From assembly GCA_905250025.1 (NCBI GenBank), contig CAJNOJ010000038.1:186001-250000 (forward strand): a stretch of DNA of 64,000 bases, given 5' to 3'. Position 1 is the stretch's first letter, and every line of letters begins with the position of its first letter. The position numbers and the translations under genes are program-made. The notes beneath the pieces were generated by a model, which was given only the letters and a program-made list of their open reading frames with translations, was not told where the DNA came from and searched no databases. Origin of the DNA: Adineta ricciae (lineage: Eukaryota; Rotifera; Eurotatoria; Adinetida; Adinetidae). Below are positions 1-64,000 of this stretch, piece by piece.

Positions 1-566
1 CGGTTCGTTTTAATCTCTTTTCACCTTTATCGAACTAAGACCATATTCCGTTTGGTTTTCTAGGTCATCCACCCGATGCCGTCAATCTTTGGATTGGTAC
101 ATCCAAATCAGTCTCCACACTTCACCATGACCCTTATGAAAATCTCTATGGTGTTATCAAAGGTCGAAAACATTTCATTCTTTATCCTCCCACCGATCTC
201 TACTGGCTCGATCAGAAATTTTATCAAAAAGCTCATTATGAAAGATACAATTCCACCCAAGCAACCGTCGATAATGACGGTCTTGAATTAAAATCCGCTG
301 ACAACTTTGTTATTGTCCCAGACGATGCTGCAGTTCCATGGTTCGATCATGATGAAAACTTTCCTCAACATAATCAGCATGTTAACCCGTTAAAAGTTTC
401 CATTGGATCCGGCGAACTTCTCTATTTGCCATCACTGTGGTTTCACCGTGTCGAGCAAGATTCTCCGCTGACAATCGCCTGTAATTTCTGGTATGACATG
501 GAATATGACATAAAGTGGAACTATTATCAATTCATGTTGAATATCGTGAAACAAAGACAGAAATAA
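1..566 (+). CDS. JMJD7: JMJD7-like JmjC oxygenase, 3' part (partial)
   Basis: The last exon starts after a TTCTAG acceptor (exon from 64, entered in phase 1) and ends at TAA 564-566; the gene continues to the left of the window, and 1-63 is intron. The frame reads HPPDAVNLWIG, LHHDPYENLYGV and LPSLWFHRVEQ, ending in NFWYDMEYDIKW, which matches the C-terminal half of JMJD7, the 2-oxoglutarate/Fe(II) lysyl hydroxylase and endopeptidase. The Fe-binding HxD is visible in LHHDP and the distal His in LWFHR, so the facial triad looks intact. Family knowledge: JMJD7 hydroxylates DRG GTPases. The N-terminal part is not in view. A 71-residue ORF at 76-291 is an out-of-frame shadow. Confidence 0.88.
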
Positions 567-839
567 ATTTTGGACGTTAAATCTATGATTTCCTTCCGGA
601 AGATGACAGACGTCTCTCTTAACGAGAAGAATTACTGCATTCGTCTTTCTCGATTTTTCTCATTTCTCTTCGTAAATATGAAAACAAAGAAAGGAAAACC
701 TAAGTAAAAATGCAACGTTAAAAGGAAAAGACCAACACGGAGAGGAACATTTCACTCCTAAAAACTCAGAATTTATCGGCAAACGACTACTTTTCTCTTG
801 TTAACAATTTATTAGCAGTGAACATTGTAACCAATTATC

Positions 840-1604
840 ATGAATGGCGAAAGGAATAAGACATTCAAAGGCATGTTGAAGATTCTAATCAATGATTATC
901 AGAAGCAACACGTAATTAGAGTCACTGATGTATTTCTCGGTAAAATGACTTTGTCAATGTAGGAAGAAAAGTTCTATCCTGTTGTTCAAGAATTGATGAA
1001 AGCACAACGTGAATTACAAGAGGTGAAAGGAAAACTTGAGGAGGTAAATTAGTTTTTTTGAAAAAGAATACTTTATAAATGCAATCTTATCTTTCCTTAA
1101 GTTACAATCTCGCGGTATGGCTTCGTCATCGAGCGACTTGCAAACATCGCCATCGACGATTACCTTATTTGTTCAATATAATGGATTTTTTAATCAATTA
1201 TGTGACATACAAAAGAGTATGACAACTGAAAATCTTTTAGTATGTTTACTGATTTGCTTGATGTATTCGTAATATGTCTTGAATAGATCAAACTTCGACA
1301 TTTGGCGGGAATTCCCAGTGATCAGTCAATCCGTCTTCGAGTATTCAGTGAAGACGGTCTAAAAACATTGTTTTTTATCACAAAAGACGTGAATCGAACA
1401 GTCGAGTCATATAATGATCGATTAGCAGCTCGAATGATCTTAAGTATTGAAGATACTGACGACAACGATGATGATAATAATAATGACGATGATGCTAGTA
1501 GTAAACAAGGAAGCGAGAAAGGTCGTCGACCGAATGGTTTTCAAAGATCTAAAAGCACCACAAGTAGTGAACGAACTTATTCATTTGAGGAATCAGATGT
1601 TTAA
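840..1604 (+). CDS. Coiled-coil plus ubiquitin-like domain protein, unknown function
   Basis: Four exons: 840-911, 963-1043, 1102-1239, 1287-1604. All junctions are phase 0 with GT-AG introns of 47-58 bp, giving 202 residues. I do not recognise the protein with certainty. Residues about 25-55 are charged and helical (EEKFYPVVQELMKAQREL). Residues about 70-150 read like a beta-grasp fold (ITLFVQYNG, then IRLRVFSEDG and ARMILSIED), reminiscent of the ubiquitin-like domain of tubulin cofactors TBCB/TBCE, but there is no CAP-Gly domain. The C-terminus is acidic (runs of D and N) and then Ser-rich. A polyadenylation-type AATAAA lies at 1725-1730. The start is the only in-frame ATG; another first exon upstream is possible. 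Confidence 0.6.
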
Positions 1605-1912
1605 CTCGTTTTGTTTTCATTTCATTCATCTGTTTTCTTTTATTTAATATCTATGTATCTAAGCATACGGATTCATGTCTGAGATATGAAGTTTTTTTTT
1701 TTTATGAAATTTTTTTTCGATGCAAATAAAATGCTGACAATTGCCATTTTATTCTGCTTCAGTTTATTTTTGTAATTAAATGCAAACATCTTTAACACGA
1801 AGGTAAAGATTTACAAACAGGATTATTTTATTAGAAAGATCATGAATCAACAGAGACTAGTTTACACTTCTTTTGCACACCTATACGAAAAGAATTCTAC
1901 GAACATTGCATC

Positions 1913-2566
1913 TTAATTTTCTTCACTAGGCATTGTTCGTTCTTCTTCGACTTGCTTGACCGTTTCTTCATTTGTTTCGGTCTTTGTATAATGAAAATCA
2001 GCCGGATTTTTCTGATAGAAAATTGAGTATCTTCCAGCAATGAAGACGACGATTCCGAAACTAGCATAGCCCAAAACAATGGCTGCTATTATTAAACGTG
2101 CGCTAATACCATTAATTTTTGAATAACGTGCATAAAGAACAAGTGAAACAAACAATAATAACACCCCAATAAATGCAAACAATGGTGTCAAATAGAAATG
2201 CCGACGAGGAAAACTATGTACACCCATAAGAAAGATGAAAATAGTTGCAATCAGTAAAAATATTGCACTTATAATCGAGAGAAAGATCACGAAAAAGTTT
2301 TCGCTGTACTCAGTCAAGCATTTCAAACGAGTACAACGATAAAACAATCCGTGCCATTGAACTTCGCCATTCGGAGAGTGTTCGTTGATTGTCCAACTAC
2401 TACAAAGACGAAAATATGATCGTTTTTCATACAAAAGAATGTGAAATATTTGTACTTACGAGGTACGTAGTGCGATAATGGTAAAAACTAACGATAATAG
2501 ACAAAAAGATCCGGCAGTAATTGTCCAGAAACGATCAAATTTTTTTTCATTTCTTACAGCAGTCAT
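1913..2566 (-). CDS. Claudin/PMP22-like four-pass membrane protein
   Basis: Two exons, 2566-2460 and 2399-1913, joined through a GTAAGT donor and TTTGTAG acceptor (phase 2), giving 197 residues. It has four hydrophobic segments at about residues 15-36, 78-102, 108-130 and 140-165, and a first extracellular loop reading WHGLFYRCTRLKC. That fits the W-GLW-C-C loop signature of the claudin/PMP22/clarin superfamily. The C-terminal tail is cytoplasmic and Glu/Thr-rich. Family role: cell-junction or membrane-organising tetraspan proteins; the exact orthologue cannot be named. It is divergent from RASSF7/8 across about 1 kb. Confidence 0.7.
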
Positions 2567-3569
2567 TTTCTCTACGTTTCAAACGTGTGAGCGAATGTTA
2601 TTGATGCAAACAAATGAATGATGGACTATGCACTACTTGTTCGTTTCTTTTCCTTCTTGTCTGCTAGATAGAAGGATGACCGATTCGATTCGATTTCGAA
2701 CAATGCTCGTCGGGAATGCGATGTGTCAGACAACTCGTCACTTTTCGACAGAGAAAAGAAGAAACTAGATGAAATGAATTTGTTACTAAGAGACAATCGA
2801 TTCATGTACACTTAAAGAACACTTTACGTCATAGAAACGTTTGTTTTATAATCTTGAATATATCAGTTGACAATTAAGATCGTTAATCCTTCGAAATTAA
2901 TGGTTACTTGAATAGTGATTGTGAAAGAAAAGTTACTATTGTGTTTATTTGATTCAAATTTGCATGAGAGAAAAATATTTTGTCTTTTAACTATGTTTTA
3001 CAAGAATATTAAAGTGAATATTCTAATTCGTACTTGTCGATTTTTATTTGATTACCATGAAGGAAAAGAAGACTTGAAGTGATTTAATAGATGAAGATAT
3101 CATCTTATACATTCGTTCGTTTTTCTTCTTCAAATACGGTCAACTTAAGCTTATGTATTCATTGTTAGTTCACGTCGAGGTAGTATTTCTTTCCTTGTAT
3201 GTATGCACATATCTTAAGATGATAGTCCATACTATATTTCTCATTTGACAATGATTGAATGGTTGTTGGCAAGCCTCAATACACACACATTGAATTGTAT
3301 GTAGATGTATATGTTCATCTATTTCTATCTGATTTTGTTTCTTCTTCTTCTTGTTGTCTCTTTATTTGCTCAGACGTGAATCTCTTCCCTTTTCTTTGTT
3401 ACATTCGTTCGATAGCAGTGACGACGACGACTGCTCTCTTACTAGGCATCAGTGATTGATTGTAAAATTTGTTGTATGTGTTCTGTTCGTACTACTCTCT
3501 CTTCATCTCTTTCTCTCTTTCTTCTTCTCTCTATATTCTCAAATAAAGCACAACACACGATGCACCAGT
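2567..3569. other. Intergenic, divergent promoter region
   Basis: About 1 kb between the start codons of the claudin-like gene (-) and RASSF7/8 (+). Only short, composition-driven ORFs and pyrimidine-rich tracts are seen; 3478-3545 is strongly TC-rich just upstream of the RASSF start. No recognisable gene. It probably carries both promoters and 5' UTRs. Confidence 0.5.
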
Positions 3570-6496
3570 ATGGACCTTCGAGTGTATGTTGATGGTGTTG
3601 CGCGTATCATCTGTGATTTGACTCCAACAACTACGGTTCATGATATTATTATTGCATTAGCTCAATATAAGGGAAAAGCTGGACGATACTCTTTAATCGA
3701 ACGTGCACCTGATGGAGCACAGCGAACATTATCACCACATGAATTAACTCACGAACTCATTCATCATCCCGATTGGACTTATATTCTCCGACAAAATCCA
3801 GACTTGTCACAAAAACAAAAGCGTTCGAAAAGCTTAGATGGACGAAAAACACCCATCCAACAACAGTCAACTGTAGAAAGTATGTTCATGTTTCGTTGCT
3901 TTTTATTGTTTTACAAGTCGAGATAGAGCACACTTAAGCATATACACAACCTTGACCAGTAATTTGATTCAGTGAGGCACCATATTTTTGAAGCATATCA
4001 AGCAGATATAATTTGCATTGATACATCATTTTCTTCTCCTCTTCTTCTTTTTTTATATTTTAATCTTGAGTGTACACATGTCATGTCATAAAAATTTTCT
4101 TAAGAGACAAGATGGCTACTCCAAGTGTTTGTATTGCACCTTTTCTTTTCTATTCAAGTCTCTCCATTATCCATCTACTCCTTTCGGTCTAATGCGTTAT
4201 TTTCACGTAAAAGTTCAAAGCAGCACCATTATTATGATCTATTGATACTCCTTTGTCGAGCGAAGTAGTAGTACCACGTACACACTATGTAATCATACAT
4301 ATACTTATGTAGATCACTTAGCATCAGACAACAAACAGTACAAAGTATCCTTTCATTGCGATTGAACAACATACGTAAATATATAATACCGACAAGAAAA
4401 AAGAGAGAATAAGAAAGACGAATGAAGTTAATATCAAGCACTTCTATTCTAATCGGCTTGTCGTTTGCATGTTCGTTAAAAAAGATTAGTATACTCCATA
4501 GGATCGATTGATGAACGGCTGTTGTCACCATCTGTTTGTCTATCTGTCAACTTTAAATAATAAACATGACGCAATATACGTGACATATATCAGAGTATTG
4601 GAACTGGAGATGATCAATCTTGTCTTAACCAAGCTTAGAGCAATCGAGAGGTCAAATTTCCAAAAATACTCTGAATAAATTTCATAACTCCGTTTTTCTT
4701 TTGTCGTCATTGATGACAGAGAAAAGTCACTGACTAGTATTTAACTACAACTATGTACACAATCTACCTTGACACATATTTTAACATGTACAGCCGGCAA
4801 TCGTTCATACATACACATACATGTATGTGTATATGTCCAATGTAAAGTTCATCGTTGTGCATGTGAAACAAAAATAAAAGAGTACTAGCCATCGTACCGA
4901 GAAAGTTAATGATGTAGGATAAGGCAAATAAACAATCATAAAGAAGAAGAGAACGATGGGTTCGAAAGGAATTTTCTTAAGTTTTGCTTTTCGAACAATA
5001 CTAATCATCGGTCATATTTCAGTACCTTCAGCTGTTACCTCGTCGTCATCATCATCTTCGACATCTGGTCATTTTCGAACAGTATATAATAACAATAATG
5101 GTTCGGCTACATTATCATCATCGTCATCATCAATAAAATCTTCGGAAAAAAAGAAACGCTCACATTTACGTCATATCTTTCCATCAGAGAATATCAATAA
5201 CAACAATAATAATCATTTAAACAGTAGTGATAGTTCGCCGCCAGTGTCATTTTTCATCGAAAAGAAACGTTCGTCACGTACACCAGTTCAAATAATTGAA
5301 CAAGACTTAGGTACGTTAGATAATCAGCATGCAACTCGCCGTTCACGACCTAAATCTGCCTTATCATCATCATCTGGAAATGAATCGAGCGCATTCCGTA
5401 TTGTTCATCATAATCCGAATAACAATGCTGCACATTTACAACAACAGCAACAACAGTATATTGCTCTATTGAAAATGCTCAAATCGCAAGAAATTCAAGT
5501 GGAGCAACAACAGAAAGAACTAAATGAAAAACAAAAAGGTTTCTGGAATGAGCGAATCATTGATTTCCTATTCGTTTAACTTTGTTTTTTTTCTTCAGAA
5601 ATCGCCCATCGAGAACAAGACATCCATCTGATCGATCATGACAGTCAGTTAACTACAGACTGTCCAGTCTATTCGGAAGAATATTCGAAGAATGAATTAG
5701 ACAAAGAATTCGACTATGAAAGAAAGCTACATTCTAATTACGAACATCTGCAAGATCAAATAACACGCTGTTCAACAACAATCGAACAAAAACGACAATT
5801 ACAAGAACAAATTCAATCAAATATCGAACAAATACATAATGATGTAGAACAAATACAAAAGACGATTCTCCACGAGAAAAAGGTTTCGAACTCATAGATT
5901 CTTCAATTATTCATTTCAATTTCCTCTTAGGATCTTAATCAATATCAACACGATCTTGAGCGATGCACTACTTCGTTAACTCAACAAGAAGATTTAGTAC
6001 ATGTATTAACCCAACATAATGACGAAATCGAACGAATTATACAAGAACGTCGACAGCAAATCAATAACCTCGAAAATGAACTAATTAAATTAGATGATAT
6101 GCTCATCAACAGTAAGTTGATCGAATCTAACATATTCTTCTCTGTGTTACAACATATTCTTGTTGAATTCTAGCGTAAATCTAAAAAGAAAATTTTAGCT
6201 GAGGTTTGCTTTCCGCTTCCCAAACTTTCGCATGTCATATTCATTCACATCTAAGACTGAATTCAATCCTGATCATTCTCATTCGTCGGCTTTTTTTCTT
6301 TTTCAAAGGTTTTCTTCATCCTTCATACAATTTGCATTCGAATCTCTCCGCTCCACAACAGTACAATTCACTTCCATCAACAACTTCACCATTATCGTTA
6401 TCAACAGGTACAACAACAGACGTTCTCATGCCTGTTCGTTTGCAATTTGTGAATAGTACGCTTTGGAAATTGTGTCCAAGTGGAATCTGGGTGTAG
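3570..6496 (+). CDS. RASSF8: N-terminal RASSF protein (RASSF7/8 type)
   Basis: Five exons: 3570-3879, 5023-5538, 5599-5882, 5931-6111, 6309-6496; phases close, giving 492 residues. The N-terminal Ras-association domain begins MDLRVYVDGVARIICDL and continues with VHDIIIALAQYKGKAGRYSL, very close to RASSF7/8. A Ser/Asn/Gln-rich linker follows, then about 150 residues of coiled coil (IEQKRQLQEQIQSNIEQ) and a short tail. Family role: junction-associated scaffolds linked to growth control and mitosis. Intron 1 is unusually long for this window (1143 bp). Introns 2 and 3 use GTTTC donors. The last intron (6112-6308) could hide a micro-exon near 6200, so the final junction is the least certain. Confidence 0.85.
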
Positions 6497-6992
6497 AACA
6501 AAAGCTTTCCTATATCTCTCAGTTATTTTTATAAATATTTCAATGAATGAAATAAAATCTTTGACAAGTTTAGTATAACTTACCAAATTAAAGCTGAATA
6601 CGATGCTGAACTTACGACATAAGATTGTTTTGAGTTCCACTGACGAAAGAATCACGTGCCTGAAGGCCATGAGAATAAAACTAAGTACAGTTTTTGCAAA
6701 AAGAAAAGCTTTTAACAAATTTCAAGCATTGATGTAACACGATATTTTTGTTGTCTTTATCAATTATGTTACCATTGTAATTTCCTTTTCGTGTATGTTA
6801 AAAGGTTTTCATTCTGCGAGCTATAACGAATAAAATTTTGCACTTAAATGTCGATATTTGTTGAAATGAAACGAGTTGTACCGAAAATAGATATTTATTT
6901 TGATTGCGAGAATTACAATTCTGATAATTGCTTGAATAAACATACAGAAAACATTGGACTAGATGGTGTATATACACAAAAGATGAGGAATC
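6497..6992. other. Convergent 3' intergenic region
   Basis: Lies between the stops of RASSF7/8 (+) and the first SDR gene (-). It is AT-rich; on the minus strand an AATAAA-type signal is seen as tttatt near 6892. No gene is supported. Confidence 0.4.
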
Positions 6993-8322
6993 TCAAAGTC
7001 CTACTGCTTCACAACTGATTTTCCATAATTGATCAGCGTACTGATCATCAGTACATAGCCACGATGGCCGGTCTGGGATGCAACGACTAGAAAATGAGAC
7101 AAATGATCGTTTCTATGTCTTACATTATAATTTACTCGAAATAGAGATAATTGGATTGTTCTAATGTTGGTTCGACAGCACAGTAAATCGTTGTTCGCGC
7201 ACCTGTTTTATATTTGACTGCGAAAGCAATTTTTAACAAGCGTAGAATTGGATAAATGATCATAAATGAATAGAATCCAAATGCTCTTATCAATGACAAA
7301 CGATTTGACGTCCAAACCCATCCTGGATTCACTGCAAATGCATTGACTCCCTCACCTAAACATACACAGATCGATTCAATGCAACGGAAAACCGAACTAA
7401 CTTGCTAAGAGATCACGTTTTAATTTATACGTTGATAATATTTGAAATACTTTCGATGTTATATAAGCACCGTAGAGATGATTGTTTTTGAATTGGGTCA
7501 ATGCGTCGAACCAATTGATATCTTGAACAACTAGAATGTAAGAAGAAACAAATTGTTTGATGGTTAGCTGGAAAGTCATTGTTGCTCGAACTTTGATGTG
7601 CACCGGACGAGATATTGATGATTCGACTTGGACGACATTGCTTTAATTTATTCAAAAGAAGATTTGTGAGTAAAAAATGGCTGAGATAATTCGCTTGAAT
7701 GATTGTGTTGAATCCATGTTTGGTGACAACGTATGTTGACCACATTAGGCTAGAATTACAAACTAAGACATCGAGTCTTGCTTCTTCATTGTTAAATAAT
7801 TCAGCGAATTGACGGACAGAATCAAGTGAGCATAAATCACACTCCAACAAACGCAGATTTTTCTCGTCACATTCCGTTTCTGCATGAAGTTTTCGGATAG
7901 CTTGACGACCTTCGTAAAGATCATCAGACGTGATTATCACACGAGCACCTAGAATGACACAGCTTGACCGATACAAAGAAAATTGACGACGTCAAACCTC
8001 GCCGAAGAAGGTCTTTTGCTGTTTCATAACCAACACCTGTAGATCCACCAGTGATGAGAACAGTTTTACCTTGCATTAATTGCATACTTGGATAAAACTT
8101 TCGATTGACCCAAAACTTGTTGTATGACCATGCTACTATTACTAGGAAAATGATTGGAAAGATTTGTATGATTTGGTTCAATCCAAATATGAACATACCT
8201 GTTCCTGCAAAAAGAAGAATTGGTCTACGAAGTTGATCAAAGAACAGATGAGTAATGGAAAATATATTATCAACAGTAGTAAGAGGAACTGATGGCACTG
8301 GTACTGATACAACTTCAGTCAT
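6993..8322 (-). CDS. Retinol dehydrogenase-like SDR, copy 1
   Basis: Six exons: 8322-8199, 8141-7998, 7948-7592, 7530-7402, 7355-7136, 7086-6993; 355 residues. An N-terminal hydrophobic anchor is followed by a Rossmann start TGGSTGVG (about residues 72-79), the catalytic Ser in ISSGAH and the YxxxK in YITSK. The C-terminus (ADQLWKISCEAVGL) matches the RDH11-14 ending. This predicts an ER-anchored NADP(H) retinol/retinal or related aldehyde reductase. The usual NNAG motif reads CNSS, a change in a structural motif that could affect activity. Intron 1 is 57 bp and stop-free, so the gene reads open through it; comparison with copy 2 shows it is an intron. Introns 2 and 3 start GTTTGA and GTTCGA. 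Confidence 0.85.
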
Positions 8323-8618
8323 AACGATGATCCGATTTGATATAAAGTTAAACAGAAAGACCTTTGGTTGCTCTGAGTGAATAAATGACGAGATGAGATA
8401 TTTGAAAGGACTTATTTGACTTGACTATAATATACCAATCAAACAATCGAATATTGCTAAATAGAGAAACTACTACTGACCTCTGTATAATCGTTTTTCG
8501 TTGAACTTAATACTGACGATCTTCAAAGATAGTAGATTTGTCACTTCAGCGAAAAATCAGACTGTTTTTTTTCTACTTCATTTTATTGAAATTTCAAAAG
8601 AAAACTATGTGTAGATGT
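8323..8618. other. Spacer between tandem SDR genes
   Basis: About 300 bp holding the promoter of copy 1 and the 3' end of copy 2. Nothing else is recognised. Confidence 0.4.
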
Positions 8619-9916
8619 TCAAGATACTGGAAGTCCAACTGCTTGTAAACTTATTTCCCATAGCTGATCAGCCAATGCATAATTAGTACACAACGATGAA
8701 ACGGTTTCCACTTTACAATCTCTATGCACATACGTAAAAAAAAACATTGGCATCCGTATCCAAATCTGCGAATATCTTACTCAAAATACAAATCTTTCGA
8801 ATGCTGTAATGATGGTTCAACTGCACAGAAAATACTCGTTCGTGCTCCTGTTTGTGGTGTTTTAGCTAGAATAAACTTCAGTGCATACAATATTGGATAA
8901 CAGATAAGAAATAGAATGAGTCCAATCGCTTCACGCATTGGTGTTTGAATAGATGTCCACACCCAACTGGGATTCACTGCAAATATTGCAACATCATCTA
9001 TTCAATTCAAACAGAAACATTTAGCTATCAAATGAGATATTATCGATATACTTGAATCTAGTGTATGTTTAAGTTTAAGAGCAAATAGTAGAGTAAATGC
9101 TTTGGACATTGGATAGATTCCCCATATACGAAAGCTTTTGAATTGTGTAAATGCATCGGACCAATCGATCGATCGAACCACTAAACGGAAATTGGTCATC
9201 ACATTGATTATCTTTCACATAAATTCATACATACTTCGATGTGCACCCGATGCAACGAAAACGATTCGACTCGGTCGACATTCGTTTAATTTATTCATTA
9301 AAAGATTGATTAATAAGAAATGACTGAGGTAATTCACTTGCATGACCGTACTAAAACCATCTTCAGTAAGAAGTTCCGGTGCCCACGCAATGCCAGCATT
9401 ACATATCAGAACATCCAGTCGTTGTTCTTCCGTATTATATAGTTGAACAAATTGACGAACAGATCGAAATGATCGTAAATCGCATTTCATCAATCGAATA
9501 CGACTCTTCTCGCATCCAGTTTCCAACCATAGTTGTTCTATGGCTTCGCGGCCTTTCTTCATATTGTAATCAGCAATTATAACGCGTGCGTCTATATGTT
9601 AGAAATGGATCATTTCTCGTTAGAAATAGTTTTGTTCTACTTTACTCCGTTGAAGTAAATCTTTAGCTGTTTCGTAACCGATACCACTAACACCACCCGT
9701 GATTAAAATAGTTTTACCTCTCATCGAACATTTACTTGGAAAGAATATTCGGTTGACACGAAACTTATTGTATAACCATGAACTGATTACTAAATAGATT
9801 TAATTCCATGTAAAAACTGTCAATAATACAAAAATTTGATTACCGAAAGCAATGACGATGAAAATGTTTGTTCGATGTTGATCAAGAAAAGAGGAGAATT
9901 CATCGGAATATACCAT
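8619..9916 (-). CDS. Retinol dehydrogenase-like SDR, copy 2
   Basis: Six exons: 9916-9844, 9789-9646, 9591-9235, 9180-9052, 8997-8781, 8721-8619; 340 residues. It is a tandem paralogue of the gene at 6993-8322, with the same intron positions and phases and identical lengths for exons 2, 3 and 4 (144, 357, 129 nt). Motifs: TGGVSGIG cofactor loop, intact CNAG, ASGAH (catalytic Ser) and YPMSK (YxxxK). The C-terminus reads ADQLWEISLQAVGL. All catalytic residues are present, so this copy looks like a normal RDH11-14-type reductase. The N-terminal hydrophobic anchor is shorter than in copy 1. The ATG at 9916 opens the first in-frame exon; further 5' coding sequence was not found. Confidence 0.85.
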
Positions 9917-10456
9917 TTTTGCACTAATCAAACATTGGTTACATTCATTTAATTTGATAAATGTGTTTATTTTACGTTGTCTTATCTCCCTCAACTTAGT
10001 TTTTCTTCTCCTAGTTGTAAAAGGTTCTCTGAGCAGGACAACATTCACTTTTATCCTTCACTATTTTGCGAACAAAACAACTCCGTTCGAGAATCACGCC
10101 ATGTGCATAAGAAACACTGTGACATGACGCTTCACGATTGCTGAGAACCAGTGACATTCTTTTCCTTTCTTTCATGTCGGGTGGCAGAACAAGCATGCTC
10201 TATTCTCACTGAAGTCTGATGAGAAAACGAAAAATCCACATTTATTTTAATACATGAGTATAGAAAGGTTAGAAAAGCTGCCACAGAATGCTTCCAATAC
10301 ACACACACACATCATTTCTCAACGTTCTATAATACAAAGAAAATAAAAACTGCCAGTTCTATCTGAGAACAAAGAAAAAGAAGAGATTCTATTTACAGAG
10401 GAAAACATCATGATTATCTCTCTACCAAAAAGATGATAAATATTTTACAAGAGAAG
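9917..10456. other. Intergenic between SDR copy 2 and CRIM1
   Basis: It contains the promoter side of SDR copy 2 and the 3' UTR of CRIM1. A minus-strand AATAAA is seen as tttatt at 10241-10246, about 210 bp past the CRIM1 stop. Short ORFs here carry no recognisable motif. Confidence 0.45.
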
Positions 10457-13400
10457 TTAAACATAGATTATGTTTGGAAGTCTCGGGTGTATTTGAATTT
10501 GAGGTTGAGATAATTGTTGTCGATGAGATTCATCCAAGTCGCTGCTACTTATATCATGATCAACATCGACATCGTTTCCACTACTAACGCTGCCATGTAA
10601 CATCATCTCATCTTCAGTTGTCCACGTTCCAGGTTCGAATTCATGATTAGATGAACTTGCTCCTGTTGTTGTTGTATTTGTGCGAATCATTGAATGTGTC
10701 GATGCTTGTTCCACTGATGATGAACCTTGTTTGAAAGTGTGATTCTCGTTTGACTTGGCCATAAGATCGTATTTTACATAAGAGTATAGATTTGATGGTT
10801 TGAAATTCATCGTTGATGAATGATGAGCCATTTTCGGTGAAAGATGATGCGTCGGAGGTGTTTGATTTGTAGATGAACGAGATTGATGTGCTCCGCGAAG
10901 TAGAATAAAAATGAGGATCAGGATAATCAAAATCAGAATAAGGATCAAAGTACAAAAAATAATAATAACTGTTACACCAAAGCGAGCTTGAGAGATAGGG
11001 ACTAAAGTATAAGAAGAATCATGGATTTCTATTCGAAAATTTGAAGTTATGGAATGCGTACCTTTACCTTCACCAATGATCGACGATAATTGATCACGAC
11101 AAATAGGACAACAATGTCCGGATAATGTTACTGTATGAACACAAGTCAACGAAGGACATCGATGTTGATGGCATACAATAGTGCCGTATAGACATTCACA
11201 ACTGTGACATTCGCTGACCTGAAATGAAAACACGGGCATTCACAAATGAATGAAAAAAACTTTTTCCTTTACATTCCAATGTTCACCAGAACGATATTGA
11301 ACATAATTGAAAATACAGACAGAAACCGTAGCTGTATGCGGAAGACAAAATGGGCAGCATTGTCCTTTTTTTAAAACTGGATTGGAACATGGTAGATTTT
11401 GTTCACATGTTTGTGGAAAACATTCGATACGTCCATTACCACCGCGTGGACAGAGACACGATTGACAATCATGATGTTTCCATAATTCACCTGCGTGTTT
11501 AACTATTCCATTGTCAAGAACGCAAATATCATTATCATCATCCAGAGTCGCTAATTCCGTTGAAGACGTCGGTTCAGATAATTTCGGTGGACATACGGGA
11601 CAACAAAGTGAAGAATCATAAATGGGAGATGAACAACGAAGTGGAGGACATAGCAATATACTACAGAATGCAATGTTATGTAGACACATACATTTTGTAC
11701 ATTTGTCAAATTCAAGTTCTTCGCCAGTTACATACTGACTGGCATAGCATACTTGTGATGACGGAATGGGTTGAGGTAACATAGTAATTTCTAGAGATAC
11801 GATAATAGAAACAGAAAATCGATGTCAAAGAGTAGAAAAGTACCTGGACATGTAGGACAACATTGATTGGGTAGAAGAATTGGCTGCGAACATTTCGGAG
11901 TTGGACAGGAGATAAGTGCACATAGATGTTCTCCTCTATGACACAGACACTGACGACAACCGTCAAACCATATTTCACCATTTGAATAAGAAAATTCTCC
12001 TGATAGACATTGTCGTGCCCACGACTGGGGTATCAAATCCGTTGCTTTTGTATCGTTAATATGTATGCTAACATTACTTTTACATACACATATTGGACAG
12101 CCAATTTCGTTGCGTTTCAATCCATAAGTACAGTTCTTTCTGCAAGACAATACTGGACATGAATTGCATTCACAGATAGGACAACCTGTTTGTTTATTTA
12201 TTGTGTAATTGTAAGGACAATGTTTAGCACAATTTAGTTCGCCGCAATTGAGACCATTTGGTGATGTACATGTACAGTATTGTTTGGATGCTCGATCGAT
12301 TTTCAGTGTACATAGAGGTGCTGGACATGCCATGGTCGAACAAGCACATATAAAACAACCTTGTGCATCTTTCGCTAGTCCATGTTCACATATTAACGAG
12401 CAGTTTCCAAGTTCAGGACACTTGCTTGTTACTAGTGGTGTAGATGAGGAAATGTGTAAATCCTTGCCATCAGAAGATAGATCTTCGTCTGTAGTATCGT
12501 CACATACTGGACAGCAGACATTCGCTATTTGACGTGGATTGTCGCAAGGTGGAGCAATGCATCCTTCAGCGATACAACGTGATCGACCATTTTCACACCA
12601 ACATCGCATACAACCATTGGATTCTATCCAAGTTGAATTCATATGTTGAACATGAAGACGATCATTTAGACAACCTAATTATCAAGTAAATCAATTCACA
12701 TGGCAAACCTTCGCTTTCCAAAACTTACCGCCACACTTAGGACAACATTCATTTTCCGGTTTATACATATAACCGCAATGTGTGTATGTCGGACATTGTA
12801 CCATAATACAATCAACAAACCCTTCTCGACATGTACATGTTGTGCAGTGATCAATAGACCATGTTTCATTTTCACTGTAAATCTTCTTGTCATGATAGCA
12901 TTGTTTTGAATCTAAATCGAATAGTTTGATAGTAAAAGATTCTCCACGTTCCCCTTAGTCTCACCTACTCTTAATGCAAGTATATTGATCACAGCATTGT
13001 CCAGGAAGATTCGGATTGCCCGTTCGATAGATTTGAATGATCGAATTTTCTCCGCAAGTAGTCTTGGAACATCTTGCACAAACACATTGTCCTCGAGGTT
13101 CACAGCAAACTACTGATAGGTTGTTCGACGAAGATGATGACAACGGTGGAAGGGATACACGATCTTCCACAAAAATACTATCTGATGGACAACGTGATGC
13201 ATTGATGGCAGTAGTAGGACAAACAATATTTGAACAATCAACACTGTTTTCATCATCTAGACAAAGCAGAAGTTTTGATTGTATCACTGTTATGATACAC
13301 ATGTTTCGTGTCGATTAAATCATCAAAATATACTTTTAACGACTTTCACAAGAAAAAAGTTCGTTTTTTTTGTATTCTACACATATTTTTCGAATACAAT

Positions 13401-14828
13401 TCGTGACAAATGTACATATATCGTTACTTCGTATGTCTATTTTTATAGTTTATCTCACATTACGCTTCGAGCTGGAAAGAAACAAAAGAGAGACGATACA
13501 GTTCTTTGATGATCTATTTCATACGTGCTGATAATTCTTTACAGACATAGACTTCTAAATAGATATGTTTCTGCTAAATGATAGATATCAATGAAGAAAC
13601 TGACATTATCATCATTTCACGTTTCTGTTCAGTTGATCTGCTATCAGAGTAATCTTAATGTGTCATTAAGAAAATTCAATATATGTACACAAACTTAACT
13701 CTCAAAAGGTCACAGGCAAATGTTCGTGCCTTGATCAATACCATATGTCTGTTTCTCTTGTGTTTGTCACTCGTCTACCCGTAGATTATAGAAAATGGAT
13801 TCATTGGCTTGACAAAATCTGATAATTGATTAGCTTGCCACTAATGATCTTCACTCGGTGTCCGATGTCCTAACAGCTAGGCCCACGAAACCTCTCTCTA
13901 TGTCGAACAGTTGTTCAATCAAATTACAATAGATCCGTCTCTTTCTTGTAATACTGATACAGACAGATGTTTGACCTTTACTGTTTGTCAATCAGAATCA
14001 AAGAATAAATAGTTCGTCATACATACACGATTCATCTAAGCGATTCAAGGCTAGACATATCATATTTACGAGAATTACTACCTTATACTTATCGATAGTG
14101 TTTGATAAGAAAAGGATAATACGTGCTAATGTAGCAACAAGAAAAATGATTTAGTATACAAACAATGATGGATTGATCTGTTAATAGATTATTCTAAACT
14201 ACCCGTATTATCCTTACCGTCATAGGTAGTAGACCAACTCAATTCACGCTTTTGGTGTGACGGAGATTCTAGTTCACATGTACGAGACAGGATCATATTT
14301 TCTTCATCAGGAGTTATATCACATGGTACACGTCGATTGGCACATTCACAGGTTGTTTGATTATTGATATTTGTAGACAAACACTGGAATTTCAAACATG
14401 CTAAACCAAATAGATATTCGATTATTCCCGTTTCAATAGTGTCTTTGCTTTCAATTACCTTTCATACATACACCAGTTTGTTCATTGAGATCATTGACAG
14501 TTTGATTTGGTTTATAACATAAGAGATCTTGCTCGCATAGACCATAGACGTTCAAATGTCCACCACATATTTCATGTTCTGAACGTAGACAAACAGTACA
14601 ACAATCACATTGATCACGTATTAACTTGGAACAGTTTTTATTCAACAATTGATATTGTAAACAATAGTCAATTGAACATGATGATTGACATTCATTCTGA
14701 TTGATCAATTCCGAAGAAGATAGGTCTAATGATGATGATGATGAAGAACTTCGATGATTGCTGGTATTAACAGCACTGATGATTATCGAAAGGAAAACGA
14801 TAACGAGCTGATAACACCCGAAGAACAT
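10457..14828 (-). CDS. CRIM1: CRIM1-like cysteine-rich transmembrane BMP regulator
   Basis: Exons: 14828-14459, 14400-14218, 13256-12969, 12911-12729, 12674-11844, 11790-11273, 11218-11062, 11001-10457; about 1024 residues, close to human CRIM1 (1036). A signal peptide (FFGCYQLVIVFLSIIISAV) is followed by an IGFBP-type Cys-rich domain, a series of von Willebrand C modules (CCPVC, CCPTC and CCPICR endings), an antistasin-like block (CPAPLCTLKIDRASKQYC, GCPICECN, GCPICVCK), a TM helix at about 852-878 (VTVIIIFCTLILILILI) and a Ser/His-rich tail of about 145 residues. Family role: binds BMPs and tunes their secretion at the cell surface. Intron 13257-14217 is long (961 bp). The 60-bp stop-free stretch 11002-11061 is treated as an intron; reading through it would add 20 residues. 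Confidence 0.88.
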
Positions 14829-17800
14829 CGCTACTTAATTCGTATGTGCATAGCCGTATTTATTAGTAATGGATGAATGATGAAAGAAGAAAGTGTTGAT
14901 GGTGGAGAAGGCGACTAGTATGAATAATGGTGATGAAGAACATCATCAATATTGTTGACTCATTCGCCGACACCATCAAGCCGCTCCAGTTAAGGTCGAC
15001 CTGAAATAAAGAGAGAATATGAGAGAGAGAGAGAAAAAAAAGGAGAAATATATATGCGTGTGTGGAATCATGTAGACCGAACAACAAGAGGAAGAGACTT
15101 TATACCAAAACTGCGAATGTAGAGAAGAGACGACGAAAAAACGAATTCATTCTGGACTTTTCTTTTTCTTTTTTGTTCAAAAATGATTTCAGCCTTGAAA
15201 AATCCGTGAATTTTGTTTTCCTAGCAAGGTTACGTCAATTACCTGAAGAAAAGTATTTTTCAACAAATTTCAATCGAAGATTGTGCGATCAGATATCAAA
15301 GATCTGTTTAATTGATTACCACACAAGAAAGAAGGTTATACGAAAAATGTTTGTTTGAGCTTTGTATTCATGAGGAAAAAAAAGAAAGACTGACATTCCA
15401 CTTGAATTTCACTTAAGCCTTTTTATTCATTCGAAAAAAAAGACTTCAAAAACACTTAACATTTTATTTTTCTTTGACGTTTTCTCCTATTTTGCAAACT
15501 TGACATGTTATTTTAATCTTCACAAGAACATATTTAATCAGTACAGTTAAAAAACGTTTTCATATACATATCACATCAGTATTCAAAAAAAAGAAAAAAC
15601 GAAGCCAGATGTTTGTGCTTATGGAGAAAAAAACCCTAATCGAAAGTTCACTAGACTTCAATCGCTCAAAATCTTTGACATATTCTAAAACAAACAAGCC
15701 TTGCCGAGGAAAAGAACTCTTTCTTTCACGAATATTTGCATTGAGATAAAAGAAACTAGACATGCATAGATGATATTTAGCAGAGAGAATGCAAGTCATA
15801 AATGATTATTCACTATATAAAATTCCGTTGATGTCAGAAGAAAAGAGAATCAATAGTTGCATTGAAAAAATATTTTGACTGTTTGTCATAACACTAACAT
15901 AAATACGCGAGAAAGAGAAAAATATACAGACGACATTGTCGATTTAAAGTGTCAATATCTATACTTTCGTTTTCTTATTTTCATCTAAATATACACTGGA
16001 TACAGGTGGGATATCTCCAAATCAAGTAAGGAAAAAAATGTCGATGATCATCACATGTGCAAATATTTGACATTCCATGTACACACATATAGCCCTTCTT
16101 TTCTCTTTTTTATTGTCTTAGATGAGATATGTCGAAAAACAACAATAACATTGATGATATTCGTAGCGAACGCATCTCGAGTGAAGATTAGAAATGACAG
16201 GAGAAAGAACAACAACATCAACAGACAATATCTCGCCATTCATCATCTCAGTACGAGCATTTGATGACGACAAGAAGACCTATTGAGAATTAGAAATCAT
16301 TATACAGAGATATCGACTTGTTTATAAATATACACTCGCTGAGCTACAGATAGTCGAGTGTTAATTTAACAAAATATTCTGAAAATCATATGATTATTTA
16401 TGAAATGGTGCTGGTAGTATCAATATGAGGGTGATTCGACGACGCACATGTCATTCAACGAAGTAAACACACTTCTGACGAGAAAAATTTTCTGTCATCA
16501 ACAGAAGAAAAGAGTGGACTGAGAGAGGAAAATGATGAAATCCTATGTTCTATATTCTTGTACTTACATAACATGAAACACCGATTGGATATGGAACGTT
16601 GTTTTCTTTTTCAATTAGGATGTGAAAAAGCTACGGTTGATTAAATCCGAAATATTATCGGTATACTTTCTAGCCAAGTCAATCGCTGGCGCAGACGGCG
16701 AGTGTCGTAATTGTTCGACCGTTAAAACTTCTCAGTTCTGAGCAGATATCCAAGAGAAGAACTAATAGAGCATCGAATCGTTGTCAGAAAAACAATAACA
16801 TAGCTGAAGCAATAGTGTCTATCAATGAAAGCAGTTCGACAGTCATAAAAACGAAGAACTGATATGACGCTGTTCTCTTTTGTCAGTGTCAAAATATTCG
16901 TTCTTTTTTCCTTGAGGACATGATCTTTGAGACCATCTTTTATGTATTTCATTTCCAGATTATATTTGGAAGTATGAAAAGAAAAACGAATGTTTGAAAT
17001 CTGAGCAGGTTCTCAAGTAAAACATTGATATTTACTCATCAACACTGCCATCTGATAATCGCTAAATATACATGTCAAACATGCGATTTTTCGTTCCGAA
17101 TAGTTCGTCATACGTGTGCTTACCAATCTTAGTTTATCTAAGGATATTAATAATCTAGTGGGACGATAAAAACAACGCTTACCAATAGCGCGAACGACAG
17201 CTTTCTTTTCTATCAAAGAGAAATTATTTTTCTTTTGCAAAAGCTTAAGACAAGGTTAATCAAATTTCGTTTTTTGTTTGTCTAAAGTGAAATACTTCAA
17301 GAGAAACTGCATTCAAGGCTAATTTATAATTTGTTCATTGAGACATTGCCAAGAGGATAGATGAAAAGTTAATGATGTAAATGTGAAGCACTGCTCGCTT
17401 TTACTTACCAGTCTTTAAAAACTCGATTGTTTTATATCCTGACGTGTGCGTCTAAGAAGTATTCAAACTGAATAGACTATTCATTTCGCTTTTTTCGACT
17501 CTTCAAAGCAAGGTTTTTGTAACGTCATATCGTTTTTTTCCTCTCTGCTTATTGTGTATATAACTACGATTACGCGCGTGTCGGATTGCCCGCTCTCCTT
17601 TGTCTTTCTCAGTTCGTATAATCGAACTATACAAGATATCATTTATCTATTTTTATCGAAACAACATTGAAGTTTCAAGTGGATGAATACTTACTTTTCA
17701 TGACAATAGAATATTCTCTCGAAGTCAAGTTGCAACAGCTGGAAAGCTTCATTACCACTAAATTCTATCTCGACTATACATAAAAATACACTGATAAGAA

Positions 17801-18449
17801 CAAACAATACTGATCATCTAACTTGAAGACAAATCATGCTCTGTCATTGTATGTCTGTCCGTATCAGCTGATTCATAAGTGCAAATGTTTCGAGCATGTG
17901 ACATTACTTGTTAACTAAAAAACACACTTCTAGATATTTTTCTCCTAGTCCTGTCATCACCTTGATGATCTATGATGAAAATAAGTCAATACGAAGATAG
18001 TTATTCAAATGAAGATTGCTTTCTTGTTAAGATTATTTACATAATTTCTTTTTCGGAGTTATATACGATCATTAAATGTTATTTTTCTTATTATTAAGAA
18101 AACAATTGATTGATTATAGTATAGTAATAACCATGTGAGAGAATTTACATTTGTTAATAGTTGTTTTGTTTCTTTGTTGATTAATAATTGAGAACAGATT
18201 CAGATCTGAAGGACATTAGACAGATGACAAGGATAAATAATTAAATCCATCTTTAATTTAACCTTCTACGAATGCGATCAACTCGAACTGGAAGTTTCTT
18301 CTGAACAAAAAAACCTGATGAATAAGATTATCATTGATTTATTAATTAAAAATTATTAGCATATTAGAAAAATCGAATAGAAATAAAATATGAGTTTAAG
18401 TTAGATATCTGCTAGATTGGAAATCGCTGGACTATAATGAAATGTTTGT
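14829..18449. other. 3.6 kb gene-free region
   Basis: No ORF here shows a recognisable domain or a phase-consistent exon chain. It contains GA-rich runs near 15010-15045 and a TATA-like TGTATATAAC near 17555-17564 followed by TC-rich sequence. It may carry the CRIM1 promoter and distal regulatory elements. Confidence 0.4.
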
Positions 18450-18785
18450 TTAATGATGAACCATTGCCTCGACGCCATGACCTTTCTGTACCGCTGACCC
18501 GCCTGAACCACCAACTTCAACAAATCTTTCTGGTCCTGTTGATACATGTCCACCAGACGACGCACTTTTCCCGGCTTGATCATCCTCTCCGTCCTTATTG
18601 TCCTCTTCAGATTCCTCATTGGTTTTTCCAGAATCTTGTTGAGTCTCAGATTCTTCATTACTTTCTTCAGAATCTTTCTGATCATCAGATTTTTCATTGC
18701 CCTTTTCAGTTTTATTTGATGAATCGCTTTGCTCTTCGGATTTATTATCATTAGCAGATGCGTTTTCTTCTTTTTCTGACGACAT
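18450..18785 (-). CDS. Acidic Ser/Glu-rich low-complexity protein
   Basis: A single coding exon of 111 residues, ATG at 18785. About the first 80 residues are almost entirely S, E, D, N, K and Q (SEEQSDSSNKTEKGNEKSD), so intrinsic disorder is predicted. The tail is Gly/Ser-rich (GGSGGSAVQKGHG). I do not recognise a family. A TTTCTAG acceptor ends at 18800, only 14 nt before the ATG, and the stop of the upstream gene on the same strand is about 97 nt away at 18897. That fits a downstream cistron resolved by trans-splicing. Confidence that it is coding rests on the clean ATG-to-stop frame and this context, and composition bias could mislead. Confidence 0.5.
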   Translation of the reverse strand: MSSEKEENASANDNKSEEQSDSSNKTEKGNEKSDDQKDSEESNEESETQQDSGKTNEESEEDNKDGEDDQAGKSASSGGHVSTGPERFVEVGGSGGSAVQKGHGVEAMVHH

Positions 18786-18799
18786 TATCTCGGTTTTAT

Positions 18800-18808
18800 C
18801 TAGAAATA
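18800..18808 (-). promoter_or_regulatory. Splice acceptor just upstream of a downstream cistron (possible SL site)
   Basis: The minus strand reads TATTTCTAG followed by 14 nt and the ATG at 18785. No good 5' donor with an upstream ATG exon was found in the 97-nt gap to the previous stop, so the natural partner would be a spliced leader. Inference only. Confidence 0.4.
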
Positions 18809-18896
18809 GATTTAAGAGACAAAGAAACCAAAGAATATTTTCGACATTCAAAATATTAACAAAAACAGGAAGATCAGATATATATCTTTTGTTTAA

Positions 18897-19661
18897 TTAC
18901 ATCAACAAACTCTCATCTTCGCCACCGAGTTTTGCCTAAATATATCAAATCAATTTAGAGCAAAGTCTCTCCATTATTTACTTTGGTGTTGTGCAGAGCG
19001 ACTTTTTTGGTCGTTGAATGATATCGTATTAACATATGTTCAGGTAGTTGCTGAAAAAAGGCAAGAGGTGATTCGTAGAATTTAAAAGTGGTATCTCCTC
19101 TTGTGTATTACTAGTTTAACTTTTGGCATCGAATTTGTTTGATTCTCATCGGTTTTCTTCTTCTTGAATCTGCGTTCCGGTGGTGGAACGTTTTCATTGT
19201 GAACAGTATTTTGTCGTATTCTCGAACTGCGACGAATCATATCTGACGACATTGATCTTGGCAAGTCAAACAAACAGATATCAATGAAAAAAGCACTTCA
19301 AATCGACCTACTTTTTTAATGCTCGACGTCCGGTTGTATATTCAGTATGATCACTCATTTGTTTGATTTCATCGCGAATCTAAATAAAAGTATGGTCATT
19401 CACATTTGAGTTATAAATAAACATAATGTATTTCCAAACATCTGTTACATTCTTTCGGTGTATTTAGAAATGAATAGTCATTGTTATACAATGTATAAAC
19501 TAGTTGAAAGTATCTGATGTTTGTAGGAATTCGTTTATTTTGCGAAGAGTTTGTTCACTTACATCGTTGATTTTCAATGTAGCAAGAAAACGACGATTGT
19601 CTTCAAGGTTTTGTCGACGTTTAGCTTCGAGATTTTCGTTACTATTATTCAAAGACGACAT
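18897..19661 (-). CDS. Small basic, probably nuclear, unknown protein
   Basis: Five exons: 19661-19563, 19379-19312, 19256-19112, 19050-18982, 18935-18897; lengths 99, 68, 145, 69 and 39 sum to 139 residues and a stop. The N-terminal part is helical and charged (NLEAKRRQNLEDNRRFLATL). The middle holds a basic patch (MIRRSSRIRQ, then RRFKKKK) that looks like a nuclear-localisation or nucleic-acid contact region. The C-terminal part reads LPEHMLIRYHSTTKKVAL. I do not recognise the family. Exon 3 would read on to a stop at 19082 if its GTAATA donor were not used. It shares a 207-bp divergent region with the E2-like gene. Confidence 0.55.
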
Positions 19662-19868
19662 TATTTATGCACGTACACGTATGCACAGTATCAATTCGTC
19701 GTCGATATGCAATTCGATGAATGACTTGATATTATCCAATGTGTTTATACGTACCGCCTCTATTAAAGCAAATTCAATGGATGACAGTTAACCAATAGAA
19801 AAGAAGCTCATCGCTCTGTATTATGTCCTTGCACTACTTTGTACTGGTATTGAGGAAAGTTGTCAAAA
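19662..19868. promoter_or_regulatory. Short bidirectional promoter region
   Basis: Only 207 bp separate the ATG of the small basic protein (-) from the ATG of the E2-like gene (+). Each strand then carries a close two-gene unit, so this interval probably drives both. No TATA box is obvious. Confidence 0.45.
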
Positions 19869-20763
19869 ATGGCGTCAAGTTCGTGTTCTAACCCAACCTT
19901 TATCAATCGGTAATTACATTGACTTCAATTTTTCATCTAAGTCTTGCTTCTAGACTTCGACGCGAGTGTCTCGATCTCCAGCAAAATCCAGTGCCATTCA
20001 CTTGGTCTCTATCAGAGAACTTTACTTTATTCATTTGCATAGTACTTTTTTTCTGCTTAGTGCTGGTCCAACAGCTGACAGTCTGAAGCAATGGTTGGTT
20101 GTGTTCGAAGGACCGCCTGATTCACTCTATGAAGGTGGCACTTTCTTTGCTTTCCTTACATTTGATGATGATTATCCATTCACACCACCTACAGTGAGTT
20201 TGGAATTTCGAGTATCTTCTTGTTTTGATCGTTTCAATTTGATTTTAGTTGGAATTCAAAACCAGAATATATCATTGTAATATTTATCAAAGTACGGGAT
20301 TAGTGAAACATGATATATTCGACAAAAACTGGTCGCCAACAGTAACCATTCGACAAATTATTCAAAAAGTTGCCAATCTGCTCGTTCAGTGTGAACCAGG
20401 TGAGTAGAACTTCAGCATTGGATCACTTTTTCCTCGGTACGATCGGGATCAAAGTACCTTTCCTACCTAAAAATAGAATTTCGAGCGAATCTGCTCCATT
20501 GTTCGTCGTGCTATGAATATTCAAACTTTCATCTTCATAAAATAATACATTAAGCGTTCTTCCACAAAGTCATCGCGTGATATCTCACGAGAGAAAAGAA
20601 ACAAAATTATTCTTCCTATTCGTACTGCGAAGCTTCAACAAATGTATTCTATTCATTTTTTTTAGATTATTGTGCTATGAAAGAACTTGGTTTACAGTAC
20701 AAACACGAACGTGTTGATTACGATCGAATGGCTCGTCTATGGACGAAAAGCTTTGCTCGTTAA
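19869..20763 (+). CDS. E2 ubiquitin-conjugating-fold protein lacking the catalytic Cys
   Basis: Five exons: 19869-19909, 19954-20004, 20061-20193, 20249-20399, 20666-20763; 157 residues, the size of a minimal UBC domain. The fold is clearly UBE2D-like: LRRECLDLQQNPVPF, then AGPTADSLKQW, FEGPPDSLYEGGTFF, DYPFTPPT, a WSPTVTIRQII helix region and the C-terminal ARLWTKSFAR. At the active site, family members read HPNI...GSICLDIL; here it is HCNIYQSTGLVKHDIF. The catalytic Cys position is Lys, the HPN proline is Cys, the HPN Asn is kept, and one residue is inserted. Ordinary thioester chemistry looks impossible, so a UEV-like adaptor role is inferred. Intron 2 has a weak GTCTCT donor, chosen because it restores the conserved CAGP junction. 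Confidence 0.85.
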
Positions 20764-20833
20764 ATTTCATTCTTTTCTCTCGTCCTGTATCAAATCCACC
20801 ACAATTTTGTGTATATGTTTCTTACTAATGTTG

Positions 20834-20842
20834 TTTTTCTAG
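20834..20842 (+). promoter_or_regulatory. Splice acceptor abutting ATG (candidate SL trans-splice site)
   Basis: The sequence gtttttctag ends at 20842 and the ATG of the methyltransferase-like gene starts at 20843, leaving no 5' UTR. The previous gene stops at 20763, 80 nt before that ATG. This is the arrangement expected for an internal cistron of an SL trans-spliced operon. Confidence 0.55.
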
Positions 20843-21613
20843 ATGCCATTGTCTATTTATGACAGTGAACAATATCTATTCGAAATCGCTCAAAGTTTCA
20901 TTCGTTCACGGGTCGTATTCACTTCATTAGAACTTCAAATCTTCGATTTATTCTCGCAATCTAATCATGGTTTGACTTGTGCACAAGTAGCTGAACAATT
21001 GAGCTTACATTACGTCCAAAACGAATCCCGATGTTTACAAGACGTATTAGATTGTCTAAAATCGATGAAATTCCTGGAATATGAAAAAGAGAAGTTCACT
21101 TATAAACTAACTGACTTTGCACGAAATCTTCTTCTTCCTAATCGACAACTTCTATCAAACATTGATCGAGATTTCTACGATAAAATGCCTCAATTGAACG
21201 AACTTGTTTTGAATAATTCCATCAAAGATTCAATTCATTTGATAATGCTATTACGAATCAAACAATTGGTTGACTTAACAGCTTATTCGAATGTTTCGAT
21301 CGATTCCTTCGATGAAAACGTCGATGTCATGGTCATCTGGAGACAAGACGGTTGTCTCAAAGAAAAGATCAAACAAGCGTACGATATATTACCATCCAGT
21401 AAGGCAAGTCTTCTGATATTAATCATCCCCAATGACGAAGATGATGAAGTCACACTCGCATTGAACATCCTCTTGAACATGACAACAACGAGCAAAGAAG
21501 CAGAAAATCCCAAAGAATTCTATTCGACGAAATTTTTCAAAAAAATCGGTTTTCAATCTATTGAACGATTGAAATCAACAGATGGAATACAACTTCTACT
21601 TGCTTATAAGTAA
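20843..21613 (+). CDS. Degenerate ASMT-like O-methyltransferase
   Basis: One uninterrupted exon of 256 residues. The N-terminal winged-helix dimerisation region is recognisable (IAQSFIRSRVVFTSLELQIFDLF, LTDFARNLLL), and the C-terminal end follows the acetylserotonin O-methyltransferase pattern (VMVIWRQDG, LLILIIPNDEDDE, KKIGFQSIE). The central Rossmann part with the Gly-rich SAM loop (DLGGGSG in active relatives) is missing, and the protein is about 90 residues shorter than ASMT. It is therefore probably not an active methyltransferase. An AATAAA is at 21746-21751. It lies 80 nt downstream of the E2-like gene, so co-transcription is likely. Confidence 0.7.
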   Translation: MPLSIYDSEQYLFEIAQSFIRSRVVFTSLELQIFDLFSQSNHGLTCAQVAEQLSLHYVQNESRCLQDVLDCLKSMKFLEYEKEKFTYKLTDFARNLLLPNRQLLSNIDRDFYDKMPQLNELVLNNSIKDSIHLIMLLRIKQLVDLTAYSNVSIDSFDENVDVMVIWRQDGCLKEKIKQAYDILPSSKASLLILIIPNDEDDEVTLALNILLNMTTTSKEAENPKEFYSTKFFKKIGFQSIERLKSTDGIQLLLAYK

Positions 21614-21896
21614 TAAAGGTGATGGCTGATCTTTCATATTATAATAGTATTTCAATCTCCTTTTATACATTCGGTGTTTGATATTATCATTTATACAATC
21701 ATGTTTTTTCCTTCTTTTATTATTTTGTGAGAAGTATACAAGTGCAATAAAATCAGTATTACTTTCGTTTTTATCCAGTAATCGACTGAATTTGTTTTTT
21801 GACTGGAGGTACAACGGAACTGACATTCATGTCTAAAACTTTCTGGTGATTATTCATATGTTTATTTTAAAAGAGAAATTTCACTGTATAACAAAT
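21614..21896. other. Convergent 3' spacer
   Basis: It holds polyadenylation signals of both neighbours: AATAAA at 21746-21751 (+) and tttatt at 21861-21866 (minus-strand AATAAA, for NCAPH). Confidence 0.55.
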
Positions 21897-24164
21897 TTAA
21901 TTAATGGCTTGTGAATAAGTTAATTGTGTGGAATCAACAAATGGTTGTTTCTGTATGATAAGATCATCACGTTGTGAATTGCTTTTCATGTATAACTGAT
22001 TCTTGTTGCAATTGTTCAGCATGCAATAGAATGCCGAGACAAGTTGATCTTTATCATAAGAAATCATTCCTTGATCGAGTAGTTTCACACATATGGTTGA
22101 TAGTGACACGGGATTTGATGTGTTTGTATGTTGCGAAGTATACACATCAAACAATTGAAGTTGAAGTTTCTTGGCATCGATTTTCGTGAAATTTCTATCA
22201 AATTCGATCTTATCATAATGAACAGGACGAATGAATTCGTAATGCACTTCTTCAGAGATGGGGTCAGGTGGGTCGAACTGAAAATTACCTTCATCATTCA
22301 ATGAGTATAAATCATCTGAGGTAGACACCATTTGTACATTCAAATCAGGGAAATAATTTAGAGATGATAGATCAACTACTGGACGCGACTTTCGAGAAAG
22401 TCTCAATTGATAATGGTTTTTAGTCTGTTGTTGAGCTCTATGTAATGTGTTTGATAGAACTTTTCTTTTTCGTCGTTTTAATATCTTTCGAGTCCATGAA
22501 TTCGAAAACATTAAGTCGGTTAATGATACATTCTGTTCCGTATTGGTTAGATTTAGTTTGAAACGATGTGTAGATTGAACATAAGCACGACATTGATGCT
22601 GTCGTTGTTCAGGATTGGATGTTGACTCGATGATATCAGGAAGAAGATTTGTATATCTCCAAAGATAAGGTCCAGCAAATAACTTCAATTTCGAATAATC
22701 GAAGTAACTGTAGTCAGATGGATCGCTCTATGAGGAAAAGAAAACCATATTGTGAAGATATTTTCTATTAAATTTACCATCTCGCGAAGTAGATGCGGAA
22801 TCTGATCGACGAAAGACGCTTTACTTTGGGCTAGTGTTACATCCATTGATGCCATTGTCGTTGGACATGTCTAAATGAATAAAACAGCATAGTGAATATT
22901 CTACTCGGCGAATAAATTTGACTTACATGAGCAGATTGTAATTCTTGAAAGCAAAATTGAAATGGATCATCGCGTAATTCGCTTAAACCATTACTAAAAA
23001 CTTCATTCTCTGCGTCGTAGTCATCGCTCACATCCATTAAAGAACGATCTAAAACTGAACATTCATCAATGGTTTCAATATACGATGCCGTGCAGTTTTC
23101 GTTAAATGAAAATTCTCGTAGTATTTGACATCCTAATCGAAATCAAAACGAATGATGGTCTTTTAAAAACCTTCGCATATTTACCGAGAACATGATCATG
23201 TTCTTCATGATCTTGAATGACTTCTCTTAATGGAATTAAATCATAGATTGTTTTCATCGATACATCAAGTATTCTTTCATTGTCATCGTATTCACGATTG
23301 ATCGGACTGTTTAGATTAATAAAACCATTGATCAGAGGATAATCACTGGATGAGTACATTGTATACGAAACCATATCGGCATAGATGGAATCATCACCCA
23401 CGCCACCTGGCCATTGACACATATTTGACGGTTGAAATGGATGAAAATCAAGTTCATATGCGAGTGATATCGTTGATAAATCCGTTGTGAGATATGAACT
23501 AGCCTTCGGTTTGCTTCGTTGCGACAGTTTCTTGGTTATTTCTATTGGATCAGATTGAATACTTTGTGATTCTTCATCGTCTTCATCTTGCTGTTGAATA
23601 GATCCATTCAATTTTTGAGTTTCTGTATGGAGAGCATCAACACGGTAACCATAGATCTTTGCACTAGAGAAATCGTCTCATCAGACGTTTACAAATGTTT
23701 TCTGTACCTTGTATCGATTACTGAGCCAGCTTTGACAAAATTTGGTTCATGATGATTCTCACTGAATGAATCACTTTTGTCATCGAAGGCGATGAGATCT
23801 AAGATTTCAGGTAAACGTTCTAGAAGTGGAAAATGGAAAGCATTTTTCGCATTGATTTTATTTTTTGATGCTAATTCAAGAGTTTTTTCGTAGAGTGCAA
23901 TTAATTGCACAGGAGTTTGAACATTTTCATCGACGCCACTATCAGTACTAATCGAAGCGTTTAGAAGCAAACGGGATTGACGACGATCGATAGGAGAAGT
24001 TTCGTTATCTGAACCGAAATGATTTGCCTTTCGATTGACTAACGAACTAGAAAATTCATTTGAAAAATATCGTTTACCGATTGTTTTTGTCGTTCAAATC
24101 ATACCGTCGAGGTATTGGTAAACATTCGTTCTCGTCTTCGTTCATCGTGTAAATTCTGAGTCAT
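21897..24164 (-). CDS. NCAPH: Condensin complex subunit 2 (kleisin, barren)
   Basis: Six exons: 24164-24124, 24046-23708, 23663-23185, 23132-22927, 22870-22778, 22727-21897; 662 residues (human 741). Family blocks appear in order: DRRQSRLLLNAS, LASKNKINAKNAFHFPLLE, SAKIYGYRVDALH, the DPSDYSYFDYSKLKLFAGP block and the C-terminal winged-helix segment KIDAKKLQLQLFDVYT. NCAPH is the kleisin that bridges the SMC2/SMC4 heads in condensin I and is needed for mitotic chromosome compaction. Intron 1 is inferred with a GTTTAC donor because it is the only one that keeps phase with a TTTTCTAG acceptor, so the first 14 residues are the least certain part. Confidence 0.9.
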
Positions 24165-25393
24165 CGATATTTCTTTCGCTTTCTTATAGTAAATTCCCAC
24201 ATTGTTTCTAGCGCTACTTTCTATATCATACGAGAACGAAACTTCAAGATCTTCAAGTCATGAATACTTTCATTGGATAATATTCAGAGAAGATTTCATC
24301 GCTCATCTTTTTATCGATTGGTTCAAATATTTATTTTCAATTTCATATTTGATCAGCTATTTCTCTCCCTCCCTCCCTCTCTCTCTCTTCATTCTCTCCT
24401 TCTCTATTTGTTGTTCATAAAGCACATAGTCAATTACGCATTCACTTTGCTCTATTGACAAATTCATTCGATAATCTACTTTTGCCTGCCGATCATTTTT
24501 CTCATATCTAACGGGGAAAAAAAATGTGTAAGTAAAATTTCTTTTGAAATCTCATTAGACCAGAGTTGTTTTCTGTGGAAGAGAATTAGTGTAATACGTA
24601 AGAAATTCAATACACTTGACGGAAGACTCGACAGTCGTCTCAACTTTCTATTTATGAGAAATATTTTCGTCAGGTAAGTGTGATCGATCGATCGATAACA
24701 CAGTGATCATTCCATTCCATTAGCATATTTATCGGTGTTCGAATCTTTTTCTTGCATTCACCGAAGCGTGACATTAAAAACTGAGCTGAAGAATTTCGCA
24801 CGCAAAAAGTAGAATCTTATCACACGATGACACAATTGTTGTGCGAGAGAAAAGAACAAGAAGCATTTATAAAAACATCTTTTCTCTCGATAGACACGCG
24901 CGCATGCGCATTGCATCCAAACACAATTGTTCCTACATTCCATTTCTATTTTCGAAGTGACATAACTGTTGCTGTTGTTGAAAGATCGTATTAAGACACG
25001 GAAGAAAATGTTTTCTAACTTGAACGGATCATCTTCACTTGACTTCATAAGGATCAAACAAATTTTGTTGTTCGCTTCTCAGCTTGCTCAGAAAAAGATG
25101 AGCTGCTAATAGAATCGTATAGACGAGATTTAAAATGATGACGTAACTCAAGAAAAGCTGCGAAATAATGCGGTGTTCTTCGAAAGAAGAGGAAAACATT
25201 AAAGTGAATGTCTTTCGAACAGCAGGTGTCATTTCCATAATTGAATGTCTTTTCCACCTTGTGAGAACATAATCGAATGATGACAATAAGGTTTATTCCA
25301 CTTCAATTAGGTCAATTATTGACATCCTGTGGTCGATCGACGTTCCTTCAACTTCATTTTCTTGTTTTCAATTTAGATAACGTAACTTCATTG
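24165..25393. other. Divergent intergenic region between NCAPH and the NR2E-like gene
   Basis: 1.2 kb with a C/T-rich tract at 24361-24390 and AT-rich flanks; no coding chain was found. It probably contains both promoters and the 5' UTR of the receptor. Confidence 0.4.
24361..24390. repeat. Pyrimidine (CCCT/CT) low-complexity tract
   Basis: Reads as consecutive CCCT units followed by CT dinucleotides; a simple repeat with no coding sense. Confidence 0.8.
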
Positions 25394-26913
25394 ATGGCGT
25401 CATCATCTCCTGCTCGTATGATCCCAACCCAACGGCGTCATGTATCCCTGTGTTCCGTATGTGGAGATAAAGCTAGTGGTAAACATTATGGAGTCATGAG
25501 TTGCGATGGTTGCCGTGGTTTTTTCAAACGAAGTGTTCGGTAAGGAATATGAGTCACTTATCTGAGGAGTTTTGGAGTTTCGAGTTTTTTTTTTAATTTT
25601 AGACGACGAATTGAATATAAATGTAAAGGTGATTCCAGATGTCAAGTTGATGTCAGTCGGCGAAATCAATGCCAAGCATGTCGATTTCAACGTTGTTTAG
25701 CTGTGAAAATGAAACCCAATGGTGAGAATTATTTACATCTGCAACTGATTCTTATTTACTTTTCATCATACTTAACAAAAAAGCTTTTTCTTCCTTTCGA
25801 GTGTCTTTAATAGTAATGAAAGACGTGCTTATGATCTTCTTTTTTAGCTGTACAAAATGAACGCGCACCACGTCTACCATCTAAACAAGCGCTTCCAACA
25901 GCATCACTTCCACGAACACAATGTTGGACACCACCAACTGTCGGGTATGTAGCAAAGTCACCATCCGTGACAATGCCAATTGATTTCCGAAACATATCAA
26001 CGACTAAGTAAGTTCATTTTCGTTTTTGTTTCTTAGTCTTACGTAAGTAGGTCATCATTTTCTTTCTCTTAGCATTTTGAAAATAAAAAAACAGACAACG
26101 TCTTACTTGAACTTCTCGTTTTAGTACATCATCACCCATCTGGTCAACGGCTCGCATGTATCCTCTACAACAATCTTTCAATCTATCGAAATGCAGTACA
26201 TCGTCTGATGTATCAAACAATGATGAAACTCACAGTTCACTCGAAGAGAATTCGCTAAGAATTCAATGTGAAACTGCATCATATGTTCTACTCGAGTCTG
26301 TTCGTTGGATTTACTCAGTACCATCATTTAAACAATTGAATGAATACGATCAATGGGTTTTAATCGAACAATCATGGCCGCTTTTATTTCTTTTAACATC
26401 TGCTGAAACAAAGAAATTTCTCGATCAAAGTATTTAATTCATTTTTATTGAATTTCAAACTTATTTCTTGTTTTAGATGATGTGGATGTCATGGATGATG
26501 ATAATCAATATATATCCTTTCAAACCATAATTAAAGAAATAATTCGTCATACACTCGATCAAACTGAGTATGCTCTTGTTAAACTAATTCTTGTATTTAA
26601 TAATCGTAAGTACTCGCATATTATTTTTCTCATAAGAAATCATTGGAATTCGAATTTAGCCACCGATGTTCAACCTCAAGATCGACTTTTAATTGATAAA
26701 TACCGAAATGATGCACTATTTATGTTAACCGATTATACCAGCGACTTGAAATATCGTCGTATAGCTGAACTGCTTCTTCTACTATCAAATCTTCCCGAAA
26801 AAGTCAAAGAAATTTGTTTAGAAAAACTCTTTTTCCAACATTTACTCGATCGTATTTCAATGAAAAACCTCCTACACAACATTATTCGTCATTTCTGCAC
26901 ATTCACCCGCTAG
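25394..26913 (+). CDS. NR2E-type nuclear receptor
   Basis: Six exons: 25394-25539, 25603-25721, 25848-26007, 26125-26429, 26477-26605, 26660-26913; 370 residues. The DNA-binding domain is at about 19-85 with both zinc modules intact ([27 protein letters not shown]) and the NR2E-typical [13 protein letters not shown] extension after it. The P-box reads CDGCRG. A Ser/Thr/Pro-rich hinge is followed by a short helical ligand-binding domain ([35 protein letters not shown]). The DBD resembles tailless/PNR (NR2E1/NR2E3), orphan receptors that regulate neural and photoreceptor genes. No clear AF-2 helix is seen at the C-terminus, which suits a repressor. AATAAA at 26972-26977. Confidence 0.85.
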
Positions 26914-27893
26914 AACCAACGAAAACAATAGTCATTGCTTGTCTCTTCTTTTCGTATATCTATGTTGTTGAAATAAAAGTATTTTGTCTTTTAAATAACC
27001 AGATTGACTCTGTTTCTGTCAAAAATAATCTAACTAAATTGATGTGTATTTGAATAACGAATTGATTTTGCTCGACAAAGCAGAAGATAACCGTCCATGA
27101 TCATATGTATCCAAGTGAAAAATTGTGATAATAAATCAAGTTTTATATTCGAATGATTTCTGACAAACTTCAGAAATGAATTTATTCTTCAAGAGTACTT
27201 TTGACAATCATTGTTCTCGTAAACGATACTCGAGTACATGAAATATTCTGTCAAGAAATCACGTCTATAAAGTAAATTAAACAATCTATTTCTCCCTCTT
27301 TTCTTTGTAAGAACGTAATACTCTCGCGTTCTTTCGCATGATCCAAACATCTGCGCTATTGATATGTGAATTTGTACTATAATTAATCTGGTATTTTTCT
27401 TTCTACACTTCTATTTGTATATCTATTGCAGATTTTCAAGACACGTTCTTGTAATAATGTGAAAACAATTATTGTGTTCATGTTGGAATTAGACTATGTA
27501 AATAGAAGTGCAATAATGTTGTGTTTACAGTGAGATAATATTGACCTTAAGAAGAAAGATTCTGAGCTGTTTTTCAGCAAATCGTGCTCGAAGGAAGAAA
27601 TTTACATAAGTTTTAATCATCTCCGAATAATTCGATTGCTCTTACGAAAATATGTTCTCATCTACATATTCATAAACGAATGTATAGAAATTTAATGGAA
27701 TTTTTGTTCGAGGGACATCCAACCAGATCAATGCTCGACTATTGTTTAATAAAAATACGTTCTTTATTTGATTTTACCATGGTTTGATGATGAATAAACT
27801 CATATTTAATTTCATGTGAGTACCGAAGAAAAATTTACTTGTTCTCTTCTTTGTTAAATAAATAAAATCTTCATTTCAGAACACCGATTCCAC
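26914..27893. other. Intergenic region
   Basis: About 1 kb of AT-rich sequence with the receptor's AATAAA near its left end and a TTCATTTCAG splice acceptor ending near 27880 just before the next gene. No further gene is supported. Confidence 0.4.
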
Positions 27894-28232
27894 ATGTCAG
27901 CGACAGTCGCTGTATCTCACCCGATCATTCGACAAACACAGGAACAAGAACCTCCGATGTATATTCTACAAAGTTGGCGTCGCGAACAAGCCAATTCGCG
28001 TGATCAATATTTATTAGAGCAAACTTTTGTTGTTGCACCAGATACAGCTGTTCCTGCATCGAAATTCCGGCAACATATTAGAAATATCTACGAAGAACGA
28101 ATTCGTTCGACGATCGTGGTTCAGTACGATCCCTGGACGATTGAAGCTTCCATCGCAATGCAATCCAAACCGACAGCAGAAAAAGAGTCATCAGTCAACA
28201 TCGATGTTGTGAGAAGTCACACGATTTTGTAG
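27894..28232 (+). CDS. Small unknown protein, 112 residues
   Basis: A single exon opens 14 nt after a TTCATTTCAG acceptor and ends at TAG 28230-28232; AATAAA is at 28243-28248, very close to the stop. The sequence is not low-complexity (YILQSWRREQANSRDQYLLE, then TIVVQYDPWTIEAS), which favours a real protein, but I recognise no family. No signal peptide or TM segment is seen. The acceptor next to the ATG could join a 5' UTR exon or a spliced leader. Confidence 0.5.
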   Translation: MSATVAVSHPIIRQTQEQEPPMYILQSWRREQANSRDQYLLEQTFVVAPDTAVPASKFRQHIRNIYEERIRSTIVVQYDPWTIEASIAMQSKPTAEKESSVNIDVVRSHTIL

Positions 28233-31200
28233 GAAAAAAAACAATAAAAAGCCTTCATATCAGTAATCAAAACGATTCGTATTTCTATTGTCTTCATATT
28301 TTATTGATACATTTTAATCATATGGCAAGCAGCTGTTACTGCTATTGGGTGTAACGAGCCATAAATGGATAACAAACATCTTCTGCCTACTATGTCTGAT
28401 TCATTTCTCGTAACAAATAAGCATAGATGATTGATCGTTTTGAGCATTGAGAAATAGAACGTTTATTGTTTCGTCTCGGCTTCGAAGAGAATAAATGACT
28501 GTTATTCAATCGTATTCTTCCAGAACGGAAAAAGAAAAGCTTATCATTAGCTTTGTTCTGATCAATTTTCAAAACAATTTCCTTAGAAAAACACTAAATA
28601 CATCAATACGGATCTTCGATCGATTAACTTCTCATACACTGAAAGTTTTCTCCTTTTTCTCCGTATTGATATCATGATCATTAACACGATGAAAAAGAGA
28701 GAGAAAGAAAACTTCAATGACAAAAGAAGAAAGAATGATGATAGGAAAATGCTTCGAGCGATATAAATTAGAGGCAATACATGTCAAGTCATAAAGGAAA
28801 GATTGTATGATTTCTTTTTCCTATTTCTAGATCAATCTTTTCTACTAATTTACTCCTGTAGAGATATTCTATCGATGAAGATAATGAACAACGCTATCAA
28901 CAATGAGAGTGGGGCCCAATGTAGACATAGAATAGTGACAAAAGGAGAAAGCAGCGAGAGAAAAAAAAATCGATGGTCGGTTGGTAATTTGCGTTTTTCA
29001 GCTTTTCTCCTTCTTTTCCTTGTCCCTATGTATGTGCCCATGCTTTTTTCTCCCGTTTTTCTTCGTTCGTCTTCTTTTCCTTTTCTCGCCTCGATGCCAA
29101 TCGTTCTTCTCTATCTCTTTTCTGCTTATTCCTTCAGAAGACAAAAGGTTAAAACTTAGTAGCACTAAGCACACGCGCCATCGCTAACGGAACCGAGTAC
29201 AAATAGACAACAGTAATCTGAAATCATTCAATTAAAATCATCTCGTATAACAACACACGTAAGTTAAACTTTATCAACGATATTCAAAACGAGAACATTT
29301 GAGATAAAATATGGTGAATTCTGTTGTTTCAAGAGACAGTCATCATTCTGTCAATCTTTCTTTAAGTACATATGGCAGCATCTGGCTTCAGTTAGATTTC
29401 TTTTTTGTGTTCGAACAGCAACGATAACGATTATCCTTGTATTCATCAATGATAATATTCTCCTTTGTGGACAATTATGATAAACTTACAAGGTTATTAT
29501 AGAACAGCGTAGAGTAGGCTGATGGAGAGCTGCTTGCTGACAGATCGACTGTTATTATGGAAACAAAACACTAGGGTTAACTATCTTCATTTATCAGCAA
29601 ATCAGACATATATGTGAAGACTCCCTACAGTGACAAAATGACATCATGATTTTCTCATTGACTTAGTTAAAAATTTGATCCGACAAGTTTTTTCTTTTCT
29701 CGTCTCTCACAAATACAATTAATCGGAAAAGAATTAGCAATCACATAGTTATGTCATTGAGTTTTCTCTTCCTCATTTTCTCTCTCTCCTCCTCTTCGAG
29801 TGATGTCTCTATGTGCATTTCAGCAATTTAGACAAGTAGAAGCAAACCAAAACACTATTTGATAAGGAGAACGAGAATTCCTATTGCATAGCAAACTGAT
29901 ACTGTTGATTGACTTAACTCATTTATCTTTTTCTTCCTCATTTATTCTCTTCTATTTATCTGGATGCAATCGCATCGGTCTTGACGCGATATGAATAGAA
30001 AAAGAATGCGATTTGTCTTATTTAGTCAATTTTGCCTTCATCACAAAAAACAAATTCATTTGAAATTGCTCCGCATCCCAGGAGTTCCTCGAGAACAATA
30101 GATATGTAACTCGTCATAATAAGACGTACCCGCGAGTATTTCAGACTGAACTAGACAATTACAAATGCCTCTTGCCGACATTTCGTTTCGCTGAAAGTCC
30201 AAATCTCGATCTACGTCAATATGAATCTCGTGAGATCGGTTTTCTCCTTCATAGCCTCTCGAGTATTGAATTAATTCGACTCCTAATTTTCATTTTAAAA
30301 TGATTCACATGAAAACATCTTGTTTGTGTCTTCTCGGTACGAAACTGTATTTTGCCATCAAGATAATTAACGAAGCTGTCAAGTCAACATATTGAAAAGA
30401 ATGTCGCGGTTTGATTTGTATTCAATGGATCTTTAGGTTATTAGAAAGCAATTCTAGAAGGATTTCAATGTAAGATAAGACATTCTTCATATGTAAAAAT
30501 AGAAAATATGCCGAATAAAACCATCCGGTTTTGTTTTTGTCGAGAAATAATCGAATTATGTAGCCCGCATATCATCTGATCACTCCTCGAGCTGTGTCTG
30601 GATACTTATTTAATAAGTTATTAGAAAAGGCCAAAGACATAGCTAATTTTCTCTGTCACTTATTTGTTTCGCTAACAAACAGATAAAAGAATTAGACCAG
30701 ATGTGAAACAGACGATTGTATTAAGAATATAAGTTCACAACCGAAGGTTTAAATAAGTCTATCCGATTTAGAAAGATTCATTAACAATGCGGATCAGCTC
30801 TTTCCCTGAGGAACTCTATTGAAATTATATAATAACTCTGTGGTACATCATTCTCACTTCTTAGATAATGTATTCTCTGTAGGATTTCTTTTTGCTAGAA
30901 AGAAAATCAATAGGTCAGCTTCCTACTTAGTTTTTGTTTATCAGACTATTGACGGATATCCTTGGGAAGGGAGAAATATCTTCGTAGTTTGCAAATCTAT
31001 CTTCGCAAAACATATTTCTAACTGTGTTCGGAGTGTTATCACAATGGAGATTGGAACAATGGTATTGGGTTGTGAACAATATACTTTCGGCTAATCAAAA
31101 ACATGTTTTTCTTTTTCCGTCTGCTAATCTAAAACGTTTTTCATCATCATTGTAAAACGAGAGTTTTTTATGCTGTAATCCAAAACGAACGTTTGTTTAT

Positions 31201-32924
31201 CTTAGCAGATATGAATACATGCTCATTAAATCCTTTCAGTAAATACGAATTCGCTATTTGTCACGCACTTGAACGTAACTCAATCCTCGGAGTTCTCACG
31301 TACTGAATAGTAGAAAGTATCGTTTTTACAGAGAATCGACGTTTTATCGGCAGTGCAAATCTCGTGTCTATGTTTTGGGTACCTTGCGTACAGATTATAA
31401 CGTCAAAAGTGCTCACAGAATTCAGATACGAGCATGAAGGTAGGTTTAGAGTATCTCCTGTTGCCACCGAGTCGAGTTTACCGAGAATAAGAATGTAAAT
31501 AGTCGAGTACTTTTGTAATAGAATATACTCAGTGACATTTCTGATGAACTTCTCCACCATTGATAAAATAGTCTGGTCTTTGAGATTCACGAAGCCGTTC
31601 GCTTATGAGAAGGTGAACATGAATGTCAATAGGATGAACCGACTTGTCTCTATTAATAAAGTTGAAATAGGGTGGAAACAATATTTTATCTTTAGAAATC
31701 TTTGTCCCAGACAGCAATTGAATAAAACGCTCTTCCACTTCAATGATGTCACAATACTTATCGGATGTGTATCATGATCGTCTGTCTGAGATGATTTGGT
31801 ATAGACGATGGAGTATCATTTCTTGTTTAGAGAAGCAAGCAAAACGTGCTCATAATTACTTGAGTTTAGCCGTCTGATTAATATTTCATATTTATTTTCC
31901 CCCCTCAATCGATTAGAAAATTAGTTCAAGCGTACTCATTTCTTTATGAAAAAAAAGAAACGTAATGATTATGACTGAAAAGAAGAATTAATCAGGTGAA
32001 CATTTACGTTTATTACTTTATCTTATCTCATGTCTTCATTTCATTATGATTCGTAAAGTGCGAAGTGTTATTGAGTGGAAAATCATAATTCGTATTTCTA
32101 ATCATCAAAGATTATTGTCAATAGAAGTGGATCAAAGACAGGTTGATAATACTTTTATGATTAAATTTACGCAGAAAGATTTCATGCAGAATGCCTTATT
32201 TTGAGACATTTCACGTTCGTTGTGTTACTTTTAGAGACTATCTATCCTTGAGTTATCTTTTTATGAAATATGAAATTTTAATCATTCATTTATTTTTTAA
32301 AAAAAGATTCAATATGAGAAAAATGTCGTCGTTTCGTTGACGGATAGACAATAAACGTAAAAATAGATGAAAATTTGTTGATAAATGTTCGAAATACACT
32401 CATGCCGATTCAGTTCCGGTTCTTCGTCAGTAAATTTGGCAAGAGAATTCCTAAAAACATTGATGTCGTCTAATTGTAGGTCGACACTTGGGAAAATAAT
32501 TGATAAATAACTCGAGAATATTCAAGAGAGAAAAAAAGAACACATTTTATTTCATTTCAGTCAATTATGTACTTGCGAAGTGTGTTTTGAAAAAGTTCAT
32601 TTGAACTTCAAATAAGTTTATGATGCTTGAAGTTTTATTTCGGGTATAGGAAAGACTTGTCTATCTATTTTTGATTGCTAAGCTTCTTCCTTCTCTTCTT
32701 CTTTTTCTCTCCTGTCGAATGAAAATAAATTTCTCGTAGAGAAAAAAAAAGTATATAATCTACATTGCGACAGATTTTTCTTCTCCATTTTTATTTTCAC
32801 GGTGTGCGTCGCCATCACTTCTGCTTGTTCAACCGGCATAAACATCGAAACGAAAAAGTAGACACGCGTCCTTCTGATTTGTAAATGTAAAAGAAACACA
32901 AAGAAAATTGAGAACAGCGATATA
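28233..32924. other. 4.7 kb gene desert
   Basis: No phase-consistent exon chain or recognisable domain on either strand. It is AT-rich with homopolymer and TC-rich runs. Two overlapping minus-strand ORFs at 31261-31738 might be a decayed gene or mobile-element fragment, but I see no diagnostic motif. The right end is the upstream region of the RGK gene. Confidence 0.4.
32752..32758 (+). promoter_or_regulatory. TATA-like element upstream of the RGK gene
   Basis: TATATAA lies about 170 bp upstream of the first ATG (32925), after a poly-A run. It is a candidate core promoter only; such strings are common in AT-rich DNA. Confidence 0.25.
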
Positions 32925-35900
32925 ATGACATTAGCAAGTACAACGACTGTTTCCTCATCTCATCATCACAAACCTTCTGTCAAACGAGTGCAATTCTATC
33001 GGTAAATATTCCTGTTTGTTTGATAGTAAAAAAACGTGAACGATGTCACGTTAATATTCCTAATCCGTATTTGACAGATTAAAGCAAACTTTTAAACCGT
33101 TATATGTTTCACTTTGTTCTTAAAAACGTTTTGTATTCTTAACTAAATTCATTCATCATGCGACATTAATTACTTGATTCTTTCTGAGAAGCCTACAGGT
33201 TCGTGAGGAAAATATACGACGTCTTATATTTACCTTCTGGTGTTGTTCGAGATAATTGTTTTTCTTCTCAGTTATTCAATTAAAGAATAATTGCAGGATG
33301 TCAAAAGAATATGGATTTTAATGATAATGTTTCGATCATCATATAACGAATCAACATGAAAAGTTAGCTAATTGAATAGAGATGATTTAGTTAATTCTAG
33401 TCTTTAGTGATACAAACACCTTCAGAAAACAGTTGATTAAACAAAGGTTAGATGATCCTGTCAAAGTACGATAAATAGAATTGAAAATAGAAACTTGTTA
33501 TATTTAGAAACAACACATCATATATTTGATTAATAAATATGTTGGATGTTATTGATTACCGTTTGTTTGATTTTATTTAGAATGTATGAACCACATTTTG
33601 ATGACATAGCAGATGCCAATGAAGAAAATGAATTAGCGGTTAGTCATCAATCAGATACCAACACATCCCCCGCAATGTTATCTCCGAACAGTTCGCGGCC
33701 GACCATTCATTGGGGTCCAGTTGTCGAAGGAGATTTCAACGAAAAAGAACAGATCAACACCGATACTGATCACTTCGATGCATTATTTGCACGCTCAAAC
33801 GCTGCACCATCTCATCCGCGTTGTTACAGTTCATGTTCACCAGCAAACGCTCCACCTCTACTATCTCCTGAAAGTTCTACGCATCTTACGGCCAAATCTC
33901 AACCGTTACTTTCCTCTTCGCCTTCGTCGAAACCGAAAACTTCCTCTGACGTTTCTTCGGATACAGCTCGTCGAACATCGATTTCTTCTTCACCTCCGAA
34001 AACAGCTCTACAAGCAAATCCTCCTTCGGCGCGTACGAAACGTAAAAACTTTTCCCTAACACACACTGCTCAAACGTTTCTCCAAGCTTCAAATAGTCAA
34101 ATTGAATCCGTAGAACCATTAGCTCGATCATGTTCCTATAAACGTCCACAATCGATAAAAAAATATCGACAAAAGAAAGAAAAGGAAAAGGAAAAAGAAA
34201 AGGACAAAGAACAACAACAAAAACAACAAGATTTTCCTTCGCGTAAATATAGCGCTACAGCCGTACCACAGAACAACTATGCTTCTCATACAGGAGCATC
34301 TGATTCTTCTCGCAAGTCAATTTCGGGTACTACAGGCAGAATCTCCGCAACTGAGCCAATGACATCCGCAGACGATTCTCAAGATCAATGGACGAATCAG
34401 AATACTCAAAGATCGGAACGACTCGGTAAGATTAATGAATATTTCTGTTATCATTCATTCTATTGACTGTTATCTAAATTAATAATTATCGTCAATGAAA
34501 TTCATTTGATCTGATAATGCATTTCTCGTATTTCGGTAGGTTCATTAACAGTTGATCAATTGCAGCTACCAACTGACGGTGATGAACAAATCTATCTTGT
34601 CCGACAATTTCATACAACATCGAAAGGTTTTGTTAATCGAGGGTAAGCTAAGAGAAGTTTGTTCAGAATCTCCTGATTCTATAAACACATGTGACCTTAG
34701 AGATTCATTTAAACGTTCAATTAAACGAAGTGGTTCAACAAGTCGTCGTAGTTCATTTCGAGTGAATGCCAATCTCACAACGACTGATCGCACCTCCTCC
34801 CCCGAACATGATCTTAATCATTCTCCAACATCACCGAAAGAGATTCGGACAAGTACAAACTCGCTCACAAACTCTCCTGGACTCAATCTCAACGGAATTC
34901 TTGACACTCATTTCATTGAAAATAATCCTTTACAAATGACTGTTTCCACACCTGATCAAAATGAAAATGATGAGGACGAAGATGATGATAATCCACTTGT
35001 CGAACGTATTCAAACAGAAGATGGTCGTGTACAAGACGTACACGTTTATCAAGTTTATCTGCTCGGTATGAGTGGAACAGGAAAATGCTCACTGATGAGA
35101 CAATTCAAAACGACCGAATATCGAGGAATCTATGATTATTCAAGTTCACTCGGTAAGTTATGTCATATCCAACTGTTGACAGCAAAACGATTATTAATGA
35201 TATAGCGATAAAAAATGTCTCAGAAAAAAAGAAGCAAACAGGAAGAGAGAAATCCTTCTATGAGGAAATAGAAAAAGCAATCGAAATGATAAATAATGTT
35301 TTATTAGAATATAATAGAAACTCACAAACATCATATCTGTTTCAAGTAATTAAACAGGAAAAAAAGAGTCTTTGTACCGACGAAAGAAAAGCAATAATTT
35401 ACTCGTTTGAATAACCTTCAATAAATAAACATTCCGAGTTCGATACCTAATGATCTTTCCTATACCGTATGATTAGATTATTAACATATCTAAACATCCA
35501 GACGAAACGCTAATAAGAAAATCGGATATCACACCAAGAAAAATATGTCTAACCTTCAGCAAAATGATTTTGGAATTTTTTACAGATGATGATCCGGATA
35601 ATACCGTACCAATTATGCTTGATGGAATTGAATCACGTTTACATATAACTACGATCGATATCGATCAAGTATGTTTGACGAGACAATGGCATTACATTTC
35701 TAGTTATCGTCTTATTTAGGTCAAATCTAGTGTGACAGGCGATGCGTATATTGTTGTTTATTCAATAACTGATCGACAATCGTTTCAAACGGCTATTCAA
35801 TTGGTAAAAAATCTTCGTGAAAATGAACTGGTTTACCATCCATCGTCTATCAAACGACCCATGCCGATTATTCTAGTAGGAAATAAATCCGATCTTGTTC

Positions 35901-36313
35901 GCAAACGCTCAGTAACCAAAGAAAGTAAGTTTTCATAGATTCATGAGAAGAAAATCTATGTCTTATCAACGTATTTAGCTGCTAGACATGCTGCATTCAA
36001 ACACAATTGTAAATTTGTCGAAACGTCTGCGGCAATCAATGATAAAGTCGATGATCTGTTAGCAGGAACATTAAAACAAATTCGTATCAATGAACACATT
36101 CGTAACGAACTGAAACGACGATTAACAATCACCAATGGAAGTATCGATACGAATGATTCTGATACTCCAATCTTAACCAATACATCCTCACGCAAAAGTT
36201 CACCGCTGTACAATCGAAATTCAAAGAATATCTTCACGAAGTTTTTCAGTGTTTTCCGCAAGAAACCAACACGATTGTTATCAGATGTTGAAAATCTAAA
36301 TACCAGCATTTGA
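32925..36313 (+). CDS. RGK-family (Rad/Gem/Rem-like) GTPase with long N-terminus
   Basis: Seven exons: 32925-33001, 33581-34425, 34540-34642, 34701-35152, 35586-35668, 35720-35924, 35979-36313; 699 residues. About 480 residues of Ser/Thr/Pro- and Lys-rich disorder precede the G domain. G1 reads GMSGTGKC (the usual GKS/T is GKC). The G3 region has no DxxG and reads LHITTIDID, as in RGK proteins. G4 is VGNKSD and G5 ETSA. The C-terminus is basic and hydrophobic (FTKFFSVFRKKPTRLL) without a prenylation CAAX box, another RGK hallmark. Family role: binding calcium-channel beta subunits to inhibit Cav currents, and cytoskeletal regulation. Intron 35153-35585 is long (433 bp). AATAAA at 36329-36334. 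Confidence 0.82.
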
Positions 36314-36491
36314 TACGCCCATTTGTTAAATAAAATTGTATTTTTTTTTTCAAAGAAAAACGCTGCTGTTCGACGGCTATGATATTTAAATAAAAAAAAA
36401 CCATTTATCTGTATATAGTTTATTAGTCGTTTCAAATGAATTTGATTTGTTTAAAAACACAGGAAAGGAGAAAAAAAACAGGCTTTTGAAA

Positions 36492-39400
36492 TCAAAGACT
36501 TAGAAATTCATTTATGCTAAGTTCATTCCGGTCGAGTACAAGGCGGCGAATATGGATTTGTTCCAATACTTTCTTAATCGACCGTTCCAAAAACGAATTT
36601 GGATGGGCGACGAAGAATTTCTAGGACAAACAAACAAACGTCAGAAGTCTCCTTTCCAAACAAACTTACTCGAACTTCTTCAGCTCGCTCTTTACTAATA
36701 AACAACGCAGGTATGGTCTGAAACAGATCGATCAATTGATACACAACTATGAAACAATAACTGAACATACTTCGATAAAATGAAGCAAATGTGTGTCATG
36801 AGCACCATAGATCGTTTCGATATGTTGCCAATTGTCTTGCATGTACTTCCAACATAGTTCACATCCACGTCGATTATGCGAAGCTAACGATGCAAAACCA
36901 GTTAAATGGTCTTGTTTTCGAACTTCAGTCTAAATTCGGAAAATATTCTTTGATCTAGAGCGGAAAACAATTACTACCATGTTCCAAACAAAATGAAGTG
37001 CTTCTTCTTGAAGAATTTCATCATCAAAACGGCAGAGTGCAGTCAGTAAACGAATACGCTCTTCTTGCGTGTCAGCTTGCCGGTATAACTAAAATTTGGA
37101 TATATAATCACATGATAATTATCAACTCTCGTGTTTTTTTTCGGAAGTCAGCTGAAGATCATTTACATAGTAAGGCCATATTGGCTTCAAAATGTACAGA
37201 AATCGTTTTATGTTATATTTACCGATATTAATTGGTTGAATATTTGTCGATTGCCAGTTTTGGCGACGGTTAAATAGATCGCCGCACGGGTGTTTGGATT
37301 AATCAAATAATGATCGTTGTTTTGAGTCGAAAACTTTTCGAAACGCTTTTGAGCCTCATACCGTGTTTTACTACATCCATTAACACCTGCGTGTGTTAAG
37401 ATCAAACTACGTAACATGGGTACTTGCGCGCCTTCATTTGGCAATGCATCCCATCCGAGCTTCTCATGGATGTTCACTAGAAGATCGCAAACATATGCTT
37501 GATAGAGTGCTTTCGTATTATTGAAACGCGCATATTCAAATATCGAACTAAGTTCAGTTAGTTGTCGTACAATGGATTTCCAAACAGTTAGATTATCTTC
37601 ATGTTTGTAAGCATGACGAAGTAACTTTAAATAATCAGTATAACCCACACGGCCTGCTCGTGCTAACGCGTAAACATCCGTTTGAATATTAAAACGATCT
37701 TGGGGCGAAAGAACATGATTTTGAATAGCTGGAGTCAATGCTTGAAGCATTGACGAAGAATAGTGCACGCGATATATTCCAACACTGAAGAAAAACAGAA
37801 ATACTAGTCAACGAGATTGATGTCTTTGACCTACCTGAATAAGTTTAATTTAATCCATTCATTTGCTGACAGGTTTTTTAATACAAATGTGCGTTTCTCT
37901 TCTCCGTTAAGATACAGTTGATGAACGGTTTCATTTGGATGCGATTGTGTACAGATACTGATTGGTATTTTCCAGCGTAACTTTTTGTCTCTAGTTCCAT
38001 CGGCAAGAAATCTCGTCTGCTCGATGGTTAACAAACGATCATTGTCCTTTTGTTCTTGTTTTACCTAGATTTCCACAAAAAGCAAAACATTTTTTGCTTT
38101 TTTTTCATTGGTTAAAACAGTTACTGTAAGCAGAGGAAAGCCCATTTGTTTCGTCCATGATGAAAGTACCTCGGATAGATTAGACCGATTTGATGCTTTC
38201 GATAAATAATGCCAAAGATTCTCCGTAATGGCATTTTGATAAGCATATTCTGCTAAATAACTCGACAGACCACGACGAAAGGCTTCGTCACCGATAAAAG
38301 CATGAAGTAGTCGAATTACACTTGAACCTGAATAGCGAAAACATCTTTTAGAAAGTAAATATTTGATGAACGAACCTTTCCCATAAGTGATATCATCGAA
38401 TATTTCATCGATTTCAGTTGGTTTTTGTATTGGTACTTCAATCGGATGGCTATTCTGTAATGCATCGGGTATCATACAAGTCGACAACGTATCGGACACG
38501 AATTGCGTCCAGATATCATATTCGGGATAAACTTCATCGACAGCCAGAAACTCAATCCACGATGCAAAACGTAAAGAGATAACCAACAAACGAATAGATA
38601 TATTCAAATCTTTCGAAAATACTTATCTTCATTGAGCCATAGATCATTCCACCATTCCATTGTCTAAAAGATTCCTTAGAACACAAATTATTCAATCAAT
38701 TAAGCGTCACTTACGACTAAGTTTCCAAACCATTGATGTGCTAGTTCATGTGCAACAACTAACGCTACTTCTTGTCGTGTTTTCTGTGTCGAAGTACGTG
38801 CATCAACAAGTAAGTATGTTTCTCGATAGGTTATTAATCTAATTAATTTACAAAGATTTGTTTCTAGTTGAACTACTCTCTTCGATGTCAATCACACTTA
38901 CCCCCAATTTTCCATTGCTCCTAAAAGAAAGATTAGTCGTTCAGAGTCATAAGAAAAATAAACGAAAACTAAATCATTATTCACCAGAGCCGAAATCTGC
39001 TACGGAAATCATATCCAATTTCTTCAACGGGTATTTGATACCAAAATAATCAGTAAAGAACGAAAGAATCTTAGCTGCTGTCTAGAAACAGTCACATAGA
39101 TCTAAGAAATCAATTTCTTGAGAAAAACAAACTTTCAGAGCAAATTCGCCTTGTTCACTCTTTCCAACCGGCGTATAAACACGAATCAAAACATCGTTTG
39201 AATCGCGTGTTTCGACATAATCATATCGTCCGATAACATAAGCGACTAAGTAGGTCGACATTACTGGTGTAGATTCGAATTCGTAGATATACGTATCGTT
39301 TCCACCATCATGCTTGGATTTAATCGGCTAAACATTAACAGACAAGTTGTGATCCTCGAAAGCAAAAAAACGACTTTCTGTACCATGTTACTCAATGTTG

Positions 39401-40241
39401 TTAATCCTTTGGAAGCACGGATAGTAATGCAAAAATTCGCTTTGAAAGATGGTTCATCGAAGGAAGGAAATGCACGGCGCGCATATCCCGGCTAAGGAGA
39501 AGAACACACAATAAGTCAGAGAAATCGAATGCATATTCTTTTCGTTACTTCAAAGTGCGTGCATGCTCCGACATGATCATGACTTTTAGTTCGGTAAAAC
39601 CCATGAAGTTGATCACTAATGATTCCATTAAATGTTAACGATAAACATCCACTACCAATCTAAGTTAAACAAAACTTTCGAGGATAATTCGAGCTCAAAG
39701 TCTTAAACTCACATTCAGTGTTTGGTTAAATTTGATGATGATTTGTTCATGATATTCCCGATATTGAACTGTTCCACGAAGAAAAGAATCGAATCCATCT
39801 TCTCGAAATCGAACGGTTGTGATGTTCAACTCAGCGCTATTCAAAACAATTTCATTGACATATTGATTTATCTAAAAACTTTCAATAATGCTTCGTTTCG
39901 ACTCGGTTCGGCGAAAGTTTACTCGAACGTCGATGTCAACTGTTCCATGAAAAATGAATTCTTCAAGTCGACTTGCATCGATATACAAACGATAATTCGT
40001 CGGTTTGACACTCGTTGGTAGCCGATAAGATGATTGATTAGATGCGTTGCTGAGCGTAGTTGTCAAATTGTCTAAATAAAACACACACACTTGGTTACCA
40101 ATTATGGACTTTCTTTGAAATCATACAGATAAAAAATGGAAACACAGCAATCGCCGTAATCAAAGTGAAAACAGTGAGAACAACAAACGTTTTAAACCGA
40201 CAACAAACATCGCCAAACATTTTACGTTCCAGTTTCTTCAT
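36492..40241 (-). CDS. Membrane-anchored M1 aminopeptidase, puromycin-sensitive type
   Basis: 18 exons: 40241-40127, 40071-39923, 39871-39713, 39659-39549, 39491-39384, 39327-39133, 39081-38985, 38920-38902, 38838-38715, 38663-38627, 38570-38376, 38327-38125, 38064-37835, 37784-37223, 37088-36978, 36929-36771, 36717-36670, 36620-36492; 916 residues. There is an N-terminal TM anchor ([19 protein letters not shown]). Then come [10 protein letters not shown], the exopeptidase GAMENWG (on a 19-nt micro-exon), the zinc site [12 protein letters not shown] with the second glutamate in WLNEGFASW, the YGKG block and an NPEPPS-like C-terminal half ([24 protein letters not shown]). All catalytic residues are present. 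Human NPEPPS has no TM anchor, so a type II ectopeptidase is inferred. The intron at 38571-38626 has AT-AC ends. Intron 38328-38375 is 48 bp and stop-free. Confidence 0.9.
38571..38626 (-). other. AT-AC intron in the aminopeptidase gene
   Basis: On the minus strand the exon ends CTCAATGAAG, then ATAAGTATTT ... TCTCTTTAC, then GTTTTGCATCG. Only this 56-bp intron joins WLNE to GFASW in frame, splitting the Gly codon G|GT. No GT-AG pair in the interval gives the conserved motif. The ATAAGT start is that of a U2-type AT-AC intron; the U12-type ATATCCTT is absent. Confidence 0.7.
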
Positions 40242-40682
40242 TCTCGGATTGTATATTGTTTTCCTGTATCTTGACAAATATAAGATTTATTCAATAATTA
40301 CACAAACGAATACAGTTAAAAACATGACTGTCATTCATGATCACTGTTTTGTAACATTTCATCTGACTATTTAGTCAAATCTAAAACGAGAAGTTCGATT
40401 AATTCAACATTTTCCTTAAATTCCTGCAGTCTAAGCGATGAAAAATGAGTCTTAGGAAGAACTGCATTTGACGGTATAATATGTGATGCGATTCTCACAG
40501 ATAACCGACATGTCTGTACATCGTCAGAACAAAAAAAATAGAATCACGTGCGAGTTTTAGCCAAAATAATTAGTTTATTGTGTTAGAAAAGAATTGGCGG
40601 CAAATTTTTCATAACAATTGTCTCGGTTTTTCATCAAGTGTAGGTGTACACTTGTCATTACCTTTTCACGTCTTCGTCAAAT
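40242..40682. other. Divergent promoter region (aminopeptidase / Q-rich gene)
   Basis: 440 bp between opposite start codons. No TATA box or repeat stands out. Confidence 0.4.
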
Positions 40683-41937
40683 ATGTCATCGACATCGACA
40701 GCAAAACAATATCAGACACGTCGTCGAATCAATACCAACACTACTCATCAATCAAGAAATATGAATGCATATATCGATCGAGATGATTACCATCAGCAAT
40801 CGTTAATGAATAAAAATCACTACTGGAATCAGGATTATCATCGATCGAATGATAATTTCTATCCCAGTCATTATTACCAATATCGCAACGCATATCCTTC
40901 ATCTTCTCAACACATGCGCAAAGAACGACAAACGAAGTCTGAACAACAATACCATTCCAAATCGTTGAATAATAATTACACATCGTATTACGATAATGTA
41001 CCGCCTCGTCATCGCCATGAGAAACGAGAACAACGTTCATCGCATGCCGAGGAAACCGATGTTGTCAATAATAAATCAGAACCAATGAAACTATCAAATT
41101 CAGCGATAAATGATGAACAACTAACAAAACCATTGCATTCCGCGTCATCAACTACTACGAATTCTGAGAATACCACGAATATTTCATCAGCACATCGAAA
41201 AGATTTACATACGAAAAACTTAGCCGCTGCAGCCATGGCAGCTCGACAACAAAACGCTCAACCACAAACGAATCTCAATGCAATTCAAACATTAATGAAT
41301 TCACTTATCTTACAGCAACAACAGCAACCAACGCAAACGCAATCCACCATCCAATTGCAATATCAATTGACGAATGCTCTCCTAGCAACAAGTATATCGA
41401 TTCGTAACAGTCAGATCAATTCTAAATCTTGATTCTTTCAATAGTGATTCAACAACGAGTCAAAGAATCAGTACTTCAAGCTCAAGCACAACAAATCCAA
41501 GCTGCTTTACCGACATTATTAGCAGCACAGGCCCTGATCTATCAACAGCATCAACAACAGCAAGGACAGATAACGCCAAACCCACAGCAAACACAACCAG
41601 TCCTCCCATCGCATATTACACATCCAGGCACAAAGTTTAATAATTGTCCTCTTGTGAAATTTCCCACCGTTCGTCCAACAAACCCATCATTATCATCAGG
41701 TAGGAACTAATATTAATTACTTCAAATTCAATCATCTACAACTAATTTTCTCTACATTGACAATCAGGTGTTCACATTCCACAACCATGTTCAACAACAA
41801 TCCTACCAACGTATCAACAAATTCAAGAAATTGAGCGAGGAATTTCATTAGATCAAGCGATTCATTTAAAAAGTGCGATTGATATAACTAATGTGAATAA
41901 TAATTTCACTTCTAATGAGAGCACTTCTACAGAATGA
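40683..41937 (+). CDS. Q/N/S-rich protein, unknown function
   Basis: Three exons: 40683-41391, 41445-41699, 41768-41937; 377 residues. The first part is rich in H, Y, N, R and S (HYWNQDYHRSNDNFYPSHYY) and could be a low-complexity RNA-binding-type region. The middle has poly-Ala and Gln-rich helices (QAQAQQIQAALPTLLAAQAL). The C-terminus is less biased (CSTTILPTYQQIQEIERGIS) and may be the conserved part. I recognise no named family. AATAAA near 42017-42022. Reading phases close across both introns, supporting a real gene. Confidence 0.6.
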
Positions 41938-43156
41938 AAACGATTTATTCTTTAACTTGGATTTCAACGAGTTAATCCATACTTGTTTTTTTTTCTTTCT
42001 GTTTCAAATCTACTCAAATAAATCTTTCTGATTTTGTTTCGAGTCATCTGTATCAGACAAAGATCACAAGTACATTGTCGAAAGCGTGTCTTTTGTTCGC
42101 ATTCAACAGATATTTATTAATTAACATAAAGAAATCAGATGTGACAAATACTGTCACATATAATATTCGCCATATAGCAAGCAATGTTTATCATTCTGCC
42201 ATGAATGAAATCAACCGAATATTATGTCCATACATTCAAAATTATATCGAAACAGAGCATATCATCCAATAGATTATATTTTTATTACATTCCAAAATGT
42301 ATTCATGCATTCTTTCCACCAATCGTTCGCTTTTCATCCGAACAAAAATGACTATGATTGTAAAGGAAAACTTTAAACGAAGATCGCCATGTGAAAAGCT
42401 AAAATAGAATCATCTCATCGGTTACGTTCCTTCCGCATTTCTGAAAACTGATTTATGATTATCACAGATCGAACTTACCGGTGGCGTACTTTTTTGTTGC
42501 TTTGTAAAGTCTACATAAAACATTGAAGAGAATAAGAAGAAAATTATGATGTTACCCGTCGAATCTCATCTCCTATTATCACTAGAAAAATTAAATGATG
42601 TGATGCTAAAAACAAAAGAAAGAAAATGAAGCTTTTTTCTTGTTATTTGTATCTGTGAGTAATTATGAGGCCGGCTCATACGTTTCCGCTAGAAATAGAA
42701 CAGAATGATCATATAAAGCGAAGACATCGACAGTTATACAAGTAATGTTTGCAAGAAAAAGAAAAACAACAAAATACAAATAACATTGGATGATGGTGAT
42801 GGCGATGAGACAGACGAGATTTGATGTAGATCGTCGATAATTTCAAAACAAAAAAGGCGCAAAAATCATTGTCTTCTAAGGAAAACACATAAACATAAGT
42901 AAATCAATTTTGTTGAATAAGATAAAGACGAAGAGAAGAATAAATCATTCGATTCCTACAAATAATGATAAAAAAACAACAAAACAAAAGGAAAAAAATG
43001 ATTAAACTTGAAAATGAGCTTCGGAAATTCTTTTTTTGTATTCCTCAATGATGACTTACAAACATCATTGAAGGATATTTTTATATATAGAAAATATTTC
43101 TTGTCAAATTTAAATAAAGAAGAAGAAGAAGATGTCGTTTACGTTACTTGCTTACC
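41938..43156. other. Convergent intergenic region / 3' UTRs
   Basis: 1.2 kb between stops of the Q-rich gene (+) and FUBP (-). It includes an AATAAA for the Q-rich gene near 42017 and a long A-rich stretch at about 42840-43100, likely the FUBP 3' UTR. No gene is supported. Confidence 0.4.
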
Positions 43157-45356
43157 TCAAGAAGTTGAGACACTGGACGAATTATTACCATTGGTCGAAT
43201 TTGACATTGCTGCGTTAGCCCACTGTTGTGCGTACGCTGCCCAAGAACTAGGACCACTTCCCATCATCATGGCTGAAGCTTGAGTAGTATCAGTAGCTGG
43301 AGTTGTTGAAAACGAATTCGTCGTAGTTGAACTAGACTAAAAACAATGGAAAATCATTACTAGAAAGATCGATCTTTTCTGTATCAATCTACTTGTTTCA
43401 TTTGTTTGGCGATTTCATCGGCGTATTCGTGTTGTCCCATTGCACGATAGTATTCAACCCATTGTTGACTATAATCTGCTTGTCCAGTAGTTGGATTGAC
43501 TGCTAAAATAGGACTATTTCAATTCAATAGAAACTTGAAAATGAATAACAAACCTGCTGCTGTGGAGCTTGTATCACTGGTGCCTGCTGTTGAGTCTGTG
43601 GCTTTTGTTGTTGTCGTACTAGTCGATGTTCCAGATGATGTAGTTCCAGTCATACCCGATTGCATCATATTATAGTAGCTCATTTGCTGATAATAAGCGA
43701 TCCATGCTGGATCCATTCCAGCCATAGCAGATGAATTATTCGTGGAAGATGAATCACCGCTGTTAGTCGACGAGCTTTGATCATAGGCATTCACTGGAAG
43801 AAAAAGAACGTTTTATTGAGCTTATTCAAATTACTTTTCCTTACTTTGTGGCCATTGTCCGAATGCATTCGACCATTGACTGTAAGGATCGTTGTTATTC
43901 GCACCGTTACCATATGGGTCACTACTTCCATTCCAACCATCAACTGGATTGGATCCAACTAATGGCAAATTGAATTGTTGTTGAAATAGAATTGGTGTTA
44001 ACATGTCTCCTGAGCCGCCAGCACTGTTGGCAACTTTTTCATACATTAATTGTTGTGCTTTCACGATTTGATCGGGTGTACCACGTAGTTTAAAAACTCG
44101 TTCAGAAACATTCCCTGTTTGTGGAACATGACTTTTATCTAGTTCGACAAAAGCTCCCGATTTACGATTGATTTCTTTGATATTTTCACCACCTAAAATC
44201 AATCATAGTCTATGAAGCAACATGTTCCTATGCAAACCTTTGCCAATAATAATTCCAGCTTTCTCATAGGGCACATGATATGTTGCTTCATTACACGGAC
44301 CTGTCATAGGTGCACCACCCGACTACAAAATACTCCATAGAAATGCAGATCATTGGTTGGAAATACTTACTCGTGAACCGTATTCATTAAATGAACTTGA
44401 GCCCGATTGATTCCCTCCCGAACGATTACCTGAATTAGGTATACCACCTGTTTTCAACAATGATTCGAGTACATATTGTTTAGCACGCTAGAATTGATTC
44501 AACAACAATAGAATCGATTGTCACACGGTGATTTCGATTTACTACTTACTTCAACTCGATCTGGGTCTCCCATAATTCTCAAGGGTTTATGTTCGATTCC
44601 ATCGATGTCCGTAGTTTCTTGTACAACATACATTTTAACATTGAATTCTTCCTACAAAAATCAGTTTGCAGTTCATTTTTCTTGCAAATGAACAATTCGA
44701 TAACTTACAGATAATCTTTTGATGGTTTCACCACCTTTACCAATGACTAAACCACATTTTGCAGATGGTAGCATAACATCAAGCGTTTTGGAATTGGCAC
44801 CACCCATTGAATACGGATTGACATTGCCTGATCCGCCATCGGCCATTCTTCCTTTCGTTATAATTTCATCCATAATACGTTTTGCTCGTTCAATAGCTTC
44901 TCGTGTGCCAGATAGGTTAGCTAAACGATCAGGAGGATTTGGTCCGCCAGGTGCAGGATCTGGCCTGGTTTGAGAGATTTGTACTTTACATCCACTTTCT
45001 TGCTGAAGTCGAACGATTTGCTCCCCACCTTTACCAATAACAAGTCCGACGAATTTATCTGGAATCTTATAATCTTCTTGATATGTCAGTTGATTTGAAA
45101 GTGGTGTCGAATCGCTTGATGCTTTCACGCCTAATTGTGAATTGATCTGTTGTGCGATTAGCTGTGCACGCAAGACAGGCGTTGAAGCATCCAGTGCTGG
45201 ATTTGACGAAGCAAATGCTGGACGTTTATTTGCAACGTCATCGTCTGAATTCGGTCGTTTAAGTGAATTCGAATTAGGTGCTGATGCAGACAATTTTTGT
45301 GCGATTTCTCTCGCACGTGCAACAGCATCTTGAAAAGCAGTTGGATTATTTTGCAT
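43157..45356 (-). CDS. FUBP: FUBP/KSRP-family KH-domain protein with three KH domains
   Basis: Eight exons: 45356-44709, 44651-44550, 44487-44371, 44322-44238, 44192-43845, 43793-43554, 43502-43393, 43336-43157; 609 residues. KH1 reads KIPDKFVGLVIGKGGEQI, KH2 LPSAKCGLVIGKGGETIK and the last KH VPYEKAGIIIGKGGENIK followed by LRGTPDQIVKAQQLM, matching FUBP KH4. A KH3 equivalent is not seen; a Gly/Ser-rich linker of about 50 residues sits there instead. The C-terminus has the FUBP-type tyrosine motifs (DPAWIAYYQQM, YSQQWVEYYRAMG, WAAYAQQW). Family role: single-stranded DNA/RNA binding in MYC transcription and AU-rich mRNA turnover. A TTAG acceptor lies directly before the ATG, so upstream in-frame codons are treated as UTR intron. 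Two introns begin GTTTG. Confidence 0.88.
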
Positions 45357-46279
45357 AATTACTAATGCTGAATTTGAAGATGAGACGGTAAGGGAAACAA
45401 ATTTCCAATAATATAATATTAAGATACAAATATTGCGAACAGTCGTTGTAAGTGCATCGACCATTGCGATGGAAGATGAATAACAAGTGCATAGATGCGT
45501 TAGTAATAGACGTTGAAGTCATAGAGGAGCATTGCTATGACAATGGAGTCGAATAGGAAATAAGGAATAAGCTGATTGACATAATTGAATCGGGTGGTGG
45601 AGCGTTGTCGTTTAAAGTTGAATGAAATTATGTTCATTCTAACGAGGAACCCATATTGTAAAAGATCAACTGATCGAAAAAACTTCGGCACCATCTTATT
45701 TTTATCGATCGACAATGACTATATCTGATACATTCTCCTTTTTACTTCACATATCATCAATCTTAAGTTGAATTCTCCAACTTTGTGTGATACATTGACA
45801 TACAATTTGCTCAATAAGCACGTGCTCTTACAAGAGCAAATAAAGCTCATACAATAGATTGACTAGTCTGTTTGAAACTACCGTATATTTCCCATGCGAA
45901 TACCAAGTCGATTCGATTGTGTTGTCTTCTTATTTTCCACTAATCACGTGATAAGAAAAACAAGTGTGAATTTAACCCAACCCATGAAGACATAATTTGT
46001 TCCTCATGTTAAATATGCAATGATTTATGTTCTTTCTCTCCGCAAAAAAAGGTTATCTGGTCATAGTGAGACATCGAGAAGCTTTTCCATCGTTCGTACG
46101 CAGAACGATCGATTCTCTATGCTAACATTACCCGCTATAAATCAATACTATTTTTGGCACTACCGATGTTTTCCTATCCCACATAGGGCTGTTCGTTATC
46201 TAGTAATATATATATATATACGCTGAAACGAGAGAAATTATTATTCTCCCTTGTCATAATTTGAGTCATTACGACAAGA
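45357..46279. other. Divergent intergenic region (FUBP / secreted kinase)
   Basis: Contains the FUBP 5' leader with its upstream intron, and a (TA)n tract at 46204-46220 about 60 bp before the kinase ATG, which could serve as its TATA element. No other gene is seen. Confidence 0.4.
46204..46220. repeat. (TA)n dinucleotide tract
   Basis: Eight TA units 60 bp upstream of the kinase-like start codon; a microsatellite or possible TATA element. Confidence 0.7.
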
Positions 46280-47383
46280 ATGTTGCCGTTTGATGCGCAC
46301 ATTCTAGTTTTCTTCTTACACCTGTTTGTGTGCAAAGTATCGAGTGACATCGGCAAGCTCAAATGTAAGTATCGAACGAATTCTCAATGTTCATACATGA
46401 TTATTTGAATCGGTTCAGCTGACGACACGAAATATTGTTCAAAATCGACCAAAAAAGATCTGGGGTCGTCATGTTCGGCGAAAAATCTCGAGTACCCGAT
46501 ATCCGTGAATGAACTTGATCTTTTGAAACAAAACGGTCTTAGCATAAAAACTCAATCGTGCCCATCAAATCCATCTGCGACTTGCATTAGTATCGATCGC
46601 CAGTCATTAATCGGTGCTGGCACGTATGGTTTAGTTGTACGAGGTCGATCAAAAATCGTTAGTTTTCCGTTGGCAATGAAATTTATCAAACTACCGACGA
46701 AACTCGATCTTGTTTTCTTCAATGTTGCCGGACGTTATAATCGTATTGACTTAAAATCATTAATTGAAAACAAAGGAAGCGAACAGAGTTTACGCGAAGC
46801 TGTTGCACTTCGTCTCCTCACCGAATACGAAGTTCCTCTCATTCCCAAATATATCTCATACCTCGAAACATCTTCTTATAGGATTCTTGCTATGGAATAT
46901 CTCGACGGTTATGAAGAATTATCAAAAATCATCGATCAATTATCTTCAAAAGATCTTCTATTCATCTCCTGTCAAACTGCGGCTATTGTTTGCAATCTCG
47001 ATCAGATCGGCGTCTCACATGATGATATGCATGAACGAAATATCCTCGTCGATCGTCGAAATAAGAATAAAGTTAATCTGATTGATTTTGGCGGTGCACA
47101 TTTCAGTCTTAAACATGACCATTTCACCAGTACAAGTAATTTTTTCAAACAGCCGATCAATCTCTTAGGCCATTTGAAACGTCTGATGAAAGATGATTTG
47201 ATTGACAGTATTCAATCGCATGAGAAGAAAGAACTCGGTAGATTTTGCTCGATGATGGAGAAAATGGTAGCGAGTAAGAGTGAAAAAGACAAAGAAGAAG
47301 TTCCTTATCATTATCGAGTTTTATTTGAAAAGTATTGGAAGTTCAGTCAAACAAATAAGAAGATTTTCAAATGCAATTTATGA
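46280..47383 (+). CDS. Secreted atypical protein kinase-like protein
   Basis: Two exons: 46280-46364 and 46419-47383; 349 residues. The first exon encodes a signal peptide (ILVFFLHLFVCKVSS). The rest is a compact kinase-like fold: Gly loop GAGTYGLVVRG at about 94-104, the ATP-binding Lys in FPLAMKFIK (about residue 116), a Glu in the helix-C region (SLREAVALRLL), a catalytic loop HDDMHERNIL and a metal-binding NLIDFGGAH. The loop is HxDxHxxN, as in atypical and small-molecule kinases, rather than HRDLKxxN. All key residues are present, so activity is plausible. With a signal peptide it would act in the secretory pathway or outside the cell. No named orthologue is recognised. AATAAA at 47458-47463. 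Confidence 0.75.
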
Positions 47384-47995
47384 AGGTAATCGCTAAAACT
47401 TGTTGACAAAGACCAGATCAATTATTTTGACATTAACCAAACTCTTTTTTCATGTTTAATAAATCACTACTAAACATAGTTCGTCTCGAACATTTGTCTA
47501 CGACCTTCTCTCAGTCCTCTTTCGCAAAAGATTTTCATTCTCCACAGTGAATTATTCATTCACCCACCATATCAAATATCCTTTCGCTGTTAGTATGACA
47601 AAAGAACTGAGTAGACATCTTGTTATTCATTCGATCATTGTGAATAGACTACCCGTCGATAGTAAATTGGATTTCTAACGATCTTCTTCAGATTATACAA
47701 TCACTCGTACTTCAATCTGGAATGATACTTGAATAGTAATCAAATCGTATGCAGTTTTTTCTCTTTTCGAGTAGGAAATTATTTTCTAATCCGAGCAGTT
47801 GAAAGACACTTCGTCTCGATTGCTTTTCTTAATCAATGATAAGTCAGAGCATGATTGGCGAACTGAACGTCCTTGGAGATGCATCTCTGTGTATTGAAAG
47901 AGAAGCGTTCGAAGTGAATATCAAAAATAAGTTTAGTTTTCTCCAACGAAATCCTTTTCATTCTGACAATATACAGAAAAAAGTCTCTGTTTTGA
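47384..47995. other. Convergent 3' intergenic region
   Basis: 610 bp between the stops of the kinase-like gene (+) and PKA-C (-). Contains AATAAA at 47458-47463 for the former. No coding chain. Confidence 0.4.
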
Positions 47996-49286
<1,291 letters not shown>

Positions 49287-52200
49287 AGTTGTGCGTCAGA
49301 TTTTGATTTGGTTTCTATAAACGTGTCTAGAACAGAAAGAGAAAAATCGGCCTTAAGTTCCTTGACAGAATTCTGTCACAAATGAGGTCATATCAAAATA
49401 TGACAATGAGATAGTAGTTTGCTATTCTTTTGATTGCTTCGATATATTTGACAATCCATCTTTAAGGAAGAAAGGAAAGCTTTCTTAATTACCCTAGTCC
49501 TCTATTATTTTCTGAAGGAGAAAAAAAAAGACATGGATATTTTTCTCCATCATATTCTCAGAAAAGACTTTGATGTCTTTCTGTTGTTTTTACTGTCGTC
49601 TGCATGTATAGTATATTCATCTCCGCTCTCTCTCTCCCTTGTTTTCTTCTGTCATGTTACTATTCATCCCAAAAGCATGCAATAAGACTCCACGTCACCC
49701 ATTAATATATTATCTTCAGTCAAGCAATAATCTTCTTTTGCACTAGCGAGGTCTTGCGATTCTCCTCTCCTCTTTCCTATATGCTTGCCCTTTGATCGAT
49801 TACACATTGTCGTTGTGGTGGTATCGATTCACTAGCCATGTTTATGCATGTGCACAAACGAGAAGTCGAACATACGGTAGTTCCACGTTAAATCCTATTC
49901 CATTTCGATTTCCTTCGTGTGCTGGAAGCTCGTTACCTGATGAGTAAATAGAAGAGTACTGTTTGAATGAATTATAAATGAAACTGCAGGAGGAAAAAAA
50001 GGGGGGGAAAATAAATGAGAAAAAAGACCGAATGCGCATTCTTTTTCAATAAATAAGCATGCGCGAAGCCCTTACTGAACCTCCATATCTGATTGTGTAC
50101 TTTTTTTTAAATAAAAACTAGAATAACTAACTATTAATAGTATCTTATCGAAGTTGTTTGTGAAGGGAAAGAGAGAGAGAAAGATAGAGAACGAATAAAT
50201 GAAGTGTCACATACTCTAATGAATTGAACACGTTTGTGTTGTTGACAACATAAAGCAACAAAATATAAAAACGTTTTCTTCGTCTTCCTCGCTTCTATTT
50301 TTTCAAAAAAAAACGCAGTCATAATAGACTTTCTCTCTCTTTTTTTTCATCTTTCCATGACTCTTTTTATACGCTGATGGCAAATGGTGCGCTTTGTCTC
50401 CCTCTCTCCCTCTTCTGATTTTCTCCTTCCATCAAGCACTTCTTTTTTCTTCGTTGCGTATTTGCGTGTGTGCTGGGCGTGAGTATGTGACTGCATAGCA
50501 ATTCATCCTGATTAACCGTAACACAAATAAACGTTCCTCTTAACTCGATTGCTATTATTTTGTTATTGTCATACTGAGTTTGTCGACATCGTTAGATGAT
50601 CATTCAATCGGTATCTCGTCTTCATGGAAGAAGTGAACTTGAAATTAATCAGTTCCTACATGCAATCACTAGATAAAAAAGGGGGGAATACAAGAGTTCT
50701 AGAACTAATCGGAAAGACTCTTTTCTTTTCTTTTCTTTTCTCTGCTTCCTAATTGGAATCCGTGAGAAAGTTTCGTGCTTAGACCTTGTTAACAACGAGA
50801 AAATTAAGTCGATCTTAATGAAAACAAAAAACATACACATGTTGATTACAACCGACTGACAAGGATTTTGATAAATCTAAACTAAAAACATGCTCAATAC
50901 ATATCCATCAAGAGTAACAAACTTGTCTAAATAACCTGACAAAACTGATTCGCACGTCTTCAACAGGTCAGTGAAGAAATCTTCAGAAGACATGCTGTGC
51001 GTTGTTGTTTGCGCAAATAAGTGATGTGTCATATTGTTAACATTTCATTGAAAAATAACAGAAGAGAAAAGAGTTGATGGCATTGAGTGTTGTGCACTTT
51101 GATTCAAACGCATAGAAACGGTAAACAAATGAACCGAAATTTGAAAATCTCGTATTCAGAACAACAAAGCAGTAATTCATCATGTTAAAACAGATGAAGA
51201 GGTTGACTATTAATAGAAAGAAAGAAAAAAGTAAAAAAAAAACGTCCCTTTACATTAGCAGGTCATATAGACATTTTCAATTGAAATGTTTTTATGTAGA
51301 ACTCTGATCTTTTGCTTTCTCTTGACCTGACGAATAATAAGAATTTTAAAAAAGAATATATTTTTATTAAAAATTTTCTATTTTGTTTCTTTTTTCTGAA
51401 CTATTGACGATAAATAATTGATTGACAAGATAGAAAACGGTACTACTCACTCATCGTCGTTGGAAAACATTCCTACGACATTTGATCAACTCTACTTCGA
51501 ATATAAATATTCATCGAACTCGTTATGATTTGTTTCAAACAATATTTAATAAAAACACAAGGTAATTGAAGTTTATTTTCATCTATCTTTCACACGTAGG
51601 TGTCAATGTCATGTCAACGACGTAATACTTTATATTAAAAATTCATTTTTCTAACGAGAAAAAATGGCAAATTGAGTAGGATAATCCCATCTTCATACCT
51701 CCCATACACTTATTAACTAACTTGCTTCTATTCATCAAATGAGAATGTTTCTTCTTTGTATTGCAATTCGGAAACGCTTTTTCTTTTCAATAAAAGACAA
51801 TTATCTCGTGATTCATATTTAAATTCCTGAGAGATTTGTTAAAGAAAAGCTTTTTTCTTATGCACCGTCTAGAAAGAAATTCATACGACAGATTACATCG
51901 TTCTCCGTGATTCGATTGATAAAAGAAAAACATTCAATTAGAACTTCATTCATCGAATAAATGAACACTTTTCGACATTTTCCGACCGAATCCGATGTCC
52001 TTCGATAATAATATTTATTCAATTAACAACACTCATCTTGTTTATCTTCAAACTACACATCGAAAAACTATTAAAAATCAATCGAGCGTAACTTGAAATC
52101 AAAGACAAACGATATGTTCATTCATCTCAAACAAAAAAATCAGTTTCAAAGATAGCCAACGGTCATTGAAATGAATAAGTCATTGTCTTCCACAAGGTAA

Positions 52201-52287
52201 ACGATTCATGTCATGATCATTACATAAAAACTTCTGTTTTTTTTTCTGTGCTTTATTTCTAAATAAGTATACACCGGGATGAAATGT
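49287..52287. other. 3.0 kb gene-free region
   Basis: No recognisable coding sequence on either strand. It has TC- and A-rich runs (for example 50160-50185, 50330-50410 and 50718-50740) and probably holds the PKA-C promoter or 5' UTR exons and the 3' UTR of the STRA6-like gene. Confidence 0.4.
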
Positions 52288-54808
52288 CTAATATTTCCTT
52301 GTTAGAGTTTGTGTTAAGCCAATTTTATCGAAGATCTTTTCCAATGTTTTCGATTGAGGAATTTTGTGGGATGGTAATCGATGTTTTCGATAACGTCGCA
52401 GTTGTTCATTTCGAATTAATGTATAAGCCAATGCCCAACGAAAACGTTGAATTTGAGTGAATTTGTCTTGTTCGTATGTGCGACGAATCTTCTCAATTGT
52501 TAATTTAGACTTCAATTTTCGTATATCAATCAACCGTTGTCGAATGATATCAATAAAAACATTCAAAACAGGATGTCGTTGATTCTTTTCGATATGGAAG
52601 AAGCTAACATACGATGCATACGATGAATCGTACATTTCCAAGCCTCGGCCATATGGTGAGTAATCTAATCGTGCGAAAAATATCACTGAACATACAAAAG
52701 CTTTCGTTATACGTGTCAAACACATGAGAAAACCGAGGAAACAGTCGAAAAAGAAACTGAAATAGGAAAATGTATAGTACAATCGAAGATTGCGCAAGGC
52801 AAGAAAATGAGATTTCTCTACAAATAGTAATTTACATAGAAGACGAACAAATAATAATTGAAATAATAAAAATATCAGCATCGGAAGAAAAAGTTTCGCG
52901 ACAAATTCTAAAACCATTAGTGAGTAAAGAACATAACGAGATAAAATATAAAAAATCGAAACACATAAAAACAGAAAACCATAACTATAAACTAACGAAC
53001 CTAAACAAGCAAAGACATATGAATGAATGAATAGTGAAAGTCTTACATACCCATGAAACGTCCTGGATAATGCATTGATTTACTAACAATAGTAATCGAT
53101 GAAATCTGTTTCGCTGTTGGAATATCATGGAATATTCCTCGATATGCATTACACATTTGTGTTTGATAATGTTTCAAACCGAAGAACAATTGTATACAAG
53201 TGATAAACGCAGTTAAAAGACAAATATACTTGATATCACGATTGATGTGATTTAAATTCAAATTGTAACATAAATCTTTGGATAAATCAGCTAAAGCACA
53301 AAGAATTAAATTGAGAAATAAGAGTAATTTTTTAGTTAGAACATATGTATGATCTTGGATCCAAAATGTAAAATAATATATCAATGTTAATGCACTTGTA
53401 TAGATGCAAACAATCAGTTTCGAATAACGAAAATATGGACGAATTGAATAGATGTTTTTCTTGAAGAAATAAATTAAATAATTGAGAAAGCGAAATAGAT
53501 GTGAATAATCATTAGGATTCGTAGATATTTCATTTGTGGATGATTTCAAGAGATTATATCTGACATATTTCCAACGTGGAGATGATTTGTATAACAAATT
53601 CTTATGCTGAATCGTATTTCGAAATGTGTTCAAAAACATTACAGTTAATCGAACAGCCAAGAAGACAATAAAGTAATAATACGGTGCATATCTTAATGTG
53701 TTATAGACGATACTTTGTCGATTCAATTCCAAAGAATAGTTTAAACGATTCAGATCATTTTCAACTTCATTTTGATCATCATAGGTTGAATTAATTAAAT
53801 GTTGCTCGATTTGATGATTAAACCAAACTTGAGTATTCTGATACGTATCATTCAGTTGACTTGTTCGATTTGTCCCTAAAGAAATTTCTCATTGTTAGAT
53901 GAATACTATGTAATCAAGTTACCTAAATAATCGATGAAATTGATTCCCATTTGATGAAATTTCGTCAAGATCTCCTTAATCATCGATTTTTTCCTTTCAT
54001 CTAGTCGACAGTTGATATCTGATTGTAATTTGAATATAATCTCGCAATACAAATATATCGACGCTAAACCATAACAAATAATGTTCGCTAGACGGTTTTC
54101 ATACGTATTTTCCTGTTCGAATATCGCTAAGATTGGAAAATATCGTAAGCCTAGCATCAATCCAATACCAAATTGCAAAATTAAATCGAGTAGAGGACCG
54201 TTTTGAAAATGTTTTGTTCCATTGATAATGAATTCATCGAAGATATGCAGAATTTCCAAGGCAATAATACCAAATACAGCAGCGGATTCGAATCGATGAA
54301 TATGTGAATGAGAATTGAAGATCATAGGCATGGAAAATTGCGAACAAAACGATCGGAATTTTTTCTTCGTCACATTTTCAAAAACAATTAAAATAACGAT
54401 TAGAAGACAAAGAATACTCAATGAAACATAATTCACAGGAATCTTGTAATATAGATTAAAATTGATTTGAAATAGTCGACAGATCTTTGACGGCGATTGT
54501 GCAGATGTAACATTGGTTGTTTTCAAATTTTCAAGTTTAAATTCATAAATTGTGTAACAACAAAATGTAGCGAAGAAAATTGTAATCAAACAGATTAACA
54601 ATCGACTGAGATAATACCAAGATTTGTGACGAAAAATGATGCCGGATGATGATGATGACGAAGAATGAATTGAGGAACGACGAAGATTGACAATGATATG
54701 TGGAGACGATGTTGTTAGATCATCTTGACGGAGCAATTGATCAGATGATAAGTTTGGAATTGAATAGAAATTTTCTCGTGCAAGACGAGAAGAACTTCTT
54801 GTCTCCAT
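52288..54808 (-). CDS. STRA6: STRA6-like retinol transporter
   Basis: Three long exons: 54808-53923, 53875-53051, 53000-52288; 807 residues. It is a multi-pass membrane protein with at least nine hydrophobic segments. STRA6 features include a GLRYFPILAIFEQE helix, a long juxtamembrane stretch with HNKNLLYKSSPRWKYV-like basic sequence, and near the C-terminus ARLDYSPYGRGLEMYDSSY then EKNQRHPVLNVF, the STRA6 cytosolic calmodulin/RBP-receptor region. Family role: cellular uptake of retinol from a carrier protein. The ATG at 54808 lies one base after a TTTTAG acceptor with a good pyrimidine tract. Upstream in-frame codons to 54898 are therefore considered intron or pre-acceptor sequence. The acceptor could take a UTR exon or a spliced leader. 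Confidence 0.8.
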
Positions 54809-55527
54809 TCTAAAACGAAACAAAGAGGAAATGAACAAACGCGAAGTTTCAATTGACGCACAATGTGCGTATCGTTCGTTCTCGTCTTCGTTGAACACGA
54901 ACGAAAATAAAATGCATGAAAAGTTACATAAGATTTTCGAAATTTCTCTTTCAACAGATGCTCATGAAAGATATACATATACATATGAACATCGCGAGTA
55001 CACTCATCGATGTGCGTGATCGCATTTATCATCGGCGAGTCGCGTCCGTCTTCGAATGAAAATTGTTGTATAATATACGACTCGCATATATTTATACTCA
55101 ATCATCTATATATGTACGCACCGAATCTTGATCAACAGATAGTCGAGAAGAGAGAAAAAGAAAAAGTGATGCAAACAATTTCTGTTTCAATGCAGTTTGT
55201 CATCGTCTTGCATGTGTGTGTATGCGAAAGGGTGTTATAAATTCGAAAATAATGATATCATCTACCTTCAATGTGTCTCGACGCCCTGTTCTAATTGGGG
55301 ACACTGTAATGTAATCCATTAGTGTTCAACTTAGCAAACATGAATAGTATATCCTCTTTAAATTTAGTTTTATATAATCTATCGAACTGTATGTGAAGAT
55401 TTGATTCGACAAAATGAATATGTTCATCATCAAAGACATGAAAACGTATTAAATTGATATTTACAAATAGATGAAATAGACAATTATTAAGAGAACAAAG
55501 AACTAATGAAGATCGATTAAATGAAAC
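54809..55527. other. Spacer between STRA6-like and lectin/EGF genes
   Basis: 720 bp between two genes on the same strand. A possible 28-codon open exon reads on the minus strand at about 55297-55383 after a TTCGATAG, but its acceptor is weak. It could be an alternative tail exon of the lectin gene. Otherwise it is upstream sequence of STRA6. Confidence 0.35.
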
Positions 55528-57140
55528 TTACTTTCTTTTATCTTTCATTTGGTACAACAAATGAAATAGTGGTAATAATATCAAAAATAAACATGCTAAA
55601 CAGATAAGAATCAGACCAAGTATTGATTGAACACCTCGACTGCTCACTAAAAATAAACAAAACGGACTCATTTTTTTTCAATTTGTCAATTTGAAAAGAT
55701 CAACATTAATAATGATACTTTCAAAAATGATAGACAATCCATTATTATCCTTTTTGAATAATGAATGACGTTATACATTGTCATCTCCATTAAACACTCC
55801 TTCTCGTTCGATATGCACAAAGAGAGAGAGAGAGAGAGAGAGAGAAAACGTCTCATCCAGTTTTATCAAACATGTGTATCAGTTCATCTAGACAACGCAT
55901 TTATTCCTCTCAATTGCACAGGTGATTTCTTCTTCCTTATTTTTCAATTACGAATCGTACTTGTCGATACGAATTTGTGGATCAAAATGATAAACAAAGA
56001 CAGATGCTCATTGTTTTCTTTTGTTTCAAACATCATTTATCACCCTTGTTTCGATGTTTTAAACATGTACATATGGGAGATCAAAGTGATCAGTGCAAAT
56101 ACGCTTGATTTCAAATGCAAACATCGAGACAACTTACATTTCTCACAATATTCGCCAGTATACATAAAATTGCAAATACATTTGTATTTCACGACTAAAT
56201 TTTGACATGTCCCATGTGGACCACATCGGGTATTATTGTAACAACTATTGATTTCTATTGTAAAGAGACAGTCGACTTTTTTTCGGGGAATATCGACGGA
56301 AACTTACTCATTTTGCATATGAAATGATCGCTACGTCGTTCGAGACGAAATTTCTCCTCTAAGGATATTCGTTTTGTTGCTTTGCTGATATCGATAACCA
56401 AAGAAAGATTTTTCACGGGCAAATCAAATGATGGTTTGTATGTTAATGAGTATTCATTCGTATTAGTCAAATATAAATATTGATGGTCCAAAGTTCTTGG
56501 TCTTAATTTTAATACTTAATACATAAGGAATGAATACAATATCTATTGAAGTAGAGTTGAGAAGAATACTCACAGCGACGACCTTGGGTAAAATTCACGG
56601 CAATTCGTGGACTATCGAATGATGGTGTTTGGTTGTAAATTCGATCGAGAACATAAGTAAATTCATCGAGAGTGTCAATATCCCAAAGTTTAGCTCGTAA
56701 TAAACGACAACGAGAAGCAGCTAAATGCAATTCAGAGAAAAACCTACTAGGGAAAATGAATGAGTTATAGAAATAGACTTACCCTCGGTAGCCGATACGT
56801 CATCATATCGTATTCCTTTCAAGTTGTTCATCTGTTTCGGTGGTAAGTAAAAGTAACATGAGCCATTGTAGAAAAAACTTCCCAATGGACAATCTATTAA
56901 TAATATTTCGATAGAATTTATTGCATAGTCGATAGAAGCTACAAACTCGAAGCAAGTTGATCAATTTTCGTAATCGCATCTTTAATTGCTTGTTGGAATC
57001 CTTGAAAAGAGATGATTTAGCAATTATAAAAGACATTCGCTATACATACGTGAACCAAATTCTTCATGTTTTTCATTGGCAATAACACAATGATATTGTT
57101 GGAATAAGCCAATAATGAGTAACATACTTGGTGACATCAT
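55528..57140 (-). CDS. C-type lectin / EGF type I membrane protein
   Basis: Seven exons: 57140-57050, 57000-56947, 56893-56783, 56720-56574, 56514-56308, 56254-56138, 55646-55528; phases close to 281 residues. A signal peptide (PSMLLII...) is followed by a short helix, then a C-type lectin-like domain (NCPLGSFFYNGSCYFYLP ... RCRLLRAKLWDID ... HFICK), one EGF module (CYNNTRCGPHGTCQN ... YKCICNF ... GEYCEKC), a TM helix (SILGLILICLACLFLILL) and a six-residue tail MKDKRK. The lectin fold lacks an obvious EPN/QPD-WND calcium site, so glycan binding is uncertain. The stop TAA overlaps a GTAAGT donor. Intron 2 starts GTTTGT. Confidence 0.75.
55820..55845. repeat. (GA)n microsatellite
   Basis: About 12 uninterrupted AG units inside the intron 55647-56137 of the lectin/EGF gene. 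Confidence 0.9.
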
Positions 57141-57884
57141 GTATCTAGGTAAAACATCAAAAGTCATACTGATCTCTTTTCTTCATCAAAAAGTCAGTTC
57201 TATTTAAATAAATCTGATAGACATTGTCAATAAAATACTTCGTTGTTTAAAGTCTCTATTCACTGGCTTCATCATTACTCAACAGACAGACATTGTATTG
57301 TCTACATTATCAGTCTCGATCGTTCCAACAAAAGATAATAACGTTCAGTGATGTATCGATTGTTTATAATATTCAGTAGAGTTCAACTCGAATATCGATT
57401 GACTGATGAACATCACTTCGAAAAAGAAAATGATTTACATAAGATTCTCAAGTCAAGGTAATCGAATGCTAAGTCCTCGAAGATGATATTCTATCTGATC
57501 ATTCCGTATTTTGTTGTTGAGTAAGAACAACAACGTAACTATGCTTCATTATCATATAAAAGTATTTCTTCTTTCTTTCTCTATTCATTCGAGTTGTATC
57601 AAGTTTATGCAAACTGACTTATGAAAATGACCGAGTCCGACAGTCGTCGACGATTTGCGAAAAATTAACTTTTGAAAATGAAAACTGACATACATAAAAT
57701 ATGAAAATTAATCTTTCGAACAAGGTGATTCAATTGAACACCAAACTTTGATATTCTTTTGTTCTACTTGATTCCATTGTGCAGCATCAGATCAAATTTT
57801 ATAAGAGAGAAAAAAAGACGTTATCGTTTCAACGCGTAAATGTGTAATCACAAGAGAAGGAAAGAAAAAAATATATATGGCGAA
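57141..57884. other. Intergenic region
   Basis: No gene was seen between the lectin/EGF gene and the tRNA. Contains the tRNA 3' flank with its T-run terminator. Confidence 0.4.
57865..57871 (-). terminator. Pol III terminator of tRNA-Ala
   Basis: A run of seven T on the minus strand, 14 nt beyond the 3' end of the tRNA, as expected for RNA polymerase III termination. Confidence 0.7.
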
Positions 57885-57957
57885 TGGAGATGCCGGGCAT
57901 CGATCCCGGTGCCTCTCGCATGCAAAGCGAGCGCTCTACCGAGTGAGCTACATCCCC
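57885..57957 (-). tRNA. tRNA-Ala (anticodon TGC)
   Basis: The minus strand starts GGGGATGTAGCTCA and ends GGCATCTCCA. The acceptor stem GGGGATG pairs with CATCTCC with one G-T pair. The D arm, an anticodon loop CTTTGCATG (anticodon TGC, Ala) and a T arm CCGGGATCGATGCCCGG are all present. The A-box (TAGCTCACTCGG) and B-box (GGGATCGATGCC) look functional. No intron and no encoded CCA. Confidence 0.95.
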
Positions 57958-58929
57958 GCGCTTCTTACTCATGCAATATTTCTATACAACATAGATAAAG
58001 AACGAGAAAACGAATAGGATTAAATGATTATTATACTCAGCAGGACTGATAATCTATCGATGAGCAGACATATACAGAAGGATAAGCTTGACAAAAGAGA
58101 GATAATCAGGAAAAAATCAAGTTTTGTCTACGAAAGAAATGATTTATTTCTCTAGTTTTGATCTTTCGTTGTAATATAGTATTTTGCTTAGTAATAACTT
58201 ACGGTTTCATCTATGATTGTTCACTGCTAAGTCGATCAGTCTTCTTTTTCCTATACGATCGCTTTCTATCGCTTATATTCGTCCGTCTATTGATTCCATG
58301 TCTACAATAAAAACAAAATTATACCGATTCTAATTGAAATAACAAATATATCTCTACTCCTTTCATTCCTATGAACTTGTCGGACGAATATTTTCTTGAG
58401 CATCTGTGCTTATATACATAATGACTTTATCGTTGACATCTACTCAGCAAATATGATATATTTGATGTGAGCTGTATTCGCATAGATTCATTTTCTCACC
58501 ATGATTGGCTTGGCAGCAACACAAGTGTTTGGATTATAAATGATGACTATTAGACAGAATTCTTATGTAAAAGAATTGAATGATTTGTTCAGTAACCAGA
58601 TCAATTATTCAATCACCGTCTTGATAAACGTGCCAGAAATATAAAAATAGAAATCAATGATTCATGATGAACAAATGAGTCATTTGACACTCGGTTGTTT
58701 TTATTTCATTGAACAGATATTGAGCGTGCTTCATATGGTTTTGTAAACACAATGAATCGAATCAATTTCATATATTTTCTTAGAGAAAATCGAATTTTAT
58801 TCATTGTAGATTTAGAAGCTCTAGCTATAACTATACACTTATTAATTACTGTGCAAAATATCCACGTAAAGTCTAGATAGTGACTGAGTTTTATTTCGAT
58901 AAAATGAGAAGAACAGTGTTTGTTAAATT
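57958..58929. other. Intergenic region
   Basis: About 970 bp, AT-rich, between the tRNA and the GM2A-like gene. No ORF or RNA gene is recognised. Confidence 0.4.
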
Positions 58930-59567
58930 TTAACCGGATGGTTTAGCTGGTTTAACGGTGAATTTGATAATAATATTCGCATAGGATCCTTGTGAATCAT
59001 AAGTATCCAATTGAAAAGAGAAATCTCCTGAAGCCATAAAACTGGCGATACTGGCTTGGGCATCTGGTAAGACCATTTTTTCTTTGATGATGTTCAATGA
59101 GCCAGCAGGAATGTTGAATGGACAATTACAGTCAACACCATAGTTAGCAGCTGTTGGTGGACAAGTTTCTGGTCTAAATGACGGTAACATTGTTTGAAGT
59201 ACAACACATAAATCAGCGTAATCGCATGAGCCGACTTCTACACCATCGATTTTGTAGCATTTGACTGGAAGAGTGATACCGCTGACTGTACGGACAATTT
59301 TAAGGACAGTTCGAATTTTTTCTACAAATTTATTAGATTACATATCAGCTCTCGAATCAATCGTCATCAACACTTACGAATTGGTCTCTTAAGATTAGCG
59401 CGAAGAGTGAGAAGTGCTTCTCCAGGATTTAGAATTGGCATGGGTGTGACATCAGCTTCGAGAATTTCAGCACCACTTGAAGATAAAACTTGATATTCAA
59501 GTTTATTATAGTCACCTTGAACATTAGCAATCACAGCTAATGTGAAAAGAACGAAAATTGTTTGCAT
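58930..59567 (-). CDS. GM2A: GM2 activator-like ML-domain lipid-binding protein
   Basis: Two exons, 59567-59378 and 59321-58930; 193 residues, the same length as human GM2A. A signal peptide (MQTIFVLFTLAVIANVQG) precedes a beta-rich ML domain with the GM2A cysteine pattern: LPVKCYKIDGVEVGSCDYAD, CPPTAANYGVDCNCPFNIPAG and a final strand YANIIIKFTVK. Family role: a lysosomal or secreted lipid-presenting cofactor that lifts glycolipids out of membranes. The ATG opens a clean signal peptide. Confidence 0.85.
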
Positions 59568-60404
59568 CTTAATAGATTCAAATGCGATGGAAATCTTCGG
59601 TCCAGTTCGTTACTTATATAGATAATGATCAGCAACGAAGGAATCCGCCCACATGTTGATATGGTGCGACGACTATCGCGCATTTAATTTGCCAAAATCT
59701 ATATCAATGATCAGGCCATATTCTATCGAACCAATACATGTCCTTCTACTTATCTATTGTCTGACAAAATTTGCATGGAGAGTCCAAACAACAAACGGGC
59801 GGAATATTATATCTCTGAGAATCAAACATATTGTGTCGAGGTCATCATTTTTAAAGGCCAATATTCAATTAATACTTCCAGAAGTTCCATGAGTGCACGT
59901 AAGGTCGATGCTTTTCGAAATACTCTTTTCATCTAATAATCATACAGATGAGACAATACTTCTTGACTATAAGACAAATTTTAATTAGAATATTTCACTA
60001 TTGTTGAGAATTTTGTTGAATAAAGTTCTGAATGGACTTTTTCGTCAACAATTAGAGGAAATGTTGCGACGATAGACGAAGAAGACAGACAATCAACTAT
60101 AGTTTGAGAATGTTCTTTTTCACTTTATAGTATTCAAGAGATTTACTCGAAGGTAACTCTCATAAACAATGTTCTTTCGTCTCATCTGTCCAAGAAGATG
60201 CCGAACATCTTTTGATTAAAATCTATGCTCTGCGGTAGTAAAAGACAAATGTCAGCTAGTATCCTGAGAAAAAGCACGTAGCTATAATTAAATATATCAT
60301 TAGATACGGATGCACTCATGCAACTTCAAAAAACGACAAAACCGGGGTTTATTCTTAGAATACAGCTATATGAGATTAACCAGTCAACATCTATCACATT
60401 TAAT
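59568..60404. other. Intergenic region
   Basis: About 840 bp between the GM2A-like start and the end of the nuclear receptor gene. A TATA-like ACTTATATAGATA on the minus strand at about 59611-59624 sits about 45-55 bp upstream of the GM2A-like ATG. No other gene. Confidence 0.45.
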
Positions 60405-61868
60405 TCAAGTCAATTGTAAAATTGTTTTCAACAATCCATCAAGAAATTGTACATCATCATTTAATCGTATAATCGTATTAATTTGTTCAATCATGTCTTG
60501 CAAGTGTAAGTATTTTACAATCATATTCATATATAAATTTCTCGCCTGGTTTTCGCCGAACTTTTCCACCATATATAACCACAATAATTCGACGTAATTC
60601 GTTTGAATACGTTTGATATAGTCCAACTGTTTGTATTCACTTGTGTCGATGTTTGTCGTTTGTGTATTTGTAGTAAAAAATAGAATCACTGTGAATAATT
60701 TAATCACTAACGGATCAGAGACGACAAATGAAACAAAACTATTGGATAAAAATTGATAAATCGTGTGTAAATTGATTTGATTTATACAGCCAATTGTTTG
60801 TACATATGTATAACGAAATTTCGAATGGCTTGGTGTTTTTAGTAGAGCGTAGTTAATCGGTAGAAGTGCATGAGCATTTTGTTTTATTAACAGAACCTGA
60901 TCGTCGATATTGACCTGTTGGAATTCAGGAAGATGCTTAAAATAGTTGATAAAATTGACAATCACCGGTCGTTTTCGATTATAAAAGTCGTGTAATCGTA
61001 AGCAAAGAAGTTCGTTCGGTGGAGTGTAACCAGATATCGTCGGTTCACTGACATATTGATCGTAACAGTGAGCTAAATTGTTTAGATGAGTGCGATGTGT
61101 TGAGTTTAAGAGACTAATTGATTGAAAATCACTCGGGTGTCTATCAATTGTTACCTAAACAAGAATCTTTCACAATCGAAACCGAAATTTCATTGACCAA
61201 ACTCTTCACTTTATTATGTTTCGCCCTTCGAGTCATATCTAATCGAAGTCGTTTGATAGTTTTCTCTTCTTCACTTCGTATCCATTCCTTTCTCATACCT
61301 AAACGACGTTTTCTAGTACAAATTCTCAACATCAATGTCTTTTGCATACCAACGGCAAAACACTTTCTTATGCGACATCCAGCACAATGTCGACGATTCT
61401 CAGCAGTGATTTGGCAATTCCCATTGAACCGACAACGAATTTCTTTCTAAAAACAAATTTCGGAAAATTACTCCAATCAAATTACTCAGTCATATTTACA
61501 ATATTTCGCAAAGCATTTCGTCGGAAAAAAGCTAAAAAACTCGATAGGTAAACACAGAACTCGAACGAATGTTTATTTCACCTTTGCAGCTTTCACATGT
61601 AATTTGATCGAAATTATACCCGAAAGCACGAGCTCCACAAACAACGCACTGCAAATCTCTCTTCTCCAATTGTTTCTTCTCTTTTCGATTATCTCCAAAT
61701 CTTGATATATCATACTACAAAAAAACAATCAGTCGATCGTAAACAAATTCCATTCAATTCTCAAACCTGTTCTAACATTGTCGATATATTTATATTCGGA
61801 TCGAATAAATAATCGTCGACATAGAGAAGTTCTTCTTGTTTCACCGTGTAAATAGAGTTTTCATTCAT
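60405..61868 (-). CDS. HR96/DAF-12-type nuclear receptor (NR1I/J group)
   Basis: Exons: 61868-61767, 61714-61582, 61531-61500, 61446-61210, 61154-60405; 417 residues. The DBD starts CVVCGARAFGYNFDQITC with P-box CESCKA then FFRRNAL, the hallmark of the HR96/DAF-12 group. The second zinc module CRFNGNCQITAENRRHC and CAGCRIRKC follow. A basic hinge leads to a helical LBD (FKHLPEFQQVNIDDQVLLIKQ). Family members sense sterols or xenobiotics. The 55-bp intron 61155-61209 was placed because unspliced reading shifts frame; removing it joins exons 4 and 5 in phase 0. Intron 1 has a GTTTGA donor with an in-frame TGA, so it must be spliced. The ATG directly follows TTTATTTTAG; a further 5' exon is possible. 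Confidence 0.85.
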
Positions 61869-63632
61869 CTAAAATAAAGAAAATGTTTGTCACCAGTGTC
61901 GTTCTCAGTTATATACCATACACATTCAAAGCATATGCCAGCGGTGGGATGATTACTAGAGAGAAAAGGAAAAACAGAATCTGACATACGTTGTTTTTTC
62001 TTCTTCAAAAAATGTCGTTGAGAATGAGAAAATTATTTTTTTATTATTTACATCACATTCATTCTCTCGTCCAATGAATGACATCGGAATGGAGGGATAG
62101 GAAAAAACAACACACGGATTCACAAAGTTTTATAGCGAAGTTTGATTCATCGAGAGTAGAAATTCGAAATTTTCTTCGTTTATCGTGCCTTATTCGAAGA
62201 TATTTGTTTCATTTTGGTTTCGTCTATTCTCTTTTGTTTTTCTTTTCCAAGGTCAATTGGTATTCGACAAACACGTATTTGATCACGACAAGTCTGCGTG
62301 ATATAGTATATTATAGTGCAACGTCTTTCACGTATCTGACAATTCATCTTACTGAATTTTACGAGCGAACCAATCGTGAGAGATTTCAAGTCAGCTTCTG
62401 TAAAAACTTGTAATTTGATTTGTTTTATCAATGGTATCAGTATACAAAGTGAAAACGTACACAATACGAATGATGACTGTGTTTCTCGGATTGAAATGCG
62501 CTGATGCAGAAGCTTTTCTTAGATATTAAATTTTTGAGAGAAAATTTCTATCTGACTTACTTCTCTCACGAAATGCTCTTAATTTGACTTGTTATTTCAT
62601 TCAGGGAGAGAAACAACAGGGAACTCTTGAATGACAATTGAAGAAATAAATATTTCACAAGAATCTAATTACTTGGAGACTTAAAGTAAAAGGTTTTTAC
62701 ATAAAATCCAAGATAAGACTGAAGAATATGTATTCGTTAAAAGAATTTCAGTTCGTATTGATAACTGTGATGACTTATTATCTATTTTTTCAAATGAACA
62801 AATCTCTAATCTCAACATCCATCTGAACTATACCCGATTAGTTACGATCGATTGTCTCCATCTAATGTCTGCACATTGAATAATATGATATATAATACAA
62901 AGTGCGAATAATTACCTTTTATATTGTCATCGATTCATTATTTAACAACAATATGATATAATATAAAAGTGATTGAGCGTCTCTTCGTCTCAACATCAAA
63001 GTTTATACAAAATGATATTGTAATTTTCACACTGAAACAGATGATTATTTGAACAAAGAAACTTTCTAATAGGTTTTGTGTAATGATCACTTGATACAAC
63101 CCTCGATAATACCATTGGTTCATGTGATAAAGTTATTAGCTAGTATGTAATTTATCGAATTACAATGTAAACGTTTTACATGGAGAAAAGTATCTATTCT
63201 TCATTTATTTTCATGTGCGAAGAGAAAAAAAATGCAAAATATCATTAATTATCTATCAATCATCAAATCAGTTTCATCTTGGTATACGCGTAGCAATTCA
63301 ACTTTTCTTTCGCAAGTTAAATATAACCTTTACATCGTCTGTGTTGTTATTCAATCATTTTTCTTTCTTCGTTTGCTTCGATAGGACTAAAATGAAATAT
63401 TAGTTTGTTTAGTTTTTTTTTCTTCTTCTTTCTTGCTAAATTTGATGAGCACGTTTTTTTTGTTCGGTAAATTTCGTGTTTCTTTTTATCTATTCTCTCA
63501 GCAATTACGTGCGTATCCGTGGGAAAGAAAATAAGGCAATATTCGATTAGAAACAGAGTGCTATGAACGAAGCGTAGGACAATCATTATTGATCGGGGTA
63601 CTTCTCTGTTTAGATATTCATTTACTAGTTGA
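61869..63632. other. Divergent intergenic region (nuclear receptor / synaptophysin-like)
   Basis: 1.76 kb. At about 61918-61956 the minus strand has an open stretch bounded by CTCTCTAG and GTATAT (HPTAGICFECVW) that could be a small upstream exon of the receptor. Otherwise there is no coding evidence. Confidence 0.35.
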
Positions 63633-64000
63633 ATGCAGGCGATTCAATCGAAACTGTCGGTACATGCAGTGACCTCGTATTTGGGAGTATTCAAGGGTAA
63701 GTTGTAAATAATCTCCCGAAAAATGTGCGAATGTCGAAGAAAAAAATCGATGTGTAACCATTTAGAACATTTTTATCTTTAAATCGAACATAAAGGTCGG
63801 GAGATACATGAATTATGCTGAAAGACTAAGTATGATAGCTGATGTTTATTTCGATTTTTAATGTTTAGAACCTCGTGGTCTAATTCGTCTATTTCAAATC
63901 ATCTTTGCTATATTAGCATTTGCTACTGCGTGTAATGGTCGTTCCTCAACGACACTCGACTACGGTGGCAAAGACGATGCGATTGTTTCATCATGGTCAT
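63633..64000 (+). CDS. Synaptophysin-family MARVEL protein, 5' part (partial)
   Basis: Exon 1 63633-63696 (GTAAGT donor) joins exon 2 from 63869, which is cut by the window end. The protein starts MQAIQSKLSVHAV, then YLGVFKEPRGLIRLFQIIFA and ILAFATACNG, matching the start of synaptophysin/synaptoporin/SYPL proteins (VFKEPLGF then FAIFAFATC). These are four-TM vesicle membrane proteins; only the first TM helix is in view. The ATG is preceded by in-frame stops, so it is the likely start. Confidence 0.75.

Follow-up and report, generated by a model that had tools for sequence, protein, structure and literature searches.

The stretch of DNA analysed here (the window, 64,000 nucleotides of Adineta ricciae contig CAJNOJ010000038.1, to which all positions given without a contig name refer) carries an E2 gene at 19869-20763 on the forward strand. 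The gene model comprises five exons forming a single open frame of 157 amino acids with a stop codon, separated by four introns of 44, 56, 55 and 266 bases, all with GT-AG borders. Exon 1 (19869..19909) encodes MASSSCSNPTFIN plus two bases, while exon 2 (19954..20004), as aligned to UBE2E and UBE2D, encodes the N-terminal helix. Exon 3 (20061..20193) covers the beta sheet up to YPFTPPT, including the P61-F62 pair (UBE2D numbering), which is kept. Exon 4 (20249..20399) is the active-site exon, in which HCNI and GLVKHDIF, separated by an insertion of one residue, are followed by WSPTVTI and the crossover helix. Exon 5 (20666..20763) encodes the C-terminal helices and ends with a TAA stop. Two of the introns, one preceding LEFKTRIYH and the other at the CEP-DYC junction, correspond roughly in position to interruptions in UBE2D genes of the same genome. 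As the gene is multi-exon, an origin as a retrocopy is ruled out.

The sole Pfam domain of the protein is UQ_con (PF00179), which matches residues 14-151 with 123 bits (cut-off 27) over positions 1-139 of the 140 of the profile, i.e. the full length of the E2 (UBC) fold. The full-length alignment to solved E2s obtained in the PDB search (E = 7e-40) excludes a chance match. Eighty bases past the E2 stop, an ORF on the same strand (20843-21613) carries only the O-methyltransferase dimerisation domain PF08100, and no methyltransferase domain was found in it by Pfam at E 0.001.

The active-site stretch of the protein reads HCNIYQSTGLVKHDIF, as a preliminary description of this DNA had given it, and one additional residue separates HCNI from the Gly. 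Lys95, encoded by AAA at 20306..20308 (forward strand), aligns with the catalytic Cys, and this AAA differs from the TGY codons of Cys at all three bases. The central claim of that description, a Lys at the catalytic Cys position of an E2 fold, is confirmed by the full-length alignment and by a second haplotype with the identical codon, so that neither haplotype has the Cys of an active E2. The HPN Asn (N77 in UBE2D numbering) has indeed survived. The motif had also been placed on the junction of exons 3 and 4, where different splicing might have restored a Cys; it sits entirely within exon 4, and alternative splicing giving back a Cys is therefore ruled out. As for the Cys said to have newly appeared at the HPN proline, the UBE2E alignments printed from the PDB search already read HCN, which is the normal motif of this family. 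Since UBE2E enzymes are natively HCN, the supposedly new Cys of the query is inherited, and a displaced catalytic Cys with unusual chemistry, as had been suggested, is not supported.

A second copy of the gene was found in the assembly (130 Mb, 1033 contigs) on contig C14 (L042, G000:C14:553001-562000), the gene of the window being on C38. The C14 copy is colinear with the window across 9 kb at ~94% identity and is, on these grounds, most likely the other haplotype. For homologous gene copies of Adineta ricciae, a median divergence of 4.55% is given in an excerpt of the literature, which describes divergence of this order in bdelloid rotifers (PMC5916493). The C14 gene is intact, with its splice sites kept and the same AAA codon for Lys. 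Between the coding sequences of the two copies there are 13 nucleotide differences, spread over 12 codons; three of the 13 lie in the two codons that change the amino acid (P49A and F62L). The last difference is in codon 125, in exon 4, and exon 5 is the same at 98 of 98 bases.

Between the two haplotypes, dN is 0.0054 and dS 0.116 (NG86), hence a dN/dS of about 0.05. Under neutrality, 73-78% of the changes should be non-synonymous, and the observed differences reject this (p between 3e-5 and 3e-4, according to how transitions are weighted), a test that covers only the time since the two haplotypes separated. The same Lys in both haplotypes, together with mostly synonymous differences, is compatible neither with a sequencing error nor with a pseudogene evolving without constraint. 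It had been anticipated that a nearly identical intact allele would expose the gene as a decaying pseudogene; such an allele does exist but, because it carries the same Lys, it argues for function. On the C14 haplotype, a unit of about 230 bases comprising exon 5 with its flanks is present twice in tandem (about 3900-4420 of the reverse complement of L042). The two exon-5 copies are identical, and the units meet beside an N; the duplication is possibly an assembly join.

Concerning ancestry, the preliminary description had the protein matching UBE2D along its length and saw in it a new UEV-like lineage from the UBE2D group. The resemblance to E2s holds, as does a Cys-less E2 intact in both haplotypes, but UBE2D is neither the closest relative nor the favoured source. 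Among the best 60 of 293 PDB matches, the nearest relatives are UBE2E1/2/3 (10 distinct sequences, 129-140 bits), followed by UBE2D at 123.5 bits or less, and these best matches do not place the query in the UBE2V/MMS2 or TSG101 UEV families. The top four UBE2D1 chains (5tut, 4ap4, 5fer and 7zj3), which we take to be C85K forms of UBE2D1, outscore the remaining UBE2D1 chains among the matches listed by a few bits. In a tree of 23 chosen E2 rows, with groups named following the PDB search, the query joins UBE2E with a support of 97/94, its own branch being long, at 1.87 changes per site. The log-likelihood falls by 12.8 units when the query is constrained to group with UBE2D (AU p 0.024) and by 12.2 when it is kept outside UBE2D/E (AU p 0.018); a UBE2D origin is disfavoured by both the tree and the AU test.

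Other indications of descent are less clear-cut. Residues informative between the two families number 12 for UBE2E, 7 for UBE2D and 33 for neither, which is not significant alone (p 0.18), and 11 vs. 7 when the first residue of the construct is left out (p 0.24). As in the UBE2E family, the HPN motif of the query reads HCN and the loop after it contains a Cys; HCN is not exclusive to UBE2E, being also present in a large E2-domain ORF on C368, and so is no proof of UBE2E descent by itself. The identity to UBE2E2 is 43% (63/146), and the UBE2E family has the catalytic Cys that the query lacks. The N-terminal extension before the UBC domain is also missing from the present gene model, in which an upstream exon may have been overlooked: 8 residues precede the matched stretch in the query vs. 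53 in the 201-amino-acid human UBE2E2 chain. As a whole, these sequence comparisons suggest that the query apparently derived from within UBE2E.

The loss of conserved residues was then located along the protein. A column was counted as conserved if 75% or more of 26 other E2s kept it (UBE2D2, UBE2E2 and 24 sequences from this genome), which gave 48 columns, rows L052, L060, L061, L062 and L101 having been dropped before the count. The query departs at 15 of the 48, namely 10/17 in UBE2D positions 84-119, a region picked once the alignment had been seen, and 5/31 elsewhere (Fisher p 0.0037). When the two Cys columns typical of UBE2E are set aside, the departures are 9/16 and 4/30, respectively (p 0.0046). 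Similarly, among positions identical in UBE2E2 and UBE2D2, 21/33 are lost in 79-119 vs. 22/61 elsewhere (p 0.0165). Losses of conserved residues cluster around the active site and donor-ubiquitin groove, and most of the other conserved positions remain (26/31 outside 84-119).

In UBE2D numbering, the lost residues include C85K, L86H, L104Q, S105K, S108N, D112Q, N114E, D117Y and L119A, and the kept ones include P61, F62, H75, N77, D87, W93, S94 and P95. Positions 104-108 and 119 presumably touch the donor ubiquitin and positions 114 and 117 presumably serve catalysis, while 61, 62 and 94-96 are taken here to meet RING domains. K4N, K8R, K63T and A96T are also changed; as we take these four to be RING/E1 contact residues, binding to RING domains is uncertain. 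Closed ubiquitin is described, in the part of the source consulted, as resting on the E2 crossover helix (PMC9675693).

When human UBE2E2 was searched against the assembly, 54 matches were obtained, of which not every weaker one was read. The best full-length matches (46-53%) are intronless ORFs, and the best exon-level matches (72-78%; C268, C9 and C23) are all HPN and UBE2D-like. Among the matches read, no canonical UBE2E was recognised elsewhere in the assembly, although a gene missing from an assembly need not be missing from the genome. On C170, C367 and C314, full-length E2 ORFs that lack introns and retain Cys and HPN lie next to one another in groups; one representative of each forms a single clade with C103, C540 and C280 (99/98). 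E2 domains are also present in two very long ORFs (L094 on C368, 979 amino acids, and L030 on C99, 1111 amino acids), with HCN or HVN for HPN and the catalytic Cys kept. Scans for relatives of exon 4 gave 67 pattern matches in genome contigs and 14 in viral contigs, none of which was confirmed.

A census of active sites was made by HMM readout for 59 hit clusters plus that of the window, out of 92, the other 32 being partly covered. It yielded 56 distinct active-site strings from 164 matched stretches: 51 with Cys, two with Gly, two with Lys and one with Thr. The two Lys strings are those of the present gene and of a fragment (L076) for which the alignment is weak there. A UBE2D-type stretch on C23 (L072) reads GTIGLDIL, with Gly for Cys, while the matching stretch on C9 (L102, 91% DNA identity) reads GTICIDIL. 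A UBE2D-like ORF (L070, C22:20181-20444) has Gly and a diverged E2-like ORF (L052, C136:143111-143521) has Thr at the aligned Cys position. Loss of the Cys recurs among the E2s of this genome, and the C38/C14 gene is the one case with the same replacement demonstrated on both haplotypes, C22 and C136 lying outside the haplotype comparison.

The interpretation that we favour, with a probability of about 0.6, is that of a maintained UBE2E-derived pseudo-E2, catalytically dead and acting non-catalytically in the manner of UEVs. Like that class, the query has an E2 fold without catalytic Cys under selection, and fold positions mostly kept, an active site and donor groove largely lost and purifying selection make up the pattern of a pseudo-enzyme. 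In this view, the UBE2E-derived fold has lost both the catalytic Cys and a large part of the donor-ubiquitin surface, and the protein would no longer form an E2-ubiquitin thioester. It may instead use the fold that remains, in which the Pro-Phe and Ser-Pro residues of the RING contact are kept, to occupy or scaffold a complex of a ubiquitin ligase or an E2, and may in this way compete with or tune active UBE2D/UBE2E-type enzymes. This is a well-supported case within one genome, and the gene probably encodes a conserved non-catalytic helper protein rather than being a broken gene.

Several other explanations were weighed against this pseudo-E2. A decaying duplicate, non-functional and with a frame open by chance, would fit the long branch and the many changed residues, and the E2 with Gly on C23 but not on its haplotype-like copy on C9 shows that Cys loss without fixation does occur in this genome. 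With both haplotypes intact, splice sites kept, a dN/dS of about 0.05 and losses unevenly spread over conserved sites, we nevertheless hold such decay to be unlikely. An artefact of sequencing, assembly or gene modelling is hardly credible: the duplicated exon 5 beside an N on C14 does mean that the assembly is imperfect at that locus, but Lys and Cys are three base changes apart, and the Lys is found mid-exon in two separately assembled haplotypes. Only slightly more credit can be given to a protein that is still an enzyme and accepts ubiquitin on another Cys, such as that of HCN. The query has several cysteines, one of which (Cys85, in HCN) is close to the active site; yet this Cys and that of the following loop are ordinary UBE2E residues, present there alongside the catalytic Cys, and further residues of the catalytic loop are lost.

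The Lys itself might have a role, the protein being a natural decoy: E1 would charge the active-site Lys once, and the permanent isopeptide-linked E2-Ub would bind RING ligases tightly and block them, like engineered C85K E2s in vitro. The PDB contains UBE2D2 chains in which this residue is Lys (4v3l, 6hpr, 3zni, 5zbu and 5mnj), the same swap being used for stable E2-Ub, and the query has kept the HPN Asn and D87. A decoy would, however, be expected to keep L104, S105, S108 and L119, which presumably hold the donor ubiquitin closed, and these are changed here (L104Q, S105K, S108N and L119A), as are D117 and N114. In excerpts of two studies, the affinity of RNF38 is about 40 times higher for C85K-Ub than for free E2 (PMC12326332), but charging of a C85K E2 took 24 h at pH 10 (PMC9675693). 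On balance, a decoy is rather improbable. The same low standing is given to a convergent animal counterpart of plant COP10, that is, a Cys-less E2 variant held by DET1-DDB1-DDA1, which animal UBE2E binds via its backside. The position of the query with UBE2E in the tree and the lack of a recognised canonical UBE2E among the assembly matches read would agree with it. So would partial texts in which human DET1 pulled down UBE2E1-3 but not UBE2D3 (PMC12808801) and COP10 is described as a UEV (PMC7215765) that complexes with DET1 and DDB1 (PMC4661828). Against this, of the four alignable DET1 contacts of UBE2E2 (T201 lies beyond the aligned construct and was left out of the count), R126 is kept, as it also is in UBE2D2, R124K is conservative, and T68Q and R88L are changed. 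A search for DDA1 gave no match, and its control was equally silent. A bolder proposal, in which the only UBE2E-class enzyme of the lineage is now a fixed, conserved pseudo-E2 whose Lys would accept ubiquitin, as a natural C85K E2-Ub trap controlling RING/DET1-type ligases, strikes us as more improbable still than the decoy or the COP10 counterpart, if less so than a surviving enzyme.

With respect to known systems, engineered C85K UBE2D shares with the query the Cys-to-Lys replacement, the exact exchange by which E2-ubiquitin is locked for biochemical work. It is man-made, and unlike the query, it keeps the original catalytic and crossover-helix residues nearby over the 59 residues aligned. 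Titles and abstract openings of the open-licence literature yielded no paper on a naturally occurring E2 with such a Lys. COP10 is related to the UBC4/5 group, and its origin is apparently different from that of the query (UBE2E). According to the portions of two sources consulted, Cys-less E2 variants are a recognised class, in which UEV1/MMS2 and TSG101 are E2-like and lack the catalytic Cys, as the query does; UEV1/MMS2 partners Ubc13, and TSG101/Vps23 routes ubiquitinated cargo (PMC3001443, PMC7215765). AKTIP is a further E2-like protein of this sort. These proteins are not the nearest relatives of the query, no UEV being named in the best 60 of 293 PDB matches. Part of the second source also presents plant COP10, E2-like and without catalytic Cys as the query is, as a UEV (PMC7215765). 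What is new here is a member apparently derived from UBE2E and carrying a Lys; if conserved, it would offer a direct test of whether animal UBE2E has a non-catalytic role able to outlive catalysis, as with COP10 in plants.
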